Shown here: positions 1 to 64,000 of the stretch, piece after piece
Layout of the letters: each line of letters starts with the position of its first letter
Position numbering within the stretch: position 1 is the stretch's first letter
NCBI GenBank assembly: GCA_010279815.1
Contig: QEOQ01000041.1
Location: 251,048-315,047, forward strand
Source of the DNA: Brachionus plicatilis
Lineage: Eukaryota; Rotifera; Eurotatoria; Ploima; Brachionidae
Direction: 5' to 3'
Length of the DNA stretch: 64,000 nucleotides
Program-made: the position numbers and the translations under genes
Notes under the pieces: model-generated
Databases searched by the model: none
Told to the model about the DNA's origin: nothing
What the model saw: only the letters and a program-made list of their open reading frames with translations

Positions 1-2008
1 GTTAATTATTTTAAAAGTAAAATGTTTTTTATAAATATTTTATATATTATTCTAGAATTTTTCTGTTTCTGAATACCATTTATATGGGGTTGTGAAGTTC
101 GTTTCAATTCGATCTTTTCAATTCAGAAAAACTTGAATAACATTTTTACTAAAAGAGATAATTTAGTTCTATAAAATGCTTAATTATAAGCAAATTTGCT
201 TAATGCAGTAAAATAGGTCTGCAAAATACTCTGCAATTTTCTGCATTTTGCACGCCATCAAAAAGTATTCTAATCAACTGTGCAAGTACATTGCAGAGTT
301 TTTGCAGACATCTATTTTCGGATTAAGCAAAGTTGCTTAAACATTAAGCATTTTACAGAACTAAATTATTCCTTATAGTAAAAAAGTTATTCAAATTTTT
401 CTGAATTGAAACGATCGAATTGAAATGAACTTCACAACCCCCATTTATATAAAAAAATTAAAGTCTTTGCTCAGACTTTTGAAAAAAAAAAGAAAAAAGT
501 CTGGTCTTGGACTTGACTTGAGAATTGTGACTTTTAAACAACTCTGGATCAGATGATATTTCATTAATTTAAAATCCTTTTTATCGAAAAAGCACTTATA
601 GTAAGATGGCCTAACCGGGTGACCTATTTTTTCTATTTTTTGTCTATAGACTTAGTTTTTTTTGAAAACTCCAAATTCATTAACCGAATTAGACCGACTT
701 TTCCGACTCAACCCCTTAGCAAGAGGGGTTAATGAGGTTAGACTCAACTCAGAATGGACTCAATAAAAAATACTTTAATTTAATTCTTGTTTTGTATTGA
801 TAGCTTAAGCAGAGGGCTTTTTTTGGCTTTTTCAATATCATGCTTATCTAAGCTATTTGGTATATTGGTTCGTTGTGAAAATTTAATTTAGTGAATTAAC
901 CCATTTAGGCAAATAGGTAATTTGGTAATTTTTCGGACCTTTTACAAAAAAATAAATTTTGACCACATTGATGAAGTCCTATAAAAAAAGTAATGTTATT
1001 TTCCGAATCCTCGATATCTTTTCAACCTCTAATGCTGCTTTTAAAACAAAATTTTTATTTTTGTTTTGCCATAAAATTCAATCAAAAAAAAATTCACCCC
1101 ATTCACACATTAAATAATTGCCCCATCTTACTGTATACATTTTTTTTTTTATTATAATTATTATAGTTAAGTTGAAATCAATATCTATTAAGCACAAAAC
1201 TTTACAACGAATCAATAATATATCACAAAAAATTCAATCAGTTCATAAACTTTTTCTTGGTTTTAGTCCAAAAAAATCATTCATAATTGATGAGATAATT
1301 AAAGAATGAAGCAAAGATGAAAATCTAAAGTATTTCATGATTGAGTCATTTCTAAATGTTTTGAAAAGAATACAATGAAAATTGTCTGGTTTTAATCCAA
1401 AATCATTTTTTATCTATAAAAAATGAGATGATTCATAGATGAATCATCCATGAACTCATCGTTTTTAGCTTGACTGGGATATGTCTAATAAGATCCTCTA
1501 AAATTAAAATAAATTTGAATAGGATTCTTTATTTGATTTTTTATTCAAATTCGAGAAAAAACTTAACTAAAAATATCTAAACACAAATTATTAAATAATT
1601 AAAACATAATGTATTTAAAACCCAGGGCAAAATTTAGGGTAACCGAGTTCATTTATGAGAAATAGCTGATAAAAATGGGGTAATGGGACTAACCCATATC
1701 CAAATCCTTAATCGCTCATTACATCAAATCATCGTCCTCAATGGGTGAATAAAAATTTTGGGCAAAAGAGATGATTTTATTTGAGTTTTTTCTTCTTACC
1801 AACCTTAAATTTAAAAAATGTAGAAAAAAATGTTACCCGAATAAGCCATCTTACAAAGCATTTTGATAATAATAAAAATCTTACATAAAAATTTTTTGTT
1901 CATATTTTGACATTTAGTGACTATGATAGTTTATAATAATTAATAAAATATAAAAAAATTATTTAAAAATTTATTTAACAAAACACACAAGTTTCTCTTA
2001 ACAATAAT
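1..2008. other. Intergenic, downstream of CLPB
   Basis: I see no gene. The stretch holds a complete MITE (86-441) and a partial copy of a second repeat (about 465-551) ending in a GACTTTTAAACAACTCTG terminus. The rest is A/T-rich spacer. Short open frames here look random. A GTAAGATGGC at about 602 and GCCATCTTAC at about 1847 are inverted and could bound a further decayed element, but the match is only 10 bp. Confidence 0.5.
86..441. mobile_element. MITE with about 100-bp inverted repeats and perfect 9-bp target duplication
   Basis: The two ends are near-identical inverted copies over roughly 100 bp, starting GGGGTTGTGAAGTTC and ending GAACTTCACAACCCC. The element is flanked on both sides by the same 9 bases, catttatat (77-85 and 442-450). 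The interior has inverted TCTGCAAA/TTTGCAGA-type motifs and no coding potential. Long terminal inverted repeats with 9-bp duplications are typical of Mutator-like elements, so I infer a non-autonomous MULE derivative. Related copies lie at 14376-14702, 59678-60052 and 60813-61175. Confidence 0.85.
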
Positions 2009-5000
2009 TTATTTAGTTACAAAATATTTTCCAAACGAATTTATACTTAGATTGATGTCCTCATAAGCTTGTTTATTACTTTTATTTTTTGAAAGTTTTT
2101 TTAGCCTAATGTCATAAGTGCTGTTTTTTTTCTGTCGACCGACCTGATTTTCATCTTTTATCAAATTTAATTCTTCCTGTTGACTGGGCGGTAAATCAGC
2201 TGTTATAAGTAAATGAGAGCCATTTTCTATTAATCCGTATTCGTGCGCAACCGCTATTTGGTTCACGACACGTCGTTCAACTTCATATTTGATGCTTCTC
2301 GCTCCATAATTTATATCATAGCCATTTACCAAAAAATCAAGGGCCTTCCTGTCCCATTCAATGGTCATTCCATGTTTGTCCTTTGCTCTCTTTGCCCAAA
2401 ATTCCAACTCACGTTTGACAAGTTGAATTAATTCAGATTTGGAAAATGGAAGAAAATACACAAACTCGTTTATTCTACCCAAAAATTCATCTCTTTTAAA
2501 ATGTCTTTTCAAAATTGGTTTAACCACATTGTTTTTGAACTGTTTGGAAATCACAATATTGTCTTTTTCTTCATCTTGGGCTAAATATTTTTTTGATTTT
2601 TTTCACACTTAAAATTTAAATCTTACAATCTCTTTCAGCTTCATCTCGTAACATCACTGCATGTTCAGCTATTTCATCGCTTGCCAAATTTGAAGTCATT
2701 ATAAAAATAGCGTCTTTACAGTCAATTGTCTTGCCTTTTCCGTCAGTCAGTCGTCCCTTTTATATTAAAAAAGAATTATATTTTGATAAAAAATTGGTTT
2801 TGACCAAAATTTTATTTTTATTTTCAAAAATGGGCGGTGTGAATTTTTAGGTATCCTAGATAATCAAATAAATAAAAAAAAACATTAAATTAAGTTTGAT
2901 TCTTAAGGATGTTCAGGATTTAAGAAGCATAATAAATAAGATAAAAAACTCTATTCTGTTTGTCATTGATTGCTTCAATTAATCTATTTTATTTTTCTTA
3001 TACTTTTTAATTTAGTTGATGCTTATTCATATTTTAATCAATTTTTAATTAATGATATATTTTATATACTTTTAATAAGAGATGTTTTATTAAAAAGATG
3101 TTTGAGAAAATCAAATCAGTAATATATAAAGTATAATATAGTGTTGAAAAGGAAAAACAAAATAAAATTAAAAATCCATCAGTTCAAGTACCAAACATGC
3201 TAACCAAAATAGCATAAAGATCAGCTAAATGTGCTATAGTTAACACAAGAAGATCAGAGAAGCTTCCAAGACATTTTTATACTACCAAAAGTTAAATTAA
3301 ATAAAAAATCAACAAAAAAAAAATCGATTTTTTTGATCCCCTAATTTAATGTCAAAAAAGTAACATAAATCTTTAAAAAAATTTTATTATTTAATAATTT
3401 AATATCATTATAAAAATATTAACATTAAGACTCATGAGGTTTTTTAGACTTGTCAAACATTTTGTAATGTTTTTCATTTAGATTCATTTATTTTAAAAAT
3501 ATTAATTTAATATTTTATATTACAAAAAACTTAGGATTGTATAATAAAGATAAAAATTACTCAAAAAAGTCTTTATTTTTATTTTAAAATCAACAAATTT
3601 TTTAAAGACTTCTGGAGTCTTAGTTTTTAAAAAAAATTGGGGTTCTAAAATTTTTTTCTATTTTTTTCTAAATTTTTTTCCTTATTTTTTCCTAAATTCA
3701 GCAATTTTAAAGTTGGTTGAATTGCATTATTATTGTTATTTTGAAAATAAAATAAAATTATAAATTCTATGATTAAAATAACAAAAATATTTTTTTTTCA
3801 TTCAATTTTTCATTTAATAATTAATTTGATGTTTTACCTTAATTTTTTTTAAAATATTTTCAATAGAATATCTAAATTTTCTATCCCCGGATATAATATT
3901 TTTGTTAAATATCAATTTATCTTTGACTTTCTAATAAAATAAAATCTTTTAATTACCTCGTCAAAAAGTTGTAGCATTATTGTCAAAACATCTGCATGAG
4001 CTTTATCAACTTCATCAAACAAAACAACTGCATTCGGTGCTTTAGTTAAAGCTTCGGTCAATATTCCGCCTTCTTGGTGGCCAACATAGCCTGGAGGTGC
4101 TCCTATAAATTTAGCAACTTCATGCTTTTCCTGATATTCAGACATGTCAATTCTTATAAAATGGGTTTTTGATTTATCACTGTGCAAATATTTAGCTATT
4201 TGCTTAGCCAATTCAGTTTTGCCAATGCCTGAAGATCCCAAAAATAAAAACACCTTTATTTAATAAAATAAATTTATGTATTTTTATTTCAATAAAATTA
4301 CCAAGGGATGTTCTTCATCTATCCATCCATTTTCTTTGCGTCTAATTACTGAACATACTGTTTGAATGGCATTCTCCTGGCCAATTATTTGCTGACGAAT
4401 TCTTTCCTCCAAAGGAAATTTTCGTCTTTCCTCTCGAAGTTTTTCTTCTCTTTTATCTTTAGCCTCAAGAAAATTTTTTAGTTAAATGTTTTTATTTTTT
4501 TCTTAGATTTACTATTCTTTCATATCCTTCGAGAAGTTTTTTTATATTTTCACTGGCACAGTATTCATAAGGCCTATGGCCTAGTTCGTTTTCAAGTAAT
4601 GGATCAGCACCTGAATCCAAAAGAATTTTGATTAATTCAACATTGTCTGTCAAAACGGCATAGTGAAGTCCTGTAAAGCCTTTGAAAGTAGCCCTGCTGT
4701 TTAATCTATCAGAAAATTCATCTTCTCGTTCATACAACACTTGAAGAGGATTCATTGATAACTTTTTAGAGGTGGCGTTCACATTAATGAATTCATCGCC
4801 AATATTCGGATCAGCTCCGTTGTCCAGTAATATTTTAACGACACTTTAAAATTAAATTTTATTTAAATTTAATTACTTTTCAATAAAACTTACTCTAAAT
4901 TTTTGTTTATAACTGCAACCTGAAGTGCTGTCCATCCCAATGGATGTTTCTGGTTAATGTCAAAATTTTTATCCTGACATAATCTTAAATAAAGTTAGAT

Positions 5001-6737
5001 AAATCATTATTCTTTCACCGTTATTTTTCTTTTACCTTTTTATCTCTTCGGAAAAATTTTTTTTTGCAGCCAAAAAAAGTCTCTTTTCTTAAGAAAAAAA
5101 TAGGATTAGTTTTTCATTAATTTTGTTTAAGAGAAGAAGATGAATCTTTTTTTAAATAAGATAAAAAAAAATGTTCAATAGATATTTTTATTTAAAAGTA
5201 GATTATTCTTTAATGAAATAGATAATAATCATAAAAGTGATAGTATTTTGATTTTTAAAAATCAACCCAAATACATTTCCAGTATTTTTTTTAAATAGTT
5301 TCCTAATAGAGTAAATTATCAACCTTTAATAATTGATATAAAATTTAGTTTCTTGATTTTCTTTATGCATGAATACTTGTCATTATCAATTTGTCTATTT
5401 TAATATTCAATAAAATTAGAATATAAAGGCTTCAGATAATATATTAACTTATTTTACTTTTATTTTGTTTTTTCTTGACTTTTTTATATTTTTCTTATAA
5501 CCTGAAGGAGATATAATCAGCTAAATTAAAAAATAATTAAATTCCCGATAATTTAATTTGTAGACGTGAGTTTAGCGTGGAACAGTGCTAATAACTTTGT
5601 TTCTTTTTTGACGTATTTTTTAATTATCTATATTAAAAAACGCTTTATATGGCCTTTTATGACCGTATTAGTAAAAGATAAAATAATAGACACGTCTGAT
5701 AATCCATTGACCCTAGATGGGAAGAAAATTAATAGAGTCGATACAATGCGGTATCTTGGGTTCGAAATATCAGCTGAGCTCAATAATATTAAACATTGGA
5801 ACAAGAGGAAGAGCCTAGACATAAATGCAGTGTCAAAACTGAAGACTCTGGGTATAGTAACAAATCAAATGCATCCAAATATGAAGGCCCATCTTTACAA
5901 GACCTATGTGAGGCCAGCTTTAACTTATGGGTGTGAGAATATGAACATAAATGCGAGCTCACTGAATGACATAAAAAGAACAGAGGGTAGATTTGATGTA
6001 GCTTAGTTTTCATATCCTACAGTCTCTTATCAATCAAAAGTCGAACAACTAATTTTATTTTACCATTGAATACCTAAAATTGTAAATAGAAACTATGGCA
6101 CTTTTTTTTTCTTTTTTTGGTACCTTTTATACTCAATTTTGTAATTTTTATATTTTTTTATACTAAACACAGTGCCCCTTATTTTACGGGTCACTGAGCA
6201 AGTGGTCGGCGATCGGCCTTAGCTTAGAATTAATAAATAAATTAAAAAATAATTATCTTCTATTTAAAACTTTTATTAATATTTTTGTCTATTATTGTGA
6301 AAAAAAATATTTATCTACTGACATAAAATATCTCAAAAAAAAGTATTTTTTTTAATAAAAAATAAATTTGAGAGTAAAATTTAAACTTATTTTAAGTGAG
6401 TTTTGAAAAAAGAAAAAATTTAGAAGATGTTCAGGAACTTACGCTTTTTATTCATCTCATATTGATCTGATTCACAATGGGCTGTTCGAGTCAGAAACAA
6501 AAAAGCAATGGCACATACAGTTGCCAGACCAAAATAATTCTTGTTATGATGGCAATTTTTATTCTCAATTTTCTGGAAAATTACTGGAAGTTTGTTCGGT
6601 ACATTAACTTTATCAGTTGCATTTAGAGTTGCACAATTGACGGTTGTCCTTGTAGATAGATCGTAAAGTAAATTTTTGTGGCCAAGAATCTTCAAAATTT
6701 TGTTTTTATTATTCAATTTAAAAATTTTCAGAAGCAT
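2009..6737 (-). CDS. CLPB: CLPB (SKD3-type) mitochondrial ankyrin-AAA+ disaggregase, 8 exons, 642 residues
   Basis: ATP-driven protein disaggregase of the mitochondrial intermembrane space. Exons: 6737-6443, 5087-5036, 4983-4894, 4843-4513, 4463-4302, 4253-3957, 2756-2627, 2580-2009; all junctions are GT-AG and keep phase. The N-terminus is basic and targeting-like, with a hydrophobic segment at about residues 69-82 that corresponds to the PARL-cleaved segment of human CLPB. Ankyrin repeats occupy about 99-255 (for example [10 protein letters not shown] and [10 protein letters not shown]). The AAA+ domain has Walker A GSSGIGKT (316-323), pore loop GYVG (365-368), Walker B VVLFDEVD with Glu391, sensor-1 Asn432, and sensor-2 GARSIK with Arg about 547. 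Length is slightly below the 707 residues of human CLPB. Intron 1 carries a LINE fragment on the opposite strand. The start is the first Met giving a targeting peptide. No key residue is missing, so the gene looks functional. Confidence 0.95.
5560..6245 (+). mobile_element. Non-LTR retrotransposon 3' fragment inside CLPB intron 1
   Basis: An open stretch (5566-6006) encodes the C-terminal part of a LINE reverse transcriptase ORF. It shows the motifs [25 protein letters not shown] and a trailing I-K-R-TEG, as expected after the polymerase domain. The polymerase active site (YADD-type) and everything upstream are missing, so this is a 5'-truncated copy. The 3' part (about 6170-6245) is relatively G/C-rich and ends in a taaataaat-type tail, typical of LINE 3' ends. 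It lies antisense to the host gene and should be spliced out with intron 1. Confidence 0.75.
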
Positions 6738-6983
6738 TTTTGAAGAATTTTAGGGTCAAAATTTTATTTTTTAGAAATTTAAAAGCAAATTTTGAAATGT
6801 TGCAAAATAAGTTGGTAACTTGACGTTTGTAGAAAATTCGAAATTTTATTTTAATTCTAAGTGTACCCGAGAAATTTGGCAAAAAGTTGCTCTCTAAACT
6901 TAACACATTAACAAGCTTATAATTCTAAAAAAAATTAGTTCGTGTTGAAATTAAAAAATTAAGTTATTCTATTCTGCTAAAAT
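6738..6983. promoter_or_regulatory. Putative shared divergent promoter between CLPB and FAM98
   Basis: Only 246 bp separate the CLPB start codon (minus strand) from the FAM98 start codon (plus strand). Both 5' UTRs and both promoters must fit here unless an upstream non-coding exon exists. I see no clear TATA box. Confidence 0.5.
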
Positions 6984-8448
6984 ATGAGTCAAGTAGAGCT
7001 ACTTTTAAACACCTTAATCGACATAGGGTACCAAAAACTGAAAATTAGTACCAATTAAAAGCATTCTAATTTTTGTGTCAAGATATTCAGAAGTCTTCAC
7101 TGAAAATGAGGAAACATTTAGCCAAATTTTTGACCAAAATTCGATCGAGTATTCCAAACTAGTTTCACATTTGACACGTGAATTAAGCAAAATTTTAAAA
7201 ATAGACGAGTTTGTCAATCCGATTGAAAGTATTTTGTCTTAATTTTTGATTTTTCTTAAAAATTGTTGCCAAGATGAAAGTGATCTTGGTAGTTTCAGCT
7301 TGGAGATATGTGCTTTTTTAAAAGAAATGGATTGCCCCTATTCATGTCTTACTCAAGGATCATTAGATGATAGATTTAAGAGCAGAGAAAACAAATTAAA
7401 ATTAATTGACTTTTTAATATCCGAATATCAATCAGCTCTTTTAATTGCAGCCAACAAACCAGAGACCATCCAATCCACTACAAATCAATTTTTAGTAAAA
7501 AAATATTTTAACTAATTAATAGAATATTTAAAAATTTAATAATTAAAGAATGAGAGCGAAGAATCGAAGGCTCTGAAGGCAATTTTGATTACACTCGGGT
7601 TTCCTAAACCTCCCAGTACGATTTCTGCAAAAGAAATTTGGTCCAAAGTTGAAGAAAAAGTATTTTTACCTTTTTAATTTTGATTAAAATTTATTTTATT
7701 TATTACATTAAAGTGTTCAGCAGTTTTAGCTAAGCTTCCAAGAAATTATTTAGGGAGACCCATGGTGAATTTTATGCTGAGCGATGAACAATGGGCAAAG
7801 TTGATTGAAGTAAATCAAGCATTATCTGATGATTTTCAAATGAGACGTGAGCTTTTGTTAACTCGTTTGGACGTGACCATTCAGTCATTTAAGTGGGCTG
7901 ATCGTCTCAAGAAAAATAACCAAGAAATAACCAATTTGTACCAAAAAAAACGGAAAGATTTGTCCATCAGACCCTCAATTAAGCCATTCTTTGTTTTAGC
8001 TGCGAGAGATGGTAACAAAAAAATTCTAAATGTTAGAAAAATTTTAAAAAGATTTCTTATAGATTTGCTGCTCCAAGAAAAGACATGTAGTACTCGTTTG
8101 ATGGCCAAATGTGAATTGCACAAAATAATTATCCCGAAAGTACCGGACCGAGGTGGCAGAACAGGAGAACTTCAGCCACCGCCTCCAGAAATGCCCGCTT
8201 TTATGCAAAGAAAAAGCTCTGCTGAACCTCAGGGACAACGTCATCAAAGTGGTAATGACAAGAGAAGATATGATAATTATTCAAACAAATGGAAAGACCA
8301 GAAAAAAAATTTTCAACCTAAGGGAGATTTTGAAAGATTTCAAGACACAGATTACCATGGTGGATCGGGTAATTCAAATACGAGCTATGGTGGAAGAGGA
8401 CGAGGACAGAGGGGTGGAAGAGGTGGGGGTCGAAATTATCATAATTAA
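6984..8448 (+). CDS. FAM98: FAM98 family RNA-binding protein, 5 exons, 418 residues
   Basis: FAM98 proteins are RNA-associated; mammalian FAM98A/B belong to the tRNA-ligase (RTCB/DDX1) complex. Exons: 6984-7027, 7083-7228, 7274-7494, 7549-7659, 7714-8448, all with GT-AG introns of about 45-55 bp and consistent phase. The N-terminus matches the family in sense (LLLNTLIDIGY; EMDCPYSCLT), as does the central block (ALITLGFPKPP-like; RRELLLTRLDVTIQSFKW) and the diagnostic KVPDRGGRTGE-PPPPEMP motif. The C-terminus is a short arginine/glycine-rich tail (GGRGRGQRGGRGGGR), shorter than in vertebrate FAM98A. Whether it equals A, B or C cannot be said; one ancestral gene is likely. An AATAAA signal follows at about 8479. 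It is convergent with the CAP gene. Confidence 0.93.
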
Positions 8449-8776
8449 AATCTAATTTTAGTTTTTTAAATTGTATCAATAAATAAAAAATTTTATTTTC
8501 CTATTTTTTATTTTTCAATATTTCAATAAAGTATCAATTCGTGACGACAACAAAAAAAAATTTAAATCTATTTTGATTAATTTTTATTTATAAAATAACT
8601 TAATAATTAAGGCAACAGCTTCAAGCCAACTATAACAAAAAAAAAAAAAAAAAACAAGTTCAACATTCAGAGTTAGGAAACTTAGATTAAAGAATTTAAT
8701 TTTTAGTTCCTTGATGATCTAATGTACAATTTTGATCAAATTTCATATCTAGAAATGAGCATTAGTATCTAAAAAT
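8449..8776. other. Convergent 3' intergenic spacer
   Basis: This 328-bp gap between the stop codons of FAM98 and the CAP-domain gene holds overlapping AATAAA-type signals for both strands and an A-run of about 18-20 at 8637-8656. No gene is seen. Confidence 0.6.
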
Positions 8777-11700
8777 TTAAGAACTATTAATTGGAATTGA
8801 TGAGTTTGATACAACTTTGCCACTTGATTTGGCACATATTGAACACATATATGGACAAGTGGCTCTTACTACTGGATATAACCAGCATTTGTCTTCAAAC
8901 ATGGCTTGTGAACAAAATGGTGAGTCTTCTTTTGGACAAATAACTTAAATTTAAAGCATATTTTACTGCTAATTAGTCAAAAATTAGTTCCTACCATTTT
9001 CACAATATTTTCCACTAAATGTCGAATATGGACATGTACAAGTGCATGTATTTAGATCCATTGTGCCTCCATTCAAGCAATAAACGCCTTTACAGTCACA
9101 TAGACCATTTACACAATTTTTTTCACAGCCTGAACATTTGTTTCCCTCTTGATAAGGCTCATAACGGGAATGATAAGTTTGCCTTAATTTAAAAAAATAT
9201 TTTAGCTCAATTTAAATCTATTTATTTACTACATTTCTCCATAATAGCAGACAAAATAGCGCTCATAAGTTGAGTTAAAACAAAAGCCATAGCCACAACC
9301 AATTCTAGCGGCAGAAGAATAAATCATCTAAAATTTTAGATTAAAAAAATTATTTCAATAGCTAAATAAAGACCTAATTAATCAAATACTTGAGTATAAT
9401 GTCCAGATAAAAGATTTCCATTTGATGAAGAGCTTTTAAAGAGAAAATTTTCCTTTTCTTTAGTCCAAGATGCCAAAACATGAGTCCAATTCTCATAACC
9501 AGCAGCCAGATTTTCTCCAATTACTACTCCTATTTAAAAAAAAATACATAAATTTTAATACATTTTGAAGAGTATTACCATATCCTGGCTGCTGTCTTGT
9601 CAATATTCCTGTATTTTCCACAGAGCATAGCTGGGCTCTTTTCTGAGCCAAATGTTGAAGTCTCACATCCCAGTACATCTTTTAAATTTTAATTTTAAAA
9701 TAAAAATTTCAAAATGATTTCTTGGTTCATTTACTTTTTGCATGTTTGAAGCTGCCGGTTCAACATGACTTCTGACACTGTTGTGCATTTCCAAAATCAG
9801 ATCGATATCTGACGAATTTATGCCACCTGATGAATAATTGGGTGAATTGGCCATACACATTGTATGATTTTTAAAAAGCTTATGAATTCCGCTGCAAATT
9901 TCCGATTCACATAGCCGTCCAGTATACTCAATGCTGCACTCACATTTCCACGATGTTCTTGCCTCGCGTCCAGTCTCTTGATGAACACAGTATCCTCCAT
10001 TTAGACAAGGGTTCGAGTCCTTGCAGTTTATATTAGCGGTGCTCAAGCACAAGGTGTAATCCTGAGTCAAAAAACTTTTAACACAGGTGTAAGAATCGTT
10101 TCCAAGAGGGTTTTTTCTGCAAATATCCGGGTCCTGTTTACAAGGATTGACAAAATCATGTGTTTTTTTTGGCTCCACTTTGGACACTGTTGGGACAGGC
10201 GGCAGTCTGGGGCTAGATGTTACAATCTGGTCAAGTTGAACACGGGAAACTTGTGGCTCTATTTCACACAAATGGCCTGAGTATCCTTGTTTACAGATGC
10301 ATACAAATCCAAATTTGTTGTTTGCATGCGAAAAGCTCATTAGACACGTTCCATTATTTTGGCACTTGATGCCACCATCTTCACACGGATTTTTTATTGG
10401 CAAATTCATTGACGGAACTTTATTAATGGTCACATTTGTCTCAATATTGGAAAGAAGCTTTTGGGCTACTGGTAAATTCTGGGAAATAATGGGCGCCATT
10501 GTGGATATTTCACAGAATCTGCCTGAATAGCCTTGTGGACAAATGCACAGATACGATCTCATTTCTGGATAGTTGGAGCATGTAGAATTATGTTGGCACC
10601 TGTGGTTTAGACAGTAATTTTTTTGGGAACAATCAACACCAGTCCATTCAAGTCGACAGACACAATGCGGTGTACCACCAGCTGACAAAGTACAGTAGCC
10701 TCGGCCAAAATTGTAGAAACAATTAGAGGGACATTGCCAAATGAAGGCCCTCGGAGTAGTGGTCCGATAAAGAGGTGTTATTTTTTTTGTCTGCGGAATT
10801 ATAAACTTGTTGGTAAATTTTTCCATTTTGGGCAAAATTTTGGTAGTCTGTGCGACAATTTTATGAAAGCTTTCACAATACCGGCCACTAAAAGAACTGT
10901 TCGAACACAAACACAAAAAGCTATTGTGCGATACAATGCACTTGGCATTGTTCATGCAAGGATTTGGATTGCATAGGGGTTCAGTGAAGGCAGCTTCGCT
11001 TTTTAGATTAGCTCTAAGGGTTGTCATCTGTTTAACAGTAGAGCTTTGATTGGTGATCGTTGGCTTAGGAGTTGAGGTAACCACTGGTCTTGAGTTGTTA
11101 TTGAAGCTGTAATCATTTTCAATGTTATTTTTGCGCGATATTTCACAGTAAGAACCCATAAAATCACTTGGACACGAGCAGACATATGGAATGGGATACT
11201 TGAAAGCCATGTTGATACATTTTCCATTATTTTTGCATCCCAGTATCCGGCATGAGCTCAAAAATGAATTGATCAATTGTTTGCACTTAGGTGGACTTAG
11301 GGTGATTGAGCAGCTGCACTCAAGACCAAAATCGTTTTCTTTGCACTCAATTAAAGTGTCTGCAGGCACCAGTCTTAGACGCTGAAATTTTCCGCCTTTT
11401 TCTATTTCGTCAATGCGAGTAATCAAGCTGTCCTGGTCATAATTCAGTCTTAGAGATGCAAATTGGTTGGGAAGTTTTTTGTTCGGATTGATTTTGTAAG
11501 TTTGCATTGCTGGCTTGGTCTTGTCCACCGATAGAAAAGAGGTCATGTTAATGGCATTTACTTTGGTGGTTGGTTTATGGGGAAAAAAAGTTGTGTAATG
11601 AGTCTCCATTTTGTTCCTAGGCGACTTGGTTGATGTTTTGCGAATAACATGAGCCTTGGAGCCTTCGACATTGGTCTCTTCGTATTCCAGTCGATGGTTT

Positions 11701-13003
11701 TCTTCTTGAGTTTTGTTCTCGTCACTTTTGACAGTAGACTGGCTGCTAATGTTCAAAATTTCACTCAATTTGTCCATTGACTTGGGCTCATCTTGATAAT
11801 TTAGTTTGGGCAACATTTTTAAAAACTTCAAAGGACGCTTGAACGGGTTAAAAAAGCTGAAGTTTGACTTTGGCGTCGCCTGAAAACTTTCGACCATTTT
11901 TGTGGTGTTAAGCACTGGATTTGGTTGAGTAGTTGGCAAAGAAAAATTACTATCTTTATAAATGTCTGTTCTTAATGAAACTATATTGTCGCCAAAATAT
12001 TCTTTGGTAGTATTGGTCATTTTTTTGCTCAGAGTTTCTTCAATCGAGTCAATGATTGAATTTTTTTGAGCTTGTGCCAAACTTGTGCCCAAGCTGCTCA
12101 TTACCTTGTTGGTAAATTGGTGCACTATTTCATCTTTGTCATGGTACACTTCATCAGTTGACTCGATTTCGTCCTCGATCAAAGTAGACGGAGTCAAGTC
12201 CTCATCATAAGCAGTAGTCTCGAACAAATTATCCAGAGACAATAGCCTTCTTTTTCGGTGCAATCTGGAATAGACTTCTGAGTCATTTTGTTTAACCTGA
12301 GAGCTCAGCTCGTCCAAATGAGAGTCCAATATTGTTTTGCGCACATGCACCTGGTACATCTTGGACCAGTCTTGTTGGTTCAAAGTGCCCATTTTTTTTG
12401 AATTTCCACCAGTATTTGTATTTTTAGTCTGTGAACTGATTTGCTCTGAAGTCTCATTTTGTTTTGTTCCATTGTTTGGCTTGCTTAAAATTTCCACTGT
12501 TATATAACTGCCAGAATTTGGAGCATTCATGTTCAGATCAAAATCTTTGACTTCTTTTTTGGTCAAATTAGACTCCAAAGCTGATTTATTTAGCGATTGA
12601 TTGACTGTTATATTGGCCAATTTGCTTTCAATGTGCTTGGACTCAATGCAGTTTCTGTACCGCATAAATTCAACCAATTCCTCTCCTGATTGAATTCCTT
12701 TGGAAAATTGGGCCTCGAACTCGTAAATACTGTCGCATCTGTGCTTACTTGGATTGTAGATGAGCTTTTGCGGGCAGTGATTATGCACCTGCTTTTGGAA
12801 AGCAGTGCCGATCCACATGCACTCATAGTAAGCCTCACAGTCCATTTCATCCTCAAATAGGCCATCTGTTACACATTTGAAATCCGCACTGGATTTGACT
12901 TTAGATAAAGTTAAAAAAAATAAAATAAAAAGATAAAATTATAACTTTTTTTTATTGCCAAAAAACACATAACCAAAATAAGTAGGGTGGCGCATCTGAT
13001 CAT
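8777..13003 (-). CDS. Secreted multidomain protein: chitin-binding, EGF repeats, CAP domain, ShK-like tail; 7 exons, 1,303 residues
   Basis: Exons: 13003-12946, 12898-9735, 9678-9579, 9529-9390, 9327-9233, 9182-8995, 8943-8777; all phases close. Exon 1 encodes a signal peptide (LLILVMCFLA core). Residues about 28-74 form a peritrophin-like chitin-binding (CBM14) domain; the sixth Cys is displaced or missing. A long Ser/Thr/Asn/Lys-rich linker follows, with an RKRR furin-like site. About six EGF-like modules occupy roughly residues 565-1016 (recurrent GYSGRFCE-type ends). A CAP (SCP/TAPS) domain spans about 1046-1180, with the EMHNSVRSH helix, GENLAAGY and GHYTQMIY, where the usual Trp of the CAP signature is Tyr. 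A further EGF-like and a six-Cys ShK-like module close the protein. It is probably extracellular or matrix-bound. The individual domains are secure; the biological role is unknown. Confidence 0.9.
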
Positions 13004-16000
13004 TTTTGTACTTGTTTTGTTCCAATCTAAATGAGAATTTTTGTTGGATATAAATAGGATTTAGCAGGTATTTGCTCTACCAGAAAGACGCTGGTCAAAT
13101 ATTTACTCAATATGGATTACAAACTGAAATGGATATTAAAAACATTGGAGGTGTCTAATAGAAAAAGTCTGTTCCAAATCGAGTATAATTTTACGAAGTT
13201 TTATTTTTTACTCTTCTCACAAAGCAAGTGAAGTTGGCCACAATATATAAGATATTTTTGGGGGCGAAAATTAAGCCTAATTAGCAAAAGGAAAACATAT
13301 CTATTGTGATCAATGTAGATTTTAAATGTTAAATTTTCACTTAGTATCTTTAATTGTAGTACAGAAACCTAGGTACGACACGAATCTAAATCAGGTTTAT
13401 TAAACATAATAAAACAATAAGAACGGAAACGATCAATTTAATGAGCAAACTTTCATTAAAACAAGTAATTTTCCGTTCTACTATTGATAGAAAAAAAAAC
13501 AAAATATTTAGCTGTAATTATCTGTGCATTCGGAGATTTATTTAAAATAAATAAAGTTATTTTGAATATTGTCAAGTAAACAGATGGACAAAATTCTCAA
13601 ATATTGGGACATGACAAATTAAAAAGCTCTTGTTTGCACCTTAAAATTCGGAAACCATCTAGAAATATAGCTAGATGAATGGATACATTTGTTTATCTAG
13701 ACTTATTAGCTAAATTTGATTTAGACTCAGAGTACTTTTGCATCTTAATCCTCTACAAAGCTTAATAGTTTTTCCTAATTAAAATAGAATTGTACGTGCA
13801 CAGCTAAGGTGGATAATGATTTTTTAGCTGACATAATTTAAATAAGAAATCTTATTTAAAATAAAGTAGTTTTTAAATTTGTAAAATAAGGTTAATAAAC
13901 TTAGAGATTAATCTTCGACTTTAGGAATCCGAAAAATCGACAGATTAAAACAAAAATGACTTTTTTGTTAAATAAATTTTACTGTTAAAAATTAAATTTA
14001 CTTTAGTCGTATCAAAACCATTTTATTTTCCTCATATGATCAAAAAAAATCATGTCAAGAATCAAAAGACCTAAGCTGACATAATAACGTTTTATTCTGA
14101 ATACTTAAATGATAAAAAATTGATATTTATTAAAAAAATCTAGAATTCACTAAACTATTTAAATAATTTATTAAACATAAATAACATAATTAGTTAACTA
14201 AAAATTGGAATTTTTTTTTGTATTTTATAAATTTTGTATACAATTATCAAAATCTGATATAATTTGTTATTAAAAATTTTTATAAAAAAAATTCCATTAA
14301 ATATTTGGATGTTAATATTTTTGTATTTGACTTTGATAAAAATTTCTTTAAAATAAAATACTATGAATTCATTTTGGTTTGGTGAAATTTGATATATGAA
14401 CAAAATGAAAAAAATTCTTACAACTTTTTTGCTAAAGCTCAAAAATAAATTCTGTAAATCCGTGATGCAACATTCATATTTGCATTATTATGAAAATTCT
14501 GATAAAACTCTGCAAATTTTGTATTGTTAAAATTTTGATAAATTTAACTAAAGTGCACTTTGCAAAGAGTATGCACATTATTAGCAGACTTAAAATTTGA
14601 TGTATTTGAATTTATAGAACTAGTTAAAAACCTTTAAAAAAAAATTACAGGCTTTTTTAGCGTTAAATTCTGTTCTGTTTTGTACAAAATTCCACAAAAC
14701 CCTAAATTTTAATCCTATTAAAAAAGTCAAGCTTTTAAAAAGTATTTTCTTTCCTGATTCGAATCGATATAAAAATTGTAAGTGTTTTCTAATAAAAAAT
14801 CATTGCTGCTCTTCTAAAGAATTAAAAAAATTATAAATTTTTGGACTGCACCTAGTCTTTTCAGATCAGATTGTTCAGCAAGAGTGATTGGGTTTTAGGT
14901 TGACTAATTTTTTTTCTAAAATAATAATTAAAATGTGTTGCAAGTTGTTAAGATTTATATAATAAAAAACTTGTCGAAATTTACCAAACAGATAAGCCAA
15001 TGTAATCAAATAGATAAGCTATTGTAAAACCAATATGTCTTATTTAATTTAAGGGTTATAAATGTTAGAAAAATCAAGAATTTGAAGCAAAATATCAATT
15101 CTTAATGAATAAAAAAGTGGACTTATAAACCGAAGATTTTGACTGAATAACTGAAAGATTACAAATGTTGATTTTGTCTAATAAATGAAAATGAAAATTT
15201 TCAATCTTATAAAAATTCAAAATATCATGCACAAGTTTTTTTGAATGGACAATTAGATTATTAGTCAAGTAATTGTCAAAACGCTGAGGCATGTCCGAGA
15301 AACGAATATTTTTCTAATATAAAATAATTTAAAGTTTAAACCTTGAGGTGATTATTTGATTCTTGTCGTAAATTTAGATTTGTATTAGAGAAAATTGAAT
15401 AACGTGATTTATTCAGAGAAAATCTTAATTTTTAAATAAAAGTTTGCTCACGTATTCAAATCAGCTAAAATTTAATTTTTGTCAATTAAATAAAAGCATT
15501 TTAATTAATTATTTTCTAAACGTGACCAAAAGTTATTAATGACATATTGAATCTTTGTTAAATTTTTGTCTAGTCAGTTTTAGAATAATTTTTCTAGCAA
15601 AAAAGTTCAAAGGTCCTAAAAGCTTCCGATTATAAATATTTGAAAATAATTTTACCCTTATTTTTTCTTTTAATATTTGATGATTTTAAAGATGATTTTT
15701 TGGACATTTTTTGAACTTTTTTAATCGATCATTAGTATTTATTTGATATTTTACCTTAATCATACTAATATTGTTTTTTTTTAGACAAATATTTATTCAA
15801 CGATGTTTAGGTGTAATTAAATCAAACATCAGATTTGATTAATAGACTTAATTTCATTATCTTTAGCTTATTAATGTAGTCACATAATTTCTGAATGAAT
15901 GAACTGGGCCGTAATTTTTCTCATCAGTCAGTCACAAAACCGACTAAGAGATGTTTTTAAACAATAAATTTTACAAATATTTTAATGGCATTTCTCTTTT

Positions 16001-16369
16001 TATTTTTATTTTCAAGTGTTTGTTTGACTCGAAAAAAAAATTGAAATTCTTCGCTCAGGTCAATATTTTCCCAAGCATAGTCCAGAGAAATGAAATTCGG
16101 TCTGGTTTAACAGCTATTTAAAAAATTCTAAAAATCAAAATTAAAAAAAAAGAAATTTTATTTGAATAATTCTTTAAACATTTATTTAATCTTAATCTTG
16201 TTTCTCGTTTAAAAGACAGAAAATTTTACAATTTTATTTAGACAAGCAAAAAGAGAAACACTTTTATCAAAATATTTTTTTTTAAATATCCATTTTGAAA
16301 TTGAATTAAAAATTCTAATGACAAAATAATATATTAAAATATTTGTTTGCCTCTAATGCCAGTTGTCAA
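13004..16369. other. Intergenic, gene-poor
   Basis: A/T-rich spacer upstream of the CAP-domain gene. A TATTTATA element lies just upstream of that gene at about 13050 (minus strand). One MITE is present (14376-14702). A minus-strand stretch at about 16103-15960 reads open after a CAG acceptor-like site (RPNFISLDYAWENIDLSEEF) and could be a stray exon or relic, but nothing around it supports a gene. Confidence 0.4.
14376..14702. mobile_element. Decayed copy of the MULE-like MITE family
   Basis: It begins GGTTTGGTGAAATTT and ends AAATTCCACAAAACC, the same terminal pattern as the elements at 60813-61175 and 86-441. The interior shares TGCAACATTCA, CTCTGCAAATTTTG and TTAGCAGACTT motifs with them. 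The candidate 9-bp target duplication is poor (about 6 of 9), so this copy appears old. Confidence 0.6.
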
Positions 16370-16700
16370 AAACATGCAAGGAAATCAACCATCTACAGCA
16401 AGGAAACAAAACTTAAACTGCACAGCACTGTAGTAAAAACAGCATTTATGTACGGTAGCGAGTGTAGGAGAATGTCTGAGTCACACTCCACACTCAAAGC
16501 CTGATGAGGATTCATGTGATATACTAATCTGAGATAGTAGAATAATGAACTATTCACATAAACAAATTCAGAGCCATTGAGTCAATGCATTAAGAATAAA
16601 AGACAACGATGCCTTGGACATGTAGTTAGAATGAAAGAAACACGAATACCAAAAAGAGCCGTTCAATGAATACTTCAATGGCGATAATGGTAAAGTAATA
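16370..16700 (+). pseudogene. Degenerate LINE reverse-transcriptase C-terminal relic
   Basis: Conceptual translation gives recognisable LINE ORF2 pieces broken by stops. These are KLKLHSTVVKTAFMYGSEC (the region after the polymerase core), then NSEPLSQCIKNKRQRCLGHVVRM and RIPKRAVQ. The latter is the C-terminal pattern that follows the palm domain in many non-LTR elements. Several in-frame stops show it is dead. It has no 5' part and was probably truncated at insertion. Confidence 0.6.
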
Positions 16701-16719
16701 ACATGGAGGTCAAAAACAG

Positions 16720-16770
16720 TGGCGTAGCCAGGAATGGAGCAAGTAGAGCGACCGCCCCGCTATTTTTGTT
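16720..16770 (+). mobile_element. Possible hAT-type transposon terminus
   Basis: The G/C-rich motif CAGTGGCGTAGCCAGG stands out in A/T-rich surroundings and resembles the ends of widespread hAT-like DNA transposons. I could not find the matching inverted terminus downstream, so this is probably a solo or truncated end. Confidence 0.35.
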
Positions 16771-17055
16771 AGATTTTTAAGGAAAACTAAGATTTGCAAA
16801 ACGATCTTTTTCTGTCTTAAGGAAGATAAAAATTTAGATATTTGAGAAACTCAATGAGCCAGGAGTGACTAAATGACATCTTAATTTTAAGCATAGAATC
16901 AGAGGAAACCGATCTGTTAAATGTTGATAAAATTTAGAAGTTTTTGTGAAAAGTAAAAATAGAAGATCAATGATTTTTAAAATATTTATATCCGTTTAAA
17001 ATTAATTGGTAAAAAGGGATTGAATATTTTTGTTAAAATAATAATTTTTTATAAT

Positions 17056-17328
17056 TTAAGAGGAAAGATCGACTAGGGTTGAAATCAAAATTAATAACCC
17101 AATGCTCCACAAGGAGTGAATAAGAAGAAAAAGAAAAAAAATCCCAGTAGTTGCCAAACCATTTCTTCCTTCTACCATCAATGTTGCTAGCGATTGGCTT
17201 TTAAACATATCATAAGTTTTGAATTTTTGAATATCTCCACCTAGCTTTTTTCTCTGATCAAACATTGTGAGAACCAAATATTTCAGACGTTCTTTATTGC
17301 TTGATTGACAATTATTAGTATATTTCAT
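17056..17328 (-). CDS. Hypothetical 90-residue protein with a C-terminal membrane segment
   Basis: I do not recognise this open frame. The first half is polar and basic (MKYTNNCQSSNKERLKYL, then FDQRKKLGGDIQKFK). The C-terminal 35 residues are strongly hydrophobic, with two short segments (about 62-72 and 75-85) that could form a single membrane helix or hairpin, ending LVDLSS. There is no signal peptide, no obvious promoter and no neighbour to suggest a role. Composition looks somewhat protein-like rather than random, but its length is within chance range for A/T-rich DNA. It could also be one exon of a larger gene or a transposon relic. Confidence 0.3.
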   Translation of the reverse strand: MKYTNNCQSSNKERLKYLVLTMFDQRKKLGGDIQKFKTYDMFKSQSLATLMVEGRNGLATTGIFFLFLLIHSLWSIGLLILISTLVDLSS

Positions 17329-18791
17329 TGATTTAAAATATACAGTTATGAAAAGTTTAAAAATTTAAAAATGAAGCAAAATTAAAAAATTTTTATTGTC
17401 CAGTGGAATGTTTTCCTTGAAAAATTTAATTAAAAATTTTTATTAATAAAATAATTATTTTTCAAAATGTAGAGCCCAAAATGTTTCATTTTCTTTATTT
17501 TTTTTAAAGGGAATATATGATCTGCCAAAATTCAAACTTCAACTTGAAGTTTGAATTTTATGTATGAAAATATGAAAAAGTGATTAAATATGAATATATA
17601 GATTAAATATGAAAAATGATTTTTCATATTTTTGCAAAATGGTTCAAGATTTTAACACGATACAACATTTTATAAATTATTTTTAAAATATTTATAAATA
17701 AACAAAAATAAATATTGAAAAAAAAAAATTTTTCTTGTACCAATCATTTGATTTGCACATTCTTAATTCATAAGTTTTTGAAATTCTAAAAAATATTTAA
17801 AAAAATTACAAATACAAAAAAATTAATTTCAAACCTTCAAATGTCAAGCCATTTACATCTTTTTTAACTAGTTTTGTAAAAAAAAATGAGTTAATAAATA
17901 TAAAATTATGAGTAAAGATGTGCTAACTTTATGTTTTGAAATAACAATTAATTAAGCTTTTTCTCAATTATTTTCCTTTTGGATATTTTTAGTTTATAAA
18001 ACTGAAATGATTTAAGATTTGTGAAATTTCTTATTAATTTTTAATGGTTTCTTAAAATGATTTTTTGTTAAAAAATGAAAAATTTTCCATTTTCAAATTT
18101 TTTTTTGAATGTAAAAATACTTAATTTGATATTAATTTAAAAAAGGGTAAATAATTTAATTTAATTTTTTCTTTATCAATTTATTAATGAAAGAGGGCAA
18201 TTAGCTTTTAAAATAGATGATAATGGAAATCTTTCATTTTTTAGATAAATTTTTTTCTCTAATGCGCTTTAGCCCCCTAAGCCCTCCAAGATAAAATGTC
18301 TCTTTCTTAAAGTATTTTTAACTATTGATTGAAATACTTTTTATTTTTCCACCGTGAAAAATCATTCCAAATAATATTGTTTGTAGCAAACTAGACCTAT
18401 TAGTTCTCATTCCTTTTAATTAATAATTGAATAAAAATTCAAAATGAGAAAAAAATCTGCTTTACCGTCACGGTAACAAACGTGAAGCTTAGCAACCTAT
18501 TAAATAATTTTTCATAGATTTTAAGTATGTTTGATTGATTTTATAATGAAAATAATTTCTATTGCCGTTGCAGTGATGGCTTTGAGAAAAAATTTAAATA
18601 TTTAAATAAATCTGCTATTCTCAAATTCAAAATTGGTGTTTTTTTTAGGGAAACTTGAAAAATTTATAATAATTAGTCTTAGCCGTTGCTTTAAAACGTT
18701 AACACACCTGTCTCGGATTTTTCAGATTAAATTTTTAAAATTATATATATTTCAGTCCGCAAAATCCTGATAATAAACTAACAGTATTTTT
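17329..18791. other. Intergenic, downstream of the calmodulin-like gene
   Basis: A/T-rich spacer in which I see no gene. A plus-strand stretch at about 18200-18240 reads as an EF-hand-like DDNGNLSF. It is isolated, on the opposite strand to the calmodulin-like gene, and probably accidental. I searched by eye on the minus strand for a fourth EF-hand exon and did not find a convincing one. Confidence 0.4.
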
Positions 18792-19504
18792 TTATTTCAT
18801 ACCAGTTTTTATCATATCTTCTAGCTGTTTTTGTGTCATTTGTTTTCCAATTTTTTCTAACACAATACGAATCTCATTTATCGTTAAAAATCCATCGCCA
18901 TTCAAGTCAAATCTGTTGAAACAATGTCTCAATTGTTTTTCGTTAAATTTTTTAAAGAACTCTTTACTCTAACATAAAATTAATACTGAGCTTAAAAAAA
19001 TTTATCTGTCAAACCATTATCTCCAGATATTCTTCCCATTCAATTGTTCCTTTTGGGTTTAATAATTTAATAAAATATTGATTAAAAGAAAAAATGATAA
19101 ATCCTTACCTGATGAATCTTTATCCATCTCTGAAAAAATTTTGTCGAAATCTTCTTTTTCACATTTTATTCCTTTAGTTAAAATTAATCGGTTAAACTAA
19201 AATAATCCAAAGCTAAATAAATGAACTACCTAATTTTGTTAGAACATTCATTATTTCTTGAGTATTAACTTTTAGAAAAAATTTTAATTTATGAAAAAAG
19301 CGAGTACCTTCTTTATTTAAAAATCCCGAGTTTTCAGTATCAAATATATCGAATATTTCCTGTAATTCTAAAATTAAATATTGATTATTTTAGATAGAAT
19401 TGATGGTAAATTTACCGATCAATTGAGCTTTGGTAAAATTTGCAGCCTTAATAAAAATCAATTTAAATTTTTTTATATTAAAAAATAATTACCATTTTGT
19501 TCAT
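18792..19504 (-). CDS. Calmodulin-like EF-hand protein with three EF-hands, 7 exons, 138 residues
   Basis: Probable calcium-sensor protein. Exons: 19504-19493 (12 nt, MNKM), 19446-19416, 19367-19308, 19268-19230, 19171-19109, 19049-19015, 18968-18792. All introns are GT-AG, about 30-60 bp, and phases close to a TAA stop. EF1 loop (24-35, DTENSGFLNKEV) lacks the Glu at position 12 and is probably weak. EF2 loop (64-75, DKDSSGTIEWEE) and EF3 loop (101-112, DLNGDGFLTINE) are canonical. The protein stops (KTGMK) just where calmodulin would enter its fourth loop. A GTATGA donor-like site overlaps that end (ACTG|GTATGA), so a further exon is possible. The closest relatives would be calmodulin or troponin C. 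The order and spacing of hands make the gene call secure; the exact N-terminus is less so. Confidence 0.82.
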
Positions 19505-19910
19505 TTCCTTTTGAAAAAATGTGACTCAAAAATTCAAAACTTTCCAAATGCAAAAACTATCGATTTAATCGTCTCATTTTTAGCATGAAATTTTTTTGCC
19601 TAATTAAATATTTGTTCGATAAAAACCTAATTTTTAAATTCAAACAGAGTTTATTTCCCATAAAATTTTTTATTAAATAAATAATAAAGATTTGTCGATG
19701 TCTGAAATTCTTGAATTTCTTTATTTTAGTTTAAATTCAAATACAATTGGTTTAATTTTTTGTGTTTGAATTAAAAAATGTATCCAATGTTGAAATAACA
19801 TTGAAAAGTGCGTTGTTTCAAATATATTTTTCAGTTTCAAATAAAAAATAATTTTAAGTTGATATTGCAAACATTTTCATATTTGAAATAAAACTCTTTG
19901 GTGAAATAGA

Positions 19911-21734
19911 ATCCCAGTCAAATTGCTTTTCGAAAATCTACCGAAAAAATTTCGAAAATTTTTCGAATTTTTTTCGAAAAAAAAAATGAAAAAAAAACAC
20001 TACATAAATTCTAGGAAAAAACTTCGAAAAACAATTTCAGAATACTTTTATTTTTTGACACACAAAAAGTTTTCGAAAAAATTACGAAATAATTTCGAAA
20101 TTTTTCGTATAGCTTCCTAATCAAAATAAAAAAAATTCCAAAACAATTGTAAAATTGTCAATAAATTGAATGTCTTATGAATAATTTTTGAAATAATGAT
20201 TACTTTTGTATCTGATAGTATTAAAAAAAGTAAAATTTTGACTTAATTTATGCTGAATTAATTTAGATTTTTTTAAAATTAAAAAAAAATAATTTTAAAT
20301 AATAAAGAAATTACCTGGATATTTTTTTTGAGTTTAACTTGCTAATTTTTCTTAGGATGATCAACTCTAGCTCTCTAATACATTTTTATTTTATTAATTG
20401 AGAATAGAATGTATTATATCAAAGTGATTTTCCCACGAATTAAAAAAAGGAGTATGTTTTACTCCTTTAATTTCAAATCACGCATGTGTGAGGCGGTTAA
20501 TTTGAAAAAATGAAATATGGGAACGTTTTTCCTCTTAATTATAAATTATGAAAAAAATTTTTATCAATTAAGCAAGTTCTAGCAATGTGAATTTAGCAAT
20601 CACTAATTTCCAAATTATTTTCTTTATGGCCTGTTTAATTCTTAGAATTAATCAAAAAATTAAATTTTATAGATTTAATTTAAATTTAAAAATTAAATTT
20701 TTTTTTGATAAGATTAACTAAAATTGTGTTATTATCAATTCATTCATATTTATCTATAATTAATCAATAATTTATAAGACAAACTTATAAACAAGCTATA
20801 TTATTTTGAAAATGAAAAGTTTGCACTAAAAATATCCAATCAGAGACTTTTAATTTAGATAAATTTGAAATACCCGCAATATTTAAATATTGTATATGCA
20901 TAACTAAAACGCCTTTAGTAAATCAATTTTTTTTCAATAACCTAGTATTAATGCATATCAGGCATTTAATAATCAATAAAAATTCTTTCTCAATTGAAAG
21001 TTTTTCCTAAATTAAAAATTTATGAACATAATTCTTTCCAAACTTTTAAATTCTTTTAAAATTAAAATTGTTTTCTACAGAAGGAATTAATCTTTTTAAA
21101 AGATAATAAGGCTAAACATTTCCTGCGAAATTATTTTTGTTTAAATTCTACCGATTTGATTCCAAGGAAATCGCAACGATTGCTCATTTTGAGGCCAGTT
21201 CAACAAGAATCAAATGATTCATAAAATGTAATAGGAGGCAAATAAAAAGCCCAGTGTCAAAAATGGTCTAGAACAATCCAGCTCTCAGGGCTGCAAACTG
21301 TAAGAATTTTGAAAATTTGTCACTCATTTTTTATTGTTATTTTTTAAGATTTTCTGCTTAACAAAGGACATAGGATTCAATGAATCAATGTACAAACTAC
21401 TACGTGGCATTCGTCGACAATGTTAGAGTTTTACATAAATAAATAACTTTATATTTTATATGAATATTACAAAATTGCGTTTAAACAAAATTTTCAATTT
21501 TTAATTTTAATTTCAATAATTTTTTTAATATTAATCAGTTAAAAATTATTATTTTGAATAAAAAAAAAGTATATTATGAAATTTTTCAGTTCCTTTACGA
21601 AAAATGTTTGCGAAAAATATTCGAAAGATATTTGCGAAAGATTTTCGAAATTTTTGGCCATCTTTGACGTTTATTTTTCGAAAATTGATTTCGAAAATTT
21701 TTCTTTTTTTTTTTGTTTTTAATTTGACAGGGAT
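19911..21734. mobile_element. Possible non-autonomous DNA transposon, 1.8 kb
   Basis: A 14-bp terminus ATCCCAGTCAAATT (19911-19924) is matched in inverted orientation by AATTTGACAGGGAT (21721-21734), 13 of 14 bases. Both subterminal regions are packed with TTTTCGAAAA-like motifs (19926-20106 and 21596-21702), absent from the centre. No target duplication is clear and no transposase is encoded. The pairing could be fortuitous, but the matching subterminal motifs argue for one element. Confidence 0.4.
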
Positions 21735-21882
21735 GAGTTTAATTTTTATTTGAAAATCTGAAAAAAAATATTTAAAATTCTTTATTTAAATTTTAAATTA
21801 ATTATTTATTTACCTCTACCAACCTTCAGAATAAAAATATATAAAATAGAAAAATTAAAAATAAAGTTAAATTAGATAAAAT

Positions 21883-22135
21883 CAGAGTTGTTTTAAAGTC
21901 CCAAAAAAAAGTCCAAAATCAATTTCTTTTTTAAATTTGCTAGGTCAGGCTTCATATCAAAGAATTTATTTACTCTTGGGTTGTCTAATGCAAATTGATT
22001 TGTCATATTTCAGAATTTTCTTGCTATTTTAGCATAAATGTCTTCACAATATTCAAAATTTTAAAGTCTTTTTTCAAATTAAAAAAAGTCCGGACATGGA
22101 CTTGACTTGAGACTTGTGACTTTTAAACAACAATG
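21883..22135. mobile_element. hAT-like MITE, 253 bp
   Basis: Ends CAGAGTTGTTTTAAAGTC and GACTTTTAAACAACAATG are inverted copies with a few mismatches. They are flanked by gataaaat (21875-21882) and gataaaaa (22136-22143), 7 of 8 identical. An 8-bp duplication fits hAT transposition. The ends also carry several AAGTC/GACTT motifs. Partial relatives lie at about 465-551 and 36233-36403. Confidence 0.65.
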
Positions 22136-22639
22136 GATAAAAAAATATAAAAATTAATTAAAAAGAAAAAAAAAAAGACAAAAAATTCATTTAGTTTTTA
22201 CTTTATATTCAATCGTTGAAAAACTTGTTCTAGTCGGATAGTTGAACCATAGTTGATCTATTATGCAAACAATTCTTGTTCTCGGGTTTTTTGAACTATA
22301 AGTTCACCTATTTTTTTTGTTCACGTAAAGGCGAAACGGCGAAGATTAGTTTTAAATTTTTTTTTCTTAGAGATCATGTAACATGAATTTTCAATAGAAA
22401 TTTTCATTTTTCATTTGAAAAGCCATTTTTCAACTTTTTTTAGGTAAACTTATCGAATCAAATTTTTGAGTTGAGTGAGAGATATGTCTGGGCAAGATTG
22501 GTTCATGCCGAGTGTGAGTATCCAATTGTAGAAAAAAAAAATCTACAAATTAGTGTTTTTATTTTTTGTCTTTAGCACTCAATTTTTGGTCAAATTCAAT
22601 AAATAAACAATTTTAGATAAATAATATAATTAATTTCTA

Positions 22640-23041
22640 AATTTTTGCAACATAGTGTATACATTATGCATAATTTTCGATACAATATTAAATCTGTTTG
22701 TTCAGCTGAAACAAGGAAATTCATCTTTTCTATTTTTAAACGAATTTGTATTTTTTATTCTCCTAGTATGTTCATCCAATGCGTGGAAAGTGAAAAAGTT
22801 GTATTGGACTCAACAATTTTGAAGAAGCTGTCTCTCAATTGAGAGTTGACCTCGTGTTGTATTACCTGCCGGATTGCTTAATTGATTTGAAGCAAGAAAT
22901 TGATTCCTGTGAATCAATTCAACTCTATAAATCAAGTCAGAGCAGAATATCGGGAACCCCACTGTTTGTGAAATCTGTTGAAATCTTTTACAAAAATCCG
23001 ATATCGGACATTAAAATATTAATTAAAATTTCTTACAATTA
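22640..23041 (+). pseudogene. Unrecognised coding-like stretch, frame-disrupted
   Basis: Two overlapping open segments in different frames (22645-22842 and about 22810-23041) read as protein-like text, such as EAVSQLRVDLVLYYLPDCL and SRISGTPLFVKSVEIFYKNP. They are separated by a frame change. I do not recognise the family. The stretch lies about 600 bp upstream of a Ulp1-type protease fragment on the same strand and may be part of the same decayed transposon gene. Confidence 0.25.
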
Positions 23042-23639
23042 AAATATTTTTTCTTTAAATCTAGGACTTATTCTGTTAAATGAATCATCTGAAACAAATT
23101 TTGTATCACTTGAATTTTATTTCTGGAAATATCTTCTATTTATTTTGTTGTTTTGCATTAAAATTTAAAATAAAAATAGAAGATTAAATTAAATAAAGTT
23201 GAATATCAATATAGATCAGCTATTAATAATTCTCTCAATAAGACAGAAGAAATGAAAAGATTTAATTTGTTCTATTCGTTCACTTAGAAGATTCTAAAAA
23301 AAATTTGAAACTAGAGTTATTGATTTAGTAGCATTTTCCCCATTTAACATTTTCCCCACTTAACATTTTTCCTTCTGTACATTTTCCCCGTTTAGTCAAA
23401 AAAATAATTCTATTTAAATGACCACCGAATATCCGGATTAATAACTTCTTGCTAATCTTAGTCGTTAATCTTAATCGTAGTCCTTAAAAATTATATTTAG
23501 AAATTTTTTACAAACCTAATATTTGTCTTCTTTTTTATTATTAAGAACTATTAATAGTTTTTATTTTTTATTCAATTTTTCAAAACTTGACCAAAACAGC
23601 TTCGCTGAGGTCACTTAAATAAAATAATTAAATCCAAAA

Positions 23640-23828
23640 AATCAAGTAGGTCCAAATGATTGTGGTCTGTTTTGTGTTGCATATGCTCAAATGTTGGCGT
23701 ATGGAAGAGATCCATTTAAATACAAATTCAATCAAGCTCGAATGCGACAAACGTTCAATTTTTTTATTAAATTTAATTCTTTACAAGACATTGGATGTAC
23801 CGAAATATTGAAAAAAAAAAAAATTTGA
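23640..23828 (+). pseudogene. Ulp1/C48-type cysteine peptidase fragment (probably transposon-borne)
   Basis: The frame reads QVGPNDCGLFCVAYAQMLAYG, then a DPFKYKF-NQARMR block, then a stop after a lysine run. The Q-x(4)-DCG-F/V motif carries the catalytic Cys of C48 (Ulp1/SENP-like) peptidases. The following G-x-DP-x(6)-Q-x-MR block is typical of the many transposon-encoded members in aquatic invertebrates. The His-Asp part of the active site would lie upstream and is not visible. The piece is short and has no clear start, so it is a relic or one exon of a degraded gene. Confidence 0.5.
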
Positions 23829-26800
23829 ATCAATTATTGTAAAATGGTAGTTTTTGCATTTTTTTACTAAATTTTGTACTTATTTCCTGTTGTTAAATTA
23901 ATTTTATCATTAAAAATTATATTAACTTCTGTTAAAATTCAGTTTTTTTAGACTTTTATTTTGCCTTATTTTGATTATTGTTCAACTCTTTTATCGTGTT
24001 ATTTTTCAAAAGACGCAATAATTAAACTTGCTTAGATTTATTATTTCACAATTTCTAAATTATTCAAATTCAAATTTGAAGTTGATAACTTCACTAGCAA
24101 TAATCAATAATTTTCTAGAAAAATATGGCTTATTTACTTTTCAGTATAGATTCCTGATAGAATGTTATCTTTTTGCCTATAAAACGATATTTTTCCGTAA
24201 TTCGCCCGAAAATTAAAAAATTAAATTAAAGAAAATAACTTAAGGAATTTGAAATACAATTTAAGGAATAATAACAATCTGATTGAACCGACGTGAAAAA
24301 CGGCTAATGGTGAAAAAGCAAGTGAATATTTTTATACAAGATTGATGAATTGCTATGTCATCAAAAAATCAATGTTGAATTTTGCAAAATTCAAGCTTTG
24401 TATATTTTATAATATCATTTTGATTTTTAAAGAATTTGTAAAAAAATTCAAAAAATTTAATTTAAATATTTAAATTTTTTGCTTATATATTTTTTTTTCT
24501 TATTTTAAATCAATCATATAAATTTTTATATTTAATTTTTAATAATTATTTTATAAATTAAATGAATGAAGTGTTTATTGGTTTTTCATGGCACTAAACT
24601 GTTGATTAACCTTTAAAATCGAACAGACATGTGAACATTAGGTTTTGAATAAAAAAAAGTTTTTGGAAATGTTAAGAGTTTTGAAGTCTTTATTGTCCAG
24701 TGTTAAGTTTTCAAAAAAACAATTTACAAAATTTTTCGAAAAATTACGTAAATTTAACAATTTTTTACATTTCTTAATAGAATTTTCTAAAAATATGAAA
24801 AAAAAATAATTTTCACATTTCAAATTGAAAGATTAACCAAATTTTACGTAAAATTACGTAAAGCGTAGAACTATTTTTTTTGGTAAATCGTAAATAAAGT
24901 GAAATTTTTTTATTTCTTTAATTTCAAAATTAGTTTTATGAATTAAACATTTTGCATCATAGATAGTGCATCAACTGTCAAAGTCAAATAAAAAACTTTT
25001 TTCAAATTTTGTTCTGCGATACATTAAGTTTCTTAACAAAATTTATGGCTTAAGTTTATGTTCTAGAGCTTTGCTTCATTTCCTTTGATTTAGAACCTGC
25101 AGTTGCGCAAAAATTAATATAAATCAATATTTTTTACATAAAATTTTATTATGGTCAATTTGTCTTAAAAAGCGAATGTTATTTTTGATTAGAAAATAAA
25201 CATAATACTTTTATAATATGGAAAATTACGGAAACTTACGTAAAAAAATTTAAGGATATTTAACTTAAAATTACTTTTGTAAATTTACGAAATTTTAAAG
25301 AAAAATTCGATAATTTACTTAAAATTATTTAAAATTTTATGAATTTCGAATTTTTTTATACTTATTTTTAAATAATTTTCATATCTGCGATAAAAAATTT
25401 AAAATTTTTGTGTCGCATTGAATAGGATTTTTGATTATTTATGGTTTATGCTTTTTTTATCACTAATTAAACTTCACATGTTTAAATTTACTTTTACCCA
25501 TATAAAATTTATTTAATATATAATCAGTAATTTTTTTAAATAAATTTTTATAATTGACCTTGCGCTTAAATTGGAATCTGAATTTCAATTTAATTGTTTT
25601 ATTCGTTCATCCTGAGAAGCTGCATTTGATTTAAGTTAAAGAATTTTAACTTTTATTTTTTTTGATTAAAACACTGCATTAAAACCCAAATTTCAGTTAT
25701 AAGAATATGGTCGACGAATTAAGGTGTCTTTTGTATGGGATCTTTTGGATTTTAGAGAACGGACTTCTTTGCAAGGTTTTACAGAAAAACTGCAGTTGGC
25801 TTTTAAAATTATCAAAAGTGATCAAAAGTCAGTCTTCCAGTTAACATTATCCAAAAGCAATTGAATCAATAAATATAAAATCCAAAATAGCCTAAAAAAA
25901 TTATTAATTTAATCTAAAAGTGTAATCAATCCATTTTCAAAATTTGTATAAATGATGAGATTCATTGAAAGCAATAATACTTTTTAAATATTTAAATATT
26001 TTAAAATCAAAAATTTAAGGAAATTATGCTCATAAATATATATTGGGGATAAAATGAGAGTTGCCATACCAGATTAATAAAATAAAATTTTAGCTGATTT
26101 TTTTATATTTTTTAGATCTTTTATCTTTCATTAATGTAATTCGTGTGAATATTATACCAAAATAAATTTGTGTGCATCAGATTTTTAAAGTTTTAAGCTG
26201 TAAACTTTTTAGATATGAAATGTAAAATATATAATTTGTATTTCATAAATAATCTATTTATGTTTATTTTTTAAAATTATCTATTTAAAACAAACAAATC
26301 ATAAAGTTCAACTTTTTTCTCAAAAATTATTTTTTGAAATTAATATTTATTTTAGAATCAAAAAATTGAACTTTTGAAAAAGTGAATATGCTTTTTTAAT
26401 TCAATTAAATTTAATTTAAGTTTCACCAAAGAAAATTTTGTACAAATTTGAATTTCATTCTATTTACATTGGTACTTGAAAATATCAATGAAAATTAGTA
26501 ACTTAGCATTAGGAAAACTAAATATTAATTAAATTTAAACAAAATCATAATTTTTAACTTGTTTGAGATTAAAAATCTTTAAAGGTAAATGTTGTAGGAT
26601 TTTGAATAATTTTAAAGATAGTAAATTTTGACATTGAATTCGTCATTAAATGATTTTTTGTACACCTGAATCCAATTTTTTGTTTGCTTTACTTAAATTG
26701 TCACTTGAATTTTATGACAATTAAATGCCATTAATGTTTATTGATTCTGTTCCCACTACTGTCTATTTAAACTGTCTATTTAAGCTACGAATAACTAATG

Positions 26801-26846
26801 AAAAATTCAAAAATCCAAAAAAATAAAAGAGTTACCATAAAATAAA
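23829..26846. other. Intergenic, upstream of the peritrophin gene
   Basis: Very A/T-rich spacer. It includes a cluster of ACGTAA palindromic motifs (about 24700-25320). A short open stretch at 25703-25863 (+) reads LDFRERTSLQGFTEKLQLAF and looks protein-like, but has no supporting exon structure. Just before the peritrophin gene, TATTTAAA at about 26764 and a repeated CTGTCTATTTAA (26759-26783) may mark its core promoter. Confidence 0.4.
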
Positions 26847-29367
26847 ATGTTTATTAACATTTTAACAATAGCAAGCATTCTAACCACATTAAATGCATAT
26901 TATATCAAAAATGATATAACATGCGTGCCAAACAAAGTAATTCCACATCCGACTGATTGTGGAAGATTTATTAAATGTGGCTATACTGATAATACAAACA
27001 TAGTTCTTAACTGCACATATCCAACTTTATTCAATAGAAGAATCCTTGATTGTGATAGACCTCAGAACGTTTTTTGTCAAACCTATAATTTTGTACCAAG
27101 AGAGGAAAGTATAATTGAAACAATTCAAAAAAAAGAACCAGGTATTTTATAAATAATTAGAAGTAATAAAATCTAAATCAAACAATTTTTAAGAAAAGGT
27201 ATATTGTCCTCGTGGTTGCTTATTTCCTCATCCGACAGGTAAACGTAAAACAAAATAAAAATTATCTAATTAAATTTATTTGAATAAAGACTGTAACAGA
27301 TTTATTCAATGTGGAGAAACATTAAAAGAAAATAAAGAATTTAGGTGTCCAACAAGTATGCTATATAATCATCTAATTACAGGGTGCGATTTAGCCCAAA
27401 ATGTGATTTGCATGACTTACAATTACATATTTATATCTGATGATAAAATTGAAAGCCAAAATCAAATATTTATTGAACAAAAACCACAAGCTGTAAGTAA
27501 TGCTACAAATAATGTAATAACAAATGGGAGTGAATTAATAACTTCAACAGAAATAACAACAGAAGTTATGACTACAAATGAATCAAATATTAATGTTACA
27601 ACAGAACCTTTCACAACTTTGGAATCAATATTGGAAACTTCATCTACTCCAATTGTGACCACTGAAGAATCAACTATGGAATCAATATTGGAAACCTCAT
27701 CTACTCCAATTGTGATCACTGAAGAATCAACTATGGAATCAATGTTGGAAACTTCATCAACTCCAATTGTGACCACTGAAGAATCAACTATGGAATCAAT
27801 ATTGGAAACCTCATCTTCTCCAATTGTGACCACTGAAGAAACAACCATGGAATCAATATTGGAAACTTCATCTTCTCCAATTGTGATCACTGAAGAATCA
27901 ACTATGGAATCAATGTTGGAAACTTCATCAACTCCAATTGTGACCACTGAAGAATCAACTATGGAATCAATATTGGAAACTTCATCTTCTCCAATTGTGA
28001 TCACTGAAGAATCAACTATGGAATCAATGTTGGAAACTTCATCAACTCCAATTGTGACCACTGAAGAATCAACTATGGAATCAATATTGGAAACTTCATC
28101 TTCTCCAATTGTGACCACTGAAGAATCAACTATGGAATCAATGTTGGAAACTTCATCTACTCCAATTGTGACCACTGAAGAATCAACTATGGAATCAATA
28201 TTGGAAACTTCATCTTCTCCAATTGTGACCACTGAAGAATCAACTATGGAATCAATGTTGGAAACTTCATCTACTCCAATTGTGACCACTGAAGAATCAA
28301 CTATGGAATCAATATTGGAAACTTCATCTTCTCCAATTGTGACCACTGAAGAATCAACTATGGAATCAATGTTGGAAACTTCATCTACTCCAATTGTGAC
28401 CACTGAAGAATCAACTATGGAATCAATATTGGAAACTTCATCTTCTCCAATTGTGACCACTGAAGAATCAACTATGGAATCAATGTTGGAAACTTCATCT
28501 ACTCCAATTGTGACCACTGAAGAATCAACTATGGAATCAATATTGGAAACTTCATCTTCTCCAATTGTGACCACTGAAGAATCAACTATGGAATCAATGT
28601 TGGAAACTTCATCTACTCCAATTGTGACCACTGAAGAATCAACTATGGAATCAATATTGGAAACTTCATCTTCTCCAATTGTGACCACTGAAGAATCAAC
28701 TATGGAATCAATGTTGGAAACTTCATCTACTCCAATTGTGACCACTGAAGAATCAACTATGGAATCAATATTGGAAACTTCATCTTCTCCAATTGTGACC
28801 ACTGAAGAATCAACTATGGAATCAATGTTGGAAACTTCATCTACTCCAATTGTGACCACTGAAGAATCAACTATGGAATCAATATTGGAAACTTCATCTT
28901 CTCCAATTGTGACCACTGAAGAATCAACTATGGAATCAATGTTGGAAACTTCATCAACTCCAATTGTGACCACTGAAGAATCAACTATGGAATCAATATT
29001 GGAAACCTCATCTTCTCCAATTGTGATCACTGAAGAAACAACTATGGAATCTCAAAACACAGAAGTTTTGACTACAAATGAATCAAATATTACTGTTTTA
29101 ACAACCGAGTCCATTTCTGATGGGAATTTTAAAGATTTTAATGAGACAAATTTGATTGTTACAAATTCTTTGTCTAATGTTAGCCGAATAGAAATGATTG
29201 ATAGATTTAATAACACGATTGAACTTAATTATATTATCACTAATGAATCAGATTCTAATCTTCTCATTAGTGAGACATCGCCGCCACAAAGTGATTTTAC
29301 TGAATCGATTGTAAAAAAATACTTTTTTAATTATTTTGGGAAATTAAGAAATTTTTTTATTCATTAA
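26847..29367 (+). CDS. Peritrophin-like protein: signal peptide, two chitin-binding domains, mucin-like tandem repeats; 3 exons, 805 residues
   Basis: Probable secreted chitin-binding mucin of a gut lining or other extracellular layer. Exons: 26847-27141, 27194-27238, 27290-29367, joined in phase. A hydrophobic signal peptide (INILTIASILTTLNA) is followed by two CBM14 domains. The first (about residues 26-80) has motif HPTDCGRFIKC; the second is split across exons 2-3 and has FPHPTDCNRFIQC. From about residue 220 to 700 comes a Thr/Ser-rich region of some 25 copies of a 19-residue unit (ESTMESILETSSTPIVTTE), a likely O-glycosylated mucin stalk. A short N-glycosylation-rich tail follows. There is no membrane anchor or GPI signal that I can see. 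Domain order resembles insect and rotifer peritrophins. Exact substrate and tissue are unknown. Confidence 0.87.
27616..29045 (+). repeat. 57-bp coding tandem repeat, about 25 copies, with 114-bp higher-order unit
   Basis: Each copy encodes 19 residues. Two variants (ESILETSSSPIV and ESMLETSSTPIV) alternate through most of the array, so the true period is 114 bp. The middle of the array is nearly perfect, while the 5' copies and the last one carry GTGATC in place of GTGACC and ACA for TCA. The antisense strand is also open throughout (27462-29030), a consequence of the 57-bp period and not evidence of a gene. Confidence 0.95.
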
Positions 29368-31350
29368 TAATCATTCTATTATTTCTTTTTATTTAAATAT
29401 GGATGGTAATCAATAAATATTTGTTAATTGAAATTTTTTTCATTTAGTTTATCATTTATAGAGGAGACTCAAAATATTATTGAGTTTTTTAAATTTAGAA
29501 AAGTATTGTCTTTTGTAGTGATTAACTCTACTACTTTTTATTTAGATTCTTTAGCCCTTTCACAATATCACATAGTTTAATTAATTAAACTAAGTTGTGA
29601 ATTTAATAGAGTAAAAGGAATATGTCGTAGTTTTGCTAAAAAAGAAATAATTGAACTCCTACCCTATTAAACAAAGCTAGTTATATATAATACAAAATTA
29701 AAATTTTTAAATACTTTTGATAAAAATATTTCAGAGCATAATTTAATTTAAAAAATTCTATTCTAAGATAAAATTAGAATATAGTTTAAAATTGGACCAA
29801 AAAATCTCAAAAAAGTCAAAAAATGTCAAAATTCTCAAAAAAGTCAAAAAATGTCAAAATTCTCAAAAAAAGTAGTATTTTTTGGAATTTTTACTTTTTA
29901 CGTAAAATTACGTAGAATCAGAAATTTACTTTTTTTACTTTGGTAATTTTGGGTGAAATTACGTAAAATTACGTAAAAACAGTTTTTCGTACCAGTACTG
30001 TATATTCAATTAGGAAATTTAAAAAGAATATTCGAAAATCTTAAAGTGATTTGATTCATGTTCAGAATTGTCAAACTTTAATATTTGAATAAAGAGATTA
30101 TGTAGAAGTTGATGTTTCTTTCTATGTAGTTAAATCTGACTTAAACCAGGTCTATATTGGAAAATAAACAAAATCCGATCTTATAAACTTTTCCCAAGTA
30201 TACCCATTGTGAGCAAAAAAATCCTAAAATTGATCAAATAAAAAGTTCAAGTTTTTCATAAAAAATTTAATTTAAAAAATTTTTTATTTTGTTAACTTTT
30301 ATTTTTTTTAATTGAAAAAAATTGTTTAAATTAAAATATTAGACTAGAATTATGAAAATTGTACATCAATTTGAAATTAATTTATTTAAAATATTTTTGC
30401 TTGTTTTTTTAGCATGATTTTCTTCGCTTTTTTTTTATAAAAAAATATGAAAAATTTTGACTTCAAAAAAATTTTTTTAATAAACGTTTTTTTTTGTTTT
30501 AATCAAAAAACCTGAAGAAGGCATTTGGTCAAAACTTGTCATTTAATTTGCACAAATTTACTTTTTAATTTAATTGATTTATAAAAAAAATTTAATTAAT
30601 CGTAATTTACAATTATTGAATATTTAAATTTTGTAATAAGACTTTAAATTTTACTTTAACATGCCAAATTTAAAATTTTTCAATTTAATTTTATTTACTT
30701 AATAACTAAAATTGATGTAAAATATAAGATTTTTTTTAAATTCCTGAATGATCGCCGTTAGCGATAAAATAAAAAGCAATTCTTTGAAAATATGTTTACC
30801 AATGAATAAGTAATTCTTATGTAATTATTGATTTATTTATTTTATATCATAACTAAATGTAAGATAATCATTCATATGACATTTTCATATTTATTGGTAA
30901 ATTTAAGTTCAAAAATATTTAATTAAGCTGGGTCGAAAATAATTTAAAGTAAATTTTTTAAATCAACTAAAATATTTTATTTTTTTTGACTTAATTGCAA
31001 AAATGTGTAATTTAGGTTAATTAGTAAGTCCATTAATTTGTTTGTTTCAAGCCTTAGAAAATATACCAATGGTAAAAGTGTTCTAGAGTAAACATTTTAT
31101 TTGGTTTTAATAATCCGCTTCAAATAGCCATAAAGCTTGAACAAGGGTCTCTTTCTGGCATACATAACATAGACTTCTATTGAACACACCTTTGTTTAAG
31201 GTCCCTTGAAATTTAAACAATTAATTTGATGTCCATGTGACTTTTGAATTCTTGTTTGTCCAACTCATAGATTTAGCATATTTCTGGTCATAATTATCTT
31301 TTGAAAGATTTGAATCATTTGAAGTTGAAAATCGAAAGTTGTATCGCAGC
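29368..31350. other. Intergenic
   Basis: AATAAA for the peritrophin gene lies at about 29412. A short tandem array of AAAAAAGTCAAAAAATGTC-like units lies at 29801-29875, followed by an ACGTAAAATTACGTA cluster (29900-29980). No gene is seen. Confidence 0.45.
29801..29875. repeat. Short tandem repeat of a CTCAAAAAAGTC/ATGTCAAAATT unit
   Basis: About two and a half copies of a roughly 32-bp unit containing TCTCAAAAAAGTC and AAAAAATGTCAAAAT lie head to tail. Non-coding. Confidence 0.6.
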
Positions 31351-33837
31351 ATGAAATCAAAATGGTCGTCGATTATTTTTTTCAGTTTTTTAACATCGTG
31401 GTGTGGCCAGATCCATGGCAAAATCGATTGGTCTTTCATCCAAAGATTAAACAAGCTCGAAGCATCCGGATTTTACTCTAAAAATAAACAATTGGACATT
31501 TTGCCACATTCTACAAATATCTACCACATTACCGATTCTAAAACTTCAACTGCCACCACTGCCTTTCAGCCACCCACTCTCATTGTTGATTTAAATTTGA
31601 TTACCAAGAAAAAGAAGTCTGACAATTCACCTAGAACAACAACAGAAACAAATATTTTAAAAGAAAGGACGATTTTAAACGAAAGTACAGCAAATGATGA
31701 TGCAAAAACTCTCATTGATTTTGATTTGGAAATAATTGACTTTGTTAATTTTGAGCAAAAAAATGGCTTGTTGGAATTGAACGCAAAAATCAACTACAAA
31801 TGGTGGAATGAACCTGATTTGGACAAAAATTCAAAATTTTCTGATTACTCATATCCTTCTTTGAATTTAAAAAGAAAAAATTCTCAGTCAAAAATTCACA
31901 ACCAAATTCATGTAAGAAACAATTTTAAAATGGTCTTGAGATCAAAGCAAAATTTGAATAGGACACTTCAAACACAAAATTCAGCCTTGATCAATGATCC
32001 AATACTTCAACCCTTTTCTTACATTGAACAAAACGTTACTTGGAAATTTTTCTGCAACGATTACAGAAATTTGGATACGGCTAGTTTTCCCATGGACATC
32101 CACAATTGTCAAATAGCCTTTGACATAGTTCCGACAGCTTACAACAAAATGAGCCAAGACCCAAAGTCAAACTATTTCTTTGCTTTAAAAGATTTAAATT
32201 TGAAAAAAACTCGGACCCTAGGCCAAGAATACATCAGCGAATTGATTTACTACAATAAACTTATTTCGCTGCCCAGCAACTATAGCTTGATTAGCAAAGA
32301 GTGGACCCTTAAAAAAATCGAAATAAAATACTTTAATTCGAGCTCGAATTTTTTTCAATCAAATTCTTCAATTATTACCCAAAAAGAGTCAAAATTGGAC
32401 CGTGGCTCATCTCCAGCTAGGATCACTCTCAAATTTTGGATTTATCGCAAAAGAGAGCCCCAAGTTTACATCTACATTTTACCAATTATTCTCTTTACCC
32501 TATTGTTGTTCACAATATTTTTTATGCCCAATACAGAGAGTAGCGAAAAATCCTTAATATCCTTTTTTAATTTCATTTCTCTGGTATTGTTTAATCTTTA
32601 CCAATTCAAGCTCTTGATGCAAACATATGGCTTTCAGCAGCTACCATTTTTGCTCCAATACTCCAACTGCTTAATGGTCATTCAACTTGGTGTATTGGCC
32701 TACACCAGTTTGGTCAAGAGTGTTCATCAAAACGGATTTTTAATTCTGAACAACAGCTTCACTCAGCCAGTGGAAGAGTCTTTTAAGGAAATTCTGGAAA
32801 TAGACGAGAAAATTTTCACTTGTTCTGACACCAAGTACCATCGGTTTGACAAGCCTGATGCCAAATGTTTGGATATTGATAATACAGACAAATGTCTTGT
32901 TCTAAACAGAAATGATTCCATAGAAATGGGCACTCCTACTGTTAAATTTGAATCAGAGAACGAAGCTATGAATGCAATTTCTACCACTGTGGTCAATGAT
33001 GAAAATTATTGTTTTTCTTTTAACAGATCAGAATCGAACACCAGGGCCTATGCGGAAAAATGCTGCTGCAATATGGACGAGACTGATGCCGATTGCTGCA
33101 ATAATGGCCATTGTGCCAACCAAGTCCTGACCAAGAGCACCACTGAGCCCAAGGTTTCATTAGACGAGTTTGTCAATGAAATAAACAGAAAATCGCAGAC
33201 TAGCTTTGAAAAGAACGAGCTCATGATATCGATGAACAACGGGTTCAACCGAAACTGGATTTTAAGTTGTTGCGGCACTAGGTCGCCCGATTTAGGCAAA
33301 ATATCACCATCGCCCATTTGTGAACATGTCAGGCCTAGTGATCTGCATAGACAAAAGTTGTTCGAAGAGAACAAAAAATTGTACTGTATCAGCCAGGCGT
33401 CTACTAAACAAGTTATTCCCGAATGTGACTACACATCCCACTTGGCAAGGCTTCATGAACCGCAGAGTTTTTTATCTGATTCAAATAGATTAAATGATTT
33501 GAGCCAGACGAGAAATATCTCGTTTAAGCTAAAGTCGAGTCTAAGAGATAGCAATAGGTCAAAAGAAAGAGAGAACACTGGTTCGCATTGTGGTACAATG
33601 ACCAAGTTGTGGAAAGATTCTTCCCAAGATATATCGAGTCTAAATGTTAGTATGCAAAAAATGATTAAGTTTGAAGAGATTTTGATTCGGGATAGAATTT
33701 TGAGGGATGAATGGAAGCGAAAAGCTCGTCTTTGTGACGGAATATGTTGTTTGTTGGTCTTTTTTCTGTTATCTGTATGCTCAATTTTTATTTTCTTTAT
33801 ATTGCCCAAGTTTAAAACCGTTTCTTTAATTGATTAA
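31351..33837 (+). CDS. Divergent Cys-loop (nicotinic-receptor-like) ligand-gated ion channel subunit, intronless, 828 residues
   Basis: The start is the ATG at 31351, which gives a signal peptide (SSIIFFSFLTSWCGQIHG). The extracellular domain shows NAKINYKWWNEPDL and WKFFC-(x17)-C with FPMDIHNC (Cys235 and Cys253). This is the family's Cys-loop, but with 17 residues between the cysteines instead of 13. Four membrane segments follow: M1 about 372-392 (YIYILPIILFTLLLFTIFF), M2 about 398-420 preceded by SEK, M3 about 430-455, and M4 about 795-820. The M3-M4 cytoplasmic loop is very long (about 340 residues) and has Cys clusters. The SEK before M2 resembles cation-type members. Relative to nicotinic subunits the pore positions are hydrophobic (2' Leu, 6' Phe, 9' Ile, 13' Leu). 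It may act only in heteromers or be non-conducting; ligand unknown. Confidence 0.85.
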   Translation: MKSKWSSIIFFSFLTSWCGQIHGKIDWSFIQRLNKLEASGFYSKNKQLDILPHSTNIYHITDSKTSTATTAFQPPTLIVDLNLITKKKKSDNSPRTTTETNILKERTILNESTANDDAKTLIDFDLEIIDFVNFEQKNGLLELNAKINYKWWNEPDLDKNSKFSDYSYPSLNLKRKNSQSKIHNQIHVRNNFKMVLRSKQNLNRTLQTQNSALINDPILQPFSYIEQNVTWKFFCNDYRNLDTASFPMDIHNCQIAFDIVPTAYNKMSQDPKSNYFFALKDLNLKKTRTLGQEYISELIYYNKLISLPSNYSLISKEWTLKKIEIKYFNSSSNFFQSNSSIITQKESKLDRGSSPARITLKFWIYRKREPQVYIYILPIILFTLLLFTIFFMPNTESSEKSLISFFNFISLVLFNLYQFKLLMQTYGFQQLPFLLQYSNCLMVIQLGVLAYTSLVKSVHQNGFLILNNSFTQPVEESFKEILEIDEKIFTCSDTKYHRFDKPDAKCLDIDNTDKCLVLNRNDSIEMGTPTVKFESENEAMNAISTTVVNDENYCFSFNRSESNTRAYAEKCCCNMDETDADCCNNGHCANQVLTKSTTEPKVSLDEFVNEINRKSQTSFEKNELMISMNNGFNRNWILSCCGTRSPDLGKISPSPICEHVRPSDLHRQKLFEENKKLYCISQASTKQVIPECDYTSHLARLHEPQSFLSDSNRLNDLSQTRNISFKLKSSLRDSNRSKERENTGSHCGTMTKLWKDSSQDISSLNVSMQKMIKFEEILIRDRILRDEWKRKARLCDGICCLLVFFLLSVCSIFIFFILPKFKTVSLID

Positions 33838-34635
33838 ATTTTGAAACCATTTAAACACTTTGAGATTGAACTATAAATTTGAATTTAAATCAAGAGCTTG
33901 ATTTTATTTTTGTATAATGATTTGTTTTGTACAAATCATTCAATTAATTATTAGAATTATCTATTTATTAAATAAATTAATTTTTTTTTTGTTTTTAAAT
34001 CAATAAATAAAAATAGTCATTTTTAATTTTAATTATTAAAATTTAAGAGTCATTATTAAATGAAGAATAGCAGTAATGTTGCACTGCATGGAACTTAAGT
34101 TATTTATTCTTCACTTTTTTTTGAAGAAAATTTTTTGGAACAGAGAAAAAAATATTCATGATTTTTCCATCAATGTATTTTGTTCAATTTTTATATCTTA
34201 CTATAAGTAAATATATCAGAAAACTTACCAAAAGGGCAATAAGATGTGTTATTTAAAATTTTTTAAACATATATTTTATTTAATAATATATTTTAAGTGC
34301 CTATTTCTTTATCAAAAATGAAAAAAATTTAAATAATTAGAACCCTTGGAATTCAAGATTCCAAAGTCAAAATCTGAGCTTAATTTGGTGAATAATTTGT
34401 TGGAAATAATTTGAATTAATTTTATTTATTTTACTGTAAGACAAAATATTTTCAGATTTAAGTCGACCAAAAATTATCCTAAATGTGATGTTTTTTGCGC
34501 TAGTTTTACACTCTTTATCAATAATGATTTGTCATGGTTTCAAGAAAATAAATGACTAAAAATCGAAGACTTTTCATTTTAATTATCTTATTATTTATTT
34601 CGAACTTTTCGATTAAATACAGGAAATTAAAATCA

Positions 34636-35373
34636 GAAAATTTTCAGCTAAGTAAAATTTTTGATCAAATTTCAAGCGCTCAATCTTGCTAAAAAATTTT
34701 TAGATGCGCAATTAAATTTCATCGCAGATTTTTAATTTTTTTAATATTTCAAAGCTTTATTTTTAAACTTTTGAAAAAGGATTGTAATTTCTAAAAATGC
34801 AATAAATATTAGGTTGTTTAATAAGTTTTTTCGTCGATTTTTAAATGAAAAAATCTCATCAAAGATTAAGCTTTTTTATGCAATGTTGTACATCATTTGA
34901 AAGAGCAACTCTTGTTCTTTCAAATGATATATAAGATTATATGTTTGCTTTTTAAATTTCTAAATAATTAACTAAATAAAAATGTATCACAAAAAAATGC
35001 ATATCCACCATTGCATGTTATTCAAGTTTAACGAAGGAAAAAATGCGACAGAGGCTACCAAATCGATTTGTTTGGTATATGTGGATCTAGTTCGATAACC
35101 AGGTCAACAAAAAACAATGGGTCGACCCTGATCAAGAGCCATTACCTACTCCGAAACGCGAAATTCATGGAAAAAAGGTCATGCTTTGTGTTTGGTGGGA
35201 TCAGAAGGGTATAATCTATTATGAGCTACTGCAACCCAAGCAAACGATAACCGCAGACCTTTATTCACAACAATTGATACGTTTGAGTCACGCTTTGGAA
35301 ATAAAACGGCCAAATTTTGGAGCAAGATTGAGCGCTTGAAATTTGATCAAAAATTTTACTTTGCTAAATTTTC
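34636..35373 (+). mobile_element. Mariner transposase relic bounded by 55-bp inverted repeats
   Basis: The plus strand at about 35105-35325 reads KKQWVDPDQEPLPTPKREIH, KKVMLCVWWDQKGIIYYELL and ADLYSQQL, then a KRPNF block. This is the central part of a mariner-family transposase, including the WWD block with its second catalytic Asp. The N-terminal DNA-binding part is missing or scrambled, and a mariner-like end TTAGGTTGTTTAATAAG lies at 34809. The whole is enclosed by a near-perfect inverted pair (34636-34690 and 35321-35373) with core TTGATCAAATTTCAAGCGCT. The right arm overlaps former coding sequence. Non-functional. Confidence 0.65.
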
Positions 35374-36232
35374 ATCATGAATATTAAATGAGCTTTTTTG
35401 AAAGAGCGTTTAAACATTAGTACTCTTAAAATTAAAGTTTATTTGTTTAAATTAACCTTCTTTAAGGAGAAGTAAAAATTAAAAGTAAAAAAAAAAGTTT
35501 AAATTATAATCACATAATAATTCACAACTATATATTTCATATATAAAAAATAGAAAAAATCAAATATATGCTAAATTAAAATATGAACCAAGGCTTGTTG
35601 AAGACTCCTAGCTCAGAAGGGTCTGATCAAGTTTCTCAAAATATTTTTATAAAATTTGAATCTTAAATTGTCAAGACATAGTTTAATTGAGTAAGATTAT
35701 ACTTTTATGAACTGCAATCCATTAATTGAACATTGGCCTTATGGAATTTAAAACCCAAGAGAAAAATTCAATTCTTATTTTTAAATTTTTAACTAATAAA
35801 GGATAATAATAAAAGAAAAATTAATTGAGTTTATAATTATTATTTCTAGGCTTGTTTTTTTAATTTTATTGGTGAATGAAAAAAATTATTCTAATTTTGA
35901 TGTTAATGCAGTATTTTTCTATTTATTAAGTTAATAAAACTGATTCAGTAAATACTTCTTCAGTTAGAAAAAAACAAAAAAGAAATAAATATTAAAAGAA
36001 ATATTTATTAAGAAATAAAAAAAATTACAATTCGTTTATTATAGATTAAATATAACGAAAATTAATTATTTAATATATTTTAATGCGGATTATCCACTTT
36101 TTAGTCTCTTATTCTGCGGATTTTTTTCTAAAATTTTTGCGGATATCCGCCTTTTCTTGGTTGGCTTCTATCTCTTTTTTTACTAATCAGCCGCTTTTTG
36201 CCCTTAAACCTTATCTATTTGATTATCTTATT

Positions 36233-36403
36233 CATAGTTTTTTGAAAGTCACAATTCAAGAGTCAAGCCTAGTCAAGTTCAAGTCCAGACTTAGGCTTAT
36301 CAGTCATGATCACAGCCACATGAATTTTTTATTGTGGCGGCCTATTTTAATTTAAAGTCACTTTAAAATACGGACTTGGAGTTGTGACTTTTTAAAAACT
36401 CTG
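36233..36403. mobile_element. Partial relative of the hAT-like MITE
   Basis: It starts CATAGTTTTTTGAAAGTC and ends GACTTTTTAAAAACTCTG, imperfect inverted copies related to the termini of the element at 21883-22135, with several internal AAGTC motifs. No target duplication is preserved. Confidence 0.45.
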
Positions 36404-36772
36404 ACTAAGATAATCAAATGGGATTCTGATCATCATCGATTTTATATGAGACCCAAAAAATCATTCAATTTATTTTATTGAAATTATAAAATCTTTTCTG
36501 AATTTTCAGATCTTGCTAGAAGTGTCTTCATCAAATAAGATTAACAAATGGGATATTTTGTAATCATGCAAATGTCCTTTTTAGTAAAATATGGAAAAAA
36601 TTGTTGGAATTGGATTCATGCAAATATACATAAAGCAACTTTTTTTGAAGGATTTTTATCATCAAAATAATTCATTATTTTTTACACAAAGCTCTCTTAA
36701 TTAAAAATTTTTCTGTGTCTATTTTTTTAAAAAGCATCAATTATTTAGTTAAATCCATCTATTTGAAAGCAA

Positions 36773-36914
36773 AATTAAATTCAAGTTTAAATAACATTCA
36801 ATTTAAGCATTTGTAAATTAAATTCAAGTTTAAATAACATTCAATTTAAGCATTTGTAAATTAAATTCAAGTTTAAATAACATTCAATTTAAGCATTTGT
36901 AAATTAAATTCAAT
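36773..36914. repeat. 43-bp tandem repeat, 3.3 perfect copies
   Basis: The unit begins AATTAAATTCAAGTTTAAAT and ends TTAAGCATTTGTA. Copies at 36773-36815, 36816-36858 and 36859-36901 appear identical, with a partial fourth. Perfect identity in a neutral-looking region implies recent expansion. Confidence 0.9.
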
Positions 36915-39117
36915 GAAGCAAAACATCTTTCTTAACAATAAAAAAGCCTTTTTATTTAATTTGGAACGCAATCAATATTAATTACATAAACTCAATTTTT
37001 AATTTAAAAATAAAAATTCATATAAATTTTTAGTTATTAAATTTTAGAAAATTTAAACAGTTTAAAACCTTTGCTTTAGATTGTTTTAATAACTTTTCAA
37101 ATTTGTCTTCAAAAATCATTCTAACACTAAAATAAAAAAATTGTTTAAAATTGTCAAATTCATATGCAACTTACATTAAACACCAATAATGCAGAGATTA
37201 TACAAATTAATAAGCTTCTTTCTATCTTAGATCTTTTTAGCAAATATCTCGAACTTTATAAGCAAAAAACACTAATAGTCAATACTTCGTTTTGTTCTAC
37301 GAACCATAGAAGTTTTTTAATACGAATCCTAAACTAATGTTTATTGACACTTTAAAAGCTTGCAAAGCCTGATATGCACTTAGAAAATAAATGATTAACT
37401 AAGGTCGAGAACAGATTGCCAATTTTTTAAGATTTTGAACTTTTAAATCTAATTGTTAATGTTTGATGTACACAATTGGTCAAAATTATTCTAAAAAAAT
37501 ATTTTTTCATATATATTTCTTAACTATATATTAACGATATCTTAATTTATCTTAAATTAAAGTAAATTCAGAGGTGAGCTAATATGAAATAATATTTAAA
37601 AAAGAGAATGTAGTCAATCTTTCAAATTTTTAGCACTAAGACCCTAATTTCCAAATAAGTAATTGATACCATTTAAGTTTTTTTACCATTTAAATTAACC
37701 ATAGCAATATTCAAAATGTGGTTTAATTAAGGTTTTGAAAAACTGAACCTTTACTAAATTAGCAATATAGAAAAGATTTTGAAATAAAAAGGCGAACAAT
37801 TTACTGTAAACTTAAGGCTTTATAAAATTAAGTTTCTAATCTATCAAAGCACCCAAAATACAAATCTTTTTTGCAACAATTACATATTAATCTTGTCTGG
37901 ATTTAAAGATCTCTTTTTTACAAAGATCAAGCAATTAGTTTTTAAATATTTCGAATAAATTTTATTTAAATTACACAATTCGTTTGAACTTTCAACATCG
38001 TAGATTAGAAAAGATATCTGTTTAAATTCTAAAGTGAAAAATGTCATTTGAGAATAAAAAGGGGCTAAATCATATTTTAATTTCAGTTTCATTGTTTTGG
38101 AAAATATTTTATCTAAACAAACTATTTGAGATTTATTTTCAAGATAATTCGAAAAAGATCCATTTAAGAATTATAAGATTTTTACTTCTAATATTTTTAA
38201 AAAACAATTCTATCTTACTTCTGACTTATTAAATAAAAAACTTTGATTAACAAAAAAGACAAAGTTTATTTTTTACTAATTATTTAAAAATAAGACAAAT
38301 CATATAAAAAACGACAAATTAAACAACAGATTTTTTTTATGAAAAAAAGTCTAATTTAATTGAAAAAAGTTCAAGCTAAAAAAAGAATTTTGGATTCGAT
38401 TTTTTTGGTACTACCATTTGGGCAACAAAACCCTCTTTTATTTCATTACTGTATTGCACTAAGTACATATCTAATCATTACTTGAAAAAGGTGGGTTTTT
38501 TCAGGATAATTTTTGGCTCCTCATCATTTGAAGAAGATTCGGACTCTAAAATACAGCATTCTCATTATCTTGAATACATTTTAAGATCTTGTTGAAAATT
38601 TTTTTCTTTGCCACGCGTTTTGGTTATTTTTTTTTTTGAAATTTCCATGCCTATGCTACTGAAACTCATTAATTCTTAAAAAAATACAAAAATTTAGAGT
38701 TATTTTTAATAAAATTTAAATTTTTTTATTACTTAAATATGATTTTGTTAAGCTTTTTAAAAAATTGTCAATTATTTATAATTTATTAGAATCCGTCAGG
38801 TTATTTATTTAATAAAATTTTACGTTTTTTTCGCATTATAAAAACAAATACAAGTTGTTCAATTTTAGAAAAAAATTGATATTAAAGATGCTTAAAAGAA
38901 TTTTAAAAATTTTTTTCAAAAATAACAAATCTTAATTGTAAAAATTTTACATTTTTTGAAATTTTATTTAAAAAAAACCAACTACCACCTAGATTTTACC
39001 AGATAACAATTTTAATTTTACAAATTTTTTCTACTCTCTCTTTTAACTTTTTCTTATTTTTATACTGTAAAATAATGTTTATTTACTAGGTTCTTCTATT
39101 TCTGTAATTTTCCTTGT

Positions 39118-39212
39118 TTAGCGCTATGTTCTACCATATGCGACCTCCTAGTAGACCGCCTCCGCAAGCTTGCTTGCCATAGCTTATTAATATTATTATT
39201 ATTATTAACTAA
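39118..39212 (+). mobile_element. LINE/SINE-type 3' tail remnant
   Basis: A short G/C-rich island (GCGACCTCCTAGTAGACCGC, then CGCAAGCTTGCTTGCC) is followed directly by an (ATT)n run. A structured 3' UTR plus microsatellite tail is what a 5'-truncated non-LTR element leaves. No coding part remains. Confidence 0.45.
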
Positions 39213-39928
39213 TAAAATATTATAATTATTAAACTTGCTTAAAAATTAATGGTCCTCTCTTTTAAACTTTTTTAAATTAGTCAATCAGATTTATTAACAT
39301 TTTCAATTTTAAATCTCACTTTATAGATTGAAAAGAATCAGCATTTAATTCAAGCTCTTGTAATTAAAAAAACTAAATATGGATTTTTGTTTTAGCAAGA
39401 ATTAAAATCAATAAAAAGGTGGAAATTGAAATTATGGGCTCATTGATCACTATTGGAAATTTTGAGCATATTTTTTACAATCATAAAACCTTTGCTCAAA
39501 AAAATTTTGAAAAAATTTAAATCACTTGTTTTGCTATTAAGCAATGCAAAAATACATAATTATCCATAACTAACAATTTATTGGTTTCATAAGATGATTG
39601 ATAGTAAGAGAAAAATTTAAATTTATTCTCTGATTGTTCTACCTTTATTGATAATAATCGGATTGCAATTTTAATTTGATGAAAAAATGCAAAAAAAAAA
39701 CAAAATTCCAATTTAATTCAATAAGAAAAAGAAATTATTACAAAATAAGCATAGTATTTGTTTGGTCTTATGCTTGATAAACGAGAATCTTTCGCGATTT
39801 GAATGATACAAACATTCCAAATTGTCCCAAACATGTGAAACTAGTTGCAAAAAAAATTTGTAATTTGAAAAACCATCCAATAAATCGATCCATGTGATTT
39901 GAAGCATAAAATATATGCTTGGCAAAAC

Positions 39929-39937
39929 TATATAAAA
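39929..39937 (+). promoter_or_regulatory. TATA box of the Cys-Pro/Gln-rich gene
   Basis: TATATAAAA lies about 95 bp before the ATG at 40029, leaving room for a roughly 65-nt 5' UTR. Confidence 0.6.
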
Positions 39938-40028
39938 TACTCAGGTTTTTTCCAGAGAATATTCACATTCAAACAATTTTAAGTATAAAAATCATTAATC
40001 AATCAATTTATCTAAAAAAACTTTGAAA

Positions 40029-41527
40029 ATGTTCACTCGTACTTTGTCCAGTAAGCATTTTACAATTAATTCATTTGAGAGTCAACTAACAAAATCTTTT
40101 TTTAGCCAGCTCAACTGATTCATCAGCCACAGGTAGGAAAAATAAAATTTAAAAAAATTTAAAAAATTTCTTTTAATTTACTAACATAATTAGCTTACGT
40201 CATCAGACGTCCATTGGTAAACTGCCGTTCAGGTCCAGTAGTCAGAGCTTCACAAGCTCCAGTAAGAGTAAACCCGTGCTGTCCACCACCACGACCACTT
40301 CCATGCTGTCCACCACCAAGACCATGCTGTCCGCCACCAAGACCATGCTGTCCACCACCACGATCATGTTGCCCACCACCAAAACCGGACTGCGGTTGCC
40401 CACCAAAATCTTCGCGAACTCAAGGTTCAAACAGTGTTCATATTAGAATCACTCCAGCTTCAGCTGCTAAATTGAGCCAAGTTAACTCCAGTTCACAAAA
40501 AGTTTCATCATTACCATCAAGAACCATTAAACAAACTTCGACTAAATTGACAGGTCCAGCTTCATCGGCTCCAAAATCAACTGCAAAATCCGCCGCACGA
40601 TCTGCTGCTCCAACTTCATCTGGTCCATCTTTGACTGTTCGTGAACAACAAATTTTGGCTCAAAAACAAGCTTTGGAACAAGCACAACAAGCTCTGCAAC
40701 AACAGGCTCAACAAGTTGCCACTCAAGCTCAAGCTGTTCAACAACAAGCTTCTCAATTGCAAGCATATCATCAGCAATTGGTGGCTGCACAGCAACAGCA
40801 ACAACCAGCAGCACAACAACAGCAACAACCAGCAGCACAACAACAGCAGCCACAAGCTCAATATGATCCACAACAATACGCTGCATACCAACAGCAATTG
40901 GCTGCCCAACAACAACAGCAACCAGCACCACAACAGCAACCACAATACACTGCCAGCCAAGCTCAACAATTTGCTGCTCAACAACAACAGCCACAACAGC
41001 AACCACAATACACTGCCAGCCAAGCTCAACAATTTGCTGCACAACAGCAACAACAGCAACAGCAACCACAATACACTGCCAGCCAAGCTCAGCAATACGC
41101 TGCTCAACAACAACAACAACAACCACAACAGCAACCACAATACGCTGCACCACAACCTCAGCAACCACAACAACCACAACAGCCCCAATTCCCAGGATTC
41201 GATAACTTTGCTCAATCTGCATCGCAAGCAATTCAACAAGCAGTGCCACAAGGCCAAAACAGTTTTAACCCAGCACAAGCTCCACAGCAACCACAATTTA
41301 ATGGTTCAAATTTCCAAACCGGAGATCAAAGCTTTGATAAACTGGCCCAAGAAGCTATCCAAAAGTACCAATTTGAACAACAAATTAAGGAGCAAATGAA
41401 CCAACAAATGAGCCAAGTTCAAGGAAATGTACCACAACAGGCTCCACAACAAGCTCCACAACAAGCTCCACAACAATTCCAAGCTCCTCAGCAATTTCAG
41501 CAAGCTCCACAACAATTTCAACAATAA
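40029..41527 (+). CDS. Low-complexity protein with CCPPPR repeats and Gln-rich tail, 3 exons, 460 residues
   Basis: I do not recognise a named family. Exons: 40029-40050, 40106-40132, 40194-41527; both introns are phase 1 and about 55-60 bp. There is no signal peptide or membrane segment, so it is probably intracellular. After a Ser/Thr-rich start come five CCPPPR/K units (residues about 44-90) ending PKPDCGCPP. A basic Ser/Ala-rich part follows, then a helical Gln/Ala stretch (REQQILAQKQALEQAQQAL), then four imperfect repeats of QPQYTASQAQQFAAQ separated by poly-Q, and an APQQAPQQ tail. Cys-Pro arrays and Q-rich repeats suggest a cross-linkable structural protein. It is a candidate paralogue of the gene at 44690-46190, which shares size and intron pattern. 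A TATA box lies upstream. Confidence 0.8.
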
Positions 41528-43160
41528 GTTAACATTAGTTAATTTTTTTAAAATATGATTATCGGCAAAAAATGTCTTAAGAATTCAAAAAACATAGTAT
41601 TTTAACAAATAAATAGTTTTTAAGTTAAAAGAACTTTTTTTTATTTAAATAGAATTTATATTTTTTTAAATTTAACAATTACATCAATGGTAAATTCAAA
41701 ATTAAATAAATAAAATTCTTAAAATAAATTTTAGTGAATAATTTAAATAAAAAGCAAGATAGGACATAATAAGCAAAAAAATTTGAATATGAATTTAAAC
41801 TAATTAGAATCGGTAGATTGAAAAACGCCTAAAAAATTGCATTTTTATACGCAAAATAACGTTTTCTTTTGAATAAATAATTTTTTAATCCAACATTTGA
41901 TTCAAAGAAATTAAAATAACAAAACAAGTATTGACAAGTATTCTTTAAATATTTTATTCCAAAATTCATTAGATTGAAATTTCTTTAGGATGCAAAAAAA
42001 ATACGATAGTTATATTACATAAAATTCAACCATCTTATTCCAACTACTAAAAAATCAAAATATTTTAATTTATTTAAATATGATTTCCAAGTGAATTTTA
42101 ATTTTTTTATTCTTAATTTTTAAATAAATTGGAATGTATTAAATCTGTTATTAAATTTAAGAAAAATTATTTAAAATTTTTTTTTATATGAAAATTTTTC
42201 AAAATTTTAAAAAAGCTGCATCCGTTCGGGATTCTATTTTTTATGGATTATTAACAAAATGGACTAAATATCTTCCTTTTATTTTTAAATTGAATATTAT
42301 AAAGAATTCAATTTTGGTAACATTTTTCCTTTATGATTTTAAAATTTAAAAAAATTTTAAAATTTTTCAAATCTATTTCTCATGTCTCTTTTTTTGTAAA
42401 AAGGAGTTAAAAATAATTGATTTTTCCTTGAATTCCAGATCTTATTTGAATTAAAAGGTTTTGAGTTTTATTATTTTTATTTAAAATCAATTTTTTAAAT
42501 TATGATTTAACAATAATTGAAAAAATTAATTTCTGAATCCTTTAAGTATGAAATCGAATTTTGAAAATAAAAAATTTAGGAAAGAAAAAACATAGAGCCA
42601 GACTTTTCTGTAATTGGCAACAACAAAAAAACAGGAATCGGAATCTATTGCTAACGATTAAAATATGGAAAGGGTAATAGAAAAATAAATTTAAATTTTT
42701 TTTTTTTTTAAATGAATATTTAAATGTACAATAACAAAAATATAAAATCAAATTTTCTTTTTATTTTAATAATCTTTTGAAAGCAATTAAAAATGAATCA
42801 AAATTTGCTTCTTCTCTAAATAAATAAACACCAAAGTCCGTACCTGAAGGTGTATTGAAAATTTATTTCTAGTTGCAACACCACTGGATTTTGATAAGAA
42901 GTGTATTCATTTTTTTTGTATTTTAGATGCTAAGAAAAGTAAATTTTCCAGTCTTAAAAATAATTTTAAGTGAAAGCGATAAATTAAAATTTTGTGAAGA
43001 TTATTTAAACAAATGACTTAAAAGGCCTTTGATTTAGAAAATAATTAAAAAAGATCAGCTAAGATATATGATATAAGAAGTTACATTTCTTCAGAGGTGA
43101 ATAATACCTGTTTATGGAAAACTTAAATAGTATTGACTGAGAAAGAAGTTTTGAAAACAA
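41528..43160. other. Intergenic between the Q-rich gene and a LINE relic
   Basis: AATAAA for the upstream gene lies at about 41608. Otherwise this is A/T-rich spacer without a recognisable gene. The 5' end of the LINE relic may start somewhat before 43160 but is not recognisable. Confidence 0.4.
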
Positions 43161-44412
43161 AGATGTTAATTATTGCTATGAGTTTTTCTTAAATGTTTAA
43201 ACAATCCATGCTCAAGTTTAATACCAAAGCGTGACCATTCCAAAAAAATAGATAAAACTATCATTTTGTTAACAGCACCAACCAAGAAGCTCATCAGGTA
43301 TTAAAAATACTTATGGTACAAACACCTATCGTCGAACAAAAATCAGAATGTACTTGATGAACTTAAGAAAATTAAAAAACTTATTAAATAAATGATTAGG
43401 AGCGGTCTAAAAAAAATAGAGTGGTATACCATAAGGATCCGTTGTGGGACCAATACTTTTTATCATATATATAAACGACTTAACTGATAAAGTTAGCAGT
43501 TTTTATGAATTATTTGCAGATGATACTAAATTAGAGGCGATGCTTGATCAAGTTGAAAAGTCTTATGTACTCAGAAACGACCTAATCGAAATTTACACAT
43601 GAACCAAAGAATGGCTTATTTGTCTAAATGAAGATAAGTGTAAGGTTTTACACATCGGAAACAACAATCCTAATTGCGAATATTACATAGAAAATAATCA
43701 AATCACAAAAAATAAATAAGAGAAAGACTTAGGTATCACAATATCTGAAGACTTTAAGTGAACAGCTCACATAAACTCGGCAATCAAAAAGAACATAATG
43801 TTCTTGGAATGATTAAAAGAACATTTAAATTTCACAATAAGGATTCAGTTTCAAGACTCTACAAAGCTTTTGTCAGACCTAATCTTGAGTATAAAGTCAC
43901 AATTTTGAAACCTTACTTGAAGAAAGATATAAACGCCATCGAAGCCGTTCAAAGACGAGTAGCAAGGCTTGTGCCGGAAACAGAAGAATATCCTATGAAA
44001 AAAGATTACAAGAACTAAATTTGACAACACTTGAAATTAGAAGACTTAGAGGTGATTTAATACAAATGTTTAAATTAGTTAAGGGCTCTGATTAAATTAA
44101 CTGGTTTAATAAAATTGTGTTTAAAAATGAACAAATGTTTCAATCGAAGTATCAACTAAGGTCACACGAATTCCAGATAGAAAGACAACTAGTCAAAAAT
44201 TGTGATCAGCGTCACAATTTTTTTAAAAACACAGTATCAAGCATTTGGAACAATCTACCGAAAAAAGTAGTTCTATCAAATGACACAAATGAATTTAAAA
44301 ATAAATCTGACAGACTAAATTTAGGAAGCTATTATAATGGAACTTAAAACTCCATTTCGTGTAGTCAGTCACATCATAGCTTTTTATTTTTTATTATTAT
44401 TATTATTATATT
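43160..44412 (+). mobile_element. Decayed non-LTR retrotransposon (reverse-transcriptase C-terminal half)
   Basis: Translation across stops gives the polymerase motifs GSVVGPILFIIYINDL and ELFADDTKLEA (the catalytic F/YADD). Then come EDKCKVLHIGN, EKDLGI, the SRLYKAFVRPNLEY block, INAIEAVQRRVARLV, and a C-terminal stretch to about 44347 ending LNLGSYYNG. The 3' end is an (ATT)n tail (44390-44412). In-frame stops include TAA at an expected Gln (before GSVVGP) and TGA at two expected Trp positions (before TKEW and before TAHI), consistent with simple transition decay. It lies between the two Q-rich genes. Confidence 0.85.
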
Positions 44413-44689
44413 ATATAAAAGATAAACGGTCAATAAAATTAAGGATTTGTTTTAATTCTTTATTTTTTGTTAAAAGAAAAAAAGGAAATGATTAAAAATA
44501 AAAATTATCAGATTAAAGGATCAGTTTATAAAAATTGAAATCCTAATTTAATAAAAATTATTTTCCAAAAAAATTTCTTAAAAGCATAAATAATTTTGTT
44601 TTCAATTTAATGAGTTCAAATTTCAAAAAAAAATCCAAATTTTAAATTTAGAAAAATTTTTCACTATTGATTAGTTTTCAAACATTTGT

Positions 44690-46190
44690 TTATTGATAGT
44701 AATTTTGCTGAGGTAATTGAAAATTCATCGATGATTCCATTTGGGCCACATTCGGAGCCTGCTGATACTGATTGGAAAAATTTGGCTGATTTAACTGGTT
44801 CATATCCTGGCTATAATTCTGATTTGGAGCATATGGCTGAGCTATTGTTTTTTGTTGACCGTAGAATTGATCAGGAACTTGAGGAGCTTGAGGAGCTTGA
44901 GGAACTTGAGGAAATGTGACTTGATTTGTGCCGAACTGCTGACCAAATGATTGTTGAGTAGTAAATTGATTTGGAACTTGCTGTATTTCCGGTTGGACAA
45001 ATTTTTGAGTCAAAGACTGCTGAGCTGGAAACTGCTGATTATTGTTTTGATTCTGAGCATAGTTTGGATAAAATTGCTGGCCTTGATATGCTCCTGGGGT
45101 TGCTTGCAATCCACCACCATTATTCCAAACTTTATTCGTTTGATCTTGAACTGCATTAGCCCAATATGATTGACTTGGTAAATTTAATTTTCTCTCAAAT
45201 TCTGTTTGAGACTCTGGTTCATAGACTGTATTGGATACTTCGCGAACCGTTCTATTTCTGGTCTCTGGTGCAATCTGGGCAATAGTCCTAGCGCTTCTCT
45301 GCTGTCCAACTCCGCTTCCATTTTGATAATTGCTGGGCGCTTGTGGTCGAGCAGTGGCTATAGGAACGGATCTTTGCGATGTAGCCTTTGTTACGTGCTC
45401 TTGAGGTTCACTGGCTTGAGATCTGTACACTGATGCTTCAGAGCTCAGTCTGGATGATTCTGAGCTCAAAGTCCTAATTGGTACTGATGAATTTCTGCGT
45501 CTGCATCCTAATAGTGTTATTGACTTCAACAACTCATTTCTACGCTGTTCCAAATCACGGATTTCGCTTCGTCTCATTTCCAATTCTTTCAACTCAAGTC
45601 TTCTCAGCTGAATTCTTAAAAGTTCTTCATTACAAGATTTTCCATTTGGAAAAATATCTTCCTCATCGTCGTTTGCCTCCTCTTGGTCACCTTGTTCATA
45701 TTCTTGATCTTCCTCGTTATATTCACCCTCTTCTTGTTGTTCCTGATACTCTTGTTGTTCTTGGTCTTGTTGTTCATCGTACTCTTGCTGCTCTTGTTGC
45801 TGCTGTTCATACTGTAATTGCTGTTGCTGCTCCAAGGTCTGTTGCTCTTGTAACTGTTGTTCTTCTAAGCTTTGCACTTGGTGCTGACTTTTTTGAGATT
45901 TGCCGGTAGAAGATTTCAAAGTAGATTTAGCTCTACTTAACTTGGAGCTGTGGTGACTTTCAGTTTCGGCTTTAATTTTTTCAACAGGTCTGACAACATT
46001 TACATTAATGTAAGTTTGTCCATCAACTATTTTTTTTTGAAAATTTTATTAAAAAAATTAAATTTTTTAATCTACTCACCTTTATTGTACTCGTAGTTAA
46101 CTAATTTAAAAAATGATCAAAAATTTATTAAAAAAAAATAAAAAATGATGCTTAAAAATGTTTACCTGATTCTACGTATTCTCTGGGCAT
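44690..46190 (-). CDS. Gln/Glu-rich low-complexity protein with coiled coil, 3 exons, 460 residues
   Basis: No named family is recognised. Exons: 46190-46166, 46100-46080, 46026-44690; both introns phase 1, about 53-65 bp. The protein starts MPREYVES and has no signal peptide. After TYINVNVVRP comes a Ser/Lys segment, then a long Gln/Glu run, an acidic patch (EEANDDEEDIF), a charged helix likely to form a coiled coil (EELLRIQLRRLELKELEMRR), a Ser/Arg region, and a C-terminal Gln/Asn/Pro/Tyr/Phe-rich part that looks prion-like and disordered. The gene has the same coding length and the same tiny-exon, phase-1 architecture as the gene at 40029-41527, and the two face each other. I infer ancient paralogy and a structural, probably cytoplasmic, role. 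Confidence 0.78.
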
Positions 46191-48583
46191 TTTGGTCTTT
46201 TAGGCTTAAAAAAATAAAATTTTTAATTTTATTAAATGTATTTTATTTTTGTCCATAAATGGTTTATTTATATTGGCAATTTTATACAACTACTATTGCA
46301 AAAATATTTTTTGAAAATTAGCTATCTCGTGGTTCAATAATTTTTCCAGTATATAATAAAACAGATATAAAATATTTTCTAAAATCGTAAATTAAAATAA
46401 ACAATTTGAAGAAAATTCTTTGTAGCATCTTAAGCATCTTATTTTATCATTTGTTGTGTTTGTATTTCGTCACATTGGAATTTACTAAATTTTAGCAAAT
46501 ACCATGAATTTAGTTTCCCTTGGCTAAATGGTTAGAAATTTGAGTTTAAAATTCTGCAAACCATCAATCAAATCGTACCATTGTTGCCTTGCTTGCCAAC
46601 CTATTAATGCTATCGCCTAGTTTGTAAGTAAATTTAAAGAAATTATCAATAAAGGCTTATAAACAAAATTCGTTTGCTTCTTTTTTGTTTAGTAAGATTT
46701 AATATTTTATTTTTTAGCACTCATAGATCGTATGGGGAGTCCTTTTAAACCCAAAATTAGTTTTTCTTTATCCTTAGATACTGGCGTTTTGTCCAAACGA
46801 TTCTCCAATTGAATAAACTTGCTTATTTTAACCTTTTATTATTTTTGATCCATATATACATATCTGTGAAATCTCTTTGCGAAAAAAACTAAAATAAAAG
46901 ATAAATTTAATTTAGATGAACGCATTTTTAAATTTATATCTTTATTTACTACTAATTTCATGTTATTCATCAATAATTATTTAAAGGTAATAGATATTGT
47001 AGTAAAAAATGGTGGTTGTAAGTCAAATAATTTAAAACTGATCTTTTCTTAATCACTGAGTGATCAGTATATAAAATAATTATACTTTTTTTAAATATTT
47101 ATTAATGATAAAAATTCAGTAATAGACCAAATTTTTCGTTTAAATTTTTTTATTTTAGGTATTTTTGATACTGTTTGAATTTAACTTTTTTTTATTTCTA
47201 AGTTATTCGATAATTTGTATTTTTATTACAAAATTTTACCAAAATTTATGTAATTTTACGTAAAATTAAGCAAGAAATGGCAAGAAATGTTGATTTTTTT
47301 TAATGTTTCATAATATAATTAATTTAAAAATTTTGGAAAAGAAACCATTTTTATATTTTTTTACCAAAATCCTCATTTTTTTTGGCCGTAAGCATCTTTG
47401 AAAGATTTTACTAAAATTTACGTATTTTAATCTAATCTTACGTAATTTTTAGTAAAATTACATATCCTTACCGACTAATATGTACGTAAGATTACGTAAG
47501 CTTACTTAATATTACGTAAAATTACGTAATTTAGCCCATTATAAAAGCAATGTATAATGTAGACAAATTTTGTAATTATGGGAGTACATTGGAGGAATTT
47601 TCTTGTTCTTCTATTCCACATTTTAAGCCCTTTTTATATAAAATATGGCACATTTAAAATAGGCGAATAATTTTTTAATACCGCTATTTTAATAAAAATA
47701 CTGCTAATTTTATAAGCTTACCACTAATTTAATAAAAAATCATCTAAAAATATAGAAACTCATCTAAAATATTAAAAAAACATCTAAATTAATAATACTT
47801 ATCTCTAAATTAATAAAATTATAATTATTAATAGTAAGTTTTAAGAGTAAAAATAGACATCAACTAAAATATGTATTCTGTTACTCTCTGTAAAAATTTA
47901 TCTAATTTTAATTTTAATATTTATCTACTTTTTAACTTATATTATTTTAACTTTATTTAACTTTTTAACTTTTTTCATATTTTTTATTTTATTTTATTTT
48001 ATTTAACTTAGTTTTAATTTTTTATTTTTTTTTTATTTAATCTTAAAGAACTTTAGCTCGGTACAAATATACAAATAAATAAATAAAAATAATAACATTC
48101 TATTAAAAAATTATAAAAAGTAAATTAGCTTAGCAAAAAATTTTCAAAAATTCAAAAAAAGAAAACTGGACAATGGTAATCAAAATGTAGAAAATAAATT
48201 GTGATCAACTTGCATCTTGCTAATGGCTAAAAGAAGATATTTTTTTTTCAAGATGCAACTCAAAATAATAATTCAAAATAATAATCTTTTAATTCTATTA
48301 AATTAGATATTTTTTTTAAATAGATGTAGTTTTTATTAAATTAGATTTTTTTTTATTAAAATTAGCGGTAAGGAAAATTATGGACCTTTAAAATATTGTC
48401 TAATTTAATCAGCCAAAATAACTTTTGTCTTATTAAGTAATAGCAATTTTAACGTGTCAAAATAAATCTTGTTAATTTGATTTTTCAAAATTAATAGTAA
48501 TCTTAATAAAGAAAAAAATTTCGTAAAGCATAAATAATGTTTAGTGGCGCAGTTACTTAAATATTAAACATTTGTGTAATTTC
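46191..48583. other. Intergenic
   Basis: It holds a TATAAAT for the Q/E-rich gene (minus strand, 46272-46266), a cluster of TTACGTAA-like palindromes (47240-47530), and a LINE-type tail (about 47925-48085, ending GCTCGGTACAAATATAC then AAATAAATAA). No gene is seen. Confidence 0.4.
46266..46272 (-). promoter_or_regulatory. TATA box of the Gln/Glu-rich gene
   Basis: TATAAAT on the minus strand lies about 76 bp before the ATG at 46190. Confidence 0.5.
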
Positions 48584-48968
48584 TTATTTTTTCTCTTTTC
48601 TCAACCGTTTAGACAATTTAATAAAGCTATGATGATGATCATCTTGGTTTCGTAGCAAATTGACATTCAGATTTTCATCAATACAATAGAGATGCATTCG
48701 AGCTGGACAATTCGAATTAATGGAACATTTATGATATTCTTTAATTCCATTTTTGGTGAATCCATTTTTTCAAGCTTTTGAGGGCCTCTTTGTAATTGTT
48801 AAATATAATTTCAGCGCTCCAGTAAATTCTTTTTCGTCTGTTTGGTCGATTACGAGAATTGGACTTATTTATTTTATTGTCAATTTCAATGCCTATTTCG
48901 TTAGCAGATAAACTCTTATCTTCGATCGATGATTCATTAAATGTCTCTTCGAGATCAATCTTTTTTTT
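48584..48968 (-). pseudogene. FLYWCH-type zinc-finger transposon relic with one frameshift
   Basis: Minus-strand translation gives an acidic start (IDLEETFNESSIEDKSL), a basic patch (RNRPNRRKRIYWSAEI) and YKEALKSLKKW. After a 1-base shift near 48770 it continues with NGIKEYHKCSINSNCPARMH and a C-terminal DDHHHSF before a stop at 48586-48584. The NG-x-Y-x-C-x5-C-x-AR-x(n)-H-x-H pattern is the FLYWCH finger found in Mutator-like transposon proteins of many invertebrates. The frameshift and missing transposase core show it is broken. It may be a remnant of the autonomous partner of the MITEs with 9-bp duplications, but that link is inference. Confidence 0.55.
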
Positions 48969-50753
48969 AAATAATTTTAGGTTAAAGAAGTAATTTTGTT
49001 TTCAAGAAAGTATTTTTACAAAAGTGAGATTTTTTGGTGATAAAAAAGCAAAATTAGTGCTAAAAAGAATTTAAATCCCTCTCTTTTACCAACAGAATTT
49101 ATCAATACAAACTCATTAGAATATGGTAAAATTTTAAAGTTTGAAATATTAGGAAAAATTGGACAATGTTTTGATTGAGGTTAGTTGACATAGATAAATT
49201 GGCAAAAAGAATAGACAAGTACTACATTTTTAGGTAAAGAACTGATCAGAAGAAAAAAAGGAGTTAAAGTAAAGTTTATTAAGGGTTTCGTGGTGTTCGG
49301 AGATGACAAATAATGCAAGCTTTTTTTAAAGACTCAAGATGTTTAATAAATATTAAAAAGAATTGTGAATTTTGAAACAAAAAAACACAAAAAAAATTTT
49401 AAATGATAAAAGCTTTTTTTGTTAAGGTCCAAAACTCGGTCTGCAAAATAAAACAGCGGATGTCAACTTTCTATTGCCTAAATTAAATGACTGCGAGACT
49501 CTTGCAAGTCTGTAGAGTATTAAAAAATAATTTAGATTAAATTTTAAAGTTATTGTAGAGACTTAATTTGTTTTGGTTAACGAGTTTTGAACTTAAACAA
49601 AAATAGCTGTAACAATTTAAATTTTTTCTTTTTGTTTTCGTATTCCACAATTCAAAATCCCAGCGATTTGTGTGAAATTTTATATCAAAGAATCTTGATA
49701 ATTATTTTAGTTCAAAAACTAAAAATTAAAAAAAAAAATATCACAATTTTGGGTCTTGTACCCTTCCCGGACAATTGTCCATGGACAATCATATATGTCT
49801 GATTGGTGGACAAATTTTTAATAAAAAAAATTTTATTTAAATTACCTGGACAATTAGAAATACAGGTGGACAATTAGAAAAATTTATGGACAATACACAA
49901 AAAAAATTTATTTATTTTAAGTCAATTATTCAATATAATTAATTATCTATTTAACTTCTCTGAATTCCTCTGAAGGAGCTAACGCTCGATACAGATTTAC
50001 AAATAAATAATAACTTTATATCTCAATCAAAAAAAAATTTTACTTTTTTTTTACTTAAAAGGGTCATTTTTTGTTTGATAATTTTAAATAAGTTAACTTA
50101 ATTACTTTTTTTTTAATTGGACATTTTGTAAATTACCTGGACAATTAGAAATACAGGTGGACAATTGAAAAAATACACGGACAATAAAATAAAAAATTTG
50201 TCCACCAATCAGACATATATGATTGTCCATGGACAATTGTCCGGGAAGGGTACAAGACCCACAGTTTTTTTCCAGCATCTTTTCCTACTTTTTTGATGTA
50301 AAATTTCTGAGAAACTTCTCTTATTTAAGAATTAGAAAATTTAATTTTAAATAGTTTTAGTTCAAATACTTATTTATAATAAAAACATTTAAAACAAAAT
50401 AATATTTAATAACTTGAGAGTTTAAAAAATTTTATGACAAAAAAAAATTGCATATATTTTAAAAAAGTATCGTTTTTTTTAAAGGAGCACAAAACTTATT
50501 GATTATTGTTATTTTTATTATTTCAAAACTTATTTAAAACAAAGTGTTTTTAGCACAATCTCTTACTAATTAAAAAAAATGCATTTGCTCTGATTTTTCA
50601 GGAGAGAATTATCTTTTAGTTAAGGTACAAATCGAACTTCTTTGTTTTAAAGTCAGAATCTTAGAACTGATAGAGATAAGTAAATTTTTTTTTTTAACTT
50701 TTATTGAATTGTTAGAAATAATTTTAGATTATTAAAAAATCAAAGAATCCAGT
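48969..50753. other. Intergenic carrying a hAT-like MITE
   Basis: Apart from the 510-bp element at 49751-50260 I see only A/T-rich spacer and the 3' flank of the gene ending at 50754. Confidence 0.45.
49751..50260. mobile_element. hAT-like MITE, 510 bp, with a LINE tail nested inside
   Basis: The outer ~68 bp are almost perfect inverted repeats: GGGTCTTGTACCCTTCCCGG at the left and its reverse complement at the right. Both contain TTGTCCATGGACAA, itself a palindrome. Subterminal ACCTGGACAATTAGAAATAC and GGTGGACAATT motifs occur on both sides in direct orientation. Flanks acaatttt (49743-49750) and acagtttt (50261-50268) agree at 7 of 8 bases, fitting a hAT duplication. The centre (about 49940-50016) contains a LINE-type 3' tail (GAGCTAACGCTCGATACAGA, then TTTACAAATAAATAATAAC), so a retroelement inserted into the MITE or was captured by it. 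Confidence 0.85.
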
Positions 50754-51596
50754 TTAAAAAAGACTGCCAAAATTGTTGCTTCCAAAGTTGAAGTTGCCTC
50801 CGAAAGATTGTGGCAATTGATTGTTATTGCTAAATGAATTCAAATCAAAATTTCCAAATGACTGGTTGTTTCCAAAGTTGGCTTCTGAAAATTGAGCAGA
50901 AAAGTCAGCTTGAGCTGGTGCAGCTGATAGAGCTGGAGCTTTATTTAGCAATTTTTTTAAGTGACATGGACAGTCAGGTGGTGGTACGGCGCCAGTAGAA
51001 GGAGCGGCCGGAGCAGCAGCTGAAAATGATAGAGCTGGCTGTTGAGCATTAAAATTAGAACCGAATTGTGAACCAGATTGGTCATTGAATTTTTTGAATA
51101 AACCCGAAGAAGTTGGCAAATTAAATTGTCTTTCTAAAGAAGAAGAGGTTGGTAGTTGAAAATTGCCTGGTTGAGCAGGAGCAACTGATGCAGCAGGAGC
51201 AGCTGGGCTAGCATCACTTTGTTGCTGAGCATTCAATAAAGATGAATCAAATTTTCCAGCAACATGGTCATCAAAACTTTTAATTAATGTTGAAGCAGTT
51301 GGAAAATTAAATTGTTTTTGTAAAGTGGATGCAGTTGGCAATTGAGCTTTAGAAGAAGTTGGTAATTGAGCTTTGCTGGTCAAAGCTGGTGCAGCAGAAG
51401 CCGCTGGGGCAGCAAGAGCAGCATTCAATGAAAGAGCTGGTTGTTGGGCATTCAAGGAAGAACCAAATTTTCCATTTACATGGTCATCGAAACTTTTTAT
51501 TAATGTTGAAGCAGTTGGAAAATTCAATTGTTTTTGTAAAGTGGATGCAGTTGGCAATTGAGCCTTAGAAGCAGTTGGAGGTTGGATAGCTGACAT
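50754..51596 (-). CDS. Ala/Ser/Phe-rich repeat protein with PPPDCPC motif, 280 residues
   Basis: No named family is recognised. A single exon starts at the ATG 51596 with no signal peptide. Three diverging repeats of about 70-75 residues each contain PTASTLQKQ-x-NFPTAST, LIKSFDDHV, GKF and LNAQQ; they begin near residues 12, 82 and 148. The third copy is the most diverged (PTSSSLERQFNLPTSSGLF, KKFNDQ). After the repeats comes VPPPDCPCHLKKLLNK (about 216-231), then a Phe/Asn/Gly/Ser-rich tail ending FGSNNFGSLF. The PP-x-DCPC motif and aromatic/Asn tail are shared with the gene at 54189-54644 on the same strand. A TATA-like ATATTTAAAG lies about 60 bp upstream. The role is unknown; a structural, intracellular protein is my inference. 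Confidence 0.72.
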   Translation of the reverse strand: MSAIQPPTASKAQLPTASTLQKQLNFPTASTLIKSFDDHVNGKFGSSLNAQQPALSLNAALAAPAASAAPALTSKAQLPTSSKAQLPTASTLQKQFNFPTASTLIKSFDDHVAGKFDSSLLNAQQQSDASPAAPAASVAPAQPGNFQLPTSSSLERQFNLPTSSGLFKKFNDQSGSQFGSNFNAQQPALSFSAAAPAAPSTGAVPPPDCPCHLKKLLNKAPALSAAPAQADFSAQFSEANFGNNQSFGNFDLNSFSNNNQLPQSFGGNFNFGSNNFGSLF

Positions 51597-52835
51597 TTTT
51601 GATTGATATTTTTCTTATCACGTTTGAAATTAATTTAATGTTTCTCTACAGGCTTTAAATATTCAAATTAATTGATATGCTTCATCAATTTTTATTCTTA
51701 TCTACATTAAACCAATTTCCCACTTAAATATCTAGAATTTTTATTGTTCAAAAATTTGCAAAGAATTAAAATGTTGTCCAATTTAGTGAATGATTTTAAT
51801 TTCCAATTAATTGAGTATGTAAAAGAAAAAAACATCTATATTCAATAGATCAATAATTTTATTTGTTGGTGAAAAGTAACCAAATAAAAGCAAGTTATCG
51901 TTTTTGGCTAATTCATTAATTTAAATTAAAATATTTTTATTGAAAAAAAAGAATTTGGAGTTTTATTGTTTGGCAAATGAAAAAAATATTAGTTATTCTT
52001 GAAAAAACAACATCACTATTAAAAAATCGAATATAAATTATTATATTTTAAAAATTTATTCAGGCTCAAAATTTTAAATTTTTTAATTTAATTATCTTTA
52101 GTTTATCTGATTTGGATGCATATTTACCCATAATAACAATAATTAAATGGTCATATGAAAATAAATATGATCTTTATATTGAAAATCATATTAAAAATTT
52201 TAATTAATTAATAGTTTAAATTTAAATTTAAATTTTAACTAATCTTCAACATCCCCGAAGCTCTGAACCTTCGTCTCGGACTCCGTTTAATTTTTAGATG
52301 ACAATCATTTTATTTCAACTATATAGTGATTTAATCATTGAATTATTAATATTTTATCATAACATTTTAATAAAATTGCGCCGAATAATCATAACAAAAA
52401 AAATTATAAAATTAAATTAATTAGTTTAAACTATTTTTTTAATTTAATGGTCAAAATTTAGAAACAAAATTTATTTAAAAACTTCTCCAAAGCTTTCAGT
52501 TATAATTCTTGTAAGAAAATGTCACAGAAAATAAATTTTTTGTATAAGTAAGTTAAAAAAATTTTAAATTAAAAAATTTCAAGTTAATTTTTTTTTAAAA
52601 ATACCGCAGATTTGTTTTAGTTACCCCAATTTGGGACTTATTTGTTAGACTTTATATCTTCTCTTTGTAAAAATTCAAAATTTTATTAATATAAGCAAAA
52701 TCATTTATCAAGTCATTTGGTTTTTACTTGATACTAAAATTGTTTATCTTTGCGAATAAATTATTAATTTTTTCCAAAAACTAATTTTAAACTATAACAT
52801 AATTTATTTTGAAAAAATTTTGATTATTTTAAAAT
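51597..52835. other. Intergenic, divergent spacer upstream of the mARC gene
   Basis: It holds the TATA-like ATATTTAAAG (minus strand, 51662-51653) of the gene ending at 50754, then A/T-rich spacer. A small G/C-rich patch at 52251-52288 is unexplained. No gene is seen. Confidence 0.4.
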
Positions 52836-53973
52836 ATGAAAGAATTAGCGACCTTAAGTGAGATTTATCTTTATCCAGTTAAGTCGTTGTCTGGCATCAA
52901 ACTAGAGAAAGCATTGACCACAAAATACGGTCTGGCTCATCCGGAAAATAGCTTGGTCGTGGATAGGTGAGAAAATTATTATCAAAATGTCAAAAATGAT
53001 TTGAAATTATTTGCTATGAATTTAACAGAAAATGGATGATAGTAGATTCTAATGGTTCATTTCGTACTCAAAGACAAATACCAAAGATGGCTCTAATAAA
53101 GCCTAGTGTAGAAGGTGATTTCTTGGTATTTAATGCTCCTCAACAAAATACTCTAAAGATTCCCATTAAGAATCCGAACAAGAATACAATTAACTGCAGG
53201 TTTTATCTTTTAATTATTTTCTGAATAAGACGAGAAAATTTGAGATTTTTTTTAAGACTTTGGAAATGCAGAATAGATGGTTGTGCTTATGGAGGCGAAG
53301 TGAGTTCATGGCTTAGCAGTTTTCTTGAGGTTGATGGTTTAGATTTGATTATTTTTGATGAAAAATCAACTCCGGTAAAATGCCAAGATTTAGAAGAGAG
53401 CACTGAAACAAGAGAAAATGATGTTGTAATATATCAGGATTTTAATCCTTTTATGCTGATTGGCGAGAATTCTCTTGATGAATTGAACAAAAGATTAGAA
53501 AATAAGGTGACAATGAAGCGGTTTAGACCGAATTTTATCTCCAAGAATAATTCAGCCTTTTCAGAGGTTATATTTAAGATATTTTTTCTAATTAAGAAAA
53601 TTACGATGTTATTCAAATTTAGGATGATTGGGAAAAATTTAAAATTGGGGAATCAGAGTTTTGTCGCATTAAACATTGCACTAGGTAATTAGATAAATAT
53701 TTTGATTTTTTTACAATTTTATTTTTAGGTGTTTGCTTACAACCGTCGATCAAAATAAAGGAGAAAGAGATAAAAATCAAGAACCTCTTAAAACTTTAAG
53801 AGAGTAATTTATCTTTTAGAATTTTTTATCAAATCTTAAATTGTTTTGTTGATTAAAAAAGATTTAGATTGAATAAAGAAGTCTATGGAACAAGTCCCAT
53901 GTTTGGAATCAATATGGGAATCGATAATCCTGGAAAAATGATTAAAGTTGGAGATAAAATCACTCGAGAATAA
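52836..53973 (+). CDS. MTARC: mARC-like molybdenum cofactor (MOSC domain) amidoxime reductase, 6 exons, 286 residues
   Basis: mARC enzymes reduce N-hydroxylated compounds, taking electrons from cytochrome b5 reductase through cytochrome b5. Exons: 52836-52966, 53029-53199, 53257-53566, 53623-53684, 53729-53803, 53862-53973; phases close to a TAA stop. The MOSC N-terminal beta-barrel shows SEIYLYPVKSLSGIKLEKA and VDRKWMIVDSNG-x-F-x-TQRQ. The MOSC domain has FNPFMLIGENSLDELNKRL and the conserved RFRPNF. RCLLTTVDQNKG follows, in which Cys226 matches the Mo-binding Cys of human mARC1. The C-terminal motif is YGTSPMFGINM-(x)-NPGKMIKVGD. Compared with the human enzyme (about 335 residues) the N-terminal targeting/membrane anchor is missing. 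An upstream exon may encode it, or the protein is cytosolic. Confidence 0.93.
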
Positions 53974-54188
53974 TTTAAATTCTTTTTTAAATTATGAATG
54001 ATTTTGAAAAGAATTGCCATTTATAATAAAATAATTATTGGGGTTTATCTTTTGAAAGATCATTCCTTCGATTAAACATAGTTTAATTAAAAAATTTATT
54101 ACAAAAAGAAATTTTTAAACCGTTCTTAAATAATAAAAAAATATTTTATTTTGTTGAATTTGAAAAGATTGAGGATATTTTTTTGAAT

Positions 54189-54644
54189 TTAAAAAAATCC
54201 ATGGCCAAAAGAAGAACCAAATTGGTTTTCCAGAGAAAATGATGGAAATGCATTGAACGATGAATTTGATGAACTTGAAAAATCATATGAATTCAAGTTT
54301 TGGCCAAAATTTAATGGAAATCCAAAAAAGCCTGTCTGGAATGAAAATTCGTTCAAATTTCCCAAGTTGAATTCTTCAATTTTTTCTTCATTTTTCACGA
54401 CGCTTTCTACAGGCTTATTTAATCGACATGGGCAATCTAGTGGTGGTTCAACAGCATCATTTCCTTCTGGCTTCTCTTCGTTGGATTTTGAAGGCTGTGC
54501 TTCTGGTTTGATTGAAGAAGTCGGATTATTCGAAAACAAATCTTTGTACGATCTCATGTAAGTAGAAAGTGACATTGGTTCTTTGATAGAATGCTCTTCT
54601 TGCACCTGAGCAGCTAATGTAGAAAAAGTCTTTTGGTCAGTCAT
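54189..54644 (-). CDS. Small PP-x-DCPC motif protein, Ser/Phe/Asn-rich tail, 151 residues
   Basis: No named family is recognised. A single exon starts at ATG 54644 with no signal peptide. The N-terminal half is polar and acidic (LAAQVQEEHSIKEPMSL; STYMRSYKDLF). It is followed by VEPPLDCPCRLNKPVESV (about 76-93) and a Phe/Asn/Ser-rich tail with repeated FG/FS pairs, ending FGSSFGHGFF. The DCPC-x-L-x-K core and the aromatic tail match the gene at 50754-51596, so the two are probably related. TATATAAATAG lies 50-60 bp upstream on the minus strand. Function unknown. Confidence 0.68.
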   Translation of the reverse strand: MTDQKTFSTLAAQVQEEHSIKEPMSLSTYMRSYKDLFSNNPTSSIKPEAQPSKSNEEKPEGNDAVEPPLDCPCRLNKPVESVVKNEEKIEEFNLGNLNEFSFQTGFFGFPLNFGQNLNSYDFSSSSNSSFNAFPSFSLENQFGSSFGHGFF

Positions 54645-54693
54645 TATTTTTTTGATTTATCCTGAATATTTTGTTTCAACAAAGGCATCTGAG

Positions 54694-54704
54694 CTATTTA
54701 TATA
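54694..54704 (-). promoter_or_regulatory. TATA box of the small DCPC gene
   Basis: TATATAAATAG on the minus strand lies about 55 bp before the ATG at 54644, so the 5' UTR should be only about 25 nt. Confidence 0.6.
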
Positions 54705-55131
54705 TGGTAAGATGCATCATTTATTCAAATGTTTACATTGATTGGAATCTTTTTATTTTTTTTCAAGAAATAAAAATTCTTACATTTTAATGTATACATT
54801 CTTAGATCTAAATAATGGTGGTTTATAAACAATTCTAACAGATGATCGAAAGAAATATTTTAGAAGAATCAATCAATTGTTTGTTGCTTGAAAATGGTGT
54901 GTATAAATGGCTGATAAATCTTTTTTAATATAAATTTTTGTTGAAATACCATAGTTTTATTAAGCAAAATGCAATTTTTTTTTATTAAATTTGGTTAATA
55001 GAGGTTGCTTTATTCTAACGAGTTGAGTCACAGTTTTCAAAAAAATTGATTTATTTGAGAAATTGTATAAACAAGCAAGGCTAACAATAAATGTATCTTT
55101 TAGGTAAATTTTTTTGTTTTGAGCAAAGTTA

Positions 55132-55261
55132 CCGTAAATATTTGTTTCTTAACGTCGCACTTACAGCCCGAGAATTTGGTTTTGGTGGCTTAAATTTTTT
55201 CGAGGCACTAAAACAAAATTGTTGAGCTTTTAGTGCGACGTTAAATAACTAATATTTACGG
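55132..55261. mobile_element. 130-bp MITE with 30-bp inverted repeats and TA target
   Basis: Left end CCGTAAATATTTGTTTCTTA plus ACGTCGCACT (55132-55161) is inverted at the right end with 27 of 30 matches. TA flanks both sides. The interior is short and G/C-richer (CAGCCCGAGAA). The TA flank suggests a Tc1/mariner-type origin. Confidence 0.75.
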
Positions 55262-58200
55262 TAGTAAAATTAAAAGCATATTTATTGATTAAAACTTTTA
55301 TTTAAAAAAATTATTTAAAAAAAATTTCGAGTTTATAAGGATATATTGAGACTGGGAAGCACACGAAAAAAAGTTGATCTTATTCAAATGTTTAGTGAAG
55401 TTTTTAGAATGGTTTAAAGCAAAGCCTTTATGATTCAAGTTTATTTTTTACAGTTTATTGACTAACTAACTTTATTTACGTTATACTCAAAATTCTTTAT
55501 AACAAAAGGTTTTAAGACATGTCCAGAACAATTAAGAAAATTGCATCATAATTTTGGTATTACGTGGATCAACTTTTCGTCAATAAGGAAGTGAAATTAA
55601 ACATATATAATAGAGAAGATAATTGTGTTAATCATAATTTCGTAAATTAAATCTTTTTCTATTATAGATGTTTGTTTATTCTATTTTTTTTATTATTCGT
55701 GAATAGCATAACATATACAAAGCACTAAATTAAAATGACTTAATGAACATTCTCTTTAAAAATTGTTTGCTGAAAAGTTTTAAATTTTCTTTCATTTAAA
55801 TGTTTAATTTTGAATATTGAAAAAAATAGCTTTTAGTCATTTTGAATAATTAATTGGATGAGAAAAATTAGGTATTTTGTAGCGAATATAATGTTTTTAC
55901 AAAAAATTGTTTGATTTTTATTGAATAATTTTTTTAAAAGCCAAATAAATTAAATTAAGACCTAAAGTAAATAAAAGCCCCTGTCAGAATAATTTGATAT
56001 CTGAATAACATAAGTTTCTTAATAAATTATACAACAATCTTTATTTAAGTAGACCATTTTGTAGAAAAGAAAATTAACCGGTGATAGTTTAACAAAATTT
56101 TTTTTTGAAATTTTATACAAAATTACGATTTTTTCCATTAAATAACACAAAAAATTAGGAAAAATTACTACACTCAAATTAATCTATTTATTAAAAGTAG
56201 TAAATAGATTTAAATTGCGAATTTAATTTGATTTCGAAACTGCCTTTTTTTGAAAGTTTTTTATTAAATAGCGAAAAATATTAATGGTAATATAAATTAA
56301 ACTGATATTATAGCAATTGAGTCCACTAAAACAAATACTCTTAGATAAAAAAAACAAAATTTTCTTTTGAACCCTCAAATTTTCAATTGCTTACTCAGCA
56401 TATTTTTGAAACTATTCAGGAAAGATGCAAAAATCTTGCCTTCTCCTAATGATACCCTTTGAAGTTCTCTCGTCAAATAATTTGCCATATTGCATCAACC
56501 ATTAAATTAAAGCTTTATTACTCCATTATCTCGCAATCTCAAATTTGGTAGTATTTTGATTTAATTAATTTATTTGATTTTTTTTTAAAAAGTTGAAAAA
56601 AAAAAAATTAAAAAACTTTAATAAAACCCCAATAAAAGGAAAAAGAACAATAAATAAAATAATTAAAGGCCTTGCTTCGGAACAACCTCGGAATTACATC
56701 ACTTTTTAAAGTCATTAGTGAAGTTAACTTAATAAAAAAAATAGCAAACTAGAAAGTTGAAATATTTTTTAAAAATCTATAAAAATTAAGTTGATATGAA
56801 TATTGAAAGCTTAAAACGAATATCTTGATGACAAATCTATTAACTAATTTGTAAAAATTTCAAATTTTTTCTCCTTTAGTTTCTCATTTTATTTTCTTCA
56901 ATTCTATAAATCATATTATTGTTAATTTTTCTGCAATTGAATCTTTAAATTTTTAGGTAAATAATGATTAAAAAAAAAACAAAAGTTTTCTTTTCCTTTT
57001 CATTCTTAGTTAAATTTGGCAAGTTTTAAAATTTCCTTTAAGACTATCCCTGAATGAAAAATCCATCATTTTTGTTTGTTTATCTGTATCAAGCAAAAAA
57101 TCCTTCAGAAAAAAAAACAAGATAGAATTAGATAAATGGAAAATAAAACTAAAATAGAATAATTTAAATAAGACAAGAAAGGTACTAAATATTTAATAAT
57201 TGAATAAAAAATTAAATATAATCAAGTCTAAATTTCTCAAAAGAGTTTCTTGATTTGAAACTAATTTGGTATTCACAAACAAGTTCTACTCTAGGAATTT
57301 TTAGCTTACTCGAAGCCTATCAGTGTATAATATATGGGAAATTATAATTTTTTAATTTTAGAAAAGATCCGACAGCAGAATTTTGAAAAAATGGTTTTCG
57401 GTTGGTAATTATTTCTGATAATGAGTTCAAACATAGATTAATAGTCTATTAAGTTAATCTAATGTATCAGCTATTACTATTTGTAAATTTATTTGGCCTT
57501 ATTGTTTTTAAGCTTTTATCGATCCTAAATATTTTATTTTAAACATTTTACTCAGTGTAATATAGTAAGTTAAGTATTTATTTTTAGCTTTACCAAGTTT
57601 AACTCATCGCTCCGCTTCTAGAAGCTTAATTTTCTTTTTTTCAAAACAATTCAAACAATTTCAAGTTTCGAAATAAAGAAAAAAATAATTCAAATCATTC
57701 GATACAAAATTTCTTCTACTTTTTCTCTTTGACACTGTCTTATTTTAAGATATAGATTTTTTATCATGCCAAAGAACTTTTAGCAGAAAAACAAATTAAT
57801 AATCAAACTTTCTGTTTCAATCGTATGTAAATTTACTCTTAACAAATTTTATTTTTTTATAAATTTTAAACTCTATTTAATCAAAAAATTTAATAGCAAA
57901 AATTAAGACAATTAGTTTGAATATATATCTTTATTTTTTAATTTCTATTAACTTTGTTTGCCTTTTCATATTTTTAAACTTTTGTTTTAAAAAATGTGGT
58001 ATTTATTGAAATAAATAGCAACTTGATTGTTTTTTATGTCAAATATAATAAATTCAGATTGAAATACTTAAGAATATTCCCTTAGAAAAAAAATATATCG
58101 CAAAAAAAAAGATGAGCATTAACTAATTCTGGTCATTGATTACAAATAGAAATTAAACTCGGTTAACTCGGTTAATATATTTTGGTTTTAGTAAAAAATT

Positions 58201-58629
58201 TTAATCATTTAATAAATAGAGGAAATCAAATTTTTTTTATGCATCGATTTACTATGAGCAATTTTTTGTTTTGATAAATCATTCATTTCTTCATTTTCAT
58301 TCTTTATAACTAGAATATCCAGTGTTTTTTTAGACTTTTAACATTTTAAATCTCAATATATTTTAAAAATAGTTACACAATCTAATGATAAATCAAAATC
58401 TAATTTTTGATTTTTAGAAAGCCTGGTGAATAATTTAAAATATAATTCTATCTTTTAGGCATTTGTTTAAAATTTAGTTTTCAAATATTCAATATTTTTC
58501 ACTGTGTTAACATACCATCAATCAATGAAATAAGAAAGTTAATATCATAATCAAATTAATTGTTAAATCAAGCATTAATTCTAAAATTTATAAAAGGTTT
58601 TAAAAATAGGAACCTGTTTTTTTAATTTT

Positions 58630-58712
58630 AGTCATTTCAATTCAGAAAAACTTAATAGCTTTTTACTATAAGGAATAATTTAGTTAAATAAAATGAGCTT
58701 ATCAGCTCATTA
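58630..58712. mobile_element. Half copy of the MULE-like MITE family
   Basis: TTTCAATTCAGAAAAACTT and ACTATAAGGAATAATTTAGT match the arm of the element at 86-441. The other arm and the extreme terminus are absent. Confidence 0.55.
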
Positions 58713-59677
58713 GTCGAATTTTCAGAAAATCGACTTCTAGTCGACTAATTCGAATCTTTCTCTCATTAAATCTTATTCTTTTATAAAAAACTATTAATTC
58801 AATTGTGTTTTAATTATTTGTAAATTTGTCAAAAATAAATTTCAATTTTTCATAATTCAAAAAAGTTCAAATATTTAACTAATAATTAGCAACTTTTATG
58901 GTAAACAAGTCTTACCGGGTGCCCTTTTTTTATTGAATATTTTACACCCATTTTGTTCGAAAACTTAAAAAATTGTCACCCAATTTCCTCGATTTTTTTG
59001 TCACCCCTTTAAATCCTGCGGTTAATTTTGTGGTAAATGTTAAAATTTTTTAAAAAATTTTAACATTTTTTTTTATCTTTTTTTTTTATCACACATACTA
59101 TTCGTTTACTCTCTTCGAATTATTATTTTTAACACGTTTTTTTAAAAAATATCTTTTAAAATGAAGGAGTTATAGCAGTTTTTAAAATTTGGCCACCCTA
59201 TACTCATAACCCCTTTAGTCGTCGTTACCAAACCATTTTTCTTTGATTTGGCTCTTCACAATTTGTTATCTTCCATGACTTCAAAAACATAATTGCCTGT
59301 ATCAATCTTAAAATATTTCTAAACCAATTTCCTTTTTGGATTTGAAGACATTTAAATTTATTTCAGCTATTTTAAATGAATATTAGAAACTAAAGTGCAA
59401 ATATTGAATAAAATGAAATTAAGAATTTTAGATGAATTAATACAAAATTAATTAATCATTTTATTTTATTAAAGAGACTTAATTCGACCATAATTAAGCA
59501 TTTTTATTAAAAATTTATATGCATAGATATATTTTCATAATTAAGTAATTAAGTATTTATTTATTTATTTATTTATTTTAAAAAATAATTTAGGCAAAGT
59601 CTTGGCCAGTTGGAATGGAGACTTAGTCCTTATTTTTATGAGTAGCAAACCATGCTAAACCATACTCTAGTAGTGTG

Positions 59678-60052
59678 CTGTTGTGAATTTCTAAAACAAA
59701 TTGAACAAAAATTTTTCATTTTTTAATAAATTAAAATTAAAGTTAATAAAAAATTTTAGAAAAAATACTGCAATATAGTGCAACATACTTTGTTCCACCT
59801 TTTTTACCTAAAATAATTTTTATCATGTAAAAAATGACAAAAAAAAACGAATCAATAAGATTTAAATAGATTATTTATTTGATTTTTAAAAAAAAAAAAG
59901 AAAATAAAAATTTTATTTTAGGTAAAAAAAGTGCAAAAAAGTATGTTGCACTATTTTGCAGTATTTTTTCTAAAGTTTTTTATTAATTTTAATTTTAATT
60001 TATTAAAAAATGAAAAAATTTTGTTCAATTTCTTTTAGAAATTCACAAAACC
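59678..60052. mobile_element. MITE of the MULE-like family with 9-bp target duplication
   Basis: Inverted arms of about 150 bp run from CTGTTGTGAATTTCTAAAA to the mirrored GAAATTCACAAAACC. They contain TACTGCAATATAGTGCAACA and its inverse. Flanks agtagtgtg (59669-59677) and agtattgtg (60053-60061) agree at 8 of 9 bases. Confidence 0.75.
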
Positions 60053-60812
60053 AGTATTGTGCATAATTTCGGGTGCCTAAAATTTTTGCAGATTTAAAAA
60101 AATTCAGTTTAAAAATGAATGTTTCCCTTGAAAAATTGTCATCTAGTATTAGTCAAAGTTTTATCAAAAGTTTTTAAGTATAATCATTTAAAGTTGATCA
60201 TACACTGTAAGCGTTGTGGTACAATTTTTTGTACATTATCTTTAAAAACGAGTGTTCCACACATAAATGTATATTTATAGAAAAAATCCTTAATGATGTA
60301 TTTTTTTTTATAATAATATTTCAATTTTAAATAAAAATTATTTGTTAATTTTTAGAATATTTGTTAAATAAAGAAATCTACAAATCTATTTTTTTAATTA
60401 TTTATACTATTTAATTGTACATAAAAGTAGCACAAAGTTTTCAATCAAAAAAGTATTAAATTTGTAACATGATGTAACAAACAATTTTTTGTGTTTGAAT
60501 TACTTTAATTATCTACAATGTTTAAATAATTTATTTGGGCTTAAAATTAAATTCAATCTTAAATTTTTTTTTAATTTTTTTAAATTTTGACTTTTAGTGA
60601 TGATTGTTGTTTGTTTAATGTATATTAACAAAAACTCAATTTATATAAAATTGAAAACATAATGAGATAGTTTTTTAAACTAAAAATATTATTCTAAGGT
60701 TCATCAAATCCAAACCCTAAGTTAAGATTAAAAAATAAACAAAGTTTTTTTACGATTGAATTAAAATTTAAATGAATTATTCAAACGTTGAAAAAGAAAT
60801 TTTCAACTTGTT

Positions 60813-61175
60813 GGTTTTGTGAAATTCAGTACAAAAGAACAGAACAAAGTGTTAAAAAATTAAATAACTTTTTTTCTAAAAGTTTAAAATTAATTCTGTG
60901 AATGCAGAATGGTGCAACATTCAAAGTTGCATCAACTGTAAAAGTCTGCTAATGATGTGCAAAATCTCTGCAAAATGCACTACACTCGATTTTATTGAAA
61001 TTTAATTTCTGCTGAAATCTGCAAATTTAGCAGACCTTGATATTTGATGCAACTTTGAATGTTGCACTAAGTTGCATTTATAGAATTAAGTTTAAACATT
61101 TAGAAAAAAAGTTATTCAATTTTTTTACATTATTTTCTGTTCTTTTTATTATTTTGTACTGAATTTCACAAAACC
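60813..61175. mobile_element. MITE of the MULE-like family with perfect 9-bp target duplication
   Basis: It starts GGTTTTGTGAAATTCAGTAC and ends with the reverse complement; the arms are about 110 bp. Both flanks read caacttgtt (60804-60812 and 61176-61184). The core carries GCAACATTCAAAGTTGCATC and its inverse plus TCTGCAAA motifs shared with the copies at 86-441 and 14376-14702. Confidence 0.85.
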
Positions 61176-62342
61176 CAACTTGTTCCTTTTCATTTATTTG
61201 AAAATGCATTAAAAAAAATTAAATAACAATTTAAACTTTTGAAAAAAAAAAATTCAATTTAAGACATCTCGCTATATTCGAATTGATTTTTAACCAAAGG
61301 TCGTAGTAGACTGCAAAGCAAAAAAAAAAGTATGTTAGTATGTTAATGAAGAAAATAAAATTTGTATTGATTTTTAAATTATCAAAAAAAAAAATTTTAT
61401 TAATTTTTTTAAATTTTTTAAAAAATTATATTAACACTGCAAACTTGACACTGTAATACAATTCAGATGTTCTTTTTGCTTTATTCATAAAAATCGAGAG
61501 AAATGTTTAGTATGGTTTTAAAAGAATGAACCGGCCATGAACATGAATAAAATTCAACAAATGCCAAAATTCAAGTTAGTTTTGAATTTTATTCAAGACA
61601 AATCGCTTTCAAATAGAAAACAAAATATTTCTGTTCATTAAAAATTCTAGTAGGCATCCAAGTTTTGCTCATAAACACAAGCCTAAAGATCAGAGCATAG
61701 AAACAAACAAATGCGAAATATGTGCTGGCAACATTTTTCTCCAAATTACACAACAATCAAACCTTGTGTCAATATTTAATTCAATCCAAGTCTAAAGTGA
61801 GTGCATCACAAGAACGAAAAAAATGAGAGCTATTGATGACGCAACTGGGGCACATAATTTTGCCAGATAGCAAGCAAAAGTTTAGCTTTTGCATGAAGAA
61901 ACTATTTAGGTAATATAAAAATCGGTGGGTAATCGAGCCAGAGTCATTTTAAATTTTTACCAAAATTGCAAATGATCAAAAGAAAGTTGGCTCTCTTTTC
62001 ATCGCCATATTGAAAGCGATCACAACTCTTTTCTTTTTTTTTTCTTTTCTTTTTTGTTCTTTTTTTTTTTTTTTTCTTACTTTTTCTTCTCCCAACACAC
62101 ACACACACACAATGAAGCAAACTAATTGGAGCCAAATTTAATTTAGATTGATCAAAAAAAAATCCAAATTTTTGTTTAACAAAAAACCTAGCAAGCTGCC
62201 AACCAGAGAGCCAAACAATCGCAAATTCTTCTTCTAGTTGAATTCAAGTTCACAATTGAAAATTTTTCTGATTTTGAAGCTAAAATCAATAGACCAATTT
62301 TCCAATCACTTATTCACTTTATGTCATTTGATACAAGTTCAG

Positions 62343-62407
62343 GTAAGCGGCCACCATTGGCCACCCGTCCACATCCCTTCTCACCCCTTTCTCTTTAAAC
62401 CAAACAG
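62343..62407 (+). other. Possible 65-bp intron in the eIF5 5' UTR
   Basis: TTCAG|GTAAGC at 62342/62343 is a strong donor, and a pyrimidine-rich stretch ending AAACAG (62407) is a good acceptor. The size fits the other introns here. It would remove a G/C-richer piece of the leader. No coding consequence. Confidence 0.35.
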
Positions 62408-62585
62408 GGCTAAAATTTGAAGCCACGGTATCAACAATTCGGAGACTAGACGAGACCTTGCCCAAAAAAAATTATATGTCCATAAGCTCAGCTAAAACTC
62501 AGCTTCTACTGCACAGAACAGCGCCAGAACCCAAGAACAAGGACAGCGAGCTCAATTAGCATTTACCCACTCGATTGAATCCAGA

Positions 62586-63920
62586 ATGGCCGAAGCAATG
62601 ATCCCAGTCCTGAAGGACACCAAAGACCCCCACTACAGATACAAGATGCCCAAGCTCACCGCCAAAATAGAGGGCAGCGGCAACGGCATCAAGACCGTGC
62701 TCACCAACATAAACGCGGTGGCCAAGTCGCTGTACCGGCCGGCCTCGTACCCCACCAAGTACTTTGGGTGCGAGCTGGGCGCCCAAGTGAAAATGACCAA
62801 CGACATTTTTGTGGTGAACGGGTCGCACGACCCCGACAAGCTGCTCAGTCTGCTCTATGACTTTATCAAAAAGTTTGTGCTGTGCGCCAAGTGCAAAAAC
62901 CCGGAGACATCGCTGACGATTGTGAAGGGCGCCATCAACCAAAAGTGCATTGCGTGCGGCCACGCGGCCCTCATACCCAAAACGCTGCACAAGCTCACCA
63001 CCTACATCCTCAGCCATCCGCCCAACGAGACCACTTTGTCCGTGAGCAACTCGCAGGCCAAAAAGAGCAAGAGCGAGAAGAAGGCGAAGAGCAAAAGTGA
63101 GAGTCCCAAGAGCGGCTCGAAGAGCCCGAGCGCCGACGCCACCGAGACCAAGGGGGAGCAGGCGGACGAGCACGAGTTCAGTGACTTTGAGGAGGACGAG
63201 CTGTCGCCCGAGGCGGTCGCCCAGCGTCTCAGAGAAGGCCTCGAGAACGGCCTGGTCATTGACGCCAAGGCCAGCGCCAATTTGTTCTACGAAATAGTCA
63301 AGGAGAAGAGAGAGAAAAATGCGCTGCTGGACGTGGCCGTGCAGAAAGAGCTGCTGAACGAGGCCAAAAAGCTGGACATCAAGGACAAGGCTGTGCTCGT
63401 GCTGTCCGAGCTGCTATTCAGCCAGGACATGTTCAACGAGATCGAAAAGTATCGGCTGCTGTTTTTGAGATTTTGTGCCGACAATGTCAAGGCCCAGAAG
63501 TACTTGCTGGGCGGCTTCGAGATCCTGATTGGTGACGTGTACAAAGAGGAGCTGTTCGCCTCGGCGATGAAAATTTTGAAGCAGTTCTACGACCAGGACG
63601 TGATTGGCGAAGAGGCCATACTGGAGTGGGCGGCCAAGGACTCAAAGAAGTATGTGTGCAAGGAAATGAACAGAAAGATACGCGAAAAAGTGGCCAGGTT
63701 TGTGGAATGGCTGAAGGAGGCCGATGAAGAGGAGGACTCTGATGATGAGCGGAAGAGCGATGCCAAGACGGACCAAGAGGAAGAGGACGACTTGTTGGAG
63801 TTTAGTCATCGTGTGTCTGGCATTCAGATTGAGGAGGTCAAGCCTGTATCACAGACTAATGGAAATTCTGTGCACAAGGACGAGAGTGAAGGCGAAGACA
63901 TTGATATTGATGATATTTAA
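62586..63920 (+). CDS. EIF5: Eukaryotic translation initiation factor 5 (eIF5), intronless coding region, 444 residues
   Basis: GTPase-activating protein for eIF2-GTP in the 43S pre-initiation complex. The N-terminal GAP domain (about 1-150) contains the YRYKMPKL motif with the catalytic Arg (Arg18 here), NGIKTVLTNI and PTKYFGCELG. A zinc ribbon with Cys100, Cys103, Cys121 and Cys124 follows. A Lys/Ser/Glu-rich linker (about 155-215) leads to the C-terminal HEAT/W2 domain (about 230-400), which ends in acidic-aromatic boxes (AILEWA-type; FVEWLKEADEEED). Length is close to the human protein (431). The codons are markedly richer in G and C than those of any other gene in the window, and GC-ending codons dominate, suggesting translational selection for high expression. 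The coding region has no intron, though a 5' UTR intron is possible. Confidence 0.97.
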   Translation: MAEAMIPVLKDTKDPHYRYKMPKLTAKIEGSGNGIKTVLTNINAVAKSLYRPASYPTKYFGCELGAQVKMTNDIFVVNGSHDPDKLLSLLYDFIKKFVLCAKCKNPETSLTIVKGAINQKCIACGHAALIPKTLHKLTTYILSHPPNETTLSVSNSQAKKSKSEKKAKSKSESPKSGSKSPSADATETKGEQADEHEFSDFEEDELSPEAVAQRLREGLENGLVIDAKASANLFYEIVKEKREKNALLDVAVQKELLNEAKKLDIKDKAVLVLSELLFSQDMFNEIEKYRLLFLRFCADNVKAQKYLLGGFEILIGDVYKEELFASAMKILKQFYDQDVIGEEAILEWAAKDSKKYVCKEMNRKIREKVARFVEWLKEADEEEDSDDERKSDAKTDQEEEDDLLEFSHRVSGIQIEEVKPVSQTNGNSVHKDESEGEDIDIDDI

Positions 63921-64000
63921 ATTTTTCTTTTTTATTTGCTTCATTTTTTTTTTGCTTCTTTTTAAACTTCTTTTTGCTTCTTTTACTTCTTTACATTTTT

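What the first reader, a model, noticed from the sequence alone, without database searches (positions are those of the whole stretch)
40029..46190. Facing pair of Q-rich genes with identical coding length and identical tiny-exon, phase-1 architecture
The genes at 40029-41527 (+) and 46190-44690 (-) each encode 460 residues from three exons: 22+27+1334 nt and 25+21+1337 nt. All introns are phase 1 and about 53-65 bp. Their N-termini share only a weak pattern (AYVIRRPLV against TYINVNVVRPVE), and their repeats differ (CCPPPR plus QYTASQAQQ against a Q/E run plus coiled coil). This looks like an old inverted duplication whose repeat regions diverged quickly. Neither has a signal peptide, which is unusual for Cys-Pro/Q-rich structural proteins. 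An intracellular skeletal material, such as the intracytoplasmic lamina of the rotifer integument, is an attractive but unproven idea.
Basis: partly seen in the sequence, partly recalled or inferred. Interest (0 to 1): 0.75.

Follow-up and report, generated by a model that had tools for sequence, protein, structure and literature searches.

The report
Rotifer cluster of glutamine-rich structural genes
Two neighbouring glutamine-rich rotifer genes really do start with the same odd pair of tiny exons, but they look like members of a wider local gene cluster rather than a mirror-image pair, and they may encode an internal skin-stiffening material, which is not yet shown.

Summary
The exon coordinates given for both genes are right. 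Gene B (46190-44690) is real and conserved: 99% identical to a Brachionus plicatilis protein, 51% and 38% to two further relatives; its tiny-exon N-terminus is kept in B. calyciflorus (26 of 29 residues). The equal length is chance: the annotated B. plicatilis copy of B has 457 residues. A and B show no sequence homology beyond composition, so an inverted duplication is not shown. The architecture beats chance, and a third gene, E, just outside the window, fits it: 34+18+728 nt, both introns phase 1. Genes C and D lie between B and E; B and C share a predicted helix-loop-helix module; D has a 94.5% inverted copy D'. Best reading: a roughly 31-kb cluster of fast-diverging, signal-peptide-free, low-complexity structural-type genes, resembling in kind (not by descent) the vertebrate epidermal differentiation complex. 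An integument role is inference only. About 110 bp of gene A match a dispersed repeat.

The parts
40029..40050 (+). Gene A exon 1 (22 nt, ends in phase 1)
   Evidence: ATG and GTAAGC donor; in the model that ties for the best splice score among 48; ab initio
40106..40132 (+). Gene A exon 2 (27 nt, ends in phase 1)
   Evidence: TTTTAG acceptor, GTAGGA donor; ab initio
40194..41527 (+). Gene A exon 3: short N-terminal piece, Cys-Pro repeats (CCPPPR), Ser/Ala/Lys/Thr linker, Q-rich repeats; first Met of the open frame only at codon 403, so upstream exons are needed. A second acceptor choice (100-bp intron) scores the same
   Evidence: no Pfam family; no relative found in the protein database
40522..40632 (+). 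Part of gene A exon 3 (about residues 126-163) that matches a dispersed repeat
   Evidence: 16 further places listed at 79-89% identity over 47-111 bp, 13 of them starting at the same base
46166..46190 (-). Gene B exon 1 (25 nt, ends in phase 1)
   Evidence: N-terminus matches P0001 and P0003
46080..46100 (-). Gene B exon 2 (21 nt, ends in phase 1); with the start of exon 3 it encodes a predicted beta-hairpin
44690..46026 (-). Gene B exon 3: Q/E-rich helix, conserved coiled coil, RPxAPSNYQN...RTIAQ motif, helix-loop-helix module (loop LNLPS here, LNLPT in a relative), disordered Q/N-rich tail
50754..51596 (-). Gene C, single coding exon, 280 residues, three repeats LPTxSxLxxQxNxPTxSxLxKxF, then PPPDCPC and an F/N/S-rich tail
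54189..54644 (-). Gene D, single coding exon, 151 residues, PPLDCPC motif and F/N/S-rich tail; an inverted copy D' lies outside the window (open frame C22:319479-319943, +)

Best explanation
A and B are two members of a local cluster (about 31.6 kb, from window 40.0 kb to 7.6 kb beyond its right end; order A+, B-, C-, D-, then eIF5+, D'+, E+, with a MOSC-domain frame + between C and D) of fast-diverging, signal-peptide-free, low-complexity proteins in a Brachionus plicatilis-type rotifer. Shown: A, B and E fit the same unusual 5' gene structure (two coding exons of 18-34 nt, phase-1 introns of 53-65 bp, one long exon; supported by relatives for B, ab initio for A and E); B and C share a predicted helix-loop-helix module; D is duplicated. 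Inferred: they descend by local duplication from one or a few structural-protein genes, the repeat regions having turned over quickly while the 5' end or a short module persisted. Proposed mechanism (inferred): in the cytoplasm the N-terminal hairpin and coiled coil (B) or the helical modules (C) make the proteins assemble with each other or with keratin-type intermediate filaments, and the disordered Q-rich and Cys-Pro stretches (A, E) bind and cross-link, for instance by disulfides, into a resistant layer. The likeliest site is the epidermal syncytium, whose internal lamina forms the lorica (recalled); that site is a guess.
For: Architecture above chance and found in three genes of one stretch. 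B conserved over Brachionus, with conserved blocks at the tiny-exon N-terminus, coiled coil and LPT region. A B. calyciflorus LPT-region query finds two places in the 102.9-Mb genome at E <= 10: B (1e-4) and C (0.93), about 6 kb apart. B-C local alignment score reached by 0 of 300 and 1 of 300 window shuffles. AlphaFold gives the same short helix-loop-longer helix in B (291-295/301-317, 10-residue pLDDT means 59-75) and in the three C repeats (23-29/35-51, 95-102/107-121, 157-163/169-184; means mostly 68-81 in the first two, 44-58 in the third). C-D share PPxDCPCxL (E 0.009). No signal-peptide-like N-termini. TATAWA motifs upstream of A, B, D, D' and E. Intermediate-filament genes exist in the genome: 6 of 7 matches over cut-off, one on the same contig; 0 of 14 prokaryote controls over it. 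A rotifer epidermis has an intracytoplasmic lamina (PMC13403294, passages), and the lorica is described as acid-resistant scleroprotein (PMC10246822, passages).
Against: No sequence homology of A or E to B or to each other beyond composition. C-D is weak by shuffles (20 of 300 and 7 of 300). C has no TATAWA within 200 bp; in AT-rich DNA such motifs mean little. No expression, protein or localisation data. A has no relative in the protein database although B. plicatilis proteins are in it (one search scored only the 7988 candidates sharing most words). E's tiny exons are an ab initio model; its second exon could be 15 instead of 18 nt. C's hit to the B. calyciflorus query is itself not significant (E 0.93), and I chose that query after suspecting C. 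Transglutaminase search uninformative.
Confidence: 0.4

Rival explanations
1. A and B are an old inverted duplication of one gene, with repeats that diverged later.
For: Facing orientation, same three-exon phase-1 structure, both Q-rich.
Against: Equal length is accidental (457 in P0001). N-termini no better than shuffles. No DNA similarity of the two loci at E 0.01. E shares the structure, so A-B is not a special pair. A relative of B's LPT region was found in C, not in A.
Confidence: 0.12
2. A, B and E are unrelated genes that carry similar tiny exons by chance or because such 5' ends are common in rotifer genes.
For: No sequence homology between A, B and E. The genome-wide frequency of tiny coding exons was not measured; the published B. 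plicatilis summary gives only mean exon 175 bp and mean intron 194 bp (PMC6555955, passages).
Against: None of the other 40 open frames tested in 114 kb admits a phase-1/1 tiny-exon model; three in one short stretch.
Confidence: 0.25
3. The proteins are intracellular but not skeletal: Q-rich, prion-like RNA-binding, nuclear or germline/egg proteins.
For: Q/N-rich disordered tails and a coiled coil fit many such proteins; no Pfam family over cut-off for A, B, C, D or E.
Against: Cys-Pro repeats in A, Cys motifs in C and D and six Cys in E suit cross-linked material; no RNA- or DNA-binding family over the Pfam cut-off in A to E.
Confidence: 0.25
4. Gene A is not a normal gene but a repeat-derived open frame.
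For: 111 bp inside it match a dispersed repeat at 16 other listed places; no database relative.
Against: The repeat covers only about 37 of 460 codons; residues about 17-115 find only themselves in the genome (the Q-rich part was not searched); TATAWA upstream and AATAAA downstream; open frame of 445 codons.
Confidence: 0.05

Closest known systems
BpHYR1_044934, hypothetical protein, Brachionus plicatilis (P0001), with P0003 of B. calyciflorus
   Same: Gene B is the same gene as P0001 (99% identity, no difference but a gap); same N-terminus encoded by the tiny exons
   Different: B has 460 residues against 457; the records seen give no function
Vertebrate epidermal differentiation complex: SEDC genes such as involucrin, SPRR and loricrin
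   Same: Linked genes, strongly biased composition, low complexity, rapid divergence so that position, exon structure and composition rather than sequence mark candidates, intracellular structural products (PMC9365767, PMC4245816, passages)
   Different: There exon 1 is non-coding and the protein lies in one exon; here A, B and E have two coding tiny exons; no shared sequence tested or claimed; skin expression unknown
Keratin-associated proteins (recalled)
   Same: Cys-Pro-rich repeats in A; intermediate-filament genes in the same genome
   Different: No Pfam match for A; long Q-rich part

Membership tests
Brachionus BpHYR1_044934 family (gene B) | Full-length sequence identity and conserved blocks | tested here: met
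   B: 99%, 51% and 38% identity to P0001, P0002 and P0003
Brachionus BpHYR1_044934 family (gene A) | Any of the conserved blocks of B | tested here: not met
   Profile comparison 10 columns, probability 2.9%; N-terminus no better than shuffles
Cluster family A/B/E | Two coding exons of at most 45 nt, both introns phase 1, then one long exon | tested here: met
   for A and E ab initio only
Cluster family A/B/E | Sequence homology among the members | tested here: not met
   A-B, A-E and B-E no better than composition
Epidermal differentiation complex (SEDC type) | One non-coding exon plus a single coding exon | tested here: not met
   A, B and E have three coding exons; for C and D a 5' non-coding exon is untested
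Epidermal differentiation complex (SEDC type) | Low complexity, composition biased to residues such as P, Q, K, C, G or S | tested here: met
   A 30% Q, 14% A, 13% P; B 19% Q, 10% E; E 16% Q, 13% S; C 16% A, 14% S; D 15% S, 11% F
Epidermal differentiation complex (SEDC type) | Flanking S100A genes, epidermal expression | not tested
   No expression data; S100 domains were not searched for
Intermediate filament proteins | PF00038 rod domain | tested here: not met
   No such match in A, B, C, D or E; filament genes lie elsewhere
Transglutaminase cross-linked envelope | Transglutaminase in the genome | tested here: inconclusive
   PF00868 found neither here nor in the 14 controls

The most novel reading that the evidence does not exclude
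Rotifers evolved, independently of vertebrates, a linked cluster of low-complexity, rapidly diverging genes whose intracellular products build the internal skin skeleton (the lorica lamina); its members are recognisable by a shared two-tiny-exon 5' end and by short helical modules rather than by sequence.
Probability: 0.2. Interest if true: 0.75.

Novelty: new variant of a known kind. Interest (0 to 1): 0.5.

Why it matters
The rotifer lorica is described as a chemically resistant scleroprotein (PMC10246822, passages). I came across no sequenced lorica protein in my searches, but I saw only listings, in part, and passages of two papers, and the library lacks most subscription journals, so this does not show that none is known. 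A cluster with a recognisable gene structure gives a short candidate list (A to E) that can be tested by lorica proteomics or in situ hybridisation, and would allow comparison of how an internal skin skeleton evolved in rotifers and in vertebrates.

Tried and rejected
Length equality as evidence: rejected, since P0001 has 457 residues. Homology of A and B by BLASTP, Smith-Waterman with window shuffles, hhalign, N-terminal shuffles and blastn of the loci: all negative. Homology of A and E or B and E: negative by sequence; blastn of the loci gave only three short hits (A-D 28 bp, A-E 18 bp, C-D 33 bp; E 0.004-0.008), not followed. Pfam: nothing over cut-off for A, B, C, D or E. Solved structures: one sub-threshold match for the B profile (harmonin, E 0.39), not followed. 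Gene A in the protein database, whole and residues 1-130: no match. Genome-wide paralogues: B only itself at E <= 0.001; a 201-residue piece of A gave 18 other places at E <= 10, 17 of them the repeat piece and one (E 4.75) not followed; A residues about 17-115 only themselves; C only itself; E itself plus one place at E 0.71, not followed; D gives D' plus one E 0.09 frame with stops, not followed. Transglutaminase N domain: uninformative. Rfam over the window: nothing at the gathering score. Papers holding RAGATH-11: none found. Synteny in other Brachionus: not testable, the genome has no relatives here.
Full report
WHAT IS THERE. The window is C22:251048-315047 of a 102.9-Mb genome in 173 contigs. 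Gene B is 99% identical to a named Brachionus plicatilis protein, so this is a B. plicatilis-type rotifer. The exon coordinates of the finding are right to the base: A 22+27+1334 nt, B 25+21+1337 nt, introns 55, 61, 65 and 53 bp, all phase 1, 460 residues each. The genes face each other with 3,162 bp between their coding ends.

GENE B IS REAL AND CONSERVED. Relatives are P0001 (B. plicatilis, 457 aa, differing by a three-residue gap), P0002 (unnamed source, 51%) and P0003 (B. calyciflorus, 38%). The stretch encoded by the two tiny exons and the start of exon 3 is among the best-kept parts: 26 of 29 residues are identical in B. calyciflorus. P0002 begins at residue 26 and says nothing on this. 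Other kept blocks are a coiled coil, a RPxAPSNYQN...RTIAQ motif and a LPxxSxW region. AlphaFold on P0001 with the two other relatives gives mean pLDDT 51.8: a beta-hairpin at 8-16/19-27 (10-residue means 62-81), a Q-rich helix 61-123, a coiled-coil helix 147-194 (means mostly 83-97), short helices 291-295 and 301-317 (59-75), and mostly disorder elsewhere.

THE EQUAL LENGTH IS AN ACCIDENT. B has 460 residues here and 457 in the annotated B. plicatilis protein, and the B. calyciflorus protein has 441.

A AND B ARE NOT VISIBLY HOMOLOGOUS. BLASTP, Smith-Waterman against composition-preserving window shuffles (z 1.1; 44 of 300 and 51 of 300 shuffles reach the score), profile comparison (probability 2.9%), N-terminal shuffles (1705 of 2000 global and 1627 of 2000 local score as high) and blastn of the loci all fail to link them.

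THE ARCHITECTURE IS MORE THAN CHANCE AND FITS A THIRD GENE. Beyond the window's right end, gene E (L025 6697-7596 = C22:321744-322643, +) has exons of 34, 18 and 728 nt, introns of 60 and 60 bp, both phase 1, 259 residues, with Cys-Pro and Q-rich parts. Its second exon could also be 15 nt. None of the long open frames of A, B and E has a methionine near its start (offsets 402, 156 and 177), so upstream exons are needed. Of 43 open frames of at least 100 aa in 114 kb, spurious antisense ones included, only A, B and E admit any phase-1/1 model with two exons of 6-45 nt and introns of 40-90 bp; for B it ties with a phase-1/2 model. Upstream shuffles reach the score with phase 1/1 in 0, 0 and 1 of 200. 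With looser settings A has a second acceptor of equal score, and B allows a higher-scoring phase-1/1 model with a 110-bp second intron, but the N-termini of P0001 and P0003 match the 53-bp version. How common such structures are genome-wide was not measured.

A WIDER CLUSTER. Between B and E lie C (51596-50754, -) and D (54644-54189, -), both single coding exons. None of A to E has a signal-peptide-like N-terminus by the hydropathy proxy (highest 10-residue mean in the first 40 residues 0.52-0.94 for A to D, 1.39 for E). D has an inverted copy D' (C22:319479-319943, +; 96% protein identity); the duplicated stretch is 1,055 bp at 94.5%. An eIF5 gene lies between D and D', and an open frame with a MOSC-domain match lies between C and D. 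C repeats the pattern LPTxSxLxxQxNxPTxSxLxKxF three times; B and its relatives carry a related region once. A B. calyciflorus query for this region finds two places in the genome at E <= 10: B (1e-4) and C (0.93), about 6 kb apart. I chose that query after suspecting C, and only two first-look candidates were scored. Shuffle tests support B-C (0 of 300 and 1 of 300). AlphaFold on C alone (mean pLDDT 49.4) gives a short helix-loop-longer helix for each repeat, the layout seen in B; confidence is fair in the first two (means mostly 68-81) and low in the third (44-58). C and D share PPxDCPCxL (E 0.009; shuffles 20 of 300 and 7 of 300, weak).

A REPEAT INSIDE GENE A. Window 40522-40632 (about residues 126-163 of A) matches 16 further listed places at 79-89% identity over 47-111 bp, 13 of which begin at the same base (counts are lower bounds). 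The loci fetched share longer stretches with each other. Three of four repeat loci scanned carry a RAGATH-11 RNA. Whether A took up a piece of a mobile element or the element took up a piece of A was not resolved.

HOW IT MAY WORK (inference). Cytoplasmic proteins with short assembly modules (hairpin, coiled coil, helical modules) and long disordered Q-rich or Cys-Pro tails could form a cross-linked layer, alone or with intermediate filaments, which this genome has (6 of 7 matches over cut-off; none of 14 prokaryote controls over it). An electron-dense intracytoplasmic lamina is reported in the syncytial integument of the rotifer Asplanchnopus (PMC13403294, passages), and the rotifer lorica is described as acid-resistant scleroprotein, citing among others Bender and Kleinow 1988 (PMC10246822, passages; the 1988 paper itself not seen). 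No result here places any of these proteins in the skin.

COMPARISON. The nearest parallel in kind is the vertebrate epidermal differentiation complex, whose candidate members are sought by gene position, exon structure and biased composition (PMC9365767, PMC4245816, passages). The exon structure differs, and kinship is not claimed.

VERDICT.

Noticed in passing
window 40522-40632 and loci L003-L019: Part of gene A matches a dispersed repeat family; 3 of 4 repeat loci scanned (L004, L006, L012, not L003) carry Rfam RAGATH-11 RNA.
   Followed up: partly
window about 43440-44370: Decayed reverse-transcriptase-like fragment (FADDTKL motif recognised from memory, many stops and frame changes) between genes A and B.
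   Followed up: no
window 53813-54860 and C22:319276-320326: Inverted duplication of gene D, 1,055 bp at 94.5%, with the eIF5 gene between the copies.
   Followed up: partly
window 62496-63920: eIF5 gene in a 2-kb stretch of 47% GC, where 25 of the 32 two-kb stretches of the window have 21-30% GC.
   Followed up: no
window 27274-29367: Chitin-binding (CBM_14) open frame with a near-identical Ser/Thr/Glu tandem array of about 57-bp units.
   Followed up: no
window 9663-12938 (-): Open frame of 1,091 codons with a chitin-binding peritrophin-A domain and EGF-like domains.
   Followed up: no
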